Notes under the pieces: generated by a model
Seen by the model: only the letters and a program-made list of their open reading frames with translations
Told to the model about the DNA's origin: nothing
Database searches by the model: none
Position numbers and translations under genes: made by a program
NCBI GenBank assembly: GCA_903937385.1
Contig: CAIZZF010000008.1
Coordinates: 124,001-188,000, forward strand
Source: an uncultured Holophagaceae bacterium
GTDB lineage: Bacteria > Acidobacteriota > Holophagae > Holophagales > Holophagaceae
Direction of reading: 5' to 3'
Length of the DNA: 64,000 nt
In this document: positions 1-64,000 of the stretch, piece after piece
Position numbering within the stretch: the stretch's first letter is position 1
Layout of the letters: every line of letters starts with the position of its first letter

Positions 1-2
1 CC

Positions 3-59
3 GAGCAGGAAGCCAAGCTGCTGGCGGCGTGGCGCGAGAGTGGCGGCGGGAAGGGCTAG
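3..59 (+). CDS. C-terminal tail of a truncated CDS
   Basis: Eighteen codons in frame 3 end in TAG at 57-59 and read EQEAKLLAAWRESGGGKG. The charged, Gly-rich tail looks like the C-terminus of a protein whose body lies before the window. The downstream gene starts 33 bp later on the same strand. The function cannot be told from this fragment. Confidence 0.5.
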   Translation, partial: EQEAKLLAAWRESGGGKG

Positions 60-92
60 CGCCCCCCTGGCCCTGGGTCCACCCTTAGGGAC

Positions 93-1253
93 ATGAACCC
101 AGCCATCAGCCGCACAGCCCTGGTGCTCTCCGGAGGCGGTGCCCGGGGCGCCTACCAGGTGGGCGTCCTGAAGGCGCTCGCGGAGCTGTTGCCCGAGGAG
201 AAGACGCTCCCCTTCCCGATCCTCTGCGGCTCTTCCGCCGGGGCCATCAACGCCGCGGTCCTGGCCTGCCACGCCTCCCGATTCAAGGTCGGAGTCCGGC
301 GCCTGGAGCAGGTCTGGGCGAACTTCACCAGCGACCAGATCTACCGCGCCGATGCCTGGGGCATGACCCAGAACAGCCTGCGCTGGTTCGCCTCGCTGTT
401 CCGCCCGCGCCGCCTCTCGCCCTCCCGCCGGTCCCTGCTGGACAACGCGCCCCTGCGGCGGCTGCTCAAGCGGATCATCCGCTTCGACCAGATCGAGTCG
501 GCCCTGCGGCAGGGGCACCTCTTCGCCCTGTCCGTGACCTGCTCAGGCTACGGCTCGGGCGAGTCCGTGAGCTTCTTCGAGGGCCACCCGGAGCTTGCTT
601 CCTGGCAGCGGTTCCGGCGCGCCGGGGCCCGCACCCGCATCGGCATCGACCACCTGCTGGCCTCCAGCGCCATCCCCCTCCTCTTTCCGGCGGTGAAGAT
701 CCACCGGGAGTACTTCGGGGACGGCTCCGTGCGCTTCCTCGCCCCCGTCAGCCCGGCCCTGCACCTGGGAGCGGACCGCGTGATGATCATCGGCGTCGCC
801 GGCACCGAGCGGGAGGAGCGCAAGGCCCTGGACGGCCACCGCTACCCCACCCTCGCGGAGATCGCCGGGCAGGTGCTGGACAGCGTCTTCGTGGACAGCC
901 TCAGCAGCGACCTGGAGCAGCTCCAGCGCGTGAACCAGACCCTCGACAGGATTCCGGAACACCTGCGGGAAGGGCTGGACCTGGGTCTGAAGCCCATCGA
1001 GACCCTGGTCATCTCCCCGAGCCGGAACTTGGCCTCCCTCTCAGGCAAGCACACCCGGTCCCTGCCGCCGGTGGTGCGCTTCTTCTTCCGGCGAGCGGGC
1101 ATCACCCACCGCACCGGGTCCGCGGTGCTGAGCTACCTGCTCTTCGAAGCCAGCTACACCCGGGAGCTCATCGCCCTCGGCCACGCCGACGCCATGCGGC
1201 AGAAGGACGAGATCCTGCGGTTCTTCCGCGCTGAAGCCCCGGGCAACAGCTAG
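93..1253 (+). CDS. Patatin-like phospholipase family protein
   Basis: 386-residue patatin-like acyl hydrolase with a Ser-Asp dyad, expected to cleave acyl esters of phospholipids. Visible motifs are the oxyanion loop GGGARG (residues 14-19), the nucleophile elbow GSSAG with Ser48, and the catalytic Asp in FGDGS (Asp210). An AGGGA sequence precedes the ATG. There is no signal peptide or membrane segment, so it is probably cytosolic or peripheral. The gene converges on the CBS-domain gene and the two stop codons share the palindrome CTAG at 1250-1253. The natural substrate is unknown; the family includes lipases, thioesterases and toxins. Confidence 0.88.
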   Translation: MNPAISRTALVLSGGGARGAYQVGVLKALAELLPEEKTLPFPILCGSSAGAINAAVLACHASRFKVGVRRLEQVWANFTSDQIYRADAWGMTQNSLRWFASLFRPRRLSPSRRSLLDNAPLRRLLKRIIRFDQIESALRQGHLFALSVTCSGYGSGESVSFFEGHPELASWQRFRRAGARTRIGIDHLLASSAIPLLFPAVKIHREYFGDGSVRFLAPVSPALHLGADRVMIIGVAGTEREERKALDGHRYPTLAEIAGQVLDSVFVDSLSSDLEQLQRVNQTLDRIPEHLREGLDLGLKPIETLVISPSRNLASLSGKHTRSLPPVVRFFFRRAGITHRTGSAVLSYLLFEASYTRELIALGHADAMRQKDEILRFFRAEAPGNS

Positions 1254-1678
1254 TTCTGGATGTAGTGCACCAGCTGCTCGATGGTGAACTTCTGGTCGGA
1301 GATGGTCTCCTTGACCAGATCGCCGATGGAGAGGATGCCGAGGACCTGGTCCTGGTCGTTGATCACGGGCAGGTGGCGCACGTGCCGCTCGGTCATGAGG
1401 GCCATGCACTCCTGGACGGTCTGGGAGAGGGTCACGCAGCTGAGCTTCTCGCTCATGATCTCGCGCACCAGCGTGTCCTTGGAAGCCTTGCCCTTGAGGA
1501 TGATCTTGCGGGCGTAGTCGCGCTCGGAGAAGAGGCCCACGAGCCGCCCCTGGTCCAGCACCAGGAGGGCGCCGATGTCGAACTGGGCCAACAGGGTCAG
1601 GGCCGCGAAGACGGTGTCATCGGGTCCCACGGTCACCGTGGTCGGCTTCTCTTCGATCAGCTGCTTCAGGGGTCGCAT
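1250..1678 (-). CDS. CBS-domain pair protein
   Basis: 142 residues forming two CBS domains (about 8-60 and 75-130), a Bateman module that binds adenine nucleotides and acts as an energy or ligand sensor. The second repeat contains HVRHLPVIN and GILSIGDLVK, typical of stand-alone bacterial CBS-pair proteins. I start at the internal ATG at 1678 because GGAGG lies 7 nt upstream; an ORF from 1729 would add 17 unconserved residues. Its 3' end overlaps the convergent patatin gene by 4 nt. No partner enzyme is adjacent, so what it regulates is unknown. Confidence 0.85.
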   Translation of the reverse strand: MRPLKQLIEEKPTTVTVGPDDTVFAALTLLAQFDIGALLVLDQGRLVGLFSERDYARKIILKGKASKDTLVREIMSEKLSCVTLSQTVQECMALMTERHVRHLPVINDQDQVLGILSIGDLVKETISDQKFTIEQLVHYIQN

Positions 1679-1730
1679 GGCTGCCTCCGCTACGTCTCTT
1701 CGGGTGGGATCGCATTGATTCCGTGGCATG

Positions 1731-1757
1731 ACTATAAGGCCAAGGCCGGAAAAGCAA
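1731..1757 (-). promoter_or_regulatory. Candidate promoter of the CBS-domain gene
   Basis: On the minus strand TTGCTT (1752-1757) is followed after 15 nt by TATAGT (1731-1736), a plausible sigma70-type -35/-10 pair with a slightly short spacer. It lies about 55 bp upstream of the chosen start. It is judged by eye only; in this GC-rich DNA the AT-rich -10 stands out. Confidence 0.35.
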
Positions 1758-1923
1758 AGCAGTGAAAACAGGGGTCCCTTCGTCCCCCCGGTCGGGCGGC
1801 CTGAGTCCCGGGCCGGGAGCGGTCTAACACTCTGTCAAGACCGAGGCCGACGACCCCGTTTCGGATCGCTGTTTTACCAGGGCGGCGTTAACCTGATGCA
1901 CCGAATTCGTGCCGGAGAGCGCC

Positions 1924-2916
1924 ATGACCGTCAACCTGAAGGGCCGCAGCTTCCTTACCCTCCTGGACTTCACCCCGGCCGAGGTGCGGCACCTGCTGGA
2001 CCTGGCCCGGGAGCTGAAGGCCAAGAAGCGCCAGGGGATTCACGCCCCGCTGCTCCGGGGCAAGAACATCGTGCTGCTCTTCGAGAAGGCCAGCACCCGC
2101 ACCCGCTGCGCCTTCGAGGTGGCGGCCCTGGATGAGGGCGCCCACGTCACCTACCTGGACCCCGCCGGCTCCCAGGTGGGCAAGAAGGAGTCCATCGAGG
2201 ACAGCGCCAAGGTGCTTGGGCGTTTCTACGACGGCATCGAATACCGGGGCTACAGCCAGGCGGTGGTGGAGGCCCTGGCCCGGCACAGCGGCGTACCCGT
2301 CTGGAACGGTCTCACGGACACAGATCATCCGACCCAGATCCTGGCGGACTTCCTGACCCTGGAGGAGCATGTCACGAAGCCGCTCTCCGCCATGAAGCTG
2401 GTCTTCTGCGGGGACATCCGCAACAACATGAGCTACGCCCTGATGTATGGCGCCGCCAAGACTGGGATGCACCTGGTGGTCCTTGGCCCCAAGGCGCTGG
2501 CGCCGGATCCTGCGGTGCTGGCCGCGGCCCGCGAAGCTGGCCGCGAGACCGGCGCCGTCATCGAGGTCTCGGATGACCCGGACACCGCCCTGCGGGGCGC
2601 CGACGCCATCTACACGGACGTCTGGGCCAGCATGGGCGAGGAGGCCCTGATCCCCGAGCGCGTGCAGCTGCTCAGCCCCTTCAAGGTCACCCTCGAGCTG
2701 CTCCGGAAGACGGGCAACCCGATCGTGAAGTTCCTCCACTGCCTGCCCGCCTTCCACGACTTCGAGACCAAGCTGGCCAAGGAACAGATGGCCCTGGGCC
2801 ACGACATCCGGGAGGTCACGGACGAGGTCTTCCGCAGCGCCCACAGCATCGTCTTCGACGAGGCGGAGAACCGCCTGCACACCATCAAGGCGGTGATGGT
2901 GGCTACCCTGGCCTAG
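1924..2916 (+). CDS. argF: Ornithine carbamoyltransferase
   Basis: 330 residues, the usual length for the family. The enzyme makes citrulline from ornithine and carbamoyl phosphate in arginine biosynthesis. The carbamoyl-phosphate site STRTRCAFE, the DHPTQILADF motif and the ornithine-loop motif FLHCLPAF are all present. The ATG at 1924 has GGAG 7 nt upstream and is preferred to a GTG at 1909. No other arginine gene is adjacent, so it appears monocistronic; a strong stem-loop follows the stop codon. Confidence 0.95.
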   Translation: MTVNLKGRSFLTLLDFTPAEVRHLLDLARELKAKKRQGIHAPLLRGKNIVLLFEKASTRTRCAFEVAALDEGAHVTYLDPAGSQVGKKESIEDSAKVLGRFYDGIEYRGYSQAVVEALARHSGVPVWNGLTDTDHPTQILADFLTLEEHVTKPLSAMKLVFCGDIRNNMSYALMYGAAKTGMHLVVLGPKALAPDPAVLAAAREAGRETGAVIEVSDDPDTALRGADAIYTDVWASMGEEALIPERVQLLSPFKVTLELLRKTGNPIVKFLHCLPAFHDFETKLAKEQMALGHDIREVTDEVFRSAHSIVFDEAENRLHTIKAVMVATLA

Positions 2917-2929
2917 GGCTGTCCAGATT

Positions 2930-2961
2930 AGAGAATTGGCCCCGTCCGGGGCCCATTCTCT
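2930..2961 (+). terminator. Stem-loop after argF
   Basis: Two 15-nt arms (2930-2944 and 2947-2961) pair with a single mismatch around a 2-nt loop, 13 bp after the argF stop. There is no clear T-tract, so it is terminator-like rather than a textbook intrinsic terminator. Confidence 0.55.
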
Positions 2962-3007
2962 CTGTGAACTGCTATGGTAGGGACCACAAACCCCCGAGGA
3001 GTTTCCT

Positions 3008-3505
3008 ATGCGCCTGCTTCGCTTGCTTGCTCTCCCTATGCTCGTAACCCTCTCGCTGGCGGCGGAAGAGTCCGCGCTGTCCGGCACCTGGGTCCAGGCC
3101 CGGGCCGATGATGTGGTGGCGGCGGTGAACACCACCGTGGCGGACATGAACTTCATCAAGCGCCCCATCGCCCGCGCTAAGCTGGTCCGCCTGAACCCGG
3201 TCTACAAGAAGGTGGTGGTCGCCATCTCGGACAGGGAGACCCTGGTCAAGTTCGACGACCGGGACGTCATCCCCATGCCTCCCGGCGGCCGGCCCGGCCC
3301 CTGGACCCGCGAGGACGGCGACAAGTTCATGGTGGCCGCCCAGGTGACCAAGGATCAGATGATCCAGACCTTCAAGAACGACGAGGGCGAGCGCACCAAC
3401 ATCTTCAAGCTGAGCGCCGACGGCAAGACCCTCACCATGAACGCCACGGTGAAGAGCCCCCAGTTGCCCAGGCCCCTGACCTACTCCATCAGCTTCAACC
3501 GCTAG
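3008..3505 (+). CDS. Small secreted protein, unknown function
   Basis: 165 residues with a clear signal peptide (MRLLRLLALPMLVTLSLAAE) and GAGGAG upstream of the ATG. The mature part starts near SGTWVQ, is rich in predicted beta strands and ends in an FKLSADGKTLTM-type hairpin. This pattern resembles lipocalin-like periplasmic beta barrels, but I do not recognise a named family. It lies between argF and a convergent phosphatase gene and has no evident operon partner. It is exported; its ligand is unknown. Confidence 0.65.
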   Translation: MRLLRLLALPMLVTLSLAAEESALSGTWVQARADDVVAAVNTTVADMNFIKRPIARAKLVRLNPVYKKVVVAISDRETLVKFDDRDVIPMPPGGRPGPWTREDGDKFMVAAQVTKDQMIQTFKNDEGERTNIFKLSADGKTLTMNATVKSPQLPRPLTYSISFNR

Positions 3506-3506
3506 G

Positions 3507-4856
3507 TCACTTCGTCAGCGTGATGGCGTCCAGCTCGCGGCCCTGGGTGTCGAGCTGGCGCAGCCGCAGCTTTTTCGCCTCCACGTCCAGCACCGTGAAG
3601 GAGTGCTGGTCGGCGACGAAGGCGCGGGTCCAGGGCTGCCAGCTGGTTCGGACATCCGTCTGCCAGCGGTCGTAGAGGTCGGCGCCCCCCGCCCCGGTGA
3701 CGATGTGGATGATGCCCTTGGGTCGGGTGCTGATCCTGCCATCGAAGGCCTCGTCCACGGTGAAGGTCCCTTCCACCGCCTTGCCGCGGGGTCCGATCTT
3801 CGTGGGGACGAAGGTCAGCGGCGCCGTGCGCTGGTAGTTGTGGACGTGCCCCGCGAAGACCAGGGCCACGCCGTGCTTCTCGAACAGGGGGCTGAGGGGG
3901 CGCATCCACTGGTCGTCGAAGTGGGTCCGCGAGCTCTGGAACAGCGGGTGATGTACCGCCACGATCCGCCAGGCCGCGCCCTTGGCGGCCTTCAGGTCCG
4001 CCTCCAGCCAGGCCTTCAGCGTGGGGCTGTCCCAATCCACATAGGGATTCGAGTCCAGCACCGTCCAGTGCACCGGGCCCCAGTTGAAGCTGTAGCTGGC
4101 CATGCGGGGGAAGGCCGGGCCCGCCGCGGCGACGATGGCGTCGTGGAGGCCTGCCTTGACGGGCGCGGCCCCAGGCTCGCCAGGCTTGAGCGCCGGTCCG
4201 TTCAGGGGCAGGGACCAGTAGGCGTAGTAGGCCGACGCATCCTCGAAGCCCGGGAAGGGCGCGTCGTGGTTGCCGGGCATGCCCAGGAAGGGGATCTTCG
4301 CCATCAGCGCGCTTGCACCGTTGTAGACCGCGAAGAAGTTTGGCCAATACTCCGAGGCCCGGCCCCGGCCATAGACCAGATCCCCCGCGATGAAGACCGC
4401 ATCCGGCTGCTCGGCGGAGAATGCTTTCGCCACGGCGGCCTGGTTGGCGGAGCCGTCCCCCGCGTCACCGAAGATGACCATGCGGTGCGCGCCAGCCTTG
4501 CGGGTCTGCGCCTCGGCCTCGAAGACCACGGCCCCGTCCCGCTTCACGCGGTAGGGCACCAGGGCCCCGGGGGGCAGGTCCCGCAGGGTGGCGCGGCAGA
4601 TGCGGTGGGGCGGCAGGGGCGGCGCGGCCAGGCGGCGCTGCGTGACCGGCGCCTGCGGCACCCAGCGCTTGCCGAGGCGCACTTCCACGGTCCAGACCTC
4701 GTCGCGGTCCGCAGTGTGCCACAGCAGGTCCAGGCGCTCGCGAGCGGCGGGGACCGGAGCATCCCCGAGCTGCAGGTAGGGCTTCACCAGGAAGGCCTCC
4801 TGAGCGCTGAGCCCCAGGGCGAGGCAGGCGGTGAGGAGAGCGGTTCGGAGGCGCAT
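3507..4856 (-). CDS. Purple-acid-phosphatase-like metallophosphoesterase, secreted
   Basis: 449 residues starting with a signal peptide (MRLRTALLTACLALGLSAQE). A beta-rich N-terminal domain precedes a calcineurin-like phosphoesterase domain whose dimetal motifs are in order: FGDAGDG, AGDLVYGRG, GMPGNHD, VHHPLF and AGHVHNYQR. The GHVHNYxR ending and the preceding beta domain are typical of purple acid phosphatases. It is probably a periplasmic phosphomonoesterase or phosphodiesterase. I reject the upstream ORF extension to 4976 because it removes the signal peptide and runs into an intergenic repeat. The ribosome-binding site is weak. Confidence 0.85.
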   Translation of the reverse strand: MRLRTALLTACLALGLSAQEAFLVKPYLQLGDAPVPAARERLDLLWHTADRDEVWTVEVRLGKRWVPQAPVTQRRLAAPPLPPHRICRATLRDLPPGALVPYRVKRDGAVVFEAEAQTRKAGAHRMVIFGDAGDGSANQAAVAKAFSAEQPDAVFIAGDLVYGRGRASEYWPNFFAVYNGASALMAKIPFLGMPGNHDAPFPGFEDASAYYAYWSLPLNGPALKPGEPGAAPVKAGLHDAIVAAAGPAFPRMASYSFNWGPVHWTVLDSNPYVDWDSPTLKAWLEADLKAAKGAAWRIVAVHHPLFQSSRTHFDDQWMRPLSPLFEKHGVALVFAGHVHNYQRTAPLTFVPTKIGPRGKAVEGTFTVDEAFDGRISTRPKGIIHIVTGAGGADLYDRWQTDVRTSWQPWTRAFVADQHSFTVLDVEAKKLRLRQLDTQGRELDAITLTK

Positions 4857-4910
4857 TCCGTCAGTATCCCAGCTTGTCCCGCGTGTCCGCGCAAGCGATG
4901 CAGGAAAGAA

Positions 4911-5104
4911 ATCAGCCACCGATGAATACCGAAAAAAGCTGATGAACACCGAAAAATGCAGCCAGCTCCGAGTCACACCCGAGCACGGGCTCTATCCAGG
5001 GGCAGTGGGTCGGCGCCCCTCCGGGGAATCTGTGGCTGGCCCATGAATGCGTTGTTTGTATCGGTGTTTATCGTTTTCAATCGGTGTTCATCGGTGGCTA
5101 AAGC
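4911..5104. repeat. Intergenic inverted repeat, ACCGATGAA family
   Basis: The left arm (4911-4956) and right arm (5059-5104) are imperfect reverse complements; the outer 19 nt match at 18 positions. Each arm holds a repeated word, ACCGATGAA/ACCGA on the left and TCGGTGTT/TCATCGGT on the right. The arms flank about 100 bp of unremarkable sequence. The element fills most of the non-coding gap 4857-5249. A CTCTGCGCCCTCTGCGG stretch near 5175-5195 recalls the CTCTGC repeat family found at 16.3 and 46.1 kb. Confidence 0.7.
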
Positions 5105-5249
5105 CCTTATCGATGAATCCCGAGCGCACCACTCCCGTCATCTGGACCCTTGCCCCGAATGGGTCGGCCCATCTCTGCGCCCTCTGCGGTTGGCGGTTCT
5201 TCTTCCCGGCATTCCCGGATGAAGCTTATTTCTTGAGCGCAGTTCATCC

Positions 5250-6137
5250 TTAACGCAGGCCCACCACCAGGGCCACTCCGAGGGTCAGGAGGCCCACCGC
5301 CGCCCACTTGCGGCCATCGAGCAGCTCACCAAAGACGAAGCGCCCCAGGACCACGGCGCTGGTCATGCCGATGCCGCGCTTGACCACCTCGATGAAGCCG
5401 ATGGGAGCCCAGCGGAAGGCCTCGATCTGCACCGCCAGGGCCGCCGCGCCGAGGACCACCGCCGTCCCGGCCAGCATCGGCTGGGAGAGCAGCGGGCGCG
5501 CCGCGGCCACGAAGGCCATGACCTGCCCGCGGAGGACGGCTCGCAGCAGCAGCAGGACCGCCACTGCGGCGGTGACCGCCGGGGCGTACCAGGAGCCTGC
5601 GCCCCGGGACACGGCCAGCTGATCCAGCACGCTGGTGCAGCTCCAGAGCAGCGCCACCAGGGCCATGCGGCGCACCCCGGGCTCGCGCACCGAGGATGCC
5701 AGCCCGCGCCAGGCACCGCCGCCCATGCCCAGGACCACCGCGCCGAGCACCACCAGGGCTGCCCCGGCGTACTGAGCGGCCCCCGGCGCCTGGCCCCGGA
5801 AGATCCAGGCCAGGGTGGTGGACAGCACCGGCGTGAAGCTCAGCAGCGGAATGGTGAGGCTCATGGGCGACAGGCGCAGGGCATCCAGGAAGAGGACCAG
5901 CGCCAGGGCGTTCAGCAGGGCGGAGCCCAGGAGCGGCGAGAGGGCGGCCAGCGGGAGGCCCAGAGGTTCCCGGGACGCGGCCCACAGGGCCAGCAGGGGC
6001 GCCTGCGCCAGGGGCAGCAGCAGGCCAAGGTGGACCGGCGACACGTCCCGGGCCAGCCGCTTGCGGAGGGCGTCGAAGATCGCCCAGCTCAAGGCCGCGG
6101 CGAGGGTGAAGGCCAGGCCGATCGTGGTTATGGGCAT
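5250..6137 (-). CDS. EamA/DMT-family transporter
   Basis: 295 hydrophobic residues with about ten membrane helices and internal duplication, the layout of drug/metabolite transporters. Such proteins export amino acids, nucleotide-linked sugars or other small metabolites; the substrate cannot be told from sequence. The start lies 12 bp after the nuoF stop on the same strand, so it is probably transcribed from the nuoEF unit although functionally unrelated. The ATG has no convincing ribosome-binding site, which is consistent with coupling to nuoF. Confidence 0.85.
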   Translation of the reverse strand: MPITTIGLAFTLAAALSWAIFDALRKRLARDVSPVHLGLLLPLAQAPLLALWAASREPLGLPLAALSPLLGSALLNALALVLFLDALRLSPMSLTIPLLSFTPVLSTTLAWIFRGQAPGAAQYAGAALVVLGAVVLGMGGGAWRGLASSVREPGVRRMALVALLWSCTSVLDQLAVSRGAGSWYAPAVTAAVAVLLLLRAVLRGQVMAFVAAARPLLSQPMLAGTAVVLGAAALAVQIEAFRWAPIGFIEVVKRGIGMTSAVVLGRFVFGELLDGRKWAAVGLLTLGVALVVGLR

Positions 6138-6149
6138 GGAGTCAGCAGC

Positions 6150-7520
6150 CTAGTGCGCGCCCACGCTGCTGAGCAGCTTGGACCCCTGGGCGTAGCAGGT
6201 CTTGTGGATGATGTGATGCTCGAACTCGTGCCGGAACTTCTGCAGGGCCGAGTCCATGGGACCGCAGGCGGCGTCACCCAGGGGGCAGAGGGTGCGCATG
6301 CCGATGCGCGGCGTGAGGCTGGCCAGCAGATCCAGGTCTTCCATGCGGCCCTGGCCGTGTTCGATGCGGTGCAGGATCAGCTGCATCCAGTTGCAGCCTT
6401 CACGGCAGGGGGTGCACTGGCCGCAGCTCTCGTGAGCGTAGAAGCGAATCAGGCGCAGGGTGGCCTGGACAATGCAGACCGACTCGTCCATGACGATGAG
6501 GCCGCCAGACCCGCCCATGGAGCCCCGGGCCTTCAGGTTGTCGAAGTCCATGGGGACGTCGAAGTCCTTCTCGTCCAGCATGGGGCAGCTGGCGCCGCCG
6601 GGGATGATGGCTTTGATCTTCCGGCCGGTGCTGGAACCGCCGGCCAGCTCTTCCACCAGGAAGTTCATGGGGGTGCCCATGGGCAGCTCGTAGATGCCCG
6701 GCCGCTTGACGTGGCCGCTGACGCCGAAGATGCGGGTGCCCGAGTTCTTGGGTGAGCCGATCTTGGCGTACTCGGCGCCGCCCATCCGCATGATCGGCGG
6801 CACGGCAGCCAGGGTCTCCACGTTGTTCACGGTGGTGGGCTGGCCGAAGGCGCCCTTGGCCGCCGGAAAGGGCGGCTTCACGCGGGGCTCGCCGCGGCGG
6901 CCTTCCAGCGAGTTCAGCAGGGCCGTTTCCTCGCCGCAGATGTAGGCACCCGCGCCGCGGTAGACCAGGATGTCGTAGTCCCAGCCGGTGCCGAGGATGT
7001 TCTTGCCGAGGTAGCCCGCGTCCCGGGCCTGCTGGATCGCGGCCTCGAGCTTCTCGATGAGCCAGAGGAACTCGCCGCGGATGTAGACGTAGCCCATGGC
7101 GCACTGCATGGCCCAGCCGCCGATGATCATGCCCTCGATGAGCTGGTGGGGGTTGTATTCGAGGATGACGCGGTCCTTGAAGGTGCCGGGCTCGCCCTCG
7201 TCACCGTTGCACACCAGGTAGCGCGTGAGCTTCCGCTCGGGGGTGTCCTTGGGCATGAAGGACCACTTCAGGCCCGCCGGGAAACCCGCACCGCCGCGGC
7301 CCCGGAGGCCGGAGGCCTTGACCTCGTCGGTCACCGCCACGGGCTCCATCTGGAGCGCCTTGCGCATGGCCACGTAGCCCTCGTGCTGCTGCTCGTAGAC
7401 CGGCAGGTGCCAGTTGTTCAGGTCGCCCGCGCCGCGGAGCAGCAGGTTCGGGAACTTCTCCGACCCGAAGCCGGGGAAGGTGTAGGTGTGGTGATCGGGC
7501 TTGGTGCGGATGGCGGCCAT
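6150..7520 (-). CDS. nuoF: NADH-quinone oxidoreductase subunit F (NADH/FMN site)
   Basis: 456 residues. This subunit of Complex I binds NADH and FMN and passes electrons to the iron-sulfur chain. Visible are the nucleotide/FMN motif GRGGAGFPAGLKW, the motif GEETALLNSLEGRRGEPR and the N3 cluster ligands in SCGQCTPCREG with a later Cys in TLCPLGDAAC. GAGGT lies 7 nt before the ATG. It follows nuoE after 69 bp. nuoG does not follow; an EamA gene does, so the remaining subunits lie elsewhere. Confidence 0.96.
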   Translation of the reverse strand: MAAIRTKPDHHTYTFPGFGSEKFPNLLLRGAGDLNNWHLPVYEQQHEGYVAMRKALQMEPVAVTDEVKASGLRGRGGAGFPAGLKWSFMPKDTPERKLTRYLVCNGDEGEPGTFKDRVILEYNPHQLIEGMIIGGWAMQCAMGYVYIRGEFLWLIEKLEAAIQQARDAGYLGKNILGTGWDYDILVYRGAGAYICGEETALLNSLEGRRGEPRVKPPFPAAKGAFGQPTTVNNVETLAAVPPIMRMGGAEYAKIGSPKNSGTRIFGVSGHVKRPGIYELPMGTPMNFLVEELAGGSSTGRKIKAIIPGGASCPMLDEKDFDVPMDFDNLKARGSMGGSGGLIVMDESVCIVQATLRLIRFYAHESCGQCTPCREGCNWMQLILHRIEHGQGRMEDLDLLASLTPRIGMRTLCPLGDAACGPMDSALQKFRHEFEHHIIHKTCYAQGSKLLSSVGAH

Positions 7521-7589
7521 GACATTACCTCGAGAGGCTGCGAATACGGCTTTGCCGGAGGGTCGGGCTGGCGGTCGTCCCGGCTGGCA

Positions 7590-8165
7590 TCAGTAGCCCC
7601 AGGGACGGTACTCGCCCCGCTTGCAGGCTTCCATGACCTCGACGAGCTTGTCCTCGTTCACCAGCTCGTCGTAGACGTCCTGGTTCACCTGGACGCAGGG
7701 GGCCACCCCGCAGCCGGCCAGGCACTCCACCTCTTCGACGCTCCACAGCCCGTCGGGGCTGGGGCCCTGACCGGGCTTCACGCCGGTGCGCTCGCAGACC
7801 TTCTCGAGCAGCTGGGCCGCACCGCGCAGGGCGCAGCTGATGTTGGTGCAGACCTGGAAGTGGAACTTACCCACCGGGGCCTTCTGATACATGGTGTAGA
7901 AGGTCGCCACACCAAAGACGTGGCCCTCGGGGATCCCGATGGCTGCAGCCACGGCCTTCATGGCCGCGAGGCTGACGAAGCCGAACTCCCGCTGGGCGAT
8001 GTAGAGCGCCGGCAGCGTGGCGGCCAGCTTGTCCGGGTACTGCGCCATGATCGCGTGGATCTCGGCGAGGGCCTCGGGGCTGAACGCCTTGCGCTCGGAT
8101 TCCGGCAACCGCTGGCCCGGGGCCAGAGGTTCGTTCGAGGTCTCGGGGGAGTGGGGATGATTCAT
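7590..8165 (-). CDS. nuoE: NADH-quinone oxidoreductase subunit E (2Fe-2S)
   Basis: 191 residues of thioredoxin-fold 2Fe-2S ferredoxin type. It carries the N1a cluster in the NADH-dehydrogenase arm of Complex I. The four ligands appear in CTNISC (first and last Cys region) and ECLAGCGVAPC. I use the ATG at 8165; the ORF continues to 8321 but that extension crosses a stem-loop and is not conserved. nuoE and nuoF form a short unit separated from nuoABCD by a yceI/marR pair. Confidence 0.93.
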   Translation of the reverse strand: MNHPHSPETSNEPLAPGQRLPESERKAFSPEALAEIHAIMAQYPDKLAATLPALYIAQREFGFVSLAAMKAVAAAIGIPEGHVFGVATFYTMYQKAPVGKFHFQVCTNISCALRGAAQLLEKVCERTGVKPGQGPSPDGLWSVEEVECLAGCGVAPCVQVNQDVYDELVNEDKLVEVMEACKRGEYRPWGY

Positions 8166-8206
8166 GGGCGCGCTCGCATGAAGGCCCAGTTTAGCCCAAA
8201 GAGACT

Positions 8207-8238
8207 GGGAGGCACCGGGGTAAACCCCTGTGCCTCCC
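8207..8238 (-). terminator. Stem-loop between yceI and nuoE
   Basis: 14-nt arms (8207-8220 and 8225-8238) pair with one mismatch around the loop TAAA. The structure lies 40 bp after the yceI stop and about 40 bp before the nuoE start. It most likely ends yceI transcripts or controls entry into nuoEF; there is only a weak T-rich stretch after it on the minus strand. Confidence 0.55.
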
Positions 8239-8277
8239 ATCACGATCAAGCGCGACCCCCAGCTTGGGGGCGTCCCC

Positions 8278-8850
8278 TTACTTCTTGCCGGCCTCGATGT
8301 TGAGGCTGATGGCCACGTCATCGCCCAGGACGCCAGGGCCGTACTTGATGCCGAAGTCGTTGCGGTTGATGGTCACCGCGCCATCGATGAAGCCCGCGAT
8401 CACGCTGCCAGGCTGCATGCCGGGCTGGGTGCCGGCGTTGGTGATGGGGATGGTGATCCGCTTGGTCACGCCGCGCAGGGTGAAGTCACCAGTGACTTCG
8501 AGCTTGCCCTTGGCCACTTCCTTCACCGAGGTGCTCTTGAAGGTGATGGTGGGGAACTTCTCCACATCGAAGAAATCGGCACTCTTGAGGTGCTTGTCGC
8601 GGGCCTCGTTGTCGGTGGAGATGCTGGCAGCCTCGATGCTCACCTCGACACTGGACTTGCTCGCATCAGCGGCGTCCACCTTGATGGTGCCGCTGAACTT
8701 GGCAAAGCGGCCGCTGGTCTTGGCCAGGAGGTGGCGGACCTTGAAGCTGACTTCGCTGTGGACGGGGTCGATCTTGTAGCTGTCCTGGGCCAGGGCCGGC
8801 AGGGCGGCGAGAGCGAGGATGGCAAGGGTCGTACGGAATGAGTGGCGCAT
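8278..8850 (-). CDS. YceI family periplasmic protein
   Basis: 190 residues: a signal peptide (MRHSFRTTLAILALAALPALA) followed by a YceI lipocalin-like barrel. Family hallmarks are YKIDPVHSEVSFKVRHL at the mature N-terminus, DFFDVEKFPTITFKST in the middle and DFTLRGVTK. YceI proteins bind isoprenoid or other hydrophobic molecules in the periplasm. AGGAGG precedes the ATG at 8850. It is divergent from a MarR-type regulator with a 111-bp shared promoter region, which suggests the regulator controls it. Confidence 0.9.
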   Translation of the reverse strand: MRHSFRTTLAILALAALPALAQDSYKIDPVHSEVSFKVRHLLAKTSGRFAKFSGTIKVDAADASKSSVEVSIEAASISTDNEARDKHLKSADFFDVEKFPTITFKSTSVKEVAKGKLEVTGDFTLRGVTKRITIPITNAGTQPGMQPGSVIAGFIDGAVTINRNDFGIKYGPGVLGDDVAISLNIEAGKK

Positions 8851-8860
8851 CGGGCCTCCT

Positions 8861-8925
8861 TGAAATGGATGTTTCACCATGCATTTCAGTCTAGGCCAAC
8901 TTTCTGGAGTTGCAACACCTTTTTT
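8861..8925. promoter_or_regulatory. yceI/marR divergent control region
   Basis: On the minus strand TTGCAA (in 8912-8917) is followed after 16 nt by TAGACT, a plausible yceI promoter. Between it and yceI lies an inverted repeat, TGAAATG (8861-8867) and CATTTCA (8882-8888), spaced 14 nt. TTGCAA is itself a palindrome. Either could be the MarR operator. This is a by-eye prediction. Confidence 0.35.
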
Positions 8926-8961
8926 TTAAAATCTGTCATTCTGCTGAAGCAGGAGCCCGTC

Positions 8962-9456
8962 ATGCATATCCGCGAGGAACTTCAGATCAACCGCCCCCTG
9001 GATCCCGGCCACGAGCTGGCCCTGGCGCTGCTCCTGACCCGGGAATACGTGGCCCGCCTCTTCGAGCAGGGTCTCTACGAGCCTGAGGGCCTGTCGGACC
9101 AGCAGTTCAACGTGCTGCGCATCCTCAAGGGCGGCCCCAAGGATGGCTATCTGGTGAAGGAGATCCGCTGCCGGATGATCTACCGGTTCGCAGACGTGCC
9201 GCGCCTGGTGAACCGCCTGGAAGAGCGGGGCCTGGTCAAGCGCTGCGAGAACCCCGCCGACCGCCGGGGCAGCCGGGTGCAGATCACCCCCAAGGGCCTG
9301 GCCCTGGAGAGCCGGATGCACGGCCACCATGACACCCTGTGCCAGCAGGTGGACCGCTGCCTCGCGGCCGACGAGCGCGACCTGCTCCTCAGCCTGCTCG
9401 AGCGGGTGCGCAACGACTATCGGGTCCAGCTCGAGGCCCTAGCCAAGGGCGACTGA
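8962..9456 (+). CDS. MarR-family transcriptional regulator
   Basis: 164 residues with a winged helix-turn-helix domain (about 45-130), containing LSDQQFNVLRILKGG and the wing ADRRGSRVQITPKGL typical of MarR. Such dimers usually repress divergent genes and release DNA on binding phenolic or oxidant signals. AGGAG lies 8 nt upstream of the ATG at 8962; the ORF from 8842 would run through the yceI start. The divergent yceI gene is the obvious target. It lies between nuoE and nuoD and interrupts the nuo genes. Confidence 0.87.
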   Translation: MHIREELQINRPLDPGHELALALLLTREYVARLFEQGLYEPEGLSDQQFNVLRILKGGPKDGYLVKEIRCRMIYRFADVPRLVNRLEERGLVKRCENPADRRGSRVQITPKGLALESRMHGHHDTLCQQVDRCLAADERDLLLSLLERVRNDYRVQLEALAKGD

Positions 9457-9480
9457 CCCGACCGTTGGGGGCTCGGCGCC

Positions 9481-10686
9481 TCAGCGATCGAGCTCACCCG
9501 CAATGACATTCATGGCGCCGAGGACGGCGACGGCGTCGGCGATCATGAAGCCTTTCACCTGCTCGTGGAAGCTGCTGAAGATGGGGAGGCAGGGGGGGCG
9601 GACCCGGATGCGGTAGGGGTTCTTGCCGCCGTCGCTGACGAGGTAGAAGCCCAGCTCGCCATTGGCAGCCTCGGTGGCGCTGTAGACCTCGCCCACGGGC
9701 ATCTCCATGCCATGCATGATCAGCTTGAAGTGGTGGATGAGGCTCTCCATCCGGGAGTAGACCTTGTCCTTGGTGGGGAGCGTGATCTTGGGATCGTCCA
9801 CGTTCACGGGACCGGGCTCGAGGCGGGCGAGGACCTGGCGGATGATGCGGATGCTCTGGCGCATCTCTTCGACGCGGACCAGGTAGCGGTCGAACACGTC
9901 GCCGGTGGTGCCCACGGGGATGTCGAAGTCGTAGGTCTCGTAGCCCAGGTAGGGCTGGGCCTTGCGCAGGTCCTGGGGGACGCCCGCGGCGCGGAGGCAG
10001 GGGCCGGTGTAGCCCCAGTTCACGGCGTCCTCGGCGCTGATGACACCGATGCCCTTGGTGCGGTCATGCCAGATGGGATTGTGGGTGAGCAGCTTCTCCA
10101 GCTCGTCGATGGCCGCTTCGCACTCGGGCAGGAACCGCTCGGTGGCAGGGACAAAGCCCTCGGGCAGGTCGCGGAAGAGGCCGCCGATGCGCGTGAAGCT
10201 GGTGTGGAGGCGCTGGCCCGTGGCCATCTCGAACAGGTCGTAGATGGTCTCGCGCTGCTTCCAGATGTAGAGGAAGGCCGTGAAGGCCCCGATGTCCACC
10301 GCGTTGACGCCGACGCAGACGATGTGGTCCCCGAGCCGGGCCAGCTCGGACATGAGCACCCGGATCTGCTGGGCGCGCTTGGGGATCTCGATGCCGAGCA
10401 GCTTCTCCACCGCGTGGGTGTAGCCCACATTGTTCATGATGGAGCTGCAGTAGTTGAGGCGGTCCGTGAGGGGGATGAACTGCTGGTATCTCAGGCTCTC
10501 GCCGAGCTTCTCCACGCCGCGGTGGAGGTAGCCCATCTCTGGGGTGGACTTGATGATGGTCTCACCCGACAGCTCCATGATGATGCGCAGGGTGCCATGG
10601 GTCGTGGGATGCGACGGCCCCAGGTTGACGATCATGGTGTCGCCGTCGACCTGCTGCCGGGAAAGGGCGATGGAATCGAGAATCAT
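9481..10686 (-). CDS. nuoD: NADH-quinone oxidoreductase subunit D (49 kDa)
   Basis: 401 residues of the 49-kDa subunit, which forms part of the quinone site at the base of the Complex I arm. It contains NLGPSHPTTHGTLR, EMGYLHRGVEKLGE and LTDRLNYCSSI, followed by the C-terminal GELGFYLVSDGGKNPYR region. The start is the ATG at 10686, 3 nt after the nuoC stop. The frame stays open upstream to 11517, but that part is the antisense-like shadow of nuoC and nuoB, so this is not a NuoCD fusion. Confidence 0.95.
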   Translation of the reverse strand: MILDSIALSRQQVDGDTMIVNLGPSHPTTHGTLRIIMELSGETIIKSTPEMGYLHRGVEKLGESLRYQQFIPLTDRLNYCSSIMNNVGYTHAVEKLLGIEIPKRAQQIRVLMSELARLGDHIVCVGVNAVDIGAFTAFLYIWKQRETIYDLFEMATGQRLHTSFTRIGGLFRDLPEGFVPATERFLPECEAAIDELEKLLTHNPIWHDRTKGIGVISAEDAVNWGYTGPCLRAAGVPQDLRKAQPYLGYETYDFDIPVGTTGDVFDRYLVRVEEMRQSIRIIRQVLARLEPGPVNVDDPKITLPTKDKVYSRMESLIHHFKLIMHGMEMPVGEVYSATEAANGELGFYLVSDGGKNPYRIRVRPPCLPIFSSFHEQVKGFMIADAVAVLGAMNVIAGELDR

Positions 10687-10688
10687 GG

Positions 10689-11177
10689 TCAGCCCCGTTC
10701 GCCGTTGTTGTAGGGTGCCGTGCAGCCTTCCATGCAGAAGGCGTCGCCACCATCCAGCGGGAAGTCCTTGCGCAGGGCGTGGCCCGGGAAGTCCTGCCAG
10801 GTGAGCAGGCGCGTCAGGTTGGGGTGGCCCTCGAAGGGGATCCCGAACAGGTCGAAGACCTCGCGCTCGAACCAGTCGGCGGTCTTGAACCGGCTCGTCA
10901 GGCTGGGCATCGCCTCGGCATCGGCCACGGGCACCTTCACGCGCAGCCGCTCCTGGCTGGCGAGGTTGAGCCAGTGGTAGACCACATCGAAGCGCTGCTC
11001 GCGCTCCGGCCAGTCCACGGCGGTGATGTCCACCAGCAGCTGGAAGCCCTCGCGGTAGAGGAAGTCCACCAGGGGCAGGAAGCTGGCCTTGGCCACCACG
11101 ATGGTCTGGTCGCCCCGGAAGGCGTGGCGGTCCGTGACGGTGCCCGGCAGCTCTGCGTCGATGTGCTCGATGATCAT
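10689..11177 (-). CDS. nuoC: NADH-quinone oxidoreductase subunit C (30 kDa)
   Basis: 162 residues of the 30-kDa subunit of Complex I. The signature region EREVFDLFGIPFEGHPNL and FPGHALRKDFPLDGG is present. The N-terminal alpha/beta domain includes LLVDITAVDWP. It ends 3 nt before nuoD and starts 13 nt after nuoB, in a tight A-B-C-D unit. It is shorter than some homologues because the extended C-terminal tail is absent. Confidence 0.94.
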   Translation of the reverse strand: MIIEHIDAELPGTVTDRHAFRGDQTIVVAKASFLPLVDFLYREGFQLLVDITAVDWPEREQRFDVVYHWLNLASQERLRVKVPVADAEAMPSLTSRFKTADWFEREVFDLFGIPFEGHPNLTRLLTWQDFPGHALRKDFPLDGGDAFCMEGCTAPYNNGERG

Positions 11178-11189
11178 GGTCCGCCCCGC

Positions 11190-11798
11190 CTAGAAGATCG
11201 TGCCAACGCCACGGTCGGCGGCGTCGAACAGCATTTCCCGGATGGCCTGCTGCCCCGTGAGGCCCTTGGCGGCCTGGAGGGCCTCCTGCCGGTCCAGGCT
11301 CTCGTAGAAGCGCTCGATGTGTTCCTTGCGCATGGAGAGGGACTCTTTCTCGATCTTCTCCTGGAGCTTCATCACGCCGTAGATCATGCTCTCGGGCCGG
11401 GGCGGGCAGCCGGGGACGTAGACATCCACCGGGATGATGCGGTCGATGCCCTGGAGGGTGGCGTAGGTGCGGTACATGCCGCCAGAGCTGGCGCACACGC
11501 CGACGCTGATCACCCACTTGGGCTCGGCCATCTGGGCGTAGATGGTGCGGAGCACCGGGGCCATCTTGTTGGTGATGGTGCCCAGCACCAGCATCATGTC
11601 GCTCTGCCGGGGGCTGAAGCGCATGGCCTCGGCGCCGAAGCGGCTGAGGTCGTACTTGGAGGCCATCATGCTCATGAACTCGATGGCGCAGCAGGCCACG
11701 CCGAAGGGCATGGGCCAGAGGCTGTTCTTGCGGCCCCAGTTGACCACCGCGTCCAGGCGCGTGGTGATGACCGCGTCGTTGATGTTCAGCTCGGACAT
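11190..11798 (-). CDS. nuoB: NADH-quinone oxidoreductase subunit B (N2 cluster)
   Basis: 202 residues. NuoB carries the terminal 4Fe-4S cluster N2, which reduces quinone. The ligand motifs are complete: the tandem Cys in GVACCAIEF, the Cys in [10 protein letters not shown] and the Cys in VPGCPPRPE. Residues after about 150 form a charged helical tail. The gene starts 1 nt after the nuoA stop codon region, indicating coupled translation. Confidence 0.96.
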
Positions 11799-11799
11799 C

Positions 11800-12180
11800 T
11801 CAGCGCTCCCACTCGAAGGCGCCTTTGCCCCAGGCGTAGATGAAGCCCACCAGCAGGGTGGCCATGAAGCTCAGCATGGCCCCGAAGGTCCAGAGAGCGT
11901 GCTTGAAGTTGACGGCCCAGGGGAACAGGAAGGCCGCTTCCACGTCGAACAGGATGAACAGCATGGCCGTCAGGTAGAACCGCACGGTGTAGGTGTGGCG
12001 GGCGCCCTCCTGCTGGATCGGCACGCCGCACTCGTAGACGCGCAGCTTCGTCACCTGGGGGTTGTTCGGCTTGAGCAGCGGCAGGACCTTCCCCGACAGC
12101 ACGAGGATGATGAGGGCCGTCACGCCGGCAATCAGCAGCAGGATCAGGACCGACAAGAAGGGCGATGCGGGATGGGCCAT
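11800..12180 (-). CDS. nuoA: NADH-quinone oxidoreductase subunit A
   Basis: 126 residues with three membrane helices and the conserved loop YECGVPIQ between helices 1 and 2, followed by [21 protein letters not shown]. It is the first gene of the nuoABCD unit. The upstream 137 bp are shared with the divergent ACP operon and must hold both promoters. Subunits G-N are not in the window. Confidence 0.94.
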
Positions 12181-12281
12181 GGCGCTCTCGGGCGGAGGGT
12201 TCCGCGAAGAACCAGCTTAGCGCCCTTTCCCGGGGCCGGGCCTGGGTGAAGATCACAAGCCCCCCGGGGACCCGACCGGGC

Positions 12282-12287
12282 TAGAAT
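12282..12287 (+). promoter_or_regulatory. Possible -10 element of the ACP operon
   Basis: TAGAAT matches a sigma70 -10 box at five of six positions and lies 30 bp upstream of the acyl carrier protein start. No good -35 box is seen at the proper distance in the very GC-rich sequence before it, so this is weak. Confidence 0.25.
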
Positions 12288-12317
12288 CAGCAGTTCCATC
12301 CTTCTGCCGGGAAACCC

Positions 12318-12575
12318 ATGAGCGACCTGAAGCTGCGCGTCAAGGACATGATCATCGAGCGTCTGAAGCTCGAGGGGATGACCCCGGATCAGATTGACGA
12401 CGGGGCCCCCCTCTTCGGCGACGGCCTGGGCCTGGACTCCATTGACGCCCTGGAACTGGTCCTGGGCATCGAGCAGGTCTTCGGCGTCAAGATCGAGGAC
12501 GAGGCGGCTGGCATGAAGGCCTTCAAGTCCGTCCAGGCCCTCACGGACTTCATCGCCGAGCACGCCAAGGGCTGA
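12318..12575 (+). CDS. Acyl carrier protein
   Basis: 85 residues, a standard ACP four-helix fold. The phosphopantetheine attachment site is Ser41 in GLGLDSIDALEL. It carries growing acyl chains for the enzymes encoded directly downstream. It heads a five-gene operon in which the next gene starts 6 nt later and the rest overlap. It is probably not the housekeeping ACP, since the neighbours form a specialised ketosynthase set and the usual fab genes (fabD, fabG, plsX) are absent. A PPTase domain that could activate it lies 4 kb downstream on the other strand. Confidence 0.9.
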   Translation: MSDLKLRVKDMIIERLKLEGMTPDQIDDGAPLFGDGLGLDSIDALELVLGIEQVFGVKIEDEAAGMKAFKSVQALTDFIAEHAKG

Positions 12576-12581
12576 GGCGCC

Positions 12582-12989
12582 ATGTCCGAGATCCCGGCCC
12601 ACCTGCCGCACCGCTACCCCTTCCTGCTGGTGGACCGGATCCTCGAGCGGGAGCCGGGCGTCCGGGTGGTCGCCGAGAAGCTGGTGACCAGCGGCGAGCC
12701 CTACCTCCAGGGGCACTTCCAGGACCGGCCCCTGGTCCCGGGCGCCCTGCTGCTGGAGATGCTGGCCCAGGCCGGGGGGTTCCTGGAGGCCGAGTCCCTC
12801 CACGGCTCTGCCATCTTCCTGGCCGGGGTGCAGGATGCCCGGTTCCGGGCCCCAGCCTACCCCGGGGACCGCCTGCGCCTGGAAGTGAAGGCCGCCGGCG
12901 CCTTTGGCGGGATCATGAAGCTCAGCGGCACCGTGAGCTGCGAGGGCCGCGAGCTCTGCACCGCCAGCCTCCTGGTCAAGCGCCCATGA
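12582..12989 (+). CDS. FabZ-like 3-hydroxyacyl-ACP dehydratase
   Basis: 135 residues of hot-dog fold. The motifs HRYPFLLVDR (catalytic His10 region) and GHFQDRPLVPGALLLEMLAQ (with the catalytic Glu) match FabZ, so it should dehydrate beta-hydroxyacyl-ACP to the enoyl form. It overlaps the next gene by ATGA. In this operon it would provide the dehydration step for chains made by the adjacent ketosynthase pair. A ketoreductase is missing here and would have to come from elsewhere. Confidence 0.9.
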   Translation: MSEIPAHLPHRYPFLLVDRILEREPGVRVVAEKLVTSGEPYLQGHFQDRPLVPGALLLEMLAQAGGFLEAESLHGSAIFLAGVQDARFRAPAYPGDRLRLEVKAAGAFGGIMKLSGTVSCEGRELCTASLLVKRP

Positions 12990-14170
12990 GCCGGTCCCGG
13001 GTCGTGGTAACGGGCCTGGGCATGGTGTCCAGCCTGGCCCTGAGTCGGGAGGCCACCTGGGCCGCCATGCTCGAGGGACAGGACGGCCTGGGCCCCCTGA
13101 CCCGCCTCCACCTGCCTGCGGAGCCCGCCCAGACCGCCGGGCAGGTCCCCATGCAGGCTGGCCGCCACCAGACCCTCTGCGAACGCATGGCCCTGCGGGC
13201 GCTGGCCGAAGCCCTGGACGGGTTCCGACCCGGCGGGGATCCCGCTCGCATCGGAGTGTTCCAGGGGGCGGGCACCAGCGGCCTGCCCGTGGCCGAGGCC
13301 TTCCTGGAGGAGCGCCTGGCCGGGCGTCGCGGCCGGGCCACCGAGGCCGCCTACCAGAGCCCCTGCACCGTGGCCGACACCCTGGCCCTGCACCTGGGCG
13401 CCACGGGCCCCCGGGCCACGGTGATGAACGCCTGCTCCTCCAGCCTGCTGGCCCTGGGCATGGCCTGGGAGCGGCTGGCCGCGGGCGAGCTGGACCTGGC
13501 CCTGGCCGGCGGCGCCGAGGGCCTCTGCCGTACTACCTATGGCGGCTTTTCCTGCCTGAAGGCCGTGGACCCGAAAAAATGCCGCCCCTTCAGCCGGGAC
13601 CGGGCGGGCCTGAACCTGGGCGAGGGCGCCGTGCAGCTGCTGCTGGAGCCCCTCGAGCGGGCCCAGGCCCGGGGCGCGGTCATCTTCGCCGAGGTCCTGG
13701 GCTACGGCGCCAGCATGGACGCCCACCACCCCACGGCCCCCCACCCCGAGGGCGAGGGCGCGGCCCGGGCCATGACCCAGGCCCTGCGCGCCGGGGGCCT
13801 GACCCCCGCCGACCTCGACCTGGTCTCCGCCCACGGCACCGCCACCCCGGCCAATGACGGGGCCGAGTGCCTGGCCATCCGCCGGGCCCTGGGACCCGCC
13901 GCGGACCAGGTATCCGTCACCAGCACCAAGAGCCAGTTCGGCCACACCCTCGGCTCCGCCGGTGCCTTCGGAGCCGCCAGCGCCATCCTCGCCCTGCGGG
14001 ACCAGGTGGTGAGCCCCACCCTGCGGCTGGAGGATCCGGATCCCCTCTGCGACCTGGACTGCACCCCCCTGGTGGCCAGACAGCGCCTCGTGCGGGCAGC
14101 GCTGGTGAATGCCTTCGCCTTTGGGGGAAACAACCTGAGCCTGGCCCTGGGCCGCTGGGAGGGCCGATGA
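12986..14170 (+). CDS. Beta-ketoacyl-ACP synthase (FabF-like, KS-alpha)
   Basis: 394 residues of thiolase fold. The Cys-His-His triad is intact: Cys150 in MNACSSSLLAL, the His in SAHGTATPAND and the His in KSQFGHTLGSAG. It should perform decarboxylative condensation of an acyl primer with malonyl-ACP. The start ATG overlaps the dehydratase stop (ATGA), and its stop overlaps the next ketosynthase-like gene the same way, suggesting stoichiometric production of a KS/CLF-type heterodimer. Confidence 0.9.
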   Translation: MSRSRVVVTGLGMVSSLALSREATWAAMLEGQDGLGPLTRLHLPAEPAQTAGQVPMQAGRHQTLCERMALRALAEALDGFRPGGDPARIGVFQGAGTSGLPVAEAFLEERLAGRRGRATEAAYQSPCTVADTLALHLGATGPRATVMNACSSSLLALGMAWERLAAGELDLALAGGAEGLCRTTYGGFSCLKAVDPKKCRPFSRDRAGLNLGEGAVQLLLEPLERAQARGAVIFAEVLGYGASMDAHHPTAPHPEGEGAARAMTQALRAGGLTPADLDLVSAHGTATPANDGAECLAIRRALGPAADQVSVTSTKSQFGHTLGSAGAFGAASAILALRDQVVSPTLRLEDPDPLCDLDCTPLVARQRLVRAALVNAFAFGGNNLSLALGRWEGR

Positions 14171-15255
14171 GCCACCCCGGGAGCGACCTCGTCCTCACGG
14201 GCCTCGGCCTGGTGCTGCCCTGCGGCGACGGGGTCGCGGCGGCCCGCGCCAGCCTGGCTGCCGGCCGGCCCTGCTTCACGGAGCTGCCCGAGGCCCTCGG
14301 CGCGGGCCGGGGCGCCGCCTGCACCACCTTCCAGCCCGCGGGCATCATTCCCCCCATGCAGCTGCGGCGCCTGGACCGGCCCTCCCGCTTCGCCTGGGTC
14401 GCCGCGCACCAGGCCTTCCAGGACGCGGGCCTGGACCCCAAGACCCTGGGCGAGCGGTGCGCCGTGAGTGTCGGCAGCATGACCGGCGGCAGCGAGGCCA
14501 GCGAGGCCTTCATGCGGCCCTACCTCCAGCGCGGCCCCGAGGGCGCCTCGCCCATGGTCTTCCCCAACACCGTGGCCAACGCCGCCAGCGGCCACCTGGC
14601 CTTGGCCTTCGGCCTCAAGGGCCCCAGCGCCACCTTCGTGGACCGCGAGAACGCCGCCTTCGCGGCCCTGGACCAGGCGGCCCGCTGGCTCCGCGCCGAT
14701 CTCGCGGACGCGGCCCTGGTGCTTGGCGTGGACGGGATCTTCCCCCTGCTGCTGGACGTCTGCCGCGGCACCCGGCTGCTGGCCCGCCACGGGCTGCCCG
14801 AGGTGGGCTCGGGCCGAGGCTTCCTGCCGGGCGAGGGCGCCCAGGCCTTCCTGCTGGAGCGCCGCGCCTCCGCCGAGGCCCGCGGCGCCCACCCCCGGGC
14901 CACCCTGGCCGGCCTGACCTGCCGCTCATCCCTGGGCCACGCCCGCGCGGACCGCACCGAGGCCCTGGCCGCCGCCGCGACCGCCCTGGGCGACGTCCCC
15001 CTGGACCGGCGCATCGGCGGCGGCAGCGGCCTGAGCCAGCTGGATGCCCTGGAGCTGGCCCTGGCCGCGGCGCACCCGCAGTGGCCCGCCGCCGTCCACC
15101 CCAAGACGCTCTGGGGCGAGTTCGCCGGCTCCGGGGGCCAGCTCCTGGCCGCTGCCCTGCTGGAGCCCGCGGCCCGGACCCTGGTCACGGCCCCCGCCAG
15201 CGCCGGTGCCCAGTTCGCGGCGCTGCTCGATGACGTTAGGCTGGAGCGACCATGA
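14167..15255 (+). CDS. Ketosynthase homologue lacking catalytic residues (CLF-like)
   Basis: 362 residues aligned by eye with the upstream ketosynthase. The active-site Cys is replaced: ATFVDRENAAFAAL stands where the partner has ATVMNACSSSLLAL, so Cys becomes Glu161. The two catalytic His positions are also lost (LWGEFAGSGG replaces the QFGHTLGSAG motif). It resembles chain-length factors or the inactive ketosynthase partners of aryl-polyene clusters, in which Gln is the usual replacement in KS-beta. It probably pairs with the active ketosynthase. Overlaps of 4 nt on both sides place it firmly in the operon. Confidence 0.8.
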   Translation: MSHPGSDLVLTGLGLVLPCGDGVAAARASLAAGRPCFTELPEALGAGRGAACTTFQPAGIIPPMQLRRLDRPSRFAWVAAHQAFQDAGLDPKTLGERCAVSVGSMTGGSEASEAFMRPYLQRGPEGASPMVFPNTVANAASGHLALAFGLKGPSATFVDRENAAFAALDQAARWLRADLADAALVLGVDGIFPLLLDVCRGTRLLARHGLPEVGSGRGFLPGEGAQAFLLERRASAEARGAHPRATLAGLTCRSSLGHARADRTEALAAAATALGDVPLDRRIGGGSGLSQLDALELALAAAHPQWPAAVHPKTLWGEFAGSGGQLLAAALLEPAARTLVTAPASAGAQFAALLDDVRLERP

Positions 15256-15782
15256 AGGAACGCGACCAGATCAGCATCGGCAGCCAGTCCATCCTGTGGG
15301 TGGCCGGCCTGGGCGTGGGTCTGGTGACCCTGGCCTTCGTGCTGGGCGTCCAGGTGGGCAAGCAGAGCGCGGCCCTGCGCCGCCCCGTCCTGAAGAGCGT
15401 GGACGAGGAGATGAAGGAGCTGCCGGAGCCCCTGGTGGACCAGCTCAAGATCTTCGAAGGGGACGGCCCCGACAAGCTGGTACCCGCCGCCAAGGTGGAC
15501 GCCGTCGCGCCGAAGGAAGAGCCCAAGGCCGAGGCCAAGCCGGTGGAGCCCGCCCCCGCCCCGGAGACCTGGACCCTGCAGCTGGTGGCCACCAGCGACG
15601 CCGCCGAGGCCAAGCGCGTCACCGCCAAGGCCAAGGCCGCGGGCTTCGCCACGACCACCCTCAAGGACGGCAAGCAGCTGAAGGTGCGCCTCAGCGAGCC
15701 CGGGACCCGCGCCGCCATCGACAAGGCCACCGACAAGCTGAAGAAGGCCGGCCTCAAGCCCTTCGCCGTGAAGGTCGACTAG
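15252..15782 (+). CDS. SPOR-domain membrane protein
   Basis: 176 residues: a single membrane helix at about 14-37, a charged Pro/Lys/Glu-rich linker, and a C-terminal SPOR domain (about 110-176) starting at TWTLQLVATSDAAEAKR. SPOR domains bind denuded peptidoglycan, often at the division site. The ATG overlaps the previous stop, so it is translated with the ketosynthase operon; the reason for this pairing is unclear. Its stop codon shares CTAG with the convergent YbjQ gene. Confidence 0.8.
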   Translation: MKERDQISIGSQSILWVAGLGVGLVTLAFVLGVQVGKQSAALRRPVLKSVDEEMKELPEPLVDQLKIFEGDGPDKLVPAAKVDAVAPKEEPKAEAKPVEPAPAPETWTLQLVATSDAAEAKRVTAKAKAAGFATTTLKDGKQLKVRLSEPGTRAAIDKATDKLKKAGLKPFAVKVD

Positions 15783-16108
15783 GCCGGTTCGACAACCACA
15801 GCCGTGCCGTAGCAGAGGACCTCGGTCACGCCGCCCATCACCTCGGTGGCGTCGTAGCGCACGCCGATGACCGCGTTGGCCCCGTGCTGCAGGGCGTGCT
15901 CCAGCATGAGCTGGAAGGCCTCCTCCCGGGTGCGCTCACAGAGCTCCGTGAACAGGGAGATGTTGCCGCCGACCAGCGTCTGCAGCGAGGCGCCGAGGGT
16001 CCCGATCACCGAGCGCGAGCGGACGATGACGCCGCGCACGATGCCCTTCGTTTTCACAATGCGATAACCATCCAGCGTGAACGCCGTGGTCGTCATGTCG
16101 TGGTTCAT
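15779..16108 (-). CDS. YbjQ/UPF0145 family protein
   Basis: 109 residues of the YbjQ (UPF0145) family, small proteins thought to form pentameric rings like the putative heavy-metal-binding domain. Signatures are GIVRGVIVRSRSV, REEAFQLMLEHA and GANAVIGVRYDATEV. GGAGG lies 7 nt before the ATG at 16108; the ORF from 16201 is a spurious extension. No firm biochemical role is known. It is followed upstream by a long intergenic repeat. Confidence 0.85.
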   Translation of the reverse strand: MNHDMTTTAFTLDGYRIVKTKGIVRGVIVRSRSVIGTLGASLQTLVGGNISLFTELCERTREEAFQLMLEHALQHGANAVIGVRYDATEVMGGVTEVLCYGTAVVVEPA

Positions 16109-16204
16109 GGCGAGACCTCCGGGTGAAAGATGGGGCTTCCAGCTGAAAAAGAAAGGCTCATTGGGGATTTCAGAGAAAGAACCAAGACACGCCAACCCCA
16201 CTCC

Positions 16205-16432
16205 CCTGTGTTTTTCTCCACACGCTCAGGCAAAAGCAACCACTCTCGCAGAGAAAAGACGAGGGGAGCAGAGGGGCGCGGAGGGCTTCGGGTTAGCCGC
16301 CCGCGACGCCTGAAGGCCTTGGCCGAGGGGTGTCCCCCGCTGTTCTCTGCGACCCTCAGCCATCTCCGCATCCTCTGCGTGAGTTGTTGCCCTTCTCCTG
16401 CGAGCTGGATGAATCCATGGAGAGCTGGCATT
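16205..16432. repeat. Intergenic repeat, GCAGAG family, copy A
   Basis: The core element 16236-16390 is bounded by inverted arms, GCAACCACTCTCGCAGAG on the left and CTCTGCGTGAGTTGTTGC on the right. Similarity to the copy at 46 kb extends to both flanks (TGTGT..CTCCACAC before and a GCGAGC.GGATGA stretch after). Copy A has about 40 bp more in the centre than copy B. It fills the 16109-16504 gap; no gene is supported there. Confidence 0.75.
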
Positions 16433-16504
16433 CCCAGAAACCCCGGAAGAACCCTTTTTTTAATGCAGGGATGCAGGGGAGGAAGGGGATAGAAGAGCCC
16501 CGCC

Positions 16505-19500
16505 TCAGCCGCCAATCTGCTGGGCCACGGCCACGAGGTAGGTCCGGCCACCCAGGCTGCGCTCGTGGAACGCGAGGTGCCAGCCCTCGGCGAGGTTCTG
16601 GCTGCCGCAGAGTCGGCACAGCTGCAGCCCGAGGCCTTCCCGGGGTGCGAGCTCGACCTGGTCCAGGCCGAAGGCGAAGCCCTGGCCGAGGGCCTTGAGC
16701 ACCGCCTCCTTGGCGGTCCACAGCCGCAGGCGCGCCTGCCAGCGGCGGGCTTCCGGCTGGCTCGCCACCCAGGCCTGCTCGGTCGGCAGGAACAGCTCGG
16801 CAGCCCGGTCCAACGGCTCGGAAGGCACCAGCGGCTCCAGGTCCACGCCCACCCGGCCCGCTTCGGCCAGGGCCGTGACCGTGACTCCGGGCGCATGGGC
16901 CCGGCTCAGGGACAGGACCCGGCCCCGGGCATCCTGAACACGGGGCCGGCCCTGGGTGTCCGGGGCCAGCGGGATCAGGTCGGCGTTCCGTGCGGGAGCC
17001 CCTGGCAGGGGGTCTTCCTGAAGGAGGATCCGGACTCTGCCAGGACCAGCGATCCCGGGCGGCCTCGAGCCGGCGGAGGGTGGCGGCGGAACACCGGCGG
17101 GCCGGGCTGGCGAGCCCTCCCAGCGGGTGCCCGCGGGCAGCGTCTCACCCTTCATGAGCAGGGACAGGTCGCCGAGGACCGCCTCCGGCTCCATCCGCGA
17201 CCCGTAGAGCACCACCGAGTCCGTGCCCACGGAGCAGCCGGCGCCGAGGTCGATGTGGTCCATCTTCATCACCCGGTCCTCGAACAGGTGGGTCTGCACC
17301 GTGGCGTCGGCGCCCAGGCAGACCTCGTCGCCCAGGGACACCAGGTCGTATTCCGTCAGCCAGGTGCTCTCCATGCAGACCCGCTTGCCGATCCGCGCGC
17401 CCAGCAGCCGGAAGTAGACCGGGATCAGGGCCGTGCCCTGCAGCAGCTGCAGGAGCCAGCTGTCGGCGAGGTTCTCGTGCAGGCTGCTGATGAGCTCTGT
17501 GCGCCACACAAAGCTGCACCACAGGGGCTGCTCCCCAGGCTGGTAGCGGCCCATGATCACCCACTTGGCCCCCACCACAAAGAGGCAGGCGGCTAGGCCC
17601 GCGGCCAGGTAGAGGAGCGGCAGGGCCAGCACCGCGACCAGGAGCGACGTGGCCTCCTCGATCTCGGTCAGGCTGGTGAGCAGCAGGCTGGTGAGCACCA
17701 CAAAGCCCGTGGCGGGAGCCAGCACGCGGAACTGCTCGATGAAAGCCCGGAGGACGATCATGCGCTTTCGGGGCCGGAAGGTGGCCTCCTCCCCGAAGTC
17801 ACCGCTGGCCTGACGGCGGGGCAGGAAGATGGCCGGCGAGCCCAGCCAGGAGCTGTCCACCCGCGCGGCATCCTCGGGCGCTGTGGGTGGCACCGAGAGG
17901 ACCCCGACCAGGACGCTGTCGCCCAGGACCGTGCCCGCCGGCACCAGGGCGCTGTTGCCCACGAAGGCCCGGCGGCCCACGGTGGTGCGGGCGAGGGTCA
18001 CCGTTCCGAGGTCCACCCGGGCCGGACCGAAGGACACGCAGTCTGCGATGAAGCTCTCCTCGCCGATGTCGAGCAGGTCGGGATTGCCGGACCCGGCCGT
18101 GGAGACCTCGGCCCAGGGCCCCAGCCGCGCGCCCAGGAGACGGAACCAAGGCGGCAGGTAGAGCGTGGCGTAGAGCGGCGCCAGCAGGTCAAGACCCATG
18201 GCCATGAGCCGGTCCACGAACCACTTCCGCTGGATGAAACTGCTGTGCAGGTCGTAGGTGCCGGGTCGCACCCGGCCCACCAGCAGCCACTTCGCCGCAG
18301 CGATCTCCAGGGCCAGCAGCACCACGAAGGAGAGGGCCACCAGGGGAGCCACCACCAGGTAGGCGAAGTAGCCGTTGGAGTTCGCATAGAACTCATTGAT
18401 GAGGATCAGCCCCGGGAAGATCGCGGCCAGGAAGGCGATGGGCACCAGGAAGGCCCCCACGGCCTTGGCAAGAGTGGAGAGGAAGCGCCGGCGACGCGAC
18501 ACGGGCGGCAGCAGCCTCTCCACCCGGTCCGAGTCCGCAACCTCGAGGGGGAGCGGCCGGGCGGGAGATCCCACCCAGCGCTGGCCCGCGGGAATCCGCG
18601 CGCCCGTGGGCAGCAGGCTAAGGTCGTCGAGCTGAGCGCCAGCTTCAAGCTCTGAGCCCGGGGCCAGGATGGACCGGTTGCCCACATAGCCATGAGCGCC
18701 GACGCGGATGGTGCCGAGCTCCAGGTAACCGGCCTCCAGGCTGTAGCCGCTGAGGCGGGCATCCTGGCCGATGCTGGCCCCGTCACCGATCGCAATCAGG
18801 TCGAAGGCTGCCAGGGAGGTGGTGCCCAGGTGGACGTCCTTCCCGATGCGGGCTCCCAGCAACCGGAAGTACCAAACCAGCAGCGGTGACTCGACCAGGT
18901 AGTCGAGGGGGGTGGCCGCAACGATCCGCTGAGCCAGCCACCAGCGCCAGTAGTAGAAGCCCCAGAGGCGGTGTCGGCCCGGCCGGATCCGCCCCAGGAG
19001 GAGCCACTTCGCGGCGATGGAGAGCAGGTACATGACCGGGTAGATCAGCCCCAGCGAGAGCAGGGCCGCCGCGATGCCCGTGAACCGGGGCAGGTCCTGA
19101 TCCTGGGACCAACTGTAGACCAGGTAGGGGCTCATCCACTGCAGCGCGTAGAACCCCAGGAGTGGGTAGAGGGCGAGCACCTGGGCCGCGGTGCAGAGAC
19201 GGTGCATCCAGGGGGAGGCCTCGGGCCGTGCCGCTCCTGCCGCCGGGAGCGGGGGGACGCCCCGCGCAGCCCGGGTGTCGAACTCCGCCGCCAGGGCCCG
19301 GAGCGTGGGGAACGCATAGACATCGGGCATGGCGAGCCCGGTGAAGGCCGCCTCCCGGCGCAGCTCGGAGACCATGGCCGCCGCCACCAGGGAGTGCCCG
19401 CCCAGGTCCCGGAAGAAGTCCTCGTCTAGGCCGGGTGGGCGCCCAGAGAAGAGGCGGGTCCAGCTCTCCGTGAGCCGAGTCTCTCGAGGGGAGCGGGGCT

Positions 19501-21118
19501 CGGCGGGCGCGGGTGAAGCGGCCCGCTCGGCCGGTGCCGGGAGGCGCTGGCGGTCCACCTTGCCGCTGGCCAGGGTGGGCAGCGCGGCCAGGGCTTCGAG
19601 GCAGGCGGGCACCATGTAGGCGGGCAGCCGCTCGCGGAGGCCGCGGAGCAGCGCGGCCTCGTCCACGACCTGACCGAGCCGGGGGACCACGTAGCCCACC
19701 AGCCGCTCCGGGGTGTCCTCCTTCCGGAGGGTCACGGCTGCGGCCAGCACCGAGGGATTTTGGCGCAGGGCCGCCTCGATCTCCTCCAGCTCGATGCGGA
19801 AGCCCCGCAGCTTCACCTGCGCATCGATGCGGCCAAGAAACTCCAGGTCCCCCTCGGCGTTGAAGCGGGCCAGGTCCCCCGTGCGGTAGAGCCGCTCGGT
19901 GAAGGGGCCATCCGCATAGGGGTTCGGGAGGAACCGCTCGGCGGTGAGCTCGGGCCGGCCCAGGTAGCCCGCCGAGAGGCCCGCGCCGGACAGGTGGAGC
20001 TCGCCAGGCACGCCCATCGGGCAGAGGCGCCCCTCGTCATCCAGGACATACACCCGGGCATTGGGCACCGCCCGGCCGATGGTCACGGGGCGCCCCGGCT
20101 GCAGGTCGGTCCAGGTGGCGATCACCGTCGCCTCGGTGGGGCCGTAGGTGTTCACCAGGCGGAGCCCCGGCCGGGCCCACCGCGTCACCAGGTCTGCGGG
20201 GCAGGCCTCCCCGCCCAGGATGAGCAGGCGCAGGGAGGGGATCGCGTCCTCCACGAGGCCCAACAGGGTGGGCACCGTCGAGAACACCGTGACCCCGGCC
20301 TCCTCCAGGCGGCGGCCCAGCTCGGGGCCAGCCTGCATGAAGGTCCTCGTCCCCACCACCAGGCAGGCCCCGCTGGCCCAGGCCAGCCACAGCTCCTCCA
20401 CGGAGGCGTCGAAGGCGAGCGAGAACCCCTGGAAGACCCGGTCCTCGGCCCGGGCACCGAACAGCCGCGCCTCAGCCCGCACGAGGGTGCAGGCGGAGCG
20501 GTGGGTGATGGGCACGCCCTTGGGGGTGCCCGTGGAGCCCGAGGTGAAGATGACATAGGCCAGGTCCCCGGTGCCCGGGGTCGGAAGGGGCGGGTGGCCT
20601 GTCTCCGGATTCTCATCAACCCCCAAGGTCGTGGGATCCATTACTGGGCAGCTGAGCCCAGGCAGGTCCACGGGGTTCGCCACAGTCAGCAGCAGGGCCA
20701 GGCCAGCTTCCTGGGCCACCTGCAGCACCCGCGCCGGCGGCAGCTCCGGGTCCAGGGGCACGTAGGCTGCGCCAGCCTTGAGGATGCCCAGCAGAGCCGC
20801 GTAGGCGGTGGCGCCCCGCGGCAGCCAGTGGCCCACCAGGGTGCCGCTGCCGATGCCCCGGGAGCGGAGGGCCTGGGCCAGGCGGTCGGAGTGCTGGTCG
20901 AGCGCCGCGTAGCTCAGCATGCGGCCATCCTCGCTGACAGCCGGACGCTGGGCATGGCGCGCCACGGTCTCCGCGAAGATCGCTGGCAGCGTCTCGTCCC
21001 GGGTCAGCGCGGGGTCGTGGGGCGGACCCGACAGCGGACCCCGCAGCAGGGCCTCATCCTGGGCCGACAGCCGGGGCAGGTCGCCGGGCCGCGGTTCAGA
21101 AGCATCGGGAGAGGACAT
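16505..21118 (-). CDS. Pls/PosA-type NRPS with fused C-terminal phosphopantetheinyl transferase
   Basis: About 1537 residues in one frame. The adenylation domain (about 50-530) has FTSGSTGTPKG, NTYGPTEATV, YRTGDLARF and ASGKVDRQRLP. A carrier domain (about 545-615) has Ser578 in GGHSLV. Then follow three blocks of membrane helices (about 640-755, 885-995, 1125-1240), each with a left-handed beta-helix segment, the terminal-domain layout of the Pls/PosA family that includes poly-lysine synthetase. The last 140 residues are an Sfp-type PPTase (GVDLE at 1426, WTAKEAVLKALG at 1469), which could activate its own carrier. The Asp in FDASVEELW suggests an amino-acid substrate. The start is ATG 21118 or GTG 21124; neither has a good ribosome-binding site. 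Confidence 0.88.
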   Translation of the reverse strand: MSSPDASEPRPGDLPRLSAQDEALLRGPLSGPPHDPALTRDETLPAIFAETVARHAQRPAVSEDGRMLSYAALDQHSDRLAQALRSRGIGSGTLVGHWLPRGATAYAALLGILKAGAAYVPLDPELPPARVLQVAQEAGLALLLTVANPVDLPGLSCPVMDPTTLGVDENPETGHPPLPTPGTGDLAYVIFTSGSTGTPKGVPITHRSACTLVRAEARLFGARAEDRVFQGFSLAFDASVEELWLAWASGACLVVGTRTFMQAGPELGRRLEEAGVTVFSTVPTLLGLVEDAIPSLRLLILGGEACPADLVTRWARPGLRLVNTYGPTEATVIATWTDLQPGRPVTIGRAVPNARVYVLDDEGRLCPMGVPGELHLSGAGLSAGYLGRPELTAERFLPNPYADGPFTERLYRTGDLARFNAEGDLEFLGRIDAQVKLRGFRIELEEIEAALRQNPSVLAAAVTLRKEDTPERLVGYVVPRLGQVVDEAALLRGLRERLPAYMVPACLEALAALPTLASGKVDRQRLPAPAERAASPAPAEPRSPRETRLTESWTRLFSGRPPGLDEDFFRDLGGHSLVAAAMVSELRREAAFTGLAMPDVYAFPTLRALAAEFDTRAARGVPPLPAAGAARPEASPWMHRLCTAAQVLALYPLLGFYALQWMSPYLVYSWSQDQDLPRFTGIAAALLSLGLIYPVMYLLSIAAKWLLLGRIRPGRHRLWGFYYWRWWLAQRIVAATPLDYLVESPLLVWYFRLLGARIGKDVHLGTTSLAAFDLIAIGDGASIGQDARLSGYSLEAGYLELGTIRVGAHGYVGNRSILAPGSELEAGAQLDDLSLLPTGARIPAGQRWVGSPARPLPLEVADSDRVERLLPPVSRRRRFLSTLAKAVGAFLVPIAFLAAIFPGLILINEFYANSNGYFAYLVVAPLVALSFVVLLALEIAAAKWLLVGRVRPGTYDLHSSFIQRKWFVDRLMAMGLDLLAPLYATLYLPPWFRLLGARLGPWAEVSTAGSGNPDLLDIGEESFIADCVSFGPARVDLGTVTLARTTVGRRAFVGNSALVPAGTVLGDSVLVGVLSVPPTAPEDAARVDSSWLGSPAIFLPRRQASGDFGEEATFRPRKRMIVLRAFIEQFRVLAPATGFVVLTSLLLTSLTEIEEATSLLVAVLALPLLYLAAGLAACLFVVGAKWVIMGRYQPGEQPLWCSFVWRTELISSLHENLADSWLLQLLQGTALIPVYFRLLGARIGKRVCMESTWLTEYDLVSLGDEVCLGADATVQTHLFEDRVMKMDHIDLGAGCSVGTDSVVLYGSRMEPEAVLGDLSLLMKGETLPAGTRWEGSPARPAGVPPPPSAGSRPPGIAGPGRVRILLQEDPLPGAPARNADLIPLAPDTQGRPRVQDARGRVLSLSRAHAPGVTVTALAEAGRVGVDLEPLVPSEPLDRAAELFLPTEQAWVASQPEARRWQARLRLWTAKEAVLKALGQGFAFGLDQVELAPREGLGLQLCRLCGSQNLAEGWHLAFHERSLGGRTYLVAVAQQIGG

Positions 21119-21252
21119 GGGCACCAGGAAGCGACAAGACCGTGAGCAGCCCCAGAGTTCCCCAGGGGGGATCGACCCTCGTCACCTGACGCCTTGCCCA
21201 TACTAGCGACCCGCCAGGGGTCTGTCGGGTTGAGACGTGCGCCTCGTGGAGG

Positions 21253-22701
21253 TCACGGCTTGGGATACACGCGGATGCCCACCCACTTTTTAAGGATCAC
21301 CTTGCCGGGGGCGAAGCCGCGGGGCTTGCTGATGTCGGCGATGCGGGCCAAGTGGACCTCCACCTTGCCGCCATCCCGGGCCTTGCTGTGGAAGGCGGCC
21401 AGCTCGGCGGCGCGCTCGAGCACGTGCCGGGGCAGCTCGCTCAGCTTGTCGGGATTCCGGATCACCACGTGGCTGCCGGGCACGCTGGCCACGTGCAGCC
21501 AGAAGTCGGTGTTCTCGGCCACCTTGAAGGTGAGCTGGTCGTTCTCGGCGTCGCCCTTGCCGATGAGCACCTCGAAGCCGTCCACCATGACGTTCCGGAA
21601 GGCGATGCCCTTGCCGTCCTTGCGCTTGCCCTCTGCCCCCTGCATCCGTTTCGTCCCCTTGGCCTGCGGCGCGTGCTTCCCCTTTGGTTGTGCCGCAGAT
21701 GGGGGTACCGGCGCAAGCCCCCCAGCTTCGGCTTCCTGGCGCCGGTGCCAGGCGGCGCGCTCGCGGACCAGCTCCGCCTCCAGCTCGGCAACCCTGGCCA
21801 GGCCGCGCTCGGCCTTCTTGGCGGCCTTGAACCAGCCCTGGGCAGCCTCCTCGGCGGAGGTGCCCTCGGGCAGGATCAGTCGGGTGCCATCCAGGAACAC
21901 CACCTCGCGGGTGCCGCCCTTGAGCCGGTAGAGCTCCGCGGAGACCCGCCGGGCCTGGTCCTTCAGAGGCAGCACTTCCAAGTGCCGGGTGCGGTCCCGG
22001 ACCAGGGCCTGGGCCAGCCGGTCCATGCGCGCCAGCTCACCCTGCTGCTTCCGCGCGGCGGCGGCCAGGGCAGGGCCGAGGATCAGCGCCTCGGCGCGGC
22101 CTTCCGACCAGGTGCGGTGCCGGGCCAGCAGATCCCCTTCGCCCTCCAGCACCTCGGGCTCGGCCCCCGCCAGCGCCTGGTCCAGGCGGTCACCCCAGCG
22201 CTCGCACCAGCGGAGGAAGGGCGGCGGCTCGCCTTCAGGCTCCGGCTGCGCCGCCGGGAAGGGGCTCCCGAGGCCCAGGCGCGGGAGCTGCGTGTCGAGG
22301 CCATCCACGCGGATGCCGGCCCGGCCGGGAATGGCCTGAAACGCGATGCGAAACGTCTCCAGGCGCCCCGTGATGGCCCGCCGCTGGAACACCAACCCCA
22401 CCCAGCGCTCGCGGGGATCTCCTTCCACGGCCCGGAGCCGGGCGCCCTGGAGCCAGGGGCCCCACAGCTTTGCGCTGTCCCTGGGGGCCTCGGCCTGCAG
22501 TCGCTTCCAGGCCGGGTGCTCCACCCCCAGCAGCCAGAGCTCCGGCCGGGGCTGCAGCACCAGCAGCCACCCCTCCGCGACCTTGCGGCCCGCCCAGCGC
22601 AGCCCCAGGGCCCGGCCCGAGGCCCAGGCCCCCTCCAGGGGCAGCTCACCGCGGTCCCGCAGCCAAGCCCGGGCGAGCGCGAGGAAAAGGGGGGCGTCCA
22701 T
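21253..22701 (-). CDS. NFACT-family protein (RqcH-like, divergent)
   Basis: 482 residues. The C-terminus (about 365-482) is an NFACT-R domain with DFWLHVASVPGSHVVIRN, as in RqcH/Tae2/NEMF, which bind tRNA and stalled 50S subunits in ribosome quality control. A helical, coiled-coil-rich centre precedes it. The N-terminal part is weakly NFACT-N-like, and the Asp-Arg pair essential for RqcH alanine tailing seems to be Glu-Arg (DPRERWV). It is shorter than typical RqcH (about 550-570). It is thus an NFACT protein, but tailing activity is uncertain. It is divergent from the GGDEF gene. Confidence 0.78.
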   Translation of the reverse strand: MDAPLFLALARAWLRDRGELPLEGAWASGRALGLRWAGRKVAEGWLLVLQPRPELWLLGVEHPAWKRLQAEAPRDSAKLWGPWLQGARLRAVEGDPRERWVGLVFQRRAITGRLETFRIAFQAIPGRAGIRVDGLDTQLPRLGLGSPFPAAQPEPEGEPPPFLRWCERWGDRLDQALAGAEPEVLEGEGDLLARHRTWSEGRAEALILGPALAAAARKQQGELARMDRLAQALVRDRTRHLEVLPLKDQARRVSAELYRLKGGTREVVFLDGTRLILPEGTSAEEAAQGWFKAAKKAERGLARVAELEAELVRERAAWHRRQEAEAGGLAPVPPSAAQPKGKHAPQAKGTKRMQGAEGKRKDGKGIAFRNVMVDGFEVLIGKGDAENDQLTFKVAENTDFWLHVASVPGSHVVIRNPDKLSELPRHVLERAAELAAFHSKARDGGKVEVHLARIADISKPRGFAPGKVILKKWVGIRVYPKP

Positions 22702-22859
22702 GCTTAGAAGTTACCTTGACCATTGATGATAGCGCTTGTCATTTTCCGTGTTCCGAGTTCATCATGGGGCGTTCTCCTGGGTCCAGCTTCCCATGGAGGG
22801 CGTTTCTCTTCGTGGTACGGATTCAAGCACCCTGCTCAAAAGTTCGATACAAGGGATCT

Positions 22860-24317
22860 ATGACGAACGCCCTGCCCAAGAAGACACACGCGCTCCAGGT
22901 GCTCCTGGTGGATGACAATCCCATCCAGCTGAGCCTGCTGCGCCACCTCTTCCAGCGGCATGGGCACGCCACCATCGAGGCCCGCAACGGGGCCGAGGCC
23001 CTCATCGTGCTCGCCACGGAAACCCCCGACGTGGTGGTGAGCGACTGCATCATGCCCCTGCTCGACGGCTATCAGTTCTGCCGCCTCGTGAAGGACGACA
23101 AGGCCACCCGCCACCTGCCCGTCCTGCTGCTGACCGCCCAGGGGGCCGGACTCGCCCGGTTCTGGGCCAAGACCTGCGGCGCTGACCGCTTCCTGGTGAA
23201 GGGCCGCGACCTGGACCACGTGGTGGAGGCCGCAGCCTCCCTCGCCGAGCAGTCCCCCCGGCCCCGGGCCAACCACGCAACGCCCAAGCTGGCCCAGGAG
23301 AACTTCGGCGTGGAGGCCATCCAGCGCCGGCTGGCCCAGGCCCTTGAGCAGCGGCTGCTGGAGACCGCCCTGCGGGACTCCATCGCCCGCCTCTACACCG
23401 CCGACCACGACACGCCTCGGCTCATCCAGGGCTTCATCGAGATCCTGCAGGAGCTGGTGCTGCCGGGCGCCCTCATGGTCGCCTACCTCGGCCAGGACGG
23501 TGTCTGGTGCGAAGGCGTGCACGGTTCTTCGGCCGGACCCGAGGACCGCGAGGCGCTGGAGCGGGCGCTCTCGGAGCAGGGCCCCTTCCCGATCCCCCCG
23601 AGCTGCCACTGGCATCCCGCCGCGGACGACGACGAGCGCCGCCGGACCCTGCGCAATCCCGTCCTCCGGGTCTTCACCGCCACCACCCCGGGCTATCCCG
23701 CCGTGGGGGCGCTGGCCTTCATGACCGAGCGGCAGGCGGCCGAAGACTTCGAGCGGCTCTTCGAGATCGCCGCCGAGGAGCTGGGTCGGCTCCTGAGCCT
23801 CGAGGACAGCCGGCTGCGGCTCTACCACCAGGCCATCCAGGATCCCCTGACCAGCCTGCACAACCGGAAGCACATCCTGGACATGCTGGGCATCGAGCTG
23901 GACCAGTGCCGGCGCTTTGGCCAGGAGCTGTCCATCATGGTCATGGACCTGGACCACTTCAAGGCCGTGAATGATCGCTTCGGGCATCCCATCGGCGACC
24001 AGGTGCTCAGCGCCATGGCCCAGCGCATGGTGTTCGGGCTTCGCAAGGTTGACCAGCTGGGTCGCATCGGCGGGGAGGAGTTTCTGGCCTATTGCCCGCA
24101 GACGGACCTCGTGGGGGCCAAGTCCCTGGCGGAGCGGCTCCGGGAGCACGTGGCCATCGATCCCCTGCCGGGCCTGCCCTCCGTGGACCGCGTCACCCTG
24201 AGCATCGGCCTCGCGTGCTGGGAAGGCGGCGACGACACACTGGACCTGATGCTCTCCCGGGCCGACAAGGCCCTCTACCAGGCCAAGGCCGAAGGACGGA
24301 ACCGCGTCATCTGCTGA
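22860..24317 (+). CDS. Response regulator with GGDEF diguanylate cyclase output
   Basis: 485 residues. An N-terminal receiver domain (about 15-130) shows VLLVDDNP, the phosphoacceptor region SDCIMPLLDGYQF and the Lys in FLVKGRD. A helical, GAF-like middle region follows. The C-terminal GGDEF domain (about 325-485) has an active GGEEF site and an RKVD sequence five residues before it, the RxxD inhibitory site. It should make cyclic di-GMP under phosphorylation control with product inhibition. The ATG at 22860 has AAGGGA upstream; the longer ORF from 22470 overlaps the divergent gene and is not real. No cognate kinase is adjacent. Confidence 0.9.
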   Translation: MTNALPKKTHALQVLLVDDNPIQLSLLRHLFQRHGHATIEARNGAEALIVLATETPDVVVSDCIMPLLDGYQFCRLVKDDKATRHLPVLLLTAQGAGLARFWAKTCGADRFLVKGRDLDHVVEAAASLAEQSPRPRANHATPKLAQENFGVEAIQRRLAQALEQRLLETALRDSIARLYTADHDTPRLIQGFIEILQELVLPGALMVAYLGQDGVWCEGVHGSSAGPEDREALERALSEQGPFPIPPSCHWHPAADDDERRRTLRNPVLRVFTATTPGYPAVGALAFMTERQAAEDFERLFEIAAEELGRLLSLEDSRLRLYHQAIQDPLTSLHNRKHILDMLGIELDQCRRFGQELSIMVMDLDHFKAVNDRFGHPIGDQVLSAMAQRMVFGLRKVDQLGRIGGEEFLAYCPQTDLVGAKSLAERLREHVAIDPLPGLPSVDRVTLSIGLACWEGGDDTLDLMLSRADKALYQAKAEGRNRVIC

Positions 24318-24371
24318 GCCTTGACGGGCCTCGGCAGACGATCATCCTTGCTACGCCTGCCCGGAGTGGTC

Positions 24372-26090
24372 ATGGACCAGGATTCCCCCCAGGATGTCTC
24401 GGAACGCCTCGCGCGGCTGGAGGCCCAGGTGGCCTGGCTGCTGCAGCGGGCCCAGGCGGAACCGGCCCCCCGTGCCAGCGTGCCCTCGCCCAGGCCCGCC
24501 CCGCAGCCCGCGGCGCCCCGGAAGGAGCTCTCGCCCGTGGTCTGGATCGCGGGCATCGGCGCCGCGATCTTCCTGGCCGGCGCCGCGTTCTTCCTGCGCT
24601 GGGCCATCCAGCAGGGCTGGCTGGGCGCGGAGCTGCGCTTCGCGCTGGGGCTGCTGACGGGCGGGGGCATCGCTGGGTTTGCCGCCCGGCTGCTGCTGGG
24701 TGACAGCCGACGGCTGGGCGTGGCCCTGCTCCTGGCGGGGCTGGGCACCCTGCAGTTCACCTTCCGGGCCGGCGCCGTCGACTACCACTTCTTCGCGGCC
24801 CCGCTGGGGCTCGCGGCCGTGGCCATCCTCACGCTGGTGGCTGGCGCCCTCGCGGCCCGGGCCGGCAGCGGCGGCGCCCTTACTGTGGCGCTTGTCTCGG
24901 GCCTCGCCGCGCCCCTGGTCTTCACCCAGGGCGGCCACCACGAGGTGGCCCTCGCGGTCTATCTCGCGGTGCTCCTGGCCGCCACCCTGGCTGTGCCGTA
25001 TCTGGCCCGCGCCGGCGGAACGTGGCACGGGGCCCGCTGGACTGCGCTGCTGGGCGTATGGCTGCTGCTCCTGCCCGTGTGCGCTGAAGCAACCCAGGGG
25101 GATGCCGCCACGGTCGGCATCCTCCTGCTGCTGCACCTGGTCCTGGCGGGCCTCTGGGCCTGGCTGCCGGGCTCCGAGGAGACACCGGGCACGCCCACGG
25201 CGCTCTGGCTGGTGGCCTCCATCCTGGCCACGGGCTTCGGCTGGCTGGTCTGGAAGCGCCTGGGACTCCCAGCGGAGGCCTTTGCCCTGCCCGTGCTGGC
25301 GGCGGCAGGCTGGAATCTTGCGCTGATCCTGCCACTCCGGCGGCGCCTGGGCAGCCGCCGGGCGGACTGGGGCCTGCTCGCCCTGGTGGCGGGCCACCTG
25401 GCCCTGGCGGCCCCCGTGGCCTTTGCCTGGCGCTGGGTGGGCCCCCTCTGGGGCGTCTTCGCCCTCGGCCTGGCCTGGGCCTCGCTCCGCGCCGAGGCCA
25501 GCAGCTTCGTGGAAGAGGCGCCGGCCCTGCGCTGGCTGGCGGCGGGCCTGGCCCTCATCGCCACCCTGCGCTGGGCCTTCCATGGTTTTGGCGATCTGTT
25601 CTACGGCACCCCCGAGCCGGCCTTCCTGAATCCCGCCTTCGCGGAAGGCGCGCTGGCCGCCATGGCCTGGTTCCTCCTTACGCGGCGGGGCGGGCCTCTG
25701 GGCGTGGCCTCCTTCCTGGCCCTGGAGGTGACCGCCAACCTGACCGCTGCCTGTGAGGGCGCCCGGCTCGTACGGGGACTCCAGGCGGTCCAAGCCACCT
25801 CCTCCGGGCTCTCCCGCGCGGCCTCCATCACCATGACGCTGGTGTGGGCCCTCTCTGGGGCCTGGCAGTGGATGCTCGGCCTCGGCCAGCGGGAGGAGGC
25901 CCGCCGCGCCCTGCTGCTCGCGGGCTACGCCTTGATGGGCCTCGCCAGCATCAAGCTCATCCTCTCGGACCTGGACCAGGCCGATGCGCCCTTGCGGGCC
26001 CTGGCCTTCCTGGGCGTCGGCGGGATCGGCATGGCCGCCGCCATCCTCGCGAACCGCCGCAGGCAAGAAACTCCCGACAAACGGAGCTGA
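24372..26090 (+). CDS. DUF2339 multi-pass membrane protein
   Basis: 572 residues. A short N-terminal coiled coil (ERLARLEAQVAWLLQRAQ) and a Pro-rich linker precede about 16-20 hydrophobic helices, the pattern of DUF2339 proteins. Their function is unknown. I choose the ATG at 24372 with GGAG 6 nt upstream. It starts 54 bp after the GGDEF gene on the same strand and may be cotranscribed. It ends near a stem-loop shared with the convergent flavoprotein gene. Confidence 0.78.
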   Translation: MDQDSPQDVSERLARLEAQVAWLLQRAQAEPAPRASVPSPRPAPQPAAPRKELSPVVWIAGIGAAIFLAGAAFFLRWAIQQGWLGAELRFALGLLTGGGIAGFAARLLLGDSRRLGVALLLAGLGTLQFTFRAGAVDYHFFAAPLGLAAVAILTLVAGALAARAGSGGALTVALVSGLAAPLVFTQGGHHEVALAVYLAVLLAATLAVPYLARAGGTWHGARWTALLGVWLLLLPVCAEATQGDAATVGILLLLHLVLAGLWAWLPGSEETPGTPTALWLVASILATGFGWLVWKRLGLPAEAFALPVLAAAGWNLALILPLRRRLGSRRADWGLLALVAGHLALAAPVAFAWRWVGPLWGVFALGLAWASLRAEASSFVEEAPALRWLAAGLALIATLRWAFHGFGDLFYGTPEPAFLNPAFAEGALAAMAWFLLTRRGGPLGVASFLALEVTANLTAACEGARLVRGLQAVQATSSGLSRAASITMTLVWALSGAWQWMLGLGQREEARRALLLAGYALMGLASIKLILSDLDQADAPLRALAFLGVGGIGMAAAILANRRRQETPDKRS

Positions 26091-26114
26091 CCCTCACCTC
26101 CAGATCTCTTCTTA

Positions 26115-26143
26115 GCTCGAAATCGGCGCAGCCGATTCCGAGC
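26115..26143. terminator. Palindromic stem-loop between convergent genes
   Basis: 13-nt arms (26115-26127 and 26131-26143) pair with one mismatch around a GCA loop, between the DUF2339 stop and the flavoprotein stop. It can act as a bidirectional terminator. Its core AATCGGC-GCA-GCCGATT resembles palindromes at 36.3 and 36.7 kb, so it may belong to a small repeat family. Confidence 0.55.
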
Positions 26144-26158
26144 CGCCACGAGCTCAGG

Positions 26159-27622
26159 TCAACCCGAAACGCCCGTCCCCAGGAGCCGCGCAATGACATC
26201 CGCAGCGGTATAGGACAGGGCGCCTGGTCGCAGGAACCGGGCGATGTCGGCGACATCATCGCCGGAGGTGACGAGCGTCTTTTCGACGATTCCCTTGCGG
26301 ACCTGCGGCAGGCCCACATCTGCCATGAGCGCGTTGCAGAGGCACTTCCGTCCCAGGGCGCCCTCCTCCGAGCCCCCCTTGGCCACGTAGTGGGAGACAG
26401 GCTCGGAGGCGCAGCGGTAGCCGATGGAGCCATCCTCCTGGCGATAGGACTCCCGCAAGTAGCCCAGATCGCAGATGCGGGTACGCGCCAGATACTCGGC
26501 CTCGGTCGAGAGGCTGCCCTCGAGCTGCACGACCTTGAAGGGGAACCCCGTGGGCGAGGCCACGGGATCCGTGAACACCCGGGCCTGCCCGGCCACAGCG
26601 AGACGGAGGACCTGCTCCCGGGCATGGGGCTCCAGCCCCGATTCATTGCAGTAGGCGAAGGCGGTGCCCACCTGGATGCCTGCGGCCCCCAGCGCCAGCG
26701 CGTCGCGCAGCCCCTCGGCGGTGCCCCGGCTGCCCGCCAGCCAGAAGGGCAGGCCCAGCTCCCGCAGCTTGACCAGGTCCACCAGGTCCCGCTCGCCGTA
26801 GACCGGCATGCCCTCGGCCGAGAGGGGTGGATTGCCGCGCGGAGGTGCGTTGTGCCCGCCGGCGGTGGGGGCCTCCACGATGAAGCCGTCGATGCGGCCA
26901 TTCGCCTTGCGGGTGAAGGTGTGGGCCAGCGAGTTCGAGGAGACGATCGGCAGGAAGGCCGGCCGCAGCAACTCAGGCGCGGCCCCCTCATTCCAGTCCG
27001 CCGGGGAGAAGCGCATCTGCGTATCCTCGCCCGGGAGAGAGCCCGTTACCGTCAGTGGATAGGCCGCCGCCGCCTGGCGCGCGAAGGCATCCAGCACCCC
27101 CGGGATCCGGATGGGGATGCCGGCGCCCATGATGACCACCGCCACGCCGGCAAGCATGGCGCCATAGATCGAGGGCAGGATGGGCAGCTGGATCTTCTCG
27201 AGGTAGTTGATGCCGACCGGCCCGTCGTGGCCCTCCCGAGCCAGGAAGACCTCCGCGAAGTTGCCGACGATGCAGAGCTCCACCAGCTCCCGGGCCGATC
27301 CCGTCCGGGAATACATCGGCAGGGACTTGTACGGTGTTCCGGCTGGCCTGCCGCCCTCGACAAAGTGGCGCGCCAGCACGCGCTGGGCCATGGCCTGGAA
27401 GGGGAAGGCGCTCAGCGCCCGGCGCATGTGGCCCCCCTCGTCGCCATCCTGCAGACGGCGCGCCAGCATCACATCCAGCACCGTGCCCGACACCACGCCG
27501 AGCTGGCCGAGCCGCGACACGGCGTTCGCGAGGGTCCAGTTCGAGATGCCCACGCCCATTCCACCTTGAATGATCATCGGGAGTGCCAAGGTCGGCCTTT
27601 CCGGCCGAAGAGGGTTGGCCAC
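26159..27622 (-). CDS. Nitronate monooxygenase-like FMN protein
   Basis: About 487 residues with the TIM-barrel features of the NMO/PfaD group: the phosphate/FMN loop MIIQGGMGVGISNW at the N-terminus, FIVEAPTAGGHNAPPRG in the middle, and a GAAGIQVGTAFAYCNES segment. It should oxidise nitronates or act on an unknown substrate with FMN. The C-terminal part has four extra Cys (in ARTRICDLGY, GYRCASEP and RKCLCNALM) that could bind metal. The start is unclear: GTG 27622 keeps the first strand, while ATG 27577 would begin at MIIQGG. Neither has a clear ribosome-binding site. Confidence 0.78.
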   Translation of the reverse strand: MANPLRPERPTLALPMIIQGGMGVGISNWTLANAVSRLGQLGVVSGTVLDVMLARRLQDGDEGGHMRRALSAFPFQAMAQRVLARHFVEGGRPAGTPYKSLPMYSRTGSARELVELCIVGNFAEVFLAREGHDGPVGINYLEKIQLPILPSIYGAMLAGVAVVIMGAGIPIRIPGVLDAFARQAAAAYPLTVTGSLPGEDTQMRFSPADWNEGAAPELLRPAFLPIVSSNSLAHTFTRKANGRIDGFIVEAPTAGGHNAPPRGNPPLSAEGMPVYGERDLVDLVKLRELGLPFWLAGSRGTAEGLRDALALGAAGIQVGTAFAYCNESGLEPHAREQVLRLAVAGQARVFTDPVASPTGFPFKVVQLEGSLSTEAEYLARTRICDLGYLRESYRQEDGSIGYRCASEPVSHYVAKGGSEEGALGRKCLCNALMADVGLPQVRKGIVEKTLVTSGDDVADIARFLRPGALSYTAADVIARLLGTGVSG

Positions 27623-27683
27623 CCATAGAATAGTTTGGGGAGCAAATGCCGAGCGAAGGATTTGTTCCCGACCAGACGGAGCT

Positions 27684-28547
27684 TCAGCCTTCCAGTGCCG
27701 CCTTGGGTCGCAGCTGCACCAGCGCCACCGCCGCCAGGATGATGGCCATGCCCACATAGCTGCGGAGGCCGAAGGACTCATGGAGCCCGTAGCGGCCCAG
27801 GAGCACGGCCACCAGGGGATTCAGGTAGGCGTAGGTGCCCATCTTCGCCGGGGGCCAGGCCTTGGCCAGGTAGCCGTAGGCGGTGAAGGCCAGCAACGAC
27901 CCGAACAGGACCAGATAGCCGATGGCGTACAGCGTCTTCGGGGTCACGGGCCCCCGCAGGAAGCCACCGGTGAAGGGAGCGAGCACCAACCCCATGAGCG
28001 CGGCCGTGGCCATCTGGAAGGCCACGTTGGTGAAGAGCCCGCCGCCACGCACATGGCGTCGGCCGTGCAGGGTGCCCCAGGCCCATGCCAGGGGCGCCGC
28101 TACCATGGCGGCCACGCCTCCCGCATGGAGCCGCGTCCCGCCCTCGGGCCAGACCAGCACGGCCACGCCCAGGAGGCCAAGGATCAGGCCCACCCAGCCC
28201 TTGGGGCCCAGGGGCTCCCGGGCCATGGAGAAGACCGCCAGCCAGAGGGGCACCAGGGCCGACAGGATGGCCGCCAGCCCCGAGCTCACGTGCATCTCCG
28301 CCCAGGAGACCAGGGCGTTGGCGATGCCCAGCAGCAGGACGCCCACGATCACCAGGTGCCCGGCCTCGCGCAGGGTGGGCCAGGCCTCCTTGCGCAGGCG
28401 GCCCAGGCCCAGCGCCAGCAGCGCCGAGATGGAGAAGCGCAGCGCCACCATGCCATAGGGCGTGAAGGACTCGATCCCCACGGCGATGGCAAAGTAGGTG
28501 GACCCCCACACCACGGCCACCGTGAGGTAGGCCAGCCAGGCAAGCAT
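27684..28547 (-). CDS. EamA/DMT-family transporter
   Basis: 287 residues, about ten membrane helices in two EamA repeats; VAVVWGSTYFAIAVGIESF at the N-terminus is typical of RhaT/YdcZ-type exporters. It starts 25 bp after an Lrp/AsnC regulator gene on the same strand, the usual arrangement for amino-acid exporters controlled by Lrp-type sensors. The substrate is therefore probably an amino acid or related metabolite, but this is inference from context. Confidence 0.87.
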   Translation of the reverse strand: MLAWLAYLTVAVVWGSTYFAIAVGIESFTPYGMVALRFSISALLALGLGRLRKEAWPTLREAGHLVIVGVLLLGIANALVSWAEMHVSSGLAAILSALVPLWLAVFSMAREPLGPKGWVGLILGLLGVAVLVWPEGGTRLHAGGVAAMVAAPLAWAWGTLHGRRHVRGGGLFTNVAFQMATAALMGLVLAPFTGGFLRGPVTPKTLYAIGYLVLFGSLLAFTAYGYLAKAWPPAKMGTYAYLNPLVAVLLGRYGLHESFGLRSYVGMAIILAAVALVQLRPKAALEG

Positions 28548-28572
28548 CAGGCGCGACTGCCGTGGTGTCGTT

Positions 28573-29076
28573 TCAACGCTTGGCCTTCTTCGCCGCGCTC
28601 TCGATGGGGAAGGGACTCGGGCCCGCCTTCTCCCAGTGGGTCTCCAACACCATGGTGGTGCGGGTCGTGACCATGGGGCCGAGCATGCGGATGCGGCGCA
28701 GGCGCTCGGCGATGCCCGCGGGGGTCTCCGCCACGATCTTGAGCAGCAGGGCGTCCTCGCCGGCGATGGTGTGGGCCTCCAGAATGTCGGGTTCGTCCTC
28801 CAGGGCCTTGATGAAGCGCTGCTCGATGGCCTCGTTGTTGTCCTTGTAGCGCACGGCCACGAAGGCCACCGTGGGCTTGTTCACGGAGGCGGGCTTCACC
28901 CGGGCCGCGTAGCCCCCCAGCACGCCGTCCGCTTCCAGGCGCTTCACGCGGTCGATGATCGTGGGGCGGCTCACGCCCAGGCGTTCGGCCAGCTCCGCGT
29001 GGCTCATGCGGCCATCCTGCTGGAGCAGGGCCACCAGCCGGCGGTTGAGGTCGTCTTCCATCAGCAGCTTCGCCAT
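28573..29076 (-). CDS. Lrp/AsnC-family transcriptional regulator
   Basis: 167 residues: N-terminal helix-turn-helix (about 8-60, RMSHAELAERLGVSRPTIID) and a C-terminal RAM ligand-binding domain (about 70-150). Such regulators form octamers that sense amino acids. A Lys-rich tail (SAAKKAKR) ends the protein. It is immediately upstream of an EamA exporter, its likely target, and divergent from kdsA with a 128-bp gap. Confidence 0.88.
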   Translation of the reverse strand: MAKLLMEDDLNRRLVALLQQDGRMSHAELAERLGVSRPTIIDRVKRLEADGVLGGYAARVKPASVNKPTVAFVAVRYKDNNEAIEQRFIKALEDEPDILEAHTIAGEDALLLKIVAETPAGIAERLRRIRMLGPMVTTRTTMVLETHWEKAGPSPFPIESAAKKAKR

Positions 29077-29204
29077 GTCTGGCTCCGGGGAAAAGGGTGG
29101 GGGATCGCCCGAACAGTATGCCAGCGGAATTGACCGGATGCATTACGACCCGTCAATCAACCCTGGGGAGGTCAGAACCGTCTAAACTGAGCACCGAGGT
29201 AGCC

Positions 29205-30035
29205 ATGGACTTTGCCCGCCCCTTCACCGACCAGAGCTTCTTCCTCATCGCGGGGCCCTGTGTCATCGAAAGCCGCGAGCACAGCCACTTCATGGCCTCG
29301 AGCCTGCGGGACCTGGCCGAGGCCCGGGGCATCCCGTTTATCTTCAAGGCCAGCTTCGACAAGGCCAACCGCACCAGCCTGGACAGCCACCGGGGGCCGG
29401 GCATGACGGGCGGGCTCGACATCCTCGCCGAGGTGCGCAGCCGCTACGGCGTGCCCGTGCTGACGGACGTGCACGAGAGCGACCAGTGTGCCGCGGCGGC
29501 CCAGGCCGTGGACGTGCTCCAGATCCCGGCCTTCCTCTGCCGCCAGACCGACCTGCTGGTGGCCGCCGCCGCCACGGGCCGCACCGTGAACCTGAAGAAG
29601 GGCCAGTTCCTCGCGCCCTGGGATCTGCAGCACGGCGTAGAGAAGCTCAAGTCCGTGCCGGGCCACGGCGAGGTGTGGGTGACCGAGCGCGGTTCCACCT
29701 TCGGCTACGGCAACCTGGTGGTGGACTTCCAGAGCTTCCCGCACCTGCGCAAGACCGGCTGCCCCGTGATCTTCGACGCCACCCACAGCGTGCAGAAGCC
29801 GGGCGCCCTGGGCAAGGCCACCGGCGGCGCGCGGGAGATGATCCCCGCCCTGGCCCGCGCCGCCGCCACCGTGGTGGACGGCTTCTTCTTCGAGGTCCAT
29901 GACTGCCCCGAGAAGGCTCACAGCGACGGCGCCAACGCCCTGCGCCTGGATCAGTTCGGCGACCTGCTTGATCAGCTGCTGGCGCTCTGGCGCGCGGGCC
30001 GCGCGGCTGCGCTGCTGGACCCTGCGGGGAAATGA
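29205..30035 (+). CDS. kdsA: 3-deoxy-8-phosphooctulonate synthase
   Basis: 276 residues. It condenses arabinose-5-phosphate with PEP to make KDO-8-phosphate for LPS. Motifs include FLIAGPCVIESREH, VNLKKGQFLAPWDLQ, ERGSTFGYGNLVVDF and FDATHSVQKPG. Cys19 in AGPCV marks the metal-dependent class (Asn in the E. coli enzyme). GAGGT precedes the ATG at 29205; a longer ORF from 29097 is not supported. The stop overlaps the next gene by ATGA. Confidence 0.95.
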   Translation: MDFARPFTDQSFFLIAGPCVIESREHSHFMASSLRDLAEARGIPFIFKASFDKANRTSLDSHRGPGMTGGLDILAEVRSRYGVPVLTDVHESDQCAAAAQAVDVLQIPAFLCRQTDLLVAAAATGRTVNLKKGQFLAPWDLQHGVEKLKSVPGHGEVWVTERGSTFGYGNLVVDFQSFPHLRKTGCPVIFDATHSVQKPGALGKATGGAREMIPALARAAATVVDGFFFEVHDCPEKAHSDGANALRLDQFGDLLDQLLALWRAGRAAALLDPAGK

Positions 30036-30589
30036 TGACGCCGGTCCTGAAGGCCGGGCGAGGCCTTGAGCTGCGCCCACTCAATCTGCGGGACGCCAAA
30101 GCTCTGTTCGCCCTCGTCGAGACCAACCGGGAGCGCCTGCGGAAGTGGCTGCCCTGGCCCGATGCCAACCGCAGCCTGCTGGACTCCCGGGCCTACGTCC
30201 TGCGCGTTCGGGGCCAGGCCCGCCTCGGCGTCGCCCGGTCCTTCGGCCTCTGGTCCGCGGACCGGCTCGTGGGGGTCGCCGGCTTCGTGTGGATCGATCC
30301 TGTCAACCGCAGCGCCGCCATCGGCTACTGGCTGGCCCGCGAGGCCGAGGGCCAGGGCCTCATGACCCAGGCCGTGACCGCCCTGCTCCGACACGGGTTC
30401 CGGGACCTCCGGCTGAACCGCATCGAGATCCGGGCCGGCGTGCGCAACCGCCGCAGCCGGGCCATCCCCGAGCGCCTGGGCTTCCGACGCGAAGGTACCC
30501 TCCGCCAGGCCGAGCGCCTCGCCGAGCGCTACGTCGACCACGCCGTCTACGGCCTTCTCGCCGAAGAGTGGCGGGCGTCCAAACGCTAA
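30032..30589 (+). CDS. GNAT acetyltransferase, RimJ/RimL type
   Basis: 185 residues of GCN5-related N-acetyltransferase fold. The RimJ/L-like features are LRPLNLRDAKALFALVE at the start, AIGYWLAREAEGQGLMTQAV (acetyl-CoA loop) and NRIEIRAGVRNRRSRAIPERLGF. In place of the usual N-x-S-x-A-V motif it has R-S-R-A-I-P. It probably acetylates an N-terminal amine or a small amine. The ATG overlaps the kdsA stop (ATGATG gives two in-frame starts), so it is translationally coupled, though no link to KDO synthesis is obvious. Confidence 0.87.
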   Translation: MMTPVLKAGRGLELRPLNLRDAKALFALVETNRERLRKWLPWPDANRSLLDSRAYVLRVRGQARLGVARSFGLWSADRLVGVAGFVWIDPVNRSAAIGYWLAREAEGQGLMTQAVTALLRHGFRDLRLNRIEIRAGVRNRRSRAIPERLGFRREGTLRQAERLAERYVDHAVYGLLAEEWRASKR

Positions 30590-30736
30590 CTCAAAGGTGA
30601 AAGACAAGAACGGATTCATCTCGGAATAGCGTGGAGGTTGGGGCCTGGGTTCTCGTCGTCTTCGCCTTCGCTCGTGCACCGCTGCCAAGGCCCCTGCTCC
30701 TGATGACGGGGCTAGAAAAAGAGAAGAAAAAAGAAA

Positions 30737-30818
30737 ACCGGTGAGGAACAGTGAGGAACGGTGAGACTGCCGCGAGCTGAGTTTCTTTCTCACCGGCCCT
30801 CACCGTTCCTCACGGGTT
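30737..30818. repeat. Intergenic inverted repeat, GTGAGGAAC family
   Basis: The left arm (30737-30765) contains GTGAGGAAC twice with a period of 10 nt; the right arm (30789-30818) is its imperfect reverse complement. A further CCTCAC-rich stretch lies near 30920-30940. The 30590-30997 gap holds this element, a purine-rich run (30710-30735) and no supported gene. The hairpin may end transcription between the GNAT and the folate dehydrogenase genes. Confidence 0.65.
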
Positions 30819-30997
30819 AATTGGCCCTTTTTTGCGAGTTCAGGCGCCCCCAGGGGGGATGCCTGAGCTAGGGGTGATCGGATTGGGTGCGCGTGTCTCC
30901 CGGCATAGCTGACATTCACCAAGGTCCTCACCCTCCCTCACGCCATTCCGCGAAGGACCCAGGGAATCGGGTGGTGGCCCTTGTTCTGGAGGTTGGC

Positions 30998-31858
30998 CTA
31001 CTCCACGCCGGCGGCGTAGGTGAGGTTCAGGAGGGCCATGACGCGGGTGACCTTGCCGACGCTGTTCTTGGTGGTGTCGGTGTACTGGATGCCGCGGCGC
31101 TCCAGGGCCTCGTAGTCGAAGTTGCCATCGCCGCTGAGATCGAAGCAGAGGGCGCCGTCCTTGATCCAGTCGGTGTTGATGGAGTAGCCGGGCGAGGGCA
31201 CGGCGCTGACGATGACATCGGCCATGCGGATGAAGCCCTCCAGATGCTCCTTGTTGGTGTTCGCGTGGCAGAGGATGGGCGTGGCCTTGAGGTTGGCCAC
31301 CATGGCCGTCAGCGGCCGCCCGATGCGCAGGCTGTCGTTGATCACCAGCACGGTCTTGCCCGCCAGCCAGCCGTCTCCGTAACCCCGCTTCAGGGTCTTC
31401 ACGATGGCCCGGGCCGTGCACGGCGTCATGCACCGGTGCTGGGTGCCGTCGTCCATGCGCTTCCGGTACTTGTTCAGGAAGCCGATGTTGATGGCGTGGA
31501 GGCCCTCGATGTCCTTGCTCGGATCTACCAGATCCATGACCTCGTCGTCCTTGATCTCGGGGTAGCGCAGGGGATAGAAGATGAACACGCCGTGGGTCTT
31601 CTCGTCCTGGTTCAGCCGGGCCACCAGCTTCACCATCTGCATGCCGTTCTCCACTCGAAGATCGTGGGCGGCGATGCCCACGTCCTCGCAGTCCTTCATG
31701 AGCCAGCGCTGGTAGGTGACGCTGCCCTGGTCCTGGCTGCCGAGGATGACGCCCAGCCCCGGGGAGAAGCCCAACCTCTTGACGTTGGCTTTCACCAGCT
31801 CCAGGTAGTGGCGGGTCGTGTCATGACAGTCGAGTTTTCCAGTCAGGGTCGTCGGCAT
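30998..31858 (-). CDS. Methylenetetrahydrofolate dehydrogenase, MTD1-like (FolD superfamily)
   Basis: 286 residues of FolD fold: substrate domain with DPSKDIEGLHAINIGFL and TPCTARAIVKTL, then a Rossmann domain with VLVINDSLRIGRPLTAMVAN. The catalytic pair of bifunctional FolD is Tyr-x3-Lys; here Tyr49 is kept but the Lys position is Leu53 (TYQRWLMKDCEDVG). From memory, the segment and the VIN-x-S-x3-GRPL motif look closer to the fungal NAD-dependent monofunctional dehydrogenase MTD1 than to bacterial FolD. So dehydrogenase activity is likely and cyclohydrolase activity doubtful. GAGGTG lies 6 nt before the ATG. Confidence 0.78.
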   Translation of the reverse strand: MPTTLTGKLDCHDTTRHYLELVKANVKRLGFSPGLGVILGSQDQGSVTYQRWLMKDCEDVGIAAHDLRVENGMQMVKLVARLNQDEKTHGVFIFYPLRYPEIKDDEVMDLVDPSKDIEGLHAINIGFLNKYRKRMDDGTQHRCMTPCTARAIVKTLKRGYGDGWLAGKTVLVINDSLRIGRPLTAMVANLKATPILCHANTNKEHLEGFIRMADVIVSAVPSPGYSINTDWIKDGALCFDLSGDGNFDYEALERRGIQYTDTTKNSVGKVTRVMALLNLTYAAGVE

Positions 31859-31926
31859 TCAGCACCTCGAGGACCAGTCTAGCGAAACCCCAGGTTTCAG
31901 AGGCGGCGCACCCTTATCCTGGAGCC

Positions 31927-33381
31927 ATGCGTCCCGCCAAACCCAGCCCCCGCGACTTCCAGACAAGGCTCCGCGCCGCCTATCCCGACGCGAAGTGCGC
32001 GCTGGACCATGCGGATCCCTTCCAGCTGGTGGTGGCCACCATCCTCAGCGCCCAGTGCACGGACGCCCGGGTGAACCTCACCACCCCGGCCCTCTTCGCC
32101 CGCTTCCCGGATGCGGCCAGCCTGGCGGCGGCTCGCGTCGAAGATGTCGAGGTCCTCATCCGCTCCACGGGCTTCTACCACAACAAGGCCCGGAACCTCA
32201 TCGGCCTGGGGCAGGCCCTGGTGGCCCGCCACGGCGGGGAGGTGCCCTCCGATCCGGCAGCCCTGGGCGCCCTCCCCGGCGTGGGTCAGAAGACCGCCAA
32301 CGTGGTGCTGGCCAATGCCTTCGGCGTGCCGGCCCTGGCCGTGGACACCCACATCTTCCGGGTGGCCCGCCGCCTCGGCCTGTCCAAGGCCCCCACCCCC
32401 GAGAAGGTCGAGGCCGATCTCTGCCGCGCCTTCCCCCGGGAGGACTGGATCGAGCTGCACCACCAGCTCATCTTCCACGGCCGCCGCACCTGCGATGCCC
32501 GCCGCCCGGACTGCGCCGGCTGCCCGGTGCTGGACCTCTGCCCGACGGGCCTCGGGGCGATCAAGGACCCGCACCTGGGTGTGAAGCTGGCGGCGGTGAC
32601 CGCCGCGCCCCGACCCGCACCCGCCGCCGCCGAGGCCCTGGCACCGGGCCGACAGGTTCCCCAGCGCATCATCAGCCTCGTGCCCTCGGTGACGGAGCTG
32701 CTGGTGCAGTGGGGCCTCGCCGCGCGACTGGCCGGGAGATCCCGCTACTGCATCGAGCCCCGCTGGATCCGCAACACCGTGCCCGCCGTGGGCGGCACCA
32801 AGGATCCTGATCTCGGCCGCATCCGGGATCTGGCGCCGGACCTGGTGATCCTGGAAAAGGACGAGAACCCCAAGGCTGTGGCGGAGGCCCTGGACGCCCT
32901 CGGCATCCCCTGGCTGGCCCTGGAGATCCACACGGTCCAGGACTGCGCTGCGGCCCTGCGCCTGCTGGGCGCGCGCCTCGGCGTGCCAGATGCAGCGGAA
33001 GCCCGGGCCACCGCCCTGGAAGCCCAGTTGAAGGGTCGCCGCCGCAAGGGGCCCCGCGCCCTGGCCCTCATCTGGGCCTCGCCCTGGATGAGCTCCGGAC
33101 CCGACACCTACGTGGGCGACCTGCTAAAGCGGGGCGGCCTCACCCCCATCGGCCCCGACCGCTATCCCGTCCTGTCCGAGGCGGACCTGGAGGCCCTGGC
33201 GCCCGAAGTGATCCTCCTCCCCACAGAGCCTTACAAATTCAACCGCCGCCACCAGACCGCCCTGCAGAAGCGCTTCCCCGAAGCCCGCGTGGAGCTCGTC
33301 GATGGCCAGGCCCTCACCTGGTACCTCAGCCGCACCGAACAAGGCCTCGACCTTGTCCGGGAGCTGGCAGGACGAACCTAG
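31927..33381 (+). CDS. Endonuclease III fused to a helical-backbone metal receptor domain
   Basis: 484 residues in one uninterrupted frame. Residues 1-210 are a complete endonuclease III: the HhH motif LPGVGQKTANVVLANAF with catalytic Lys122, Asp140 in VDTHIFRVARRL, and the 4Fe-4S loop with Cys189, 196, 199 and 205 (C-x6-C-x2-C-x5-C). After an Ala/Pro linker (about 223-243), residues 245-484 form a BtuF/TroA-like metal or cobalamin receptor domain (RIISLVPSVTELLVQWGL, LAPDLVILEKDENP, ALIWASPWMSSGPDTYVGDLL). Neither part has a signal peptide, so the receptor half would be cytoplasmic. DNA glycosylase/AP-lyase function is secure; the purpose of the fusion is unknown. Confidence 0.9.
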   Translation: MRPAKPSPRDFQTRLRAAYPDAKCALDHADPFQLVVATILSAQCTDARVNLTTPALFARFPDAASLAAARVEDVEVLIRSTGFYHNKARNLIGLGQALVARHGGEVPSDPAALGALPGVGQKTANVVLANAFGVPALAVDTHIFRVARRLGLSKAPTPEKVEADLCRAFPREDWIELHHQLIFHGRRTCDARRPDCAGCPVLDLCPTGLGAIKDPHLGVKLAAVTAAPRPAPAAAEALAPGRQVPQRIISLVPSVTELLVQWGLAARLAGRSRYCIEPRWIRNTVPAVGGTKDPDLGRIRDLAPDLVILEKDENPKAVAEALDALGIPWLALEIHTVQDCAAALRLLGARLGVPDAAEARATALEAQLKGRRRKGPRALALIWASPWMSSGPDTYVGDLLKRGGLTPIGPDRYPVLSEADLEALAPEVILLPTEPYKFNRRHQTALQKRFPEARVELVDGQALTWYLSRTEQGLDLVRELAGRT

Positions 33382-33396
33382 AAAAAACGGAAAGGA

Positions 33397-33463
33397 TCAC
33401 CACGAAGACACGAAGAAAGAAAAGAGCAGTTATCTTTTGCACTTCTTCGTGTCTTCGTGGTGA
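33397..33463. repeat. Perfect 19-bp inverted repeat, ACGAAG family
   Basis: TCACCACGAAGACACGAAG (33397-33415) is repeated exactly in reverse complement at 33445-33463, enclosing a 29-nt AT-richer loop. The arm itself contains ACGAAGAC/ACGAAG as a short tandem. It lies between two convergent genes and may terminate both. A related copy is at 45.85-45.91 kb. Confidence 0.75.
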
Positions 33464-33489
33464 ATCAGTTGCCCTTATCTTTTCAGTCG

Positions 33490-35079
33490 CTAGTTGATGC
33501 GGCGCTCGCGGCCTTTCCACTCCTTGTCGCGGAGGAGGAACTTCTGGATCTTGCCGGTGGAGGTCTTGGGCAGGCCGCCGAACTCGATGTGCCGGGGCAG
33601 CTTGAAGTTCGCCAGGCGGGTGCGGCAGTGGGCCACGAGCTCCTCGGCCGTCAGCGTCGCGCCGGGCTTGAGGGTCACGAAGGCCTTGGGCACCTCGCCC
33701 CACTTCTCGTCGGGCACCGCGATGACCGCGCACTCCATCACGGCGGGGTGGGAGACCACCGCCTGCTCCACCTCGATGGTGGAGATGTTCTCGCCGCCGC
33801 TGATGATGATGTCCTTCATGCGGTCCCGCAGCTCGATGGAGCCATCCGGATGGCTCACGCCCAGGTCGCCGGAGTGGAACCAGCCCCCCTTGAAGGCCTT
33901 GGCCGTGGAGACCGGGTCGTTGTAGTAGCCCATCATCACCACGTTGCCGCGCATGACCACCTCGCCCATGGTGGCGCTGTCCGCGGGGACATCCCGCATC
34001 TCGTCATCGACGATGCGGACTTCGCCGGCACAGACATTGGCCATGCCCTGGCGGGCGCGGAAGTCGGCCTGATCCGCGGGCGACATGGCCGCCAGGCCCG
34101 GGGGGGGCACGTTGATGGTGAAGGGTCCGTAGACCTCGGTCAGACCATAGACGTGGTCCAGGTGGAAGTTCAGCTCGGACATGCGGGTGATGAGCGTGGG
34201 AGAGGGCGGAGCGCCCGCCGCGAAGAGCCGCACGGGCTTGACCAGCTGGTGGGCGGCGGGGTCGTTCATGAGCATGGTGCAGACCGTGGGGGCCGCGCAG
34301 AAGTGCGTCACGCCCGTATCGAACAGCTCCCAGGTGGGACCCGGCTCGATCTTGGGGATGCAGACGCTCTCCGCGCCCACGGCCACGACGCCCCAGGTGA
34401 AGCACCAGCCGTTGCAGTGGAACATGGGCAGAGTCCACAGGTAGCGGGACTCCAGCTGGAGGCGGTGGTCGATGACCATGGCCAGGGCGTTCAGGTAGGC
34501 GCCCCGGTGGTGGTAGACCACGCCCTTGGGGCGGCCCGTGGTGCCCGAGGTGTAGTTGATGGTGATGGGCTCGTCCTCGCTCTCCAGCACCAGCTCGACA
34601 GGCTCCTCGGAGCCCCGGGCCAGCAGGGCCTCGAAATCCGGGCCGAGGACCACGCGCTGGATCGTGGGGGGCACGCTGGCCAGCGTGGGCAGCAGCTCCG
34701 GGGACACGAAGACCTTGGTGGCGCCGCAGTGATCGATGATGTAGGCCACCTCGTCCTGGTTCAGACGGGTGTTGATGGCCACCAGCACGCCCCCGGCGAG
34801 GGGAATGGCGGTGTGCGCGATGAGCAGCGGCTCCGAGTTGAAGGCCAGGAAGGCGATCCGGTCGCCCTTCTTGAGGTCATCCGCCCGCAAGGCAGAGGCC
34901 AGCCGCCGCGTCCGGGCCCGGGTCTCGCGCCAGGTGTAGCGGCGGTCCCCGTCGGTCACCGAGGTCCGGTTGGCGTAGACCTCCCCCGCCCGCTCCATGA
35001 AGTGGATGGGGCTGAGCTCCTGCCGATAGACTTTCGGCTCAGCGGACCGGGCCGGGGCTGGAGCTTTTGAAGGCTTCAT
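33490..35079 (-). CDS. Acyl-CoA synthetase (AMP-forming)
   Basis: 529 residues of the ANL superfamily. The P-loop INYTSGTTGRPKGVVYHHRG, the motif VYGLTEVYGPF, the hinge GDLGVSHPDGSIELRDRMKD and the C-terminal catalytic Lys in KTSTGKIQKFLLRD are all intact. It is similar to medium/long-chain fatty-acyl-CoA ligases of the AlkK/FadD group; the chain length preference cannot be told. GGAGG lies before the ATG at 35079. It has no beta-oxidation neighbours in this window. Confidence 0.9.
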   Translation of the reverse strand: MKPSKAPAPARSAEPKVYRQELSPIHFMERAGEVYANRTSVTDGDRRYTWRETRARTRRLASALRADDLKKGDRIAFLAFNSEPLLIAHTAIPLAGGVLVAINTRLNQDEVAYIIDHCGATKVFVSPELLPTLASVPPTIQRVVLGPDFEALLARGSEEPVELVLESEDEPITINYTSGTTGRPKGVVYHHRGAYLNALAMVIDHRLQLESRYLWTLPMFHCNGWCFTWGVVAVGAESVCIPKIEPGPTWELFDTGVTHFCAAPTVCTMLMNDPAAHQLVKPVRLFAAGAPPSPTLITRMSELNFHLDHVYGLTEVYGPFTINVPPPGLAAMSPADQADFRARQGMANVCAGEVRIVDDEMRDVPADSATMGEVVMRGNVVMMGYYNDPVSTAKAFKGGWFHSGDLGVSHPDGSIELRDRMKDIIISGGENISTIEVEQAVVSHPAVMECAVIAVPDEKWGEVPKAFVTLKPGATLTAEELVAHCRTRLANFKLPRHIEFGGLPKTSTGKIQKFLLRDKEWKGRERRIN

Positions 35080-35273
35080 GGGGGTTCCTCCTACGGGGGC
35101 GATGCCGGGGTTTGGGACTGTGGATGAGCAGGGAAGGTATTAAAAACAATGCCACAACCGGGGCCGATTCCAACCTTTCAAACCGGACCAGCCCGGAGAA
35201 GTCGTGACCTCGGACAAGCATCGGCTCCCGAGGTAAACTGGAGGGCGCGGCCTCGGAAGCCGCTGGAGGTTCC

Positions 35274-36314
35274 ATGGCCCTGCCCCTGCTCAGCCTGATG
35301 ATGGTCGTACCCGCCCTGCAGGCACCGGCGCCGGTGAGTGAGGCCCAGGCCGTGCTGGAGGCCGCCAAAGCCAAGCAGAAGGCCGTCGGCGAGGCCCGGG
35401 CCGCCCACGTGAAGGCCGGAGGGAACACCAAGGACTTCAAGGGCGACTGCGCGAAGGAACTGGTCGCCTTGGAGGCCCGGCTCGGCGCGGAAAAGCGTCC
35501 CGAGGTCCGCCAGGCCCTCCTCGTGAGCCGCCTCTTCCACCTGCAGCTGGCCAAGCTCGAACCCACTGAGGCCTTCCAGGCCCAGCTGCGTCGCGAGGTG
35601 CCCCCTGTGGCCCCGGCCTGGAGCCTGAGTCCCGGCCTGCTGTCGGACCGCGCCGAGTTCGCACCCGAGGGCTGGACCACCTACGTGGCCGCGGCGCGCA
35701 CCGGGCACCCTGACGCGGACCTGCGCCGCAAGCTGGTGTTCGAGCACTTCTGGGAGCGCCTGGACGCCAAGGACGAGGCCGCCTGGAAGGCCACCTTCGA
35801 CCAGCTGCAGGGCGAGTTCAAGGGCAGCCGGGAAGCCAAGTCCGCCCTGGCCATCCTGGAAGGCGAGCGGAAGACCGGCCTGGGCCAGCCCGCGCCCGCC
35901 TTCACCCTCCAGGCCCTGGGAGATCCCAAGACCACCTACACCCTGGCCAGCTTCAAGGGCCGCTACCTGCTTCTGGATTTCTGGGCCACCTGGTGCCCCT
36001 CCTGCCGCGCCGAGATGCCCGCCCTGCACGCAGCCTGGGCCAAGTTCAAGGGCAAGCCCCTGGACGTGCTCTCGCTGTCCTTCGACCGGGACATCAAGCA
36101 CATCGCCCCCTACCGCGAGCTCGCCGCCACCCCCATGCCCTGGAAGCACGCCTTCGTCGAAGGCGGATTCCAGCACCCCGTCAGCGAAGCCTACGGCGTG
36201 AAGGGCATCCCCAAGGCCCTCCTCATCGGCCCCGACGGCACCATCCTCGCCAGCGGCGCCCAGGTGCGCGGCGCCAATCTGGAGAAGACGCTGGCGAAGT
36301 TTTTGGGGAACTGA
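35274..36314 (+). CDS. TlpA-like periplasmic thiol-disulfide protein
   Basis: 346 residues. A hydrophobic N-terminus (MALPLLSLMMVVPALQAP) looks like a signal peptide. A helical region of about 170 residues of unknown role follows, then a thioredoxin-like domain (about 203-346) with LLLDFWATWCPSC (Cys241, Cys244), VLSLSFDRD and a cis-Pro region GVKGIPKALLIG. It should reduce or oxidise disulfides in the periplasm. The neighbouring convergent dsbD gene could supply electrons to it. The stop codon is inside a perfect 12-bp palindrome. Confidence 0.87.
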   Translation: MALPLLSLMMVVPALQAPAPVSEAQAVLEAAKAKQKAVGEARAAHVKAGGNTKDFKGDCAKELVALEARLGAEKRPEVRQALLVSRLFHLQLAKLEPTEAFQAQLRREVPPVAPAWSLSPGLLSDRAEFAPEGWTTYVAAARTGHPDADLRRKLVFEHFWERLDAKDEAAWKATFDQLQGEFKGSREAKSALAILEGERKTGLGQPAPAFTLQALGDPKTTYTLASFKGRYLLLDFWATWCPSCRAEMPALHAAWAKFKGKPLDVLSLSFDRDIKHIAPYRELAATPMPWKHAFVEGGFQHPVSEAYGVKGIPKALLIGPDGTILASGAQVRGANLEKTLAKFLGN

Positions 36315-36335
36315 ATTCGCTGCGCGAATTCAGTT
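36309..36335. terminator. Perfect palindrome over the tlpA-like stop codon
   Basis: The 12-nt arms 36309-36320 and 36324-36335 pair perfectly around a TGC loop and contain the TGA stop at 36312-36314. It lies between convergent genes and can terminate both, although no T-tract follows. Its core resembles palindromes at 26.1 and 36.7 kb. Confidence 0.6.
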
Positions 36336-36371
36336 GGAAAAAGCGCAAGTCCGGGTGATCGCCACCGGGGC

Positions 36372-38102
36372 CTACTTGGCTTCGAGCCAGGCGAGCATGT
36401 TTTGGGGTTTCTGGTAGCCCAGGAGGCGCTTCTGCTCGCGGCCTTCGACGTCGAGCACCAGGACGGTGGGATAGCTGCGGATCTGCAGCTTGGTGGCGAG
36501 GTCCTTGCGCTTGGCGTCGGTGTCGATGCGGATGGCCACGGCGTTGGCGCTGATCCAGGCCTTCACGGCCGGATCGGGCCAGGTCTTCTCGTCCAGCTCT
36601 TTGCACTGGGCGCACCAGTCCGCGTAGATATCCACCAGCACGACCTTGTGCTCGGCCTTGGCCTTCGCCAGGGCGGCCTCGAGGTCCTGTTCCAGCCAGC
36701 CCTTAGCCGAATCGCCTGCGGCGATTTGGCTGTTGGAACTGCCCAGGAGGGTGAGGCTGAGGCCAGCTTCGGTGGCGCGGATGCCCAGCAGCACAGCCAA
36801 GGCCAGCAACAGGATGGCGCACCCGCGGCGGAGCTGGGCCACCAGGCCCTCGGCGGCCTCGAAGGCGCCAAGGACAGCCGCGCCCGTCATGAGGACCAGA
36901 GACCACAGCGCGAGGTTCGTCCACTCCGGCACCACCAGGCGCACGTTCCAGGCTGCGAAGCCCAGCACCACCAGGCCCATGCCCTGCTTGAAGCGGGTGA
37001 GCCAGTCGCCGCTGCGGGGCAGCGCCGCGGAGAAGGTGCCGACCACCAGGAAGAGCACGCCCATGCCCAGGGCAAACACGAAGAGCTGGAGCCCTCCCAG
37101 CCACACGTCGCCCTGCTGGGCGATGGCCACCAGCACGGCCCCGATCACCGGTCCCACGCAGGGCGCGGAGAGCGGCCCAAGCACCAGGCCCATGAGGAAG
37201 GCCCCGCCGAAGCCCTTGCGGGAGCCGTCGCCCTGCAGCTTTGCAGCCAGGCCCGCAGGCAACGCGATCTCGAAGGCCCCGAAGAGGGATACCGCGAAGA
37301 CCGCGAACAGCAGGGATACCGGTATCAGGAAGCCCGGCCGCTGCGCGAAGGCCCCGAAGGCGGCGCCACTCTTGGCGGCGAGGACGCCGAGGGTGGTGTA
37401 GGTCACGGCCATGCCGAGCACCAGCGTGGCGGAGAGCGCGAAGCCCTTGGCCTTGCCGCCGCCCTTGGCGCCGATGATGGCCATGGTGATGGGGATCATC
37501 GGGAACACACAGGGCGTCAGCGACGCGCCCATGCCCGCCAGGAAGACCAGCAGCAGCGACAGCAGCAGCCCCGACCGCTCCGGCGCCGGAGCCGGGCTGG
37601 GCGTTGCGGCCACCACCGGAGCCGCCTCGACCTTGACTCCCTCAGAGGCTTTTTCTATCGGTAAAACCGGCGCGCCCTCCGCCGGTTTTACCGCCGGGAT
37701 CTCCGCTGCCTTCACCGAGAGCACCCGCGTCGTAGGCGGATAGCAGACACCACCCTCACCCTCGGTGCAGGGCTGGTAGGTCACCGCCAGGGTCACGGTG
37801 CCGCTAAGGCCCGCGCCACTCACGGGCAGCTTCACCTGGCCGTGCCAGATGCCGTCGCCCAGCTCGTCCTTGGCGGTGGTCGGCGGCAGCTTGCCCAGCT
37901 TCAGGGTGCCGGGGCCCGCCTTCTTCTCCACGGCCATGAAGGAAGCCTTGAGGTGCGCCCCCTCGGGCACCGCCACCACCACGGCACCCTGCTCGAAGCG
38001 GAGGCTCACATCCTTCACGGGATCGAAGCCGGGATCCGCCCGCTGGGCCCAGGCCACCACCGCGAGGCAGAGGCTCAGGACAAGGGTGGTCAGCACACGC
38101 AT
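36372..38102 (-). CDS. dsbD: Thiol:disulfide interchange protein DsbD
   Basis: 576 residues with the full DsbD layout: signal peptide (1-19), N-terminal alpha domain with Cys112 and Cys120 (PCTEGEGGVCYPP), eight-helix membrane domain (about 180-455) with GASLTPCVFPMIPI, and C-terminal thioredoxin domain with DIYADWCAQCKELDEKTWPD. It carries electrons from cytoplasmic thioredoxin to periplasmic thiol proteins such as the TlpA-like neighbour. Two palindromes lie in its interdomain linkers (residues about 137-148 and 458-466), an oddity noted separately. Confidence 0.93.
   Translation of the reverse strand: MRVLTTLVLSLCLAVVAWAQRADPGFDPVKDVSLRFEQGAVVVAVPEGAHLKASFMAVEKKAGPGTLKLGKLPPTTAKDELGDGIWHGQVKLPVSGAGLSGTVTLAVTYQPCTEGEGGVCYPPTTRVLSVKAAEIPAVKPAEGAPVLPIEKASEGVKVEAAPVVAATPSPAPAPERSGLLLSLLLVFLAGMGASLTPCVFPMIPITMAIIGAKGGGKAKGFALSATLVLGMAVTYTTLGVLAAKSGAAFGAFAQRPGFLIPVSLLFAVFAVSLFGAFEIALPAGLAAKLQGDGSRKGFGGAFLMGLVLGPLSAPCVGPVIGAVLVAIAQQGDVWLGGLQLFVFALGMGVLFLVVGTFSAALPRSGDWLTRFKQGMGLVVLGFAAWNVRLVVPEWTNLALWSLVLMTGAAVLGAFEAAEGLVAQLRRGCAILLLALAVLLGIRATEAGLSLTLLGSSNSQIAAGDSAKGWLEQDLEAALAKAKAEHKVVLVDIYADWCAQCKELDEKTWPDPAVKAWISANAVAIRIDTDAKRKDLATKLQIRSYPTVLVLDVEGREQKRLLGYQKPQNMLAWLEAK
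36705..36731. repeat. Palindrome inside dsbD, second linker
   Basis: 12-nt arms (36705-36716 and 36720-36731) pair with one mismatch around a TGC loop. The encoded peptide (NSQIAAGDSAKGW region) is the linker between the membrane and thioredoxin domains. Its core is like those of the palindromes at 26.1 and 36.3 kb. Confidence 0.6.
37659..37693. repeat. Palindrome inside dsbD, first linker
   Basis: Perfect 14-nt arms CGGTAAAACCGGCG (37659-37672) and its reverse complement (37680-37693) flank a 7-nt loop. The AAAA/TTTT core is unusual in this GC-rich gene. It encodes part of the linker between the alpha and membrane domains. Confidence 0.65.
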
Positions 38103-38182
38103 GGGGCCTCCGGGCCGGAACCTTCCATGCTACGACGATCCGCGCCTTCCGCCGGGCCCTGGGGGAAGGCTAGGCTGGAGAG

Positions 38183-38845
38183 ATGGCCCAACCCTTCCCC
38201 TTCTCCTGGTCCGACCCGCTGCTGGCGCGGCTCCGCGCCCACCTGGCCACGGAGCCCTTCCAGCGGGATGCGGCCCACGACCTGGGGCACATCCTGCGGG
38301 TGGCCCACCTGGCCCAGCGGCTGGCGGAAGCCGAAGGCGCGGACCCGCAGGTCTGCGTGGCGGCCGCCCTGCTCCACGACCTGATCTACCGGCCCAAGAA
38401 CCACCCGGAGTCCCCGCTCACGGCCCAGCTGGCCGCGGAGCAGGTGCCCCTCTGGTGCCGGGAGACGCCAGGCCTGGAAACTCGCGCCGAGGCAGTCGCC
38501 TCGGCGGTGGCCAGCCACAGCTGGAGCGGCGGCGGCACTCCCGCCAGCCTCGAGGCCGAAGTGGTGCAGGATGCCGATCGCCTGGAGGCCCTGGGCGCCA
38601 TCGGCATCGCCCGGGTCTTCGCCACGGGTGCCAGCTTCGGCGCCGGGCTGTGGCATCCGGAGGATCCCTGGGGCGAGGGCCGCGAGCTCGACGACAAGGC
38701 CTGGAGCCTGGACCACTTCGAGCGGAAGCTCCTGAAGCTGGCCGAGGGCATGAAGACCACCGCGGGCCAGCGTGAGGCCGGGGACCGTCAGCGGGCGATG
38801 CTGGCGTACCTGGAAGCGCTGCGGGTGGAGCTGGGGACCTCCTAA
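38183..38845 (+). CDS. HD-domain phosphohydrolase
   Basis: 220 residues of the HD superfamily similar to YedJ-type proteins. Metal ligands are visible as AHDLGHILRV, ALLHDLIY, ASHSW and QDADRLEALGAIG. It probably hydrolyses a nucleotide or phosphoester; the substrate is unknown. It has no fused domains. It is followed by an intergenic repeat and a pterin-synthase-like gene. Confidence 0.85.
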   Translation: MAQPFPFSWSDPLLARLRAHLATEPFQRDAAHDLGHILRVAHLAQRLAEAEGADPQVCVAAALLHDLIYRPKNHPESPLTAQLAAEQVPLWCRETPGLETRAEAVASAVASHSWSGGGTPASLEAEVVQDADRLEALGAIGIARVFATGASFGAGLWHPEDPWGEGRELDDKAWSLDHFERKLLKLAEGMKTTAGQREAGDRQRAMLAYLEALRVELGTS

Positions 38846-39022
38846 GCTATCGGCTCTCAGCTCTCAGCTGTCGGCCAGGAAGGGTCCGGCACCCTGGGGC
38901 GGCGGGCCGAGAGACTTGCGGAGTGCCATCAGTCCTCCGTCTCCAGCCCGTGCAAAGTCCCAGCCCACCCGATTGCCTGGCCCCCGCTTTAGCCGACAGC
39001 TGACAGCTGATAGCCGACAGCC
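38845..39022. repeat. Intergenic inverted repeat, CAGCTG family
   Basis: The left arm (38845-38875) and right arm (38992-39022) match as reverse complements at 22 of 24 core positions (GGCT.TCAGCT.TCAGCTGTCGGC). Each arm contains TCAGCT in tandem with a 7-nt period. The 116 bp between them have no coding signal. The right arm ends 32 bp before the PTPS-like start codon and so lies in its promoter or leader. Confidence 0.7.
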
Positions 39023-39054
39023 ACTAGCACATAACCGACCGCTATACTCTCCCG

Positions 39055-39405
39055 ATGGCCTTCACCCTCTCCCTGCGCCGCCCCTTTGTGGCGGACCACT
39101 TCCATGACCTGCCGGGCTTCCAGGAAGACCGCCATGGCCACAACTGGGAGGTGGAGGCGGCGGTGGAGCTCACCCTGGAGTCCGAGGAGGGGGCCTTCGC
39201 CGAGGCGCTGGACGCCTGGGTGGGCGGCCTGGACTACCGGCTGCTCAACGACCTGCCACCCCTGGTCGGCCGGAACCCCACTGCGGAGCTGCTGGCCGAG
39301 AACGCGTTCCTCCACCTGCAGGCGGCGGCGCTTCGGCCCTGCTGGGTGAAGGTCCGCGAGAAGAACAACTACTGGGCCCTCTGCCGCGCCGGGGCGGGCC
39401 GTTGA
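39055..39405 (+). CDS. 6-pyruvoyl-tetrahydropterin synthase/QueD-like protein
   Basis: 116 residues of the T-fold PTPS family. Zinc-ligand His are in FVADHFH and RHGHNW (His27, His29), and the pterin-anchor Glu is in the C-terminal VREKNNYWA; DYRLLNDLP and NPTAELLAENAF are typical. The Cys four residues before the HGH motif, catalytic in QueD, is Gln23 here, with Glu24 and Asp25 next to it. It may be a PTPS variant with different chemistry. It is translationally coupled (TTGA) to a deacetylase lipoprotein, an unusual pairing. Confidence 0.8.
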   Translation: MAFTLSLRRPFVADHFHDLPGFQEDRHGHNWEVEAAVELTLESEEGAFAEALDAWVGGLDYRLLNDLPPLVGRNPTAELLAENAFLHLQAAALRPCWVKVREKNNYWALCRAGAGR

Positions 39406-41558
39406 GGCTCCGCCACGCCCTGGTCCTGCTGCTGGTGCTGACGGCCTGCGGCCGCAAGCCGCCGCCGCCGTCCCCGCCAGCCTCGGCGCCCGCGTTTCCC
39501 GTGACCATGGCCTGGACCTGGCATCCCATCGGCCCCCTGGCTGTGATCGAGGGTGAGGTTGCTGAGGCCACGGACCTCGTCCTGGAAGGCAAGTCCATCC
39601 GGGAGCGCCGCTTCGCGGAGCCAGGCCCCCTGCGCTGGGAGTTCTTCCGGCCCCCCGCCGGGGAGGCCGCCGTGCTGCGCACCGAGGACGGCCGGGTGCT
39701 GGCCCGCTTCCAGTTCTCGGACCCGGAAGCGGCCTCGCGCCCCCGTCAGGCTCAGGCGGGCGCACCCTTCCAGGCAGAGCCCCCGCCCGCTCCCATGGCC
39801 CCGCCGGTCCGCACCCCCCAGCCAGCGCCCCTGCCACCACCCCCCTCGGCCCGGGCCGAGACCTACGCTCCGAGCGCCCCCGTGGCACCCCTCGCAGGAC
39901 GCCGCCCCTTTGCCATGCCAAGCACCACCGAGGCCCCGCCGACCCTGCCTGCCCCCGCGCTGCCCCCGGCCCAGGCCCGGGCCGAGACGCGCTACCAGGC
40001 CAGTCCCGTCACTCCCCTCACCGGGCGGAAGCCCTTTGCCCTGCCCAGCACCAACGAGGGGCCTCCCCCGAGGCCCCTGCCCGAGCTGCCCCCGGCCCGG
40101 GCCCGCGCCGAGACCTGGCACCAGAGCTCGACACTGGACCCCCTGCCTGGCCGCAAGCCCTTCACCCTGCCCAGCACCACCGAAGGCCCTGCCACTCGAC
40201 CCGCCCCGGAGCTGCCCCCGGCTCAGGCCCGCGTGGAGACGCGCCTCCAGAGCGCGCCCGTGACACCCCTGCCCGGACGGAAACCCTTCGCCCTGCCCAG
40301 CACCAACGAGGGCCCACCCCCCCGGCCGCTCCCTGAGCTGCCGCCTGCCCACGCCCGCACCGAGACCTGGATTCCGAGCACCCCGGGGACGCCGCTCCCC
40401 GGACGCAAGCCTTTCACCCTGCCCAGCACCACCGAGGGCCCCGCTGTCCGGCCGGCCCCGCAGCTGCCTCCGGCCCGAGCCCGCGCCGAGACCCGGGTCC
40501 CGAACACCCCCGGGACGCCGCTCCCGGGGCGGAAACCCTTCACCCTGCCCAGCACCACCGAAGGCCCCGCCGTCCGGCCCGCCCCGGAGCTGCCCCCGGC
40601 GCAGGCCCGCGCCGAGGCCTCCTTGCGCAGCACGCCCGTGCTGCCCCTTCCCAGCCGGAGGATCCTGACCCTGCCCGGGCCCTCGGAGACCGCAACCCTC
40701 TCGAGCCACGCCACCACCCCTGCGCCCATCCTCCTGGAGACCGCGCCAACCCGACCGCCGCAGCCGATCTTCCCGCCAGGCCAGGTCGGCACAGCTGTCA
40801 CTTGGCCAGGCATGGGCGAGGCGCTGAACCTGACCCGCGGACCCGGCGGCCGCAAGCGCCTGGTGCTCAGCTTCGACGGCGGCTCCAGCGCCGAGGTGGC
40901 CGTCGAAGTGCTGGACCTGCTGAAGGCCCGGGGGCTGCGCACCACCCTCTTCCTCACGGGCGCCTTCATCCAGCGCTTCCCCGCCCTGGTGAAGCGCATG
41001 GCGGCCGAGGGCCATGAGCTCGGCAACCACACCATGAACCACCCCCACTTCGCGCCGGGCATGAAGCGCGACCCGAAGTGGACCCGCGAGCGGGTGCAGC
41101 ATGAGCTCCTGGAGGCGGACGCCGCCCTGCTCCGCGTCGCCGGGAGACCCATGGACCCCCTCTGGCGCGCACCCTACGGCGAGCACACGGCCGAGATCCG
41201 CCGCTGGGCCGAGGAGCTGGGCTACCGGCATGTGGGCTGGAGCGAGGGCGCCGACACCCTGGACTGGGCCACGCCCAACGAGCGCCGCCTCTACCGCACC
41301 GGCGAGGCCATCGTGCAACGGCTGCAGCAACGCCTGAACCGGGACGGCGACGGCATCATCGTGCTCATGCACCTGGGCTCGGCCCGCCGCAGCAGCGACC
41401 GCCCCACGGAGGGCCTCGGGGCCTTCATGGATCGCGCCCGGCAGGAAGGCTGGAGCTTCGTCCCCGTCGGCACGCTGCTCCACGACCTCGGCAAGCCGGA
41501 CTGGGATCCCCGCCAGCGGCTCGCGCTTCTGCGCAGCACCAGCGCCCAGGCCCGCTGA
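39402..41558 (+). CDS. Polysaccharide-deacetylase lipoprotein with 42-residue repeats
   Basis: 718 residues from a TTG start overlapping the previous stop. The N-terminus LVLLLVLTACGRK is a lipoprotein signal with the acylated Cys at 16. Residues 150-401 are six 42-residue repeats rich in Pro (consensus ARAET..., PLPGRKPF.LPST, LPELPPA), with a partial seventh. A NodB deacetylase domain follows (about 480-700): LVLSFDGGSS, HELGNHTMNHP, LWRAPYG and IIVLMHLG. The first motif is FDGG instead of the usual FDDG, so one metal-binding Asp is missing. It probably works on peptidoglycan or an exopolysaccharide at the outer membrane. Confidence 0.85.
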   Translation: MRLRHALVLLLVLTACGRKPPPPSPPASAPAFPVTMAWTWHPIGPLAVIEGEVAEATDLVLEGKSIRERRFAEPGPLRWEFFRPPAGEAAVLRTEDGRVLARFQFSDPEAASRPRQAQAGAPFQAEPPPAPMAPPVRTPQPAPLPPPPSARAETYAPSAPVAPLAGRRPFAMPSTTEAPPTLPAPALPPAQARAETRYQASPVTPLTGRKPFALPSTNEGPPPRPLPELPPARARAETWHQSSTLDPLPGRKPFTLPSTTEGPATRPAPELPPAQARVETRLQSAPVTPLPGRKPFALPSTNEGPPPRPLPELPPAHARTETWIPSTPGTPLPGRKPFTLPSTTEGPAVRPAPQLPPARARAETRVPNTPGTPLPGRKPFTLPSTTEGPAVRPAPELPPAQARAEASLRSTPVLPLPSRRILTLPGPSETATLSSHATTPAPILLETAPTRPPQPIFPPGQVGTAVTWPGMGEALNLTRGPGGRKRLVLSFDGGSSAEVAVEVLDLLKARGLRTTLFLTGAFIQRFPALVKRMAAEGHELGNHTMNHPHFAPGMKRDPKWTRERVQHELLEADAALLRVAGRPMDPLWRAPYGEHTAEIRRWAEELGYRHVGWSEGADTLDWATPNERRLYRTGEAIVQRLQQRLNRDGDGIIVLMHLGSARRSSDRPTEGLGAFMDRARQEGWSFVPVGTLLHDLGKPDWDPRQRLALLRSTSAQAR
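39849..40700 (+). repeat. 126-bp coding tandem repeat (42 residues)
   Basis: Six in-frame copies of a 126-bp unit (39849-40604) plus a decayed seventh to about 40700. The third to sixth copies are the most alike, and alternate copies share variants (PSTNEGPPPRPLPELPPA against PSTTEGPA.RPAPELPPA), which suggests expansion by two-unit blocks. Confidence 0.8.
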
Positions 41559-41605
41559 ACCGGCTCCGCTGGGCTACACTGGATCCAGACCACCGGGGAG
41601 GCGCG

Positions 41606-44155
41606 TTGCAGGGAGTCGGCCGCTGGGTACTGCGAGCAGGGCTGGGTGTTCTCGCCCTGGTGCTGCTGCTCTCCCTGGGCAGCTTCCACCCGCTGGATCC
41701 CCATCTCTTCACGCAGGGCTCCGCCATCGCGCCGGTGCAGAACCTCTGTGGCACCGTGGGCGCGAACCTGGCGGGGCTGCTGCAGACGCTCCTGGGCATC
41801 GGCGGCTGGCTGGTGCCACCCTACCTGCTATGGGAGGCCTGGCCCAGCGCCGCCAAGCGCCGCTGGACCGAGCGCCTGGCCTGGCTGGGGCTGGGCCTGG
41901 CGACCTGGACGGCCCTGGGCGCCTTCGGGCCCCGCCTCTGGACGGGTCTGCCCGAGGCCGGCACCCTGTCACTGCGCTGGGGCGGCTGGCTGGGCAGCGT
42001 CCTCTGGCCTGTGCAGCGCCGCTTCCTGGGCCCCGTGGGCCTGCCGCTGCTCCTGCTCATCCTGGTGGTGCTCTGCGCCCTGGTGCTGGCCCCCGCCCTC
42101 ACCCGCGCCCTGGGCCGCCTGCTGACGCGGTGGCTCGGCGAGAAGGCCTGGCCCTGGGTGAAGCCCATGCCGAGCCGCGGCTTCCAGCACTTCCTCGGCA
42201 TGGTGAAGCGCCCCTTCCTGCGGAGCCGAAACCCAGAGCAGCCCGACCTCGACGCCGGCGACGCCACGGCGCTCCTGGCCCTGGAGGCGCGCCAGCAGGC
42301 CGTGGAGGCCCAGCGGGAGTCCCTGCTGAAGGCCGAGATGGAGACGGCCGAGGCGAAGCGGAACCAGCCCACCGTGCGAGCCGAGGAGCTGCTGCCACCC
42401 ATCCACTCCCTAAACCTGGACGCGGCTTCGGCAGTGATTGAGGCCCAGCCGCTGCCTGCCACCGGACCAGTGCTCAGGGGCACGGAGCCCACCGCCCCCT
42501 TCCGCACAAAGGTGCTCGCCAACGCCCCCCCGCCACCCACCCCCAAGCCGCCCCTGGTCCGCGCCCAGATCGCCAAGGACCGCTTCGGCCGGGAGAGCAT
42601 CCAGTCGCCCCTGCCCCTCACCGAGCCCACCCCGATCAAGCCGCTGCCCCCGCTGCCGCCCGAGCCATCGCGCCCCTCTCTCGCAGACCGGGAGACGCTG
42701 CCGCCCCGCCGGCTCTTCGATCCCCCCGGCGAGCATGCCAAGGTGGACCTGGCCCAGCTTGAGCTCATCAAGGAGAAGATTGGACAGAAGCTGTCCGAGT
42801 TCAAGATCAAGGGCATCGTCACCGGCATGCAGCCCGGCCCCGTGGTCACGGTGTTCGAGTTCCAGCCGGACCCGGGCATCCCCCTCTCGCGCATCCTCGG
42901 CATGGAGGAGGATCTGGCCCTGGCCCTGCAGGCCGAGGCCGTGCGCATGGACCGCATCCCGGGCAAGAACCTGGTGGGCATCGAGGTGCCCAACCCCAAG
43001 CGGGAGATCATCACCTTCCGCGAGATCATCGACAGCCCCGCCTTCCGCGAGGCGGGCGGCCTGCTCCACCTCGCCCTGGGCAAGGACATCGCCGGCCGGC
43101 CCGTGGTGGCAGACCTCAACAAGATGCCGCACCTCCTCATCGGCGGCAGCACCGGCAGCGGCAAGAGTGTAGGCGTGAACGCCATGATCTGCTCCTGCCT
43201 GGTGCGCGCCATGCCCGACGAGGTCAAGCTCATCCTCGTGGATCCCAAGATGGTGGAGCTCGGCGTCTACGAGGACATCCCGCACCTCTGGGCGCCGGTG
43301 GTGACCGACATGAAGGAGGCGGGCCGCGTCCTCAAGTGGGTGGTGGCCCAGATGGAGGACCGCTACCGCCGCCTTGCGCTGCTCAGCGTGCGCGACCTGA
43401 AGGGCTTCAACGCCAAGATCATGGATGCCGGCGGGTCCATGGACCTCACGGACCGTACGCCCAATCCGCGCTGGCCCGACCGTCCGGCCCTGCTGGAGCC
43501 CCTGCCCCACGTGCTGGTGGTCATCGACGAGCTGGCCGACCTCATGATGGTGGCCCGCAGCGAGGTGGAGGACAGCATCGCGCGCATCGCCCAGAAGGCC
43601 CGCGCCGTGGGCATCCACCTGATCCTGGCCACCCAGCGCCCCAGCGTGGACGTGGTGACGGGCGTCATCAAGGCCAACCTGCCGAGCCGCCTCAGCTACC
43701 GGGTGCGCACCAAGATCGACAGCCGCACCATCCTGGACTGCAGCGGCGGCGAGCAGCTGCTGGGCGCCGGCGATGCGCTGTTCCTGCCCAATGGGGCCAG
43801 CCATCCCCACCGCATCCATGCGCCCTTCCTCAGCGAGGTGGAGACGCTGCGCCTCGTCACCTGGCTGCGGGAGCGCGGCCGCCCCGACTACAACCAGGCC
43901 CTCATCAGCGCCATGGAGACCGAGGAGGAGACGGCCCTCTTCGACGATGCGGACATGGGCAGCGATGACATCTACCAGCGCGCGGTGGCCGTGGTGAAGC
44001 GCGAGCGGAAAGCCAGCACCAGCCTCCTCCAGCGCAAGCTGAACCTGGGCTACGGCCGCGCCGCCCGCATCATCGACCGGATGGAGGAGGAGGGCATCAT
44101 CGGCCCCGACCGGGGAGCCGGGAAGCCAAGGGAAGTCTTCGCCCAAGCCGAGTGA
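41606..44155 (+). CDS. ftsK: DNA translocase FtsK/SpoIIIE
   Basis: 849 residues from a TTG with GGGGAGG upstream. Four N-terminal membrane helices (to about 175) lead into a Pro-rich linker, the motor (Walker A LLIGGSTGSGKSVGVN near 510, Walker B LVVIDELADLMMV near 637, ATQRPSVDVVTGVIKAN), and a C-terminal winged-helix gamma domain (about 785-849, RKLNLGYGRAARIIDRMEEEG). It pumps chromosome-dimer DNA at the septum. The last 72 bp of the gene are duplicated exactly 152 bp downstream. Confidence 0.95.
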   Translation: MQGVGRWVLRAGLGVLALVLLLSLGSFHPLDPHLFTQGSAIAPVQNLCGTVGANLAGLLQTLLGIGGWLVPPYLLWEAWPSAAKRRWTERLAWLGLGLATWTALGAFGPRLWTGLPEAGTLSLRWGGWLGSVLWPVQRRFLGPVGLPLLLLILVVLCALVLAPALTRALGRLLTRWLGEKAWPWVKPMPSRGFQHFLGMVKRPFLRSRNPEQPDLDAGDATALLALEARQQAVEAQRESLLKAEMETAEAKRNQPTVRAEELLPPIHSLNLDAASAVIEAQPLPATGPVLRGTEPTAPFRTKVLANAPPPPTPKPPLVRAQIAKDRFGRESIQSPLPLTEPTPIKPLPPLPPEPSRPSLADRETLPPRRLFDPPGEHAKVDLAQLELIKEKIGQKLSEFKIKGIVTGMQPGPVVTVFEFQPDPGIPLSRILGMEEDLALALQAEAVRMDRIPGKNLVGIEVPNPKREIITFREIIDSPAFREAGGLLHLALGKDIAGRPVVADLNKMPHLLIGGSTGSGKSVGVNAMICSCLVRAMPDEVKLILVDPKMVELGVYEDIPHLWAPVVTDMKEAGRVLKWVVAQMEDRYRRLALLSVRDLKGFNAKIMDAGGSMDLTDRTPNPRWPDRPALLEPLPHVLVVIDELADLMMVARSEVEDSIARIAQKARAVGIHLILATQRPSVDVVTGVIKANLPSRLSYRVRTKIDSRTILDCSGGEQLLGAGDALFLPNGASHPHRIHAPFLSEVETLRLVTWLRERGRPDYNQALISAMETEEETALFDDADMGSDDIYQRAVAVVKRERKASTSLLQRKLNLGYGRAARIIDRMEEEGIIGPDRGAGKPREVFAQAE

Positions 44156-44310
44156 GCCTCCAGCCGTCGGATGGGAGGCTCCAGGTCCGCAAGCGCAGCG
44201 CGCGGGAGCACCCTCCGGGGGAGGGTGCGATACCTGGAGAGGAGGGCATCATCGGCCCCGACCGGGGAGCCGGGAAGCCAAGGGAAGTCTTCGCCCAAGC
44301 CGAGTGAGCC
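44087..44310 (+). repeat. Exact 72-bp duplication of the ftsK 3' end flanking a repeat element
   Basis: 44087-44158 and 44239-44310 are identical over 72 bp. Between them lies an 80-bp element (44159-44238) with nested inverted arms: 44179-44186 with 44232-44239, and a perfect 9-bp stem 44208-44216/44220-44228. The element resembles the 131-bp repeats at 56.8-57.1 kb (shared GGGAGGCTCC, AGCGCGC.GGAGCAC and GTGCGATA). The rest of the gap to 44461 shows nothing coding. Confidence 0.85.
44152..44307 (+). CDS. Possible 51-codon mini-ORF coupled to ftsK
   Basis: A GTG overlaps the ftsK TGA (GTGA). The frame runs through the repeat element and then reads the duplicated ftsK tail in the ftsK frame, ending at the copied stop. 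The N-terminal half (GRLQVRKRSAREH, then GAIPGE) resembles the mini-ORFs at 56.8-57.1 kb (GRLRLGERSAPEH, then AIGGGDA). It may be translated by coupling; whether the peptide has a role is unknown, and it could be a by-product of the duplication. Confidence 0.4.
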   Translation: MSLQPSDGRLQVRKRSAREHPPGEGAIPGEEGIIGPDRGAGKPREVFAQAE

Positions 44311-44461
44311 GGAAATTCACAGCCTATTCGGCTTCATTCTCAAAGGTCCTCGACGAGGCCTAAAGTCTCCATTGCAGTGGCCGTAGACCTGCATCACATC
44401 TTTCTCGACTTATAGGTAATCAACCATACACTCCTAGCGGAATGTTCCCCTGGGAGGACCC

Positions 44462-45835
44462 GTGAAGCTTCTGAACCTAAGTGCCCTGCTCCTGGCCGCC
44501 GCCGGCTCCGCCCTGGGGGCCGCCGATGCGCCCGCCAAGCCCGCCGCTGCGAAGATCTGCACCCTGTGTCACACCACGGACGCCAACCACCTCCGGGGCT
44601 ACTTCGACACCCTCGTCACGCTGAACAACTCGCTGCAGCTGCGGCTGGATGACCGCACCGAGGTGCTGCGCTTCGACAAGGCCACGCTGAAGGTGATCTC
44701 CCCGGAGCCCGCCGCCAATGCCGAAGCCGCCCTGAAGGCCATCGCCAAGGGCCACGAGGTGCGCGTCGAGTACACCGAGAAGGACGGCGTCAAGACCGCC
44801 ACCCTGGTGGCCGTGAAGCCCCCCGTGAAGCTCGCCGCCCATGAGACCATCGCGCTCGAAGAGCTCCAGAAGCTGGTGGCCATGGGTCCCGAAAAGGGGA
44901 AATACTTCCTCTTCGACTCGCGCCCCACCCCGCGCTTCATGGAAGGCGCCATCCCCACCGCCGTGAACCTGCCCTTCCCGGCCTTCGACAAGAACGTGGA
45001 CAAGCTCCCCGCAGACAAGGCTGCGCTGGTGATCTTCTACTGCAGCGGGAAGACCTGCAACATGAGCCCCGGCTCCCTGGCCAAGGCCCGGAAGCTGGGC
45101 TACACCAACGTGAAGGTCTTCATCGACGGCATGCCTGCCTGGGGCAAGAAGGCCTCCGGAGTGCTGAGTCCTGGAGCCTTGAAGACCGCCTTCTGGGACA
45201 CCCAGACGCCCCTCGTCATCCTGGATGCCCGCCCCGCTGCTGAGGCCGCCAAGGGCTTCATGAAGGGCGCCGTCGCCGTGGATCCGACAAAGGTAGCCGA
45301 CCTCCTCAAGACCTTCCCCTCGGCCAAGCTGAAGCCCCCCGTGGTGGTGGTGGACGAGACCGGTGGCGCCGCCGCGAAGACGGTGGCCGCAGAGCTGGTC
45401 AAGGGCGGCTATACCGGCGTGAACGTGCTGAGTGGCGGCTTCAAGGCCTGGCAGGCCGCAGGCCTCCCCGTGGAGACCGGCCCCCTGGCCGCCCAGGCCA
45501 CCTTCGTACCCAAGCCCCGCCCGGGCTCGATCTCCGGCGCCGAGTTCACCAAGCTCGCCGAGGCTGCTCCGGCCGCCCGCGGCGTCGTGATCCTGGACGT
45601 GCGGAACCTCGAGGAGACCAAGAACGGCACCATCAAGGGTGCCCTCCTGATCCCCGAGCCCCAGCTGGTCTCGCGCCTCGCAGAGATTCCGAAGGACAAG
45701 GCCATCGTCTGCCACTGTTCCACGGGCATCCGCGCCGAGCTGGCCTTCCACCTGCTGAAGGAGAAGGGCTACAACGTCCGCTTCCTGCCCAACGAGATCA
45801 CCGTCATCGACACCGGCGAGTTCACGCTGGACTAG
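44462..45835 (+). CDS. Secreted triple-rhodanese protein with a CXXCH motif
   Basis: 457 residues from a GTG with GGGAGG upstream. A signal peptide (1-20) is followed by a heme-c-type motif CTLCH (Cys33, Cys36, His37), a small beta-rich region (about 45-120), and three rhodanese domains (about 130-235, 240-340, 355-455). The first has an active-site-like Cys194 (YCSGKTC), the second has lost it (VVVDETGGAAA), and the third has Cys419 (CHCSTGIRA). It may move sulfane sulfur or thiols in the periplasm with a bound heme. It appears monocistronic. Confidence 0.85.
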   Translation: MKLLNLSALLLAAAGSALGAADAPAKPAAAKICTLCHTTDANHLRGYFDTLVTLNNSLQLRLDDRTEVLRFDKATLKVISPEPAANAEAALKAIAKGHEVRVEYTEKDGVKTATLVAVKPPVKLAAHETIALEELQKLVAMGPEKGKYFLFDSRPTPRFMEGAIPTAVNLPFPAFDKNVDKLPADKAALVIFYCSGKTCNMSPGSLAKARKLGYTNVKVFIDGMPAWGKKASGVLSPGALKTAFWDTQTPLVILDARPAAEAAKGFMKGAVAVDPTKVADLLKTFPSAKLKPPVVVVDETGGAAAKTVAAELVKGGYTGVNVLSGGFKAWQAAGLPVETGPLAAQATFVPKPRPGSISGAEFTKLAEAAPAARGVVILDVRNLEETKNGTIKGALLIPEPQLVSRLAEIPKDKAIVCHCSTGIRAELAFHLLKEKGYNVRFLPNEITVIDTGEFTLD

Positions 45836-45852
45836 CAGCAGGAAAGCACCTT

Positions 45853-45914
45853 AACCACCAAGACAGAAAGACCACGAAGAGGGCCGCGGTGGGCTCGCTT
45901 CGTGGTCTTCGTGT
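45853..45914. repeat. Intergenic inverted repeat, ACGAAG family, second copy
   Basis: AGACCACGAAG (45869-45879) pairs exactly with 45898-45908, and the flanking ACCACCAAGACAGAAAG and CTTCGTG add imperfect pairing. The words match the 33.4-kb element. It follows the rhodanese stop by 18 bp and may act as its terminator. Confidence 0.6.
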
Positions 45915-45990
45915 TCCCCCCGGAAATACACTGCGCCTGAATAGAGCTGATCACCGCCCAAGCGTGAAGAGCGCCAAAAAAGGCATCGCA

Positions 45991-46176
45991 CCGTGTGTTC
46001 TCCACACACTCAGAGTAAAGCAACCACTCTCGCAGAGAAAAGACGAGAGGAGCGGAGGGGCGCTGAGGCCTTCTGCTCACCCGCTGTTCTCTGCGAACCT
46101 CGGTCCTCTCCGCACTCTCTGCGAGAGTTGTTGCCCTTCCCCCGCGAGCCGGATGAGGCCATGAAGGGTTGGCAGC
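45991..46176. repeat. Intergenic repeat, GCAGAG family, copy B
   Basis: The core 46020-46134 is bounded by GCAACCACTCTCGCAGAGA and its near-perfect complement TCTCTGCGAGAGTTGTTGC (18 of 19). It aligns with copy A at 16.2-16.4 kb including both flanks, but lacks about 40 bp of its centre. Together with the ACGAAG repeat it occupies the 45836-46212 gap; no gene is supported there. Confidence 0.75.
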
Positions 46177-46212
46177 AGGAGGCGAAGCTGAGACGGTAAG
46201 CGCTGCGCCTTC

Positions 46213-47190
46213 CTAGTCGGTCCGCCGGGCGGGTCTCCAGCGGCTGCGCTTGGCGGGATCGGCCAGGCCTGCGGCGTGGCAGGTGCGGCAGGCATCCAGC
46301 TGAGCGTCACCGCCGCGCCAGTAGACGCGGGTGGCGCCGGCAACCTCACCGCGGCGCTCGGCGGGCACCCGGGGCCAGTAGAAGGTCAGCGAGGGTCCGG
46401 CAGCCTGGATCTCCAGCGCATAGAGAGGACCCACCTCGGGACCCGGCCGACCCCAGCGGTCCTCCTGGGAGCTGAGCACCACCAGGGTGCCCGCGGGCAG
46501 GGTGCCGCCGGCCCGGTAGGCCACTGCGGCTTCAGGACTCACCCAGGCACGGATCCAGCGTCCGCCGTGGGCCAGGGACTTGACCGGGTCTGGATGGACC
46601 GGCTGCAGGGCCGCATAATCGAGGGCCCGCAGGGGTGCCTGCGCCTCGGAGTCCCGGGGGGGCGCGGACACCCGCGTCGGAGCCGGCGGGGCGGCCTGCA
46701 CCAAAACAGCAGCTGGGGCGGCGGGGGCAGCGGCGCGTTTCTGCAAGTGAGCCAGACCGTGGCCGTTGTCGCCGGTCAGCACCAGGAGGAGGGACCAGAG
46801 CAGGCCCAGCCCCAGCGCGAGCAGGCCGAGGCTCTGGTGTTCCTTGCGGGGCCGGGTCATGGCCCAGAGGGCGGCACCGCCCAGCAGCAGCGAGCCGCTT
46901 CCCAGCAGGACATGGCGGAGCAGCAGGCTCTCGGGACCCGGTCCCCCCAGCAGCCGGAGAGAGATCCGATGCACCGGCATGAGCCCGAGGCCCGACAGCG
47001 ACAGGAACCCGCTCAGCAGGGAGGCCAGCAGGCCGCCGAGGCCAAGCCAGCCCAGGTAGCGGCTGACCGTCCACCAGGCGCGGATGCCACGGCCGGGGCG
47101 CTGGGCCGCGAGGAGGGCCCAGGGCAGCAGCAGTCCCGTCGCCACCGGAAGATGGGACAGCAGGGCATGTGGGGCGGCGAACCAGTCCAT
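46213..47190 (-). CDS. Membrane protein with C-terminal CXXCH, P460-like cytochrome
   Basis: 325 residues. Four N-terminal membrane helices (to about 135) include [17 protein letters not shown], then a Pro/Ala linker and a periplasmic domain ending in [10 protein letters not shown], a c-type heme site about 25 residues from the end. The order of W-x-YR-G, SSQEDRW..., TFYWP and a terminal CXXCH recalls cytochrome P460-like domains, but similarity is loose. It is probably an electron-transfer or oxidase component. The start at 47190 is chosen by membrane topology; the ribosome-binding site is weak. It is divergent from gmhA. Confidence 0.68.
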
Positions 47191-47280
47191 GGGAAGAACA
47201 CCTTTTCCAGGTCGGAAACTCCCCGCAGTCTGGCACTCCTGGCCGAATCCCGGGGGGGAATTCCTGTCACAATCCAGGCC

Positions 47281-47844
47281 ATGAAACAGACCCTCCTCCA
47301 GCACGTCCAGGCCTCGGTGCAGCTCAAGCAGCTGTTTTTCGAGCGGGAGATGGACCGCCTCCTGGCCCAGGCCGATGACATGGCCGAGCGGCTCCGCCGG
47401 GGCGGCCGGATCTTCGTCTGCGGCAATGGAGGCAGCGCCGCCGATGCCCAGCACCTGGCCGCCGAGCTCAGCGGGCGCTATGTCAAGGAGCGCCGGGCCC
47501 TGGCGGGCATCGCCCTCACCACGGACACCTCTGCCCTGACGGCCATCGGCAACGACTACGGCTTCGACCAGGTCTTTTCCCGGCAGCTCGAAGCCCTGGG
47601 GCGGCCCGGCGACCTGCTCATCGGCATCAGCACCAGCGGCAACAGCCCCAACGTGATCCGCGCCGTGGCCTCGGCCAGGACGCTGGGGGTCCGCACCCTC
47701 GGCCTGCTGGGCCGGGACGGCGGCCAGCTCGCCGGGCTCATGGACGACGCCATGGTGGTGCCCTCCACCGTCACGGCCCGCATCCAGGAAGTGCACCAGA
47801 TGATCTACCACTTCTGGTGCGAGGCGCTCGATGCCCACTTCTGA
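47281..47844 (+). CDS. gmhA: Phosphoheptose isomerase (SIS domain)
   Basis: 187 residues. It converts sedoheptulose-7-phosphate to D-glycero-manno-heptose-7-phosphate for LPS core. Motifs are [23 protein letters not shown] with the catalytic Glu, [14 protein letters not shown] for phosphate, and [12 protein letters not shown] with the catalytic His. DiaA is a close paralogue without those residues; their presence favours GmhA. It heads a run of five plus-strand genes with short gaps or overlaps. Confidence 0.92.
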
Positions 47845-47853
47845 GGCCGGCCG

Positions 47854-48591
47854 GTGAACGCCGCCGCAGGCCTGCTGGTGCTGGCCCTCCTGGGACCGCC
47901 GCCAGCCCGGACCTACACCTGGCGGGACGCTGCGGGACAGACCCACATCACCAGCACGCCGCCCCCCGCGGGCGCGGAGCTCCTGGAGCCGCCCCCGCCA
48001 CCCGCGGTCGAACCGGGCCGCCCCGCCCCGCCCCTGCCCCGACAGGATGCCTCTGGTTTGGAGGCCCCCCCCCGGGAGCCGCTCAGCCCGGCGCAGCAGC
48101 TAGCCTGGACCTCGCTGGACCAGCACCTCGCCCGGGCCCGCGCAGGGCAGGACCAGCGCACCCTCGTGGCCGTGGCCGACTCCCTCCTCCAGGACTCCCT
48201 CTGGGGCCACGGCCTCTGGCTCATGCCCCTGGCGCCCGTGGTGGCCCTGGCCCTCCTGGGGCTCCTGGGCTGGTGGTTCGCCCTGGGCCTGCCAACCAGC
48301 CTGCGGCCGCCGGTGGTGGGCGGAGCCCTGCTGCTCGGGCTCGCCTTCGGCCACCTGCTCCTCACGGAGTTCCTCTACCAGCCCCAGGCCGTGCGGCTCC
48401 AGCGGAACCTCGAGCTGCTCGAGCTGCACCTGGGCACCGGCCGGGCCCCAGGTCCCACCCAGCGGGCGCTGCTGCGGGGACACTACCGCGCCCTCGAGGC
48501 GGCCGCCACGCTCAGCCAACCCCCCTGGCGGTTCCCAGGCGAGGTCCGGGCCCTGCGGGCATCTCTGAAGCAGGTGATGGTTGAACCCTGA
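47854..48591 (+). CDS. DUF4124-like membrane protein
   Basis: 245 residues from a GTG, 9 bp after gmhA. A signal-like N-terminus is followed by a DUF4124 motif (RTYTWRDAAGQTHITSTPP), a Pro-rich stretch, and two membrane helices (about 125-150 and 155-180) before a charged helical C-terminus. DUF4124 modules are periplasmic and of unknown function. It overlaps hemW by 11 bp. Confidence 0.65.
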   Translation: MNAAAGLLVLALLGPPPARTYTWRDAAGQTHITSTPPPAGAELLEPPPPPAVEPGRPAPPLPRQDASGLEAPPREPLSPAQQLAWTSLDQHLARARAGQDQRTLVAVADSLLQDSLWGHGLWLMPLAPVVALALLGLLGWWFALGLPTSLRPPVVGGALLLGLAFGHLLLTEFLYQPQAVRLQRNLELLELHLGTGRAPGPTQRALLRGHYRALEAAATLSQPPWRFPGEVRALRASLKQVMVEP

Positions 48592-49759
48592 GCTGCTGGG
48601 CAGGCTGCCTGCGCTGCGCCTGAGCGCCGAGGCCGAGCCCCTGGGGCTCTACCTCCACGTGCCCTTCTGCGTGGACCGCTGCACCTACTGCTCCTTCGCC
48701 ACCACCCGGGACCGGAGCCTGCAGCCCGCGACCACGGCGCAGCTCATGGCCGAGGTCGAGGCCTGGGGGGAGGCCCTTGCCCGTCCCGCCGTGGACACCC
48801 TCTACCTGGGCGGCGGCACGCCCTCCCTGCTGAGCGCCGCCGAGCTCGAAGGCCTGACCCTGGTCGCGCGCCGGGCCTTCGACCTGACCCCGCTGGTAGA
48901 GGCCACGCTCGAGGCCAATCCGGGCACCGTGGACCTGGCCTGGCTGCAGCGGGCCCGCGCCCTGGGCTGGGACCGCATCAGCCTCGGCGTGCAGGCCCTG
49001 GATGATGCCCTGCTGGCCCGACTGGGGCGCATCCACGACGCGGCCCAGGCGCTGGAGTCCCTGCGCCTCGCCGAGCAGGCTGGATTCCGCCGCCGGAGCG
49101 CCGACCTCATGGTGGGCATCCCCGGGCAGTCGCTGTCCCGAGTGCTGGCCGACGCCCGGACCCTCGCGGACACCGGCATCGACCACCTCAGCGTCTACCT
49201 GCTGGACCTGGACAAGGCCTGCCCCCTGCGCGCCGACATCGACGCGGGCCGCCTCACCCTGCCTTCCGAGGACGAGGTGGCGGATGTCTTCGAAGCGCTC
49301 CAGGCAGAGCTGCCGCGCCTGGGCCTCGCGCCCTACGAGATCAGCAACTACGCCCGCCCCGGCGGTGCCTCCGTCCACAACACGCGCTACTGGGAGCGCC
49401 GACCCTACCTGGGCCTCGGCCCCAGCGCCGCCTCCCAGCTGGGCGACTGCCGCTGGACCGAGACCAGCGTCATCCCGGCCTGGGCCGAGGGGCGCGGCGA
49501 GCTGGACCTGCAGGTGCTGGACGCCGCCGAGGCCCTCGCAGAGATCCCCCTGCTGGGCCTGCGCCTCCACCACGGCGTGGACTGGGCAGCCCTGCGCACC
49601 CAGGCGGAAGCCTTGAATCTGCGGCCCCTGGCAGAGGCCTGGGAGACCCGCCTCCGGGCCCTGGCCGCCGAGGGACTCACCGTGTGGGAGGGCGACCGCG
49701 TCCACCTGAGCCCCCGGGGCATGCTGCTCAGCAACGGCATCTTCGGGATGTTCGTATGA
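48581..49759 (+). CDS. hemW: HemW-like radical SAM heme chaperone
   Basis: 392 residues. The radical-SAM cluster motif CVDRCTYCSF (C-x3-C-x2-C) follows LGLYLHVPF; GGGTPSLL, LGVQALDDALL, YEISNYARPG and HNTRYWERRPYLGLGPSA are HemW signatures. HemW inserts heme into apoproteins rather than acting as coproporphyrinogen oxidase HemN. The TTG start at 48581 lies inside the previous gene with AGGTGATGG upstream. It overlaps the next gene by ATGA. Confidence 0.9.
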   Translation: MNPELLGRLPALRLSAEAEPLGLYLHVPFCVDRCTYCSFATTRDRSLQPATTAQLMAEVEAWGEALARPAVDTLYLGGGTPSLLSAAELEGLTLVARRAFDLTPLVEATLEANPGTVDLAWLQRARALGWDRISLGVQALDDALLARLGRIHDAAQALESLRLAEQAGFRRRSADLMVGIPGQSLSRVLADARTLADTGIDHLSVYLLDLDKACPLRADIDAGRLTLPSEDEVADVFEALQAELPRLGLAPYEISNYARPGGASVHNTRYWERRPYLGLGPSAASQLGDCRWTETSVIPAWAEGRGELDLQVLDAAEALAEIPLLGLRLHHGVDWAALRTQAEALNLRPLAEAWETRLRALAAEGLTVWEGDRVHLSPRGMLLSNGIFGMFV

Positions 49760-50643
49760 CCTACCTCGGTGAGGGCGCCGCACTCCTGACCGCGCTGTGC
49801 TGGTCCCTGAACTCGGTCTGCTTCACCGTGGCCGGGCGGCGGGTGGGCTCCGCCGCCGTGAACATCGGGCGCCTGCTCATGGCCTGGGCGGTGCTGGTCC
49901 TGGTGCACCTCGCCCTCTACGGCAGCGCCTTTCCGATGCAGGCGGGAAGCACCCGCCTAGGCTGGCTCGGCGTGTCAGGCCTCATCGGTTTCGCCCTCGG
50001 GGATGCCGTGCTCTTCGAGGCCTTCGTGCTGATCGGCGCGCGCCTGGCCATGCTGCTGATGACCCTGTCCCCAATCTTCAGCGCCCTGCTGGCCTGGCTG
50101 TTCCTGGGGCAGAGCCTGAGCCTGCTGAAGCTCGCGGCCATGGTGGTCACCCTGGGCGGCATCGCCTGGGTGGTCTGGGGCGACGGCGACCGCGAGGCGC
50201 ATCCGCATCTGGCCCGGGGCATCCTGCTGGGCGTGGGCGGCGCTCTGGGGCAGTCCCTCGGCCTGGTCTGCAGCAAGTTCGGCCTGGCGGGGGGATTTCC
50301 GCCGGTCTCGGCCAACCTCATCCGCGTGACCGCCGGCGTCGCGGCCCTGCTGCTCTATTTTGCCGCCACGGGCCGCCTGCGCCCCAGCCTGGCCAGCCTG
50401 CGGGACGGCCGGGCCACGGCATTCATCGGCCTGGGCGCCCTCACGGGTCCGGTGCTGGGCGTGGTGCTCTCCCTCATCGCCATCGCCAAGGCGCCCATGG
50501 GCGTGGCAGCCACGCTCATGTCCCTCTCGCCCATCCTGCTGCTGCCCGTGTCCCACTTGGTCTTCAAGGAGAAGGTCGGCGGCCATGAGGTGCTCGGCAC
50601 CCTGCTGGCCCTGGCCGGGGCGGCGGCGCTGTTCTTCGTCTAG
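49756..50643 (+). CDS. EamA/DMT-family transporter
   Basis: 295 residues, ten membrane helices in two EamA halves; the first half starts LLTALCWSLNSVCFTVAGRR. It is the third EamA gene in the window. It is translationally coupled to hemW through ATGA. The substrate is unknown. Confidence 0.86.
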   Translation: MTYLGEGAALLTALCWSLNSVCFTVAGRRVGSAAVNIGRLLMAWAVLVLVHLALYGSAFPMQAGSTRLGWLGVSGLIGFALGDAVLFEAFVLIGARLAMLLMTLSPIFSALLAWLFLGQSLSLLKLAAMVVTLGGIAWVVWGDGDREAHPHLARGILLGVGGALGQSLGLVCSKFGLAGGFPPVSANLIRVTAGVAALLLYFAATGRLRPSLASLRDGRATAFIGLGALTGPVLGVVLSLIAIAKAPMGVAATLMSLSPILLLPVSHLVFKEKVGGHEVLGTLLALAGAAALFFV

Positions 50644-50671
50644 CCCCCTCGGCCACACCCAGGAGTTTCCC

Positions 50672-51634
50672 ATGTCCCTCCGCAAGGATCCCGTCAGCTG
50701 GCTCTACCCGGCCCTCGAACCCACCCAGGTCCACCGCCTGAAGGTCTCTGAGCTGCACGAGCTGTATGTAGAGGAGAGCGGCAACCCCAAGGGCAAGCCC
50801 GTGGTGTTCCTCCACGGCGGGCCCGGCGGCGGCACCAGCCCCAAGCACCGCCGCTACTTTGATCCCGAGCGCTACCGCATCATCCTCTTTGACCAGCGCG
50901 GCTGCGGCCAGAGCACCCCCTACGCCGAAGTGCGGGAGAACAGCACCTGGGATCTGGTGGGCGACATGGAGCGCATCCGCGAGTTCCTCGGCATCGATCG
51001 GTGGATGGTCTTTGGTGGCTCCTGGGGCGCCACCCTGGGGCTTGCCTACGCGGAGGCCCACCCGCAGCGCGTCACAGAGCTGATCCTGCGCGGCATCTTC
51101 CTCCTGCGCCAGCGGGAGGTGGACTGGCTCTACCAGGAGGGCGCCAGCCGCATCTTTCCGGACGCCTGGGAGCCCTACCGCGATGCCATCCCCGAGGCCG
51201 AGCGCGGCGACTTCCTGCAGGCCTATGCCCGGCGGCTGCTGAGCGACGACCCGGCCCTGAACCTGCCCGCCGCCAAGGCCTGGAGCATCTGGGAGGGCGC
51301 CACCAGCAAGCTCCTCCCTGATCCCGACTTCATCGCCTCCTATGGTGACGAGGCGACCACCCTGGCCTTCGCCCGCATCGAGTGCCACTACTTCCTGAAC
51401 AAGGGCTGGATGGATGAGGGCCAGCTGCTGAGCCAGGCGACCGCACTCGCGGCCCTTCCCGGCGCCATCATCCAGGGGCGCTACGACATGGTGTGCCCCA
51501 TCGAGAGCGCCTGGGCCCTCTCCAAGGCCTGGCCCGGGGCCGAGCTCGTCATCGTGCCGGACGCCGGCCACAGCGCCTATGAGCCCGGGATCTCCAAGGC
51601 CCTGGTGGCGGCCACCGACCGGTTCGCAGGCTGA
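50672..51634 (+). CDS. pip: Proline iminopeptidase
   Basis: 320 residues, alpha/beta hydrolase of peptidase family S33. It removes N-terminal proline from peptides. The oxyanion motif FLHGGPGGGTSP, the nucleophile in FGGSWGATLGLAYAE, the catalytic Asp in QGRYDMVCP and the His in DAGHSAYEP are all present; DQRGCGQSTPYAEVREN is characteristic of the family. AGGAG lies 7 nt before the ATG at 50672. It ends a plus-strand gene run. Confidence 0.93.
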   Translation: MSLRKDPVSWLYPALEPTQVHRLKVSELHELYVEESGNPKGKPVVFLHGGPGGGTSPKHRRYFDPERYRIILFDQRGCGQSTPYAEVRENSTWDLVGDMERIREFLGIDRWMVFGGSWGATLGLAYAEAHPQRVTELILRGIFLLRQREVDWLYQEGASRIFPDAWEPYRDAIPEAERGDFLQAYARRLLSDDPALNLPAAKAWSIWEGATSKLLPDPDFIASYGDEATTLAFARIECHYFLNKGWMDEGQLLSQATALAALPGAIIQGRYDMVCPIESAWALSKAWPGAELVIVPDAGHSAYEPGISKALVAATDRFAG

Positions 51635-51664
51635 GCAGCGGCCACGGCTTCCGGGCCCCGGGCC

Positions 51665-53185
51665 TCATGCCGAGGGCGGTCCAGCATGTGGGTCCTGCCC
51701 CAGTGACCCGAGATAATGCTTGAGCTCACTGGCGCTGAACGGCTTGGCAAGCAGGGTGACATCCGTATTGGCTGCGATGAGATCAAGGGCGTCCTGGTCG
51801 GTGCGCCCGGTGGCGAGCAGGACCGGTACGCTCGGCCGCAGGCTGCGCAGGAGCGGCAGGGTGGCGCTCCCGTCCAGCCCGGGCATGTTCATGTCCAGGA
51901 TGATGAGATCCGGCTCAAAGCGGGCTTCCAGCTTGGCCACAGCCTCCTTGCCGCTGCTTGCGGTGATGACCGTGTGGCCCAGGAGATCGAGGATCGCCTG
52001 CATGGAGCTCTGGATAAGCTCGTCGTCATCCACCACCAGCACGGTCAGGGAGCGAGGCAGCCTGGCAGGGCGAGGTTCAGCCTTGGGTTGAGTCACCTGG
52101 AGCTGGGGCCCGCAGGTCGGGAAGCGGAGGCTGATGCACGTGCCCCGGCCGAGCTCGCTCTGGATCTCCAGGAGCCCGTGGTGGGCCTTCACCGTGGCGT
52201 AGACCATGGAGAGGCCCAGCCCCGTGCCCTTCCCGACGCCCTTGGTGGAGAAGAAGGGGTCCAGAGCCCGCTCCTGGACGTCCTTCGTCATGCCGGTGCC
52301 TGTGTCCTCCACCGCAACCTCGATCCAGTCCTTGTCCACATTGCGCGTCCGGAGGGTGAGGGTCCCCGATTCGGGCATGGCATCCACGGCGTTGACGCAG
52401 AGGTTCATGAAGGCGTGCGTCAGGGCACCCGCATCCCCGCAGATGGGCTGCAGCTCAGGCTCCAGGAGCACCTCCAGGCAGACCTTGGAGAGGACCGTGC
52501 ACTCCAGCAAGCGGATCTCTTCCTGGAGGATCGTGTTCAAGTCGATGGGGAGGCTCTCGGCGGGACTCTGGCGGGCGAAGGTCAGCAGGGTCTTCACCAG
52601 CTTTCCGCCACGGACCGCGGCCTTGGTGATGGTTTCGAAGGCCCGGTAGGCACTGCTGTCCCTCGGTTGGAGTTCCAGGTGGGCTGAGGCCAGACCGAGG
52701 ATGGCGGCCAGCACGTTGTTCATGTCGTGGGCGACGCCTCCCGCCAAGGTCCCCAGACTTTCGAGCTTTTGTGACTTCTGAAGCTGGGCCTGGAGCGCAC
52801 TCCTTTCCTCCTGGAAAGCCAGCTCCTTCCTCGCGAACAGCAGCTCGGCCGCCCGCTTGCCCTTCTCTTCCTGCTGAAAGATGAGCTCCTTCTTCGCGAC
52901 GATCAATTCCGAGGCGCGCTTCGCCTTTTCTCGGGTCTGAAGGTCGAGCTCCTCGTTTGCGATATACAACTCGTAGGCCCGCTTGGTCTTTTCGTTGTTC
53001 TGGAAAACGAGTTCCTTGTTCGCCACGACCAGCTCGGACGCCCAGTGGGCCTTCTCTGTCCTCAGGAGGGTGAGCTCCCTGTTGGCGTTTATCAATTCAA
53101 TGGCTCTACTTGCGCCGCCAACCCGCCGGGAGACAAGCCGCCATAGCTTCGCCCTGCGAACGAAGGACCGATCCTTGCTGGTCAT
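51665..53185 (-). CDS. Hybrid histidine kinase with 21-residue coiled-coil repeats and receiver
   Basis: 506 residues without membrane segments. The N-terminus has four tandem 21-residue repeats (about 44-127; consensus EK.KRA.ELI.A.KEL.FQ), a three-heptad coiled coil found in several bacterial sensor proteins. Then come a HisKA domain (His153 in GGVAHDMNNVLAAI), an HATPase domain (MNLCVNAVDAM, VEDTGTGM, GKGTGLGLSMVYA) and a C-terminal receiver (VLVVDDDE, LIILDMNMPGLDG, LLAKPFS). It senses an unknown cytoplasmic signal. I use the ATG at 53185 with AGGTGGG upstream. No partner regulator is adjacent. Confidence 0.9.
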   Translation of the reverse strand: MTSKDRSFVRRAKLWRLVSRRVGGASRAIELINANRELTLLRTEKAHWASELVVANKELVFQNNEKTKRAYELYIANEELDLQTREKAKRASELIVAKKELIFQQEEKGKRAAELLFARKELAFQEERSALQAQLQKSQKLESLGTLAGGVAHDMNNVLAAILGLASAHLELQPRDSSAYRAFETITKAAVRGGKLVKTLLTFARQSPAESLPIDLNTILQEEIRLLECTVLSKVCLEVLLEPELQPICGDAGALTHAFMNLCVNAVDAMPESGTLTLRTRNVDKDWIEVAVEDTGTGMTKDVQERALDPFFSTKGVGKGTGLGLSMVYATVKAHHGLLEIQSELGRGTCISLRFPTCGPQLQVTQPKAEPRPARLPRSLTVLVVDDDELIQSSMQAILDLLGHTVITASSGKEAVAKLEARFEPDLIILDMNMPGLDGSATLPLLRSLRPSVPVLLATGRTDQDALDLIAANTDVTLLAKPFSASELKHYLGSLGQDPHAGPPSA

Positions 53186-53298
53186 GGCGGCACCCACCTG
53201 TGCCGATCATGCTCCTGATCCAGGCCGGGAGGGGATTCAATGAGGAAATTCAGGCAGAAAGCCGGGACAGCGTGCTCCCTTTTTCTGGTTCTGCCCTT

Positions 53299-53955
53299 TC
53301 AGCCCTTGGCGCGATGCTTGAAGTGGTCGTAGACGAACCACGCCACGCCCGCGAGCAGGATCACGCCGATGACGGCGTCCAGCTTGTGGAAGTAGGCGCC
53401 GAGGGTGTTCCACTTCTCGCCCAGCTTGAAGCCGACCCAGGCCAGGGCCAGGCACCAGGGCAGGCTGCCAGCGAAGGTGTAGAGGTGGAAGCGCGTGCGG
53501 TCCATGCGGGCGATGCCCGCGGGCAGGGCGATGAAGGTGCGGACCACCGGCAGCAGGCGGCCGATGAAGATGGCCCAGGTGCCAAAGCGCTCAAAGAACC
53601 GATGGGCCTGGTCCAGGTGACCCGTGTGCAGCCAGATGTAGCGGCCGTACTTCTCCACGGCGCGCCGTCCGCCCCAGGCACCCACCTCGTAGGCGGGGAT
53701 GCTGCCCAGGTTGCAGCCGAGGGCCCCGAAGATGCCCGCGATCCAGATCTGGGCCACGGGGTTGTCCGCGCCGAGCCCGAAGAAGGTGAGCTGCCCCTTG
53801 AAGGCGAGGTAGCCCGCGAAGGGCATGATGACCTCGCTGGGCAGCGGGATGCAGGCGCTCTCGATGGCCATGAGGAGCATGACGCCCAGGGGCCCCGCGG
53901 CGGCCATGACGGCCACCATCCAGGCGACGATGGGGGCGAGGAGCTTCTGGAGCAT
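53299..53955 (-). CDS. DedA-family membrane protein
   Basis: 218 residues of the DedA/VTT family: several membrane helices with ESACIPLPSEVIMPFAGYL, the GxxxG-rich reentrant region, and RFGTWAIFIGRLLPVVRTFIALPAG. Members flip undecaprenyl phosphate or phospholipids and affect membrane potential. The start ATG at 53955 has AGGA upstream; the ORF to 54030 would run into smpB. It is divergent from smpB with a 46-bp gap. Confidence 0.9.
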   Translation of the reverse strand: MLQKLLAPIVAWMVAVMAAAGPLGVMLLMAIESACIPLPSEVIMPFAGYLAFKGQLTFFGLGADNPVAQIWIAGIFGALGCNLGSIPAYEVGAWGGRRAVEKYGRYIWLHTGHLDQAHRFFERFGTWAIFIGRLLPVVRTFIALPAGIARMDRTRFHLYTFAGSLPWCLALAWVGFKLGEKWNTLGAYFHKLDAVIGVILLAGVAWFVYDHFKHRAKG

Positions 53956-54001
53956 GAGGGATCCTGAAAAGACGAGTCTACCGGGGGAGTAGACTGTTGG
54001 G

Positions 54002-54457
54002 ATGAGTGAGGATCTCGTCCGCAACCGCAAGGCCTTCCACGACTACCACGTCCTCGATACGTGGGAGGCGGGGATCGCCCTGCACGGTACCGAGGTGAAG
54101 TCCCTCCGGGCGGGCCTGGGGCAGCTCCAGGACGCCTATGTGGACACCGCCAATGGGGAGCTCTGGCTCAAGCAGGCCCACATCTCACCCTACAAGTTCG
54201 GCACCGATGCCAACCACGACCCCCTGCGGCCCCGGAAGCTGCTGCTGCACAAGGCCGAAATCGTCAAGATCACCGCCAAGGTGGTGCGCAAGGGCCTCAC
54301 CGTCATCCCCCTGGCCATCTACCTGAACGCCAAGGGCCTGATCAAGGTGAAGGTGGCCCTGGCCGAGGGCAAGGCCGTGGGCGACAAGCGCGAGGCCCTC
54401 AAGCAGCGCGAGCAGAAGCGCGAGATGGACCGCATCCGCAAGGGTGCGCGGGAGTAG
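54002..54457 (+). CDS. smpB: SsrA-binding protein SmpB
   Basis: 151 residues. It binds tmRNA and delivers it to stalled ribosomes. The hallmark N-terminal DTWEAGIALHGTEVKSLR, the DAYV and HISPY motifs and a basic C-terminal tail (KQREQKREMDRIRKGARE) are present. The ssrA gene is not in the window. The NFACT protein at 21-22.7 kb is another ribosome-rescue-related gene but is not linked. Confidence 0.95.
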   Translation: MSEDLVRNRKAFHDYHVLDTWEAGIALHGTEVKSLRAGLGQLQDAYVDTANGELWLKQAHISPYKFGTDANHDPLRPRKLLLHKAEIVKITAKVVRKGLTVIPLAIYLNAKGLIKVKVALAEGKAVGDKREALKQREQKREMDRIRKGARE

Positions 54458-54469
54458 GGGAGAAACCCC

Positions 54470-55105
54470 TCAGCCCCCCCACCCGCTCTGGGCAAACTTG
54501 GCTAGTTTTTCCTCACTGCCACGCAGGGCCAGGGCGCGGGCGACGTAGCGGCCGATGGGATCCACTTCCAGGTTCACGGGGTCGCCAGGATGCAGGCCGT
54601 CGAGGGCCGTGTGCTTCACCGTCTCGGGGATGAGGGCCACGGTGAACCAGTCCAGGCCGCAGTCCACCACGGTGAGCGAGATGCCGTCCAGGGCCACGGA
54701 GCCCTTGGGCGCGGTCATGGGCGCCAGCTCCGGGGGCATGGCGAAGCGCCAGACGCCCTCACCGGCGGGCCGCACCAGCAGCTGCCCGACGCCGTCCACG
54801 TGGCCCGAGACCAGGTGGCCATCGAGCGGATCCCCCACGCGGAGGGCGGGCTCCAGGTGCAGGGCGGCGCCCAGGGGCAGGCGGCCCAGGGTGCTCTTGG
54901 CCAGGGTCTCTTCGCTCAGCTCGCTCTCCCAGCCATGGGCATCCACGGCCACGCTGGTGAGGCAGACGCCGTTCACCGCGATGCTGGCGCCCAGCTCTGC
55001 CCGCGCCAGCAGGTCCGTCGGGGCCGCGATCCGCAGGCGCGCGCCGCCAGACCGGGAGGACCGGGTTTCCAGGGTGCCGAGCTGTCTGATCAGTCCAGTG
55101 AACAT
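54470..55105 (-). CDS. ribE: Riboflavin synthase, alpha subunit
   Basis: 211 residues in two homologous lumazine-binding barrels. It dismutates two lumazines to riboflavin. MFTGLIRQLG at the start, GASIAVNGVCLTSV and DGHLVSGHVDGVG in repeat one, and KGSVALDGISLTVV in repeat two are diagnostic. The ATG at 55105 follows AAGGGAAGG. It starts 17 bp after the APC permease stop, so the two are probably cotranscribed. I see no FMN riboswitch nearby. Confidence 0.94.
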   Translation of the reverse strand: MFTGLIRQLGTLETRSSRSGGARLRIAAPTDLLARAELGASIAVNGVCLTSVAVDAHGWESELSEETLAKSTLGRLPLGAALHLEPALRVGDPLDGHLVSGHVDGVGQLLVRPAGEGVWRFAMPPELAPMTAPKGSVALDGISLTVVDCGLDWFTVALIPETVKHTALDGLHPGDPVNLEVDPIGRYVARALALRGSEEKLAKFAQSGWGG

Positions 55106-55122
55106 GGTGCGCCTTCCCTTGA

Positions 55123-56697
55123 TCATGACGCAGCTGGGGTCTCCAAGCGGCTCTTCCGAGCCCCGTAGAAGGCGTAGATCACCAGGCCGATGCCCAGCCA
55201 GGCGAAGAACCGGTACCAGGTCAGGGCGGGCAGGCCCTTGGCGATCCAGAAGCAGCCAAGGATGCCCAGGGGGGCGATGACCCAGGCGAAGGGCATGGTG
55301 AACTTCCGGGGGGCCTCGGGGCGGCGGTAGCGCAGGATCAGGACGGCGCCGCAGACGATGACGAAAGCGAACAGGGTGCCGATGTTCGCCAGCTCCACCA
55401 CTTCGTCGATGTTGAGCAGGGCCGCGGGGATGGCGACCAGGAGCCCCGTCAGCAGGGTGGCGTGGGAGGGGGTCTTGAAGCGCTCGTGGACCTTGCCGAA
55501 CCAGGGGCTGAGCAGGCCGTCGCGGCTCATGCTCATGAAGATGCGGGGCTGACCCACCTGGTAGACCAGGAGCGCCGCCGTGGTGGCGATGACCGCGCCG
55601 AAGCTGATGACCGCGGCGATGCCGCCCATCTTGTGCTCGGTGAAGATGTAGGCCAGCGGATCAGCGATGCCGCCCAGCCGCGTGTAGTGGATCATGCCCG
55701 TGACCACCAGGGCCACGGCTGCGTAGATCACGGTGCAGATCACCAGGGAGTAGAGGATCCCCCGGGGCAGGTCGTGGCCGGGGTTCCGGCACTCTTCCGC
55801 GGTGGTGCTCACGGCGTCGAAGCCGATGAAGGCGAAGAAGATGATGGCCGCGCCGGACTGGATGCCGGGCCAGCCGTGGGGCACGAAGGGATGCCAGTTG
55901 GCGGGCTGGATGAAGCGGATGCCCAGGCCCACCACCGCCAGGAGGATCAGCACCTTGACCACCACCATGACGCTGTTGACGCGGGCGCTCTCCTTGATGC
56001 CGATGTAGCAGAGCCACGTGATGAGGGCCGTGATGACCACCGCCAGCAGGTTGATGGTGACGGGATAGCTCCCGATGAGGGGCGCGGCCTTCAGGGTGTC
56101 CCAGTTGGCGAAGGTGGCCGCGCCGTTCACGAGCCCGGCCTTGGCCTGGGCCAGGGCCTGCAGCTTGGCGCCAAGGTCCATGGCCGGAACGCCCTGCACC
56201 AGCTTCAGCGCGCTGCGCGGATCCATGCCCAGCCAGCCCGGGATCTCGAGGTGGAACACGGTGGAGAGGAAGCTCCGGGCGTAGTCGCCCCAGGAGATGG
56301 CCACGGCCACGTTGGAGATGGCGTATTCCAGCAGCAGGTCCCAGCCGATGATCCAGGCCATGAGCTCGCCGAGGGTGGCGTAGGCATAGGTGTAGGCGCT
56401 GCCGGACACGGGGATCATGGAGGCCATCTCGGCGTAGGCGAGGGCCGTGAAGCCGCAGATGAGGGCCACCACCAGGATGCTGATGACCAGGGCGGGGCCC
56501 GCGGGCAGGCGACCGTCGGCGAGGTTCCCGGCGGCGGCAGTGCCGATGGAGCTGAAGATCCCCGCGCCGATGATGGCGCCGATGCCGAACATGGTGAGCT
56601 CGAAGGTGCCGAGGGTCTTGCTCAGCTGGTGCTCGGGTTCCTCCGCGCTGGCCCGGAGCTGCTCGAGGGACTTGGTTCGGAAAAGTCGGTTCAGCAT
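55123..56697 (-). CDS. APC-family amino acid permease (cationic type)
   Basis: 524 residues with 12-14 membrane helices and the APC signatures FGIGAIIGAGIFSSIG in helix 1 and FFAFIGFDAVSTTAEECRNP in the middle. It resembles the CAT subgroup of amino acid transporters. A long loop (about 150-195) before helix 5 is typical of CAT proteins. Transport of a basic or neutral amino acid by proton or sodium symport is likely; the substrate is not certain. It is divergent from the mini-ORF repeat array. Confidence 0.9.
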   Translation of the reverse strand: MLNRLFRTKSLEQLRASAEEPEHQLSKTLGTFELTMFGIGAIIGAGIFSSIGTAAAGNLADGRLPAGPALVISILVVALICGFTALAYAEMASMIPVSGSAYTYAYATLGELMAWIIGWDLLLEYAISNVAVAISWGDYARSFLSTVFHLEIPGWLGMDPRSALKLVQGVPAMDLGAKLQALAQAKAGLVNGAATFANWDTLKAAPLIGSYPVTINLLAVVITALITWLCYIGIKESARVNSVMVVVKVLILLAVVGLGIRFIQPANWHPFVPHGWPGIQSGAAIIFFAFIGFDAVSTTAEECRNPGHDLPRGILYSLVICTVIYAAVALVVTGMIHYTRLGGIADPLAYIFTEHKMGGIAAVISFGAVIATTAALLVYQVGQPRIFMSMSRDGLLSPWFGKVHERFKTPSHATLLTGLLVAIPAALLNIDEVVELANIGTLFAFVIVCGAVLILRYRRPEAPRKFTMPFAWVIAPLGILGCFWIAKGLPALTWYRFFAWLGIGLVIYAFYGARKSRLETPAAS

Positions 56698-56754
56698 GGG
56701 GGCCCTGGGAGAAGACCCATGCTACCAGGGGCCTTCCGGGCTTAGTCTGAAGCC

Positions 56755-56889
56755 ATGAGCACGCAGCAGGAGCGAAGTGCCCCTTTGGCGCAGCCGAAGC
56801 CCGCAGGGCGCGGCGCAGGGAGGCTCCGCCTCGGCGAGCGGAGCGCGCCGGAGCACGCCCAGCGTGCGATAGGCGGAGGCGACGCGTGA
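56755..56889 (+). CDS. Mini-ORF repeat unit 1 (44 codons)
   Basis: ATG...TGA encoding 44 residues, Arg/Ala/Gly-rich, starting MSTQQERSAPLAQPKPAG and ending RAIGGGDA. It is the first of three tandem 131-bp units. The start has no good ribosome-binding site, but the unit ends in GGAGG 6 nt before a GTGA overlap with the next unit. Unit 1 and unit 2 encode the same peptide apart from the start codon. It could be a translated leader peptide or non-functional repeat coding; the sequence alone cannot decide. Confidence 0.5.
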   Translation: MSTQQERSAPLAQPKPAGRGAGRLRLGERSAPEHAQRAIGGGDA

Positions 56890-57148
56890 GCACGCAGCAG
56901 GAGCGAAGTGCCCCTTTGGCGCAGCCGAAGCCCGCAGGGCGCGGCGCAGGGAGGCTCCGCCTCGGCGAGCGGAGCGCGCCGGAGCACGCGCAGCGTGCGA
57001 TAGGCGGAGGCGACGCGTGAGCACGCAGCAGGAGCGAAGTGCCACTTTGGCGCAGCCGAAGCTCGCAGGGCGCGCCGCAGGGAGGCTCCGCCTCGGCGAG
57101 CGGAGCGCGCCGGAGCACGCGCAGCGCACGATAGGCGGAGGCGACGCG
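56756..57148 (+). repeat. Three tandem 131-bp repeats upstream of the DUF58 gene
   Basis: The period is exactly 131 bp (56756, 56887, 57018, ending at 57149). 131 equals 45 codons minus the 4-nt GTGA overlap, so the frame restarts in every unit. Within each unit are inverted words (GGAGGCTCCGCCTC, GCGAGCGGAGC). The array occupies nearly the entire 56698-57147 gap between the permease and DUF58 genes. Confidence 0.92.
56886..57020 (+). CDS. Mini-ORF repeat unit 2 (44 codons)
   Basis: GTG...TGA; the start overlaps the unit 1 stop as GTGA and is preceded by GGAGG. It differs from unit 1 by one synonymous change (GCC to GCG) and the start codon, so the duplication is very recent or is being homogenised. 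It ends in the same GGAGG...GTGA junction. Confidence 0.5.
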   Translation: MSTQQERSAPLAQPKPAGRGAGRLRLGERSAPEHAQRAIGGGDA

Positions 57149-57151
57149 TGA
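57017..57151 (+). CDS. Mini-ORF repeat unit 3 (44 codons)
   Basis: GTG...TGA, again chained by GTGA on both sides; its stop overlaps the GTG start of the DUF58 gene. It has four amino-acid changes relative to unit 2 (Pro to Thr, Pro to Leu, Gly to Ala, Ala to Thr), making it the most diverged and perhaps the oldest copy, next to the gene it feeds. Confidence 0.5.
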   Translation: MSTQQERSATLAQPKLAGRAAGRLRLGERSAPEHAQRTIGGGDA

Positions 57152-58098
57152 AGCTCTGGAACGATCGCCGCCTGCGCCTGTCGCTCACGCGGCTGGGGGT
57201 GCAGTACCTGCTGGTCCTGCTGGCGGTGGGGGCCTTCTCGGTGAACACCGGCAACAACCTGCTCTACCTGGTGTTCGCCCTGATGCTGGGACTGTTCCTC
57301 GTCTCGGGCATCCTCAGCCGCCGCGTCCTCCAGGAGCTGCAGGTGACGGGCCTGGAGGCGGGCAGCCTCTTCGCCCGGGTGCGCGGCGGCCTCCGGCTGC
57401 GGCTGCAGGCCACCGGACGCGGACGCCTCCGGGGCCTCGAGCTGCACCTCACCCTGGACGATGCCACCGTGCAGCCGGGCTTCCTGGAGCGGGACACCCA
57501 GACGGGCGAGTCGGTGGTGGTCCTGCATGCCCGGGCGGGCCACCGGGGCTGGACCCGGGTCCGCGCCCTGGAGCTGCGCACCTGCTATCCCTTCGGCCTG
57601 ATGGAGAAGGCCCGAATCCTGGCGCTGGAGGAGTCCCTGCTGGTCCTGCCGCACCCCCGCACCCCCCCGGCCGCGCCCGCCAGCTGGCGGGGGGAGGGCC
57701 GCCACAGCCTCCTGAAGGAAGGGACCAGCAGCCCCGAAGGCACCCGGCCCCTGCGGCAAGGCGACGCGCCGGGCCGGGTCCACTGGAAGCGCACCGCCCA
57801 GCGCGGGCAGCCCTGGGTGCGGACCTTCGAGGAGGACCGGCCCCTGGGCATGCACCTGCGGCTCGACTTGCGGGCCTGGGGCCCCGGCCGGTCCTTCGAG
57901 CGCGAGCTGGAGCGCCTCTCGGGCGCAGTCCTGCAGGCGCGGCTCCAGAAGCGAGCCATCAGCCTGGAGCTGCATGACCCCGTGGGCGTCCGGGAAGTCC
58001 GGGGTCACACGCCCTGCTGGCACGCCCTGGCCCTGGCCCAGGCGACCGGAACCGGCGAGGACACAATCAGCCACGCGGTGGCAGCTCCGCTAAGCTGA
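57148..58098 (+). CDS. DUF58 domain-containing protein
   Basis: 316 residues. Two N-terminal membrane helices (about 18-55) precede a beta-rich region and a DUF58 motif (RPLRQGDAPGRVHWKRTAQRG, near 205-225). DUF58 proteins usually sit beside MoxR ATPase and transglutaminase genes and help assemble or activate envelope complexes; none of those are adjacent here. The GTG start and its ribosome-binding site GGAGG are both supplied by the last copy of the tandem repeat. An alternative internal start is possible, but the first residues KLWNDRRLRLSLT fit the family. Confidence 0.8.
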   Translation: MKLWNDRRLRLSLTRLGVQYLLVLLAVGAFSVNTGNNLLYLVFALMLGLFLVSGILSRRVLQELQVTGLEAGSLFARVRGGLRLRLQATGRGRLRGLELHLTLDDATVQPGFLERDTQTGESVVVLHARAGHRGWTRVRALELRTCYPFGLMEKARILALEESLLVLPHPRTPPAAPASWRGEGRHSLLKEGTSSPEGTRPLRQGDAPGRVHWKRTAQRGQPWVRTFEEDRPLGMHLRLDLRAWGPGRSFERELERLSGAVLQARLQKRAISLELHDPVGVREVRGHTPCWHALALAQATGTGEDTISHAVAAPLS

Positions 58099-58116
58099 TA
58101 GCCCCTGGAGGCTCTG

Positions 58117-58533
58117 GTGTTTGATGATCCGCTCTCCCCGTCCTGGACCCCGCTGCTGGAAGCGGCCTGGCAAGCCCGGGAGCACGCTCATGCCCCGTAT
58201 TCCCACTTTCAGGTGGGCGCCGCCCTCCTCACAGCCACCGGCGAGGTGGTGGCGGGGTGCAACGTGGAGAATGCCGCCTACCCCGTCACCCTCTGCGCCG
58301 AGCGGGGCGCCCTGAGCGCCGCCGTGGCCGCCGGTCTCCGACCGGGCGGGCTGGTGGCCGCGGTGGTGGTCACGGACGTGGCCGAGCTGACCCCGCCCTG
58401 CGGCGCCTGCCGTCAGGCCCTCATCGAGTTCGCAGCCACCCTGCCGGTACTGCTGGCCAACCGGACCAGCCGACGTCTCCATCGCTTGGAAAATCTGCTA
58501 CCACACAGTTTCACGGGCAGCCATTTTCAGTAG
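58117..58533 (+). CDS. cdd: Cytidine deaminase
   Basis: 138 residues. It deaminates cytidine and deoxycytidine. The zinc site is complete: CNVENAAYPVTLCAERGAL (Cys and Glu) and PPCGACRQAL. The GTG start at 58117 follows GGAGG; it lies 18 bp after the DUF58 stop, so the two are likely cotranscribed. Confidence 0.93.
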   Translation: MFDDPLSPSWTPLLEAAWQAREHAHAPYSHFQVGAALLTATGEVVAGCNVENAAYPVTLCAERGALSAAVAAGLRPGGLVAAVVVTDVAELTPPCGACRQALIEFAATLPVLLANRTSRRLHRLENLLPHSFTGSHFQ

Positions 58534-58599
58534 TCCTATCCATTCCCGGCCGCCCCGCCTACACTCTTTGAACCCCGCCAGAAATCCCGAGGCAGCTGC

Positions 58600-61296
58600 A
58601 TGGCCATCGACCGCGTGAAAATAAAGAAAGAGGCCGACAAGTACCTGACCGCGGGCAGGGTGGAGCGGGCCATCGACGAGTTCCAGAAGCTCATTGAGGA
58701 CAACCCCAAGGACTACAACACCCTGAACCAGATCGGCGACCTCAGCGTGCAGATCGGCCGGATCAAGGAAGGGGTGGAGATCCACAAGCGGCTGGGCGCC
58801 GCCTACGACCGGGACGGCTTCCATGCCCGCGCCGCGGCCATCTTCCAGAAGGTCGTGCGCAACGCGCCCGAGGACATCGATGCGGCCCAGCGCCTGGCGG
58901 ATCTCTACCGCCAGATGAACCGGCCCGCGGACGCGGTGCGGATCCACCTGACGGTGGCCGAGTCCTTCCAGAAGAAGGGGCTCATCAAGCGGGCCCTGGA
59001 GGAGTTCAACAAGGTCGTGGATCTCGACCCCAAGAACCTCAAGATGAAGGTTCGCTTGGCCGACCTCTACAACAAGGAGGGCCTGAAGGACCGGGCCGCT
59101 GGCATCTACCTGGAGGTGGCGGAGTCCCTCGCCATGGAGCAGATGCACGCGGAGGCCAGCCAGATCCTCGACCGCGCCAAGGCGATGATCTCCACGCCTC
59201 AGGTCTATCTGACCCAGAGCCGCCTGGGCGTGATCCAGGGTGACTACAGCACCGCCGCCGAGCACCTGCGCGAGGGGCTGGGGACGAACCCCCGGAACCC
59301 CGAGCTGCTGGAGGCCCTGGCCGAGATCGAGCTGCGCAGCGGCCACCCGGAGCGGGCCCTGGAAGCGCTGGGGGAGGTGGCCCAGCTGCCGGAGAAGACC
59401 CTGCCCCTCTGCGAACGGGCGCTGCGCAACCTGGTGAACGCCGACCGCTCCGACGAGGGCCTCCGGCTGTTCGCCCCCATCGCCCGGGAGCTCGCCCGCC
59501 GCGGCTCGGGCGACCCCGTGAGCCGCTGCCTGCACGCCGCGCTTCAGGACCACCTCGGCAGTGAGGCCTGGCTGCTCCTGGCCGAAATCGCCCACCAGAG
59601 CGGCAACCGGACGGAACAGGTCCAGGCCCTCCAGAGTGCCTACGCCCTGGCCCTGCAGGACAATGACCCCTCCCTGGCCGCCAGCGTCTCCACCCAGCTG
59701 CAGGCCCTCGGGGTGGTGCCCGAAGCCGTGCGGCAGCCCCCCGCCCAGGAGGGCTTCGGGACCCCGGCGCTGGGCTCCGACGGTTGGCCCCGCCGGGAGA
59801 TCACCCGCCGCGGGCACGAGCCTGAGGTGGATCCACTCCTGCGCCTGCGCATCGAGCAGTTCTCGCGCGAAGCGGAGGCCATGCTCCGCAGTGGAAGTCC
59901 CGAGCGGGCCATCGAGACTTACAAGAAGGCCCTGGAGCTCGATCCAGAGGACCTCACCCTCATCGAGGCCATCGCCTCGGTGCACCGCGGCACCGGGCGC
60001 CTGACCCAGGTGCAGATGCAGTATGTACAGAGCGCCCAGGCCCTCGCTGGCGTCGGCAAGAAGCGCGAGGCCACGCACCTGCTGGACCTGGCGGAGCAGC
60101 TCTTCCCAGGTTCGACCCGCATCCACCGCCGGTCCCTGGGCCTGCCGGAGGCGGTGCCCCACCACGCCGCACCTCAACCCGCCGTGCAGCCGCTCCCCGA
60201 CGAGGGGGGGGCCCCCATCAAGCTGGACCTGCCGTTCCGTGAGACCGCAGATCCCTTTGCCCCACCCGAAGCCATCGCCCTGGGAGATGGCCACGCGACC
60301 CTTCCCGACCTGGGGGCCCTGCCGCCTGATCCCTTCTCTGTCCTGGAGCTCCCGGAAGCGGTCTCTCAGCCCGAGCCCGACGTGATCGAGATCCCGGACC
60401 TGGACTGGATGGGGGCGTCCCTCAGCGAGGACACCGCGCCTGGCTTTGCCACCGACCTGCCTGCTTCCCCCACGGCGCCCCTGCCTCCCATGCCCACCAT
60501 CCAGCTGGAGCCCGAGGTCGTCGCGGCCCTCTCCGCGCTGCCGGAGCCGGGGGCCGAAGCGCCCCCCGCGCCCGCCGCCCTCCCCGAGGAGCTGGAGAGC
60601 CTGCTGGGCGACATCGACTTCCAGCTGGACTACGGCAGCCCCGAAGAAGCCAAGATCGAGCTGGAGGCCGCCCTCCGCCAGTTTCCGGGCCACCCGGAGC
60701 TGGAGGCCCGCATCCAGCGCGCCGAGTTGGCGCTTCAGAAGCTGGGACTCGCCAAGGCCAGCGCCCTCGAGGAGAGTGACTTCGCCAACTCCTTCTTCGA
60801 CCTCACCGACGTCCTGGGCACCGCACTCATGGACTCGGGCGAGGGCGAGGAGATGCACGACACCACCAGCATGGTGGAGAAGGTCCAGACCGTGGACGAG
60901 CTCTTCAGCGCCTTCCGCGAGGGCGTCGAGAAGCAGGTCCAGGGGGATGACTACGACACCCACTACAACCTGGGCATCGCCTACAAGGAGATGCAGCTCA
61001 TCGAGCCCTCCATCGAGGAGTTCAGGATCGCCATGGGCGACCCCGAGCGCACCCTGGAGTGCTGCTCGATGCTGAGCATCTGCGAGCAGGCCCGGGGGGA
61101 CCTGGACGCCGCCGTGGAGTGGCTCCGCAAGGGCATCCTGGCCCCGGGCTTCCCGCCGGAGGACAGCATCGGCCTGCGCTATGACCTGGCTGAGATCTAC
61201 CTCCAGCAGGGCCACCCGGACATGGCCGCCCAGGAGTTCCGGGCCGTCAACAACCTCGACTCCGACTACCGCGACGTGGCCGCCCGCCTGGCCTAG
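58600..61296 (+). CDS. Large TPR-repeat protein
   Basis: 898 residues. Tetratricopeptide repeats fill the N-terminal 400 residues (for example RALEEFNKVVDLDPKN and RAIETYKKALELDPED) and return near the C-terminus (DYDTHYNLGIAYKEMQLIEP). In between is a Pro/Glu-rich low-complexity stretch (about 515-665). There is no signal peptide. Such proteins scaffold complexes; FrzS/AglT-like motility scaffolds have this style, but the role is unknown. The stop shares CTAG with the convergent fmt gene. Confidence 0.82.
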   Translation: MAIDRVKIKKEADKYLTAGRVERAIDEFQKLIEDNPKDYNTLNQIGDLSVQIGRIKEGVEIHKRLGAAYDRDGFHARAAAIFQKVVRNAPEDIDAAQRLADLYRQMNRPADAVRIHLTVAESFQKKGLIKRALEEFNKVVDLDPKNLKMKVRLADLYNKEGLKDRAAGIYLEVAESLAMEQMHAEASQILDRAKAMISTPQVYLTQSRLGVIQGDYSTAAEHLREGLGTNPRNPELLEALAEIELRSGHPERALEALGEVAQLPEKTLPLCERALRNLVNADRSDEGLRLFAPIARELARRGSGDPVSRCLHAALQDHLGSEAWLLLAEIAHQSGNRTEQVQALQSAYALALQDNDPSLAASVSTQLQALGVVPEAVRQPPAQEGFGTPALGSDGWPRREITRRGHEPEVDPLLRLRIEQFSREAEAMLRSGSPERAIETYKKALELDPEDLTLIEAIASVHRGTGRLTQVQMQYVQSAQALAGVGKKREATHLLDLAEQLFPGSTRIHRRSLGLPEAVPHHAAPQPAVQPLPDEGGAPIKLDLPFRETADPFAPPEAIALGDGHATLPDLGALPPDPFSVLELPEAVSQPEPDVIEIPDLDWMGASLSEDTAPGFATDLPASPTAPLPPMPTIQLEPEVVAALSALPEPGAEAPPAPAALPEELESLLGDIDFQLDYGSPEEAKIELEAALRQFPGHPELEARIQRAELALQKLGLAKASALEESDFANSFFDLTDVLGTALMDSGEGEEMHDTTSMVEKVQTVDELFSAFREGVEKQVQGDDYDTHYNLGIAYKEMQLIEPSIEEFRIAMGDPERTLECCSMLSICEQARGDLDAAVEWLRKGILAPGFPPEDSIGLRYDLAEIYLQQGHPDMAAQEFRAVNNLDSDYRDVAARLA

Positions 61297-62213
61297 CCTA
61301 AGCTGCGGGTGCCACTGGCGCCCCAGGGCTGCAGGGCCTGCAGGGCGGGCTGAACGGGCTTGCCGGGGCGCTGGAGCTGGGTGAGCTCCAGGGCGCCTTC
61401 GGGGGTGGTCAGCCAGGCACCCTCCTTGCCCCAGAGCAGCTGGCCAGGCTCACGGTAGCAGGTGCGCAGAGCGCCCACGCCGCAGACCTTGAGGACCTGT
61501 TCATCGACCTGGAGTTCCGAGCCGGGCCAGGGCCAGAGGGCCCGCACCTGCCGGTGCAGGTCCGCGGCGGGGTGGCGCCAGTCCAGCCGTCCCATGTCCT
61601 TCCGGAGCTTGGGGGCGAAGGAGGCCAGCTCCTGGCACTGCTCGACGGGCAGGGCGCAGCCAGACAGCAGCAGGGGCAGCTGGTCCATGAGCAGGTCGGC
61701 AGCATCCCGGGAGAGCTCCGTGAGCAGGCTCTCGGCGGTGGCCTGCAGGCTGATGTCCCGGTGGCTCTGGGCCAGCACCGGCCCCTCGTCCAGCCCGGCG
61801 GTGAGCTTCATGAGGCTGACGCCGGTCTCCTCGTCCCCGGCCAGGAGGGCGTGGTTCACGGGCGCGGCGCCGCGCCAACGGGGCAGCAGGGAGAAGTGCA
61901 GGTTCCAGACCCCGCGCGGACAGGCATCCAGCATCCAGCGCGGCAGCAGGTGGCCATAGGCGACCACCACGGCCAGCTCGATGCCCAGGCTCTCCCAGAG
62001 CTCGCGGGTCTCGGGCGCCTTCCAGCTCAGGGGCTGGTGGACGGGCAGGCCCAGTTCTAGGGCGGCCAGCTTGACCGGGGGGGCCTCCAGGTGGCGGCCC
62101 CGGCCCGCGGGCCGGTCCGGATTGCAGAACACCGCCTCGATGCCTTCGTCAGCCAGCGCCCGGAGGGCCGGAACGGCCGCCCGGGGAGTGCCGAGGAACG
62201 CGATGCGCGTCAT
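61293..62213 (-). CDS. fmt: Methionyl-tRNA formyltransferase
   Basis: 306 residues. It formylates Met-tRNA for initiation. Family motifs are RIAFLGTPRAAVPALRAL, VVVAYGHLLP, and the core NLHFSLLPRWRGAAPVNHAL with the Asn-His-...-Asp catalytic set, followed by GVSLMKLTAGLDEGPV. A C-terminal OB-like tRNA-binding domain follows. It is 10 bp downstream of def on the same strand, the classic def-fmt pair. Confidence 0.94.
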   Translation of the reverse strand: MTRIAFLGTPRAAVPALRALADEGIEAVFCNPDRPAGRGRHLEAPPVKLAALELGLPVHQPLSWKAPETRELWESLGIELAVVVAYGHLLPRWMLDACPRGVWNLHFSLLPRWRGAAPVNHALLAGDEETGVSLMKLTAGLDEGPVLAQSHRDISLQATAESLLTELSRDAADLLMDQLPLLLSGCALPVEQCQELASFAPKLRKDMGRLDWRHPAADLHRQVRALWPWPGSELQVDEQVLKVCGVGALRTCYREPGQLLWGKEGAWLTTPEGALELTQLQRPGKPVQPALQALQPWGASGTRSLG

Positions 62214-62223
62214 GGCGAGGCTC

Positions 62224-62727
62224 CTATCCCTTGGTCTGCTTCTGGTATTTCCGCTGCAGGAACTGGCGTTTCACCGGTCCGTAATACTCGACGAAGAGCC
62301 GGCCCCGCAGGTGGTCGATCTCATGGCAGAAGGCCCGGGCCATCAGGTCCTCGCCCGTCAGCTCCTGCCAGCCGCCGGCCCGGGTCCGGTTCCGGATGGT
62401 CACCTTCTGGGGGCGCTCCAGCTCCTCGCGGATGCCGGGGATGGAGAGGCAGCCCTCAGGGCCGCTCTGGACCCCCTCTTCCCGGATGATCTCGGGGTTG
62501 ATGAGGATGATCCGCTGCTCCGGGTCCTCGCCGCAGGAGCAGTCGATGACGGCCAGGTTGAGGTTCACGCCGACCTGGGGCGCGGCCAGGCCCACCCCTT
62601 CCTCGAACAGCGAGGTCTCGAACATATCGGCCACGAGCTGCTCCAGCTCGGGGGTCCAGTCCCCAATGTCCTGGCTGTTCAGTTTGAGCCGGGGATCCCC
62701 CCAGGTGAGCACGGGCAAGACAGCCAT
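62224..62727 (-). CDS. def: Peptide deformylase
   Basis: 167 residues. It removes the formyl group from new proteins using Fe2+ or Zn2+. The three signature motifs are intact: GVGLAAPQVG, EGCLSIPG (metal Cys) and HEIDHL (metal His and catalytic Glu). It is first in the def-fmt pair and divergent from a PpiD/SurA-like gene with a 77-bp gap. Confidence 0.95.
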   Translation of the reverse strand: MAVLPVLTWGDPRLKLNSQDIGDWTPELEQLVADMFETSLFEEGVGLAAPQVGVNLNLAVIDCSCGEDPEQRIILINPEIIREEGVQSGPEGCLSIPGIREELERPQKVTIRNRTRAGGWQELTGEDLMARAFCHEIDHLRGRLFVEYYGPVKRQFLQRKYQKQTKG

Positions 62728-62804
62728 TCAACCTCTCCAGCATTCCAGTGTAAACCAGGGAGCCTCTCGCGGTAATCTGTGAGGTCCGCCTTTCGGAGCC
62801 CCGC

Positions 62805-64000
62805 ATGCTGCGTTCCTTCCGCCAAGTCTTCAAATCGAACCGTACGCCCATGGCGGCGGTCATGATCGTCGTGCTCCTGGGGCTTGTGGCCTACCTGGCG
62901 CCCTCGGGCCGGGTGGACACGCCCGACACGGTGGTGGCCCGGGTCTTCGGCCGCGAGGTGCTGCTGCGAGACATGGCCGAGCACATGCAGGAGCTCTACC
63001 AGCGCTACGGCAAGCAGGCCAGCCCCGAGGCCCTCCGCCCCTTCGTGCAGTCCCAGGCCCTGCGGGACCTGATCAACCAGAAGCTCATGGAGGAGCTGGC
63101 CGAGCGGCACCACGTGGTGGTCACCGACGACGAGGTCGGCGCCCGCCTGCGGGCCTTCCTGCGCCAATACCCCATGCTGCTGGACGCCAAGGGCAACCTG
63201 AAGACCACCGCCGAGCTCAAGCAGATCTTCCAGGACACGGGCTTCAATCCCGCCACCCAGGAGCGCGCCCTGCGTGAGGAGCTCCTGCGCACCAAGCTGG
63301 TCCAGCAGGCCGCCCTCCAGATCCCCGTGGACGAGCCCTGGCTGGCCCAGGAAAACCGCCTCAAGAACGAGAAGGTGGCCTTCCAGCAGGCCACCCTGGC
63401 CGTGCTCCCCGCCACCGTGGCCGACCCCGGCGACACCATCCTGGAACCTTTCTGCAAGGCTGGCGGCGAGCGCTTCCTGCAGCCGCCCCGTCGCATCATC
63501 CAGTTTGTGGCTGTGGACCGCGCCGCCTTCGGCAAGGACCTGCAGGCCGATGACGCCGCCCTGAAGGCCGCCTACCAGGCCCGCAAGGCCGACTCCACTG
63601 AGTTCAAGGCCCGCCACATCCTGTTCAAGGCCGAGGGTGAGGCCCAGGTGGCGGAAGCCACCGCCAAGGCCCAGCTGCTCCGCGCCCGCCTCGTGAAGGG
63701 CCAGGACTTCGCCAAGGCCGCCGAGGAGCTGAGCGAAGACCCCAGCGCCAAGGGCAACGGCGGCGACCTCGGCTGGTTCAACGCAGCCAAGATGGTGAAG
63801 CCCTTCACGGACGCCGCCGCCGCCCTGAAGCCGGGCGAGATCAGCCAGCCCGTGCGCACCAACTTCGGCATCCACCTCATCAAGCTGGAAGGGCGCCGCG
63901 AGAAGTCCTTCGAGGACCTGAAGGCCCAGCTGGCCAAGGAGCTCACCGACACGCGCTTCAGCAGCCGCGCCCAGGAGCGCCTCGAGCAGATCCGCAAGCG
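62805..64000 (+). CDS. PpiD/SurA-like peptidyl-prolyl isomerase, 3' end missing
   Basis: At least 398 codons run off the window edge. An N-terminal membrane anchor (about 15-33, MAAVMIVVLLGLVAYL) is followed by a SurA/PpiD-type N-domain (ALRDLINQKLMEELAERHHVVV) and a parvulin domain (about 260-360) with RHILFKAEGEAQ and GGDLGWF. It should assist folding of exported proteins at the inner-membrane surface. GGAG lies 7 nt before the ATG. It is closer to PpiD than SurA because of the uncleaved-looking anchor. Confidence 0.88.
   Translation, partial: MLRSFRQVFKSNRTPMAAVMIVVLLGLVAYLAPSGRVDTPDTVVARVFGREVLLRDMAEHMQELYQRYGKQASPEALRPFVQSQALRDLINQKLMEELAERHHVVVTDDEVGARLRAFLRQYPMLLDAKGNLKTTAELKQIFQDTGFNPATQERALREELLRTKLVQQAALQIPVDEPWLAQENRLKNEKVAFQQATLAVLPATVADPGDTILEPFCKAGGERFLQPPRRIIQFVAVDRAAFGKDLQADDAALKAAYQARKADSTEFKARHILFKAEGEAQVAEATAKAQLLRARLVKGQDFAKAAEELSEDPSAKGNGGDLGWFNAAKMVKPFTDAAAALKPGEISQPVRTNFGIHLIKLEGRREKSFEDLKAQLAKELTDTRFSSRAQERLEQIRK

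Follow-up and report, generated by a model that had tools for sequence, protein, structure and literature searches.

A tandem mini-ORF array before a DUF58 gene, probably formed by a Geothrix insertion unit coupled to gene starts

The three tandem repeats that precede a DUF58 gene in the window (the whole stretch of DNA analysed, 64,000 nucleotides from an uncultured Holophagaceae bacterium) are, judging from sequence comparison, very probably three copies of a non-autonomous insertion unit that enters at start codons and, through translational coupling, lets the gene it has invaded stay expressed. Tandem Repeats Finder places the array at 56756-57151, with a period of 131, 3.0 copies, 97% matches and 0% indels. 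A sequence-only reading had described three 131-nt units with 44-codon ORFs in which each TGA overlaps the next GTG, and the repeat finder, the ORFs and the sequence itself agree. It had also put GGAGG, a 6-nt spacer and GTGA at the end of every unit, as the sequence confirms (GGAGG-CGACGC-GTGA in all three), and had told units 1 and 2 apart by their start codons (ATG/GTG) plus a single synonymous base (GCC/GCG), which are indeed their sole differences; unit 3 departs from both at more places. The features are listed here, with scores from a covariance model (R1) that is described below.

55123 to 56697, minus strand: divergent amino-acid permease gene, across a short promoter region from the array (ORF, Pfam)
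56743 to 56748, plus strand: TAGTCT, a -10-like hexamer 6 nt 5' of the first ATG (sequence), suggesting a leaderless-type start
56755 to 56885, plus strand: unit 1, 131 nt, ORF at 56755-56889 with ATG and 44 codons (R1, 84.5 bits)
56886 to 57016, plus strand: unit 2, 131 nt, ORF at 56886-57020 whose GTG overlaps the TGA of unit 1 (R1, 83.4 bits)
57017 to 57147, plus strand: unit 3, 131 nt, ORF at 57017-57151 whose GTG overlaps the TGA of unit 2 (R1, 75.0 bits)
56875 to 56879 and 57006 to 57010, plus strand: the equivalent GGAGG at the ends of units 1 and 2 (sequence)
57137 to 57141, plus strand: GGAGG, Shine-Dalgarno sequence of DUF58, 6 nt before its GTG (sequence)
57148 to 58098, plus strand: DUF58 gene, 316 aa, GTG overlapping the TGA of unit 3 (ORF list, Pfam; the DUF58 assignment is a narrow pass, 23.7 bits against the Pfam cut-off of 23.4)

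At three genes, DUF58, hemC and nnrE, some genomes carry the element precisely at the start codon and relatives lack it. Orthologues of the DUF58 gene were found in 36 of 36 other same-genus genomes searched, one of them as a fragment, and among the 36 readable of 37 genomes the site is filled in 13 and empty in 23 (the fragment, in G034, is left out; G010 counts as filled by 11 nt at a contig end and G024 by a partial unit). The proposed count of repeats across these orthologues showed variation between genomes, with no unit in the 23 empty genomes, one to three in the 11 filled genomes whose array is fully readable, and two further filled genomes partly readable. For hemC, seven sites are filled and 18 empty (25 readable among 30 loci, with L273 and L290 scored empty; 39 genomes matched), and for nnrE, six are filled and 19 empty (25 readable among 30 loci; 40 genomes matched). 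The empty DUF58 site of G023 reads TAGTCT-GGAGCC-ATG-CAG-CTC, whereas filled sites keep TAnnnT-N6/7-ATG, the ATG now serving as the unit's first codon, and the gene resumes as GTG-AAG-CTC or similar. The idea that the unit supplies the start of DUF58 thus stands in part: the Shine-Dalgarno sequence and the GTG do lie at the end of unit 3, but the gene was not startless before, since its own ATG was already at the site and has been split by the unit. The start codon is followed by A in 13 of 13 filled and five of 23 empty DUF58 sites, and this A was either brought by the unit or reflects a stop restored by selection. At least seven changes of state fall on well-supported branches of the DUF58 tree (nine by parsimony), and filled and empty states on that tree showed no clustering beyond that of shuffled labels (70-75 of 500). 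The unit appears to be mobile, judging by how widely it is scattered and how repeatedly a single site switches between filled and empty.

The empty sites fall into two kinds. TAnnnT stands at a spacing of 5-8 in 20 of 23 empty DUF58 orthologues and is present in 18 of 19 empty nnrE sites, whereas at 17 of 18 empty hemC sites an upstream ORF of at least 401 codons has its stop in the ATGA or GTGA with which hemC begins; the one such ORF that was scanned has glutamyl-tRNA reductase domains and falls below the NCBIfam hemA cut-off. The unit would thus enter two kinds of start, namely leaderless-type starts, where the hexamer points to leaderless initiation, and operon stop/start overlaps. Among 50 representatives of gene families with the element, 18 carry TAnnnT at a spacing of 5-8, whereas each of nine shifted windows gives 0 or 1 of 50, and an upstream ORF of at least 200 codons (with start codon) ends at the unit TGA in 15 of the 32 representatives without TAnnnT versus one of the 18 with it. 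A scan for the sigma-70 consensus found no promoter, TAGTCT notwithstanding.

Two observations were made beside these loci. Two weak model matches in the genome of the window (G000:C20:73039-73187, L215) lie directly 5' of hemC, which is matched from C20:73188. In G020, nnrE is preceded by an unrelated 32-nt leader (L298), a 10-codon ORF ending in a GTGA overlap with the gene, as if the coupling arrangement had arisen independently.

Position at gene starts is general in the family. Loci were sampled as 80 regions around listed hits and then 50 more, and units were parsed by their first 28 bases. The check that copies elsewhere should end at GTGA or ATGA gene starts came out in favor of the sequence-only reading: 147 of 165 distinct sampled units end in a 4-nt TGA/RTG overlap with a gene or the next unit (111 into an ORF of at least 60 codons and 36 into the next unit), and the remaining 18 comprise 11 without overlap, four running into ORFs shorter than 60 codons and three cut off. 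When units running off a contig or locus are left out, the figure is 147 of 162. As a chance control, other RTGA sites within the sampled loci that close an ORF of 15-200 codons overlap by 4 nt with an ORF of at least 60 codons in 510 of 4061 cases (12.6%). The other reading frames of the unit chain in 43 of 161 and 70 of 157 cases under a looser rule (ORF of 25 codons) that runs into downstream genes, and we give these figures no weight. Unit spacings are 74 (97 units), 131 (27), 206 (7) and 15 other lengths, all of the form 3n-1 by the rule used; at L153, L239 and L242, one-base indels are present and there is no chaining to a gene.

The 111 target genes belong to 50 gene families, and 22 of the 23 family representatives scanned against Pfam and NCBIfam have a match to one or the other, among them hemC, clpX, dnaE domains, nuoB, nuoC, ddl, YmdB, NAD synthase, Mur ligase and methylmalonyl-CoA epimerase. 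For clpX, ddl, YmdB, NAD synthase and the PHP domain of the dnaE-like protein, the profile match starts at most five residues in, so these are true gene starts. Units from genomes that did not feed the model behave similarly. In four such genomes (G060-G063), 17 of the 23 units listed out of 73 matches chain; of the rest, a contig end truncates one, two belong to a class described last, and three have a start codon directly after the unit, though their stop is displaced. For G164, a genome of the sister genus, 16 of 17 matches were read (the unread one is weak), and 10 of these chain. The central proposal, a portable translation-start module that chains in register, is thereby supported, and the module is not local but dispersed at gene starts. 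Copy number, as the sequence-only reading suggested, may tune DUF58 translation.

We propose that the unit works in the following way. Comparison of filled with empty sites shows that it stands exactly at the gene's ATG, so that the old start now opens a short ORF while the opposite end of the unit carries a new RTG. In the sequence, GGAGG is seen 6 nt upstream of this new start, and because the unit length is a multiple of three minus one, the TGA overlaps it by 4 nt. A ribosome would start at the original position, which it would reach on DUF58 via the 5' end of a leaderless mRNA and on hemC through coupling to the preceding gene, would translate the mini-ORF and open the hairpins holding the Shine-Dalgarno sequence, and would then stop at the UGA and restart on the overlapping RTG by termination-reinitiation. 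Since tandem units in the sequence repeat the same step in register, an array would act as a relay. On our best reading the unit persists at start codons because the mini-ORF carries ribosomes on to the displaced start, and the predicted hairpin would make that start depend on such delivery. On this reading the peptide is a by-product, and what has been preserved is the open frame together with the fold.

The family is spread through the genus. A DNA search of the window's own genome found, beyond the array, one clear further copy (G000:C20:105871) and weak ones; the covariance model finds nine matches there. Unit 2 was searched against 60 genomes (its own, 36 of the same genus and 23 others), and all 36 other same-genus genomes match at E <= 0.01; weak matches in six of the 23 others (E 1e-4 to 0.009) we take for chance. 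Many matches span just the first ~75 bases, so the basic unit is 74 nt, and the 131-nt form of the window is this unit with 57 nt inserted near its 3' end. Conversely, six loci (L149, L154, L163, L164, L166 and L167) match positions 64-127 of the 131-nt unit alone, that is, the inserted part without the rest. The single-contig genome G033 holds five consecutive 74-nt units.

Model R1, a covariance model of sequence and structure, was built from 59 distinct 74-nt units. At E <= 0.01 it matches 41 of 41 Geothrix genomes sampled from a larger group (the set that supplied model units includes 37 of them), with 443 matches summed and 1-35 per genome; in G018 and G036 the match is weak. A set of 149 genomes from the phylum contains 26 with matches: 10 of the same genus, the sister-genus genome with its 17 matches, one of another family (G158) and 14 others, whose E values are 8e-5 or worse. 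The copy in G158 (L223) is single and strong (E 1.1e-17), and was either transferred or comes from contamination of a 410-contig assembly. R1 finds no match in G147, from a second genus of the same family. An exact degenerate 33-nt pattern run over genome_contigs returned 33 stretches, all labelled Geothrix, Holophagaceae or Acidobacteria bacterium, with records of G. limicola and G. rubra but no mycobacterial record among them, and searches of plasmids, phages and viral contigs gave no matches to the unit.

Besides its position, the unit has a conserved fold. The 74-nt form forms four hairpins over most of its length. In a first, three-hairpin version of the structure, 12 of 17 pairs had changed on both sides; in the four-hairpin version 16 of 25 had, with 0 of 500 shuffles as high, although the shuffles ignore relatedness and the first hairpin (8 of the 25 pairs) was taken from an RNAalifold prediction on the very alignment tested. 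In this form 94.9% of cells are paired, against 35-50% when the partner is slid, and the fold of a consensus-like unit comes out at -37.4 kcal/mol (z -3.84). For the 131-nt form, both partners had changed in 21 of 44 pairs (again 0 of 500 shuffles as high, with relatedness ignored). The GGAGG columns of the 131-nt form pair with C62 and with CTCC at 70-73 of their own unit in 21-23 of 23 copies, whereas in the 74-nt form AGGAG occupies the 5-nt loop of the last hairpin, immediately ahead of the next start; the Shine-Dalgarno sequence is thus predicted to be buried in a stem in the longer form and exposed in a loop in the shorter. The three units of the window itself show no folding advantage over shuffles (z -1.23, -0.80 and -0.26), so the evidence for the fold is covariation, not energy, and the covariation trace would equally come from hairpins in DNA.

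A more ambitious account of the same data makes the element a start-seeking mobile module with a conserved fold, which would target leaderless transcription starts or operon RTGA overlaps and render leaderless genes Shine-Dalgarno-led and coupled; the 74-nt form would be its open and the 131-nt form its closed state, and the extra 57 nt and the copy number would set expression across the genus. We regard this as unlikely. Slightly less probable again is that the element is a genus-wide regulatory RNA cassette, whose hairpins sense temperature, a ligand or a protein and gate the Shine-Dalgarno sequence, the mini-ORF serving attenuation-like control. Strong covariation and the difference between a buried and a looped Shine-Dalgarno sequence are what such a cassette would show; however, its targets are a mixture of 50 gene families, its presence differs between close relatives (the DUF58 proteins of G000 and the empty G023 are 97% identical), and Rfam covariance models gave 0 matches at E <= 1 within 56000-58200.

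Against coupled insertion, the reading we prefer, stands that no mobility enzyme was found; the Y1 transposase family PF01797 occurs in four of 41 same-genus genomes only (the control search gave matches in 5 of 14 named genomes). In G020 there are six equal-scoring Y1 transposase matches and one partial match, and 37 of the 41 have none. Palindromes of the REP/BIME type, moved by a RAYT-type Y1 transposase and left at start codons through loss of other insertions, would account for a palindromic, dispersed element and for the occurrence of the inserted part of the 131-nt form elsewhere without the rest. We consider this quite improbable, and rejected a RAYT/Y1-moved element, because the element is found in 41 of 41 genomes and PF01797 in four; REP elements are not known to carry a coupled ORF.

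Farther down in probability comes a dispersed and duplicated family of small functional peptides (44 or 25 residues). In its favor, the ORF is open in nearly every copy: a stop falls within codons ~2-20 of the ORF frame in one of 157 unit heads, as compared to 34 and 14 of 157 in the other forward frames. However, stops are found in just 7, 3 and 3 of 157 unit heads in the reverse-strand frames, and because these frames are also mostly open, the open ORF frame is weaker evidence than it appears. The absence of ORF-frame stops among the 59 distinct 74-nt units follows from their selection, and the count over 157 unit heads is the fairer one. Those 59 units carry 117 synonymous and 367 non-synonymous changes, against 131 and 347 expected if even, and show no sign of selection on the peptide of the 74-nt form; on this codon substitution pattern we rejected a selected peptide. 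Moreover, the 44-residue peptide of the window has no Pfam match, and lengths range from 18 to more than 60 codons. It is just as hard to credit that the triplication is an assembly artefact of a draft in 30 contigs, since several base differences set unit 3 apart from units 1 and 2 and tandem arrays also occur in single-contig G033, though the exact copy number in the draft could be an assembly matter.

The kind of element is known; what is new to us is the family itself, the phylum, the fold and the leaderless-type targets, and nothing on the family, the fold or leaderless-type targets in Geothrix was found in the open-access literature, which most subscription journals lie outside. In Neisseria, the dispersed repeat REP2/CREN stands just upstream of genes and brings a ribosome-binding site; it is not known to carry a self-chaining ORF with stop/start overlap. 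In mycobacteria, MIRUs occur in tandem copies. The idea of a chaining module is not new, as PMC12548453 describes MIRUs in like terms: short mycobacterial repeats, apparently mobile, that insert at start codons (Supply et al. 1997, as cited there), with an ORF coupled to the gene at -4 nt, limiting harm to expression. The Geothrix unit resembles them in being dispersed in genomes, in lying at start codons and in the 4-nt overlap of its ORF stop with the gene start. It differs in belonging to another phylum and, when set beside the MIRU description, in its co-varying hairpins that include the Shine-Dalgarno sequence and in its many leaderless-type targets. By likeness to that description, our best reading of the element is that of a MIRU-like coupled insertion unit by function. 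The TAACTGA repeats of Beggiatoaceae differ in being heptamer arrays, and the abstract of PMC4679880 mentions no coupled ORF. Translational coupling through short upstream ORFs, as presented in PMC12548453, is the mechanism proposed here, although the ORFs there are native and single rather than a dispersed module.

The clean empty-site comparisons support the parallel with the mycobacterial solution, and because a MIRU-like answer to insertion at start codons would exist in another phylum, that answer looks general for small repeats within expressed genes. The system opens to test whether termination-reinitiation alone keeps genes expressed, what moves the units and whether a leaderless start attracts them. 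It matters for annotation, because many Geothrix gene 5' ends are preceded by mini-ORFs with seemingly meaningless peptides, and a coupling element that occurs naturally, can be chained and comes in open and closed forms may serve as a genetic part.

The remaining class of copies ends in GTCA rather than RTGA (L261, L238, L259, L240 and L134, the first being G000:C26:99813 in the window's own genome) and does not fit the coupled-insertion explanation. These copies lie directly 3' of lepA or nuoD (NCBIfam names in L261, L259 and L134) and are followed by a duplicate of the last codons of lepA or nuoD, taken from the gene's internal ATGA; their stop-to-stop distances are 179, 179, 161, 137 and 155, all 2 modulo 3. 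Elsewhere in the window, 39848-40620 holds a 126/252-bp tandem repeat of about six 126-bp copies.
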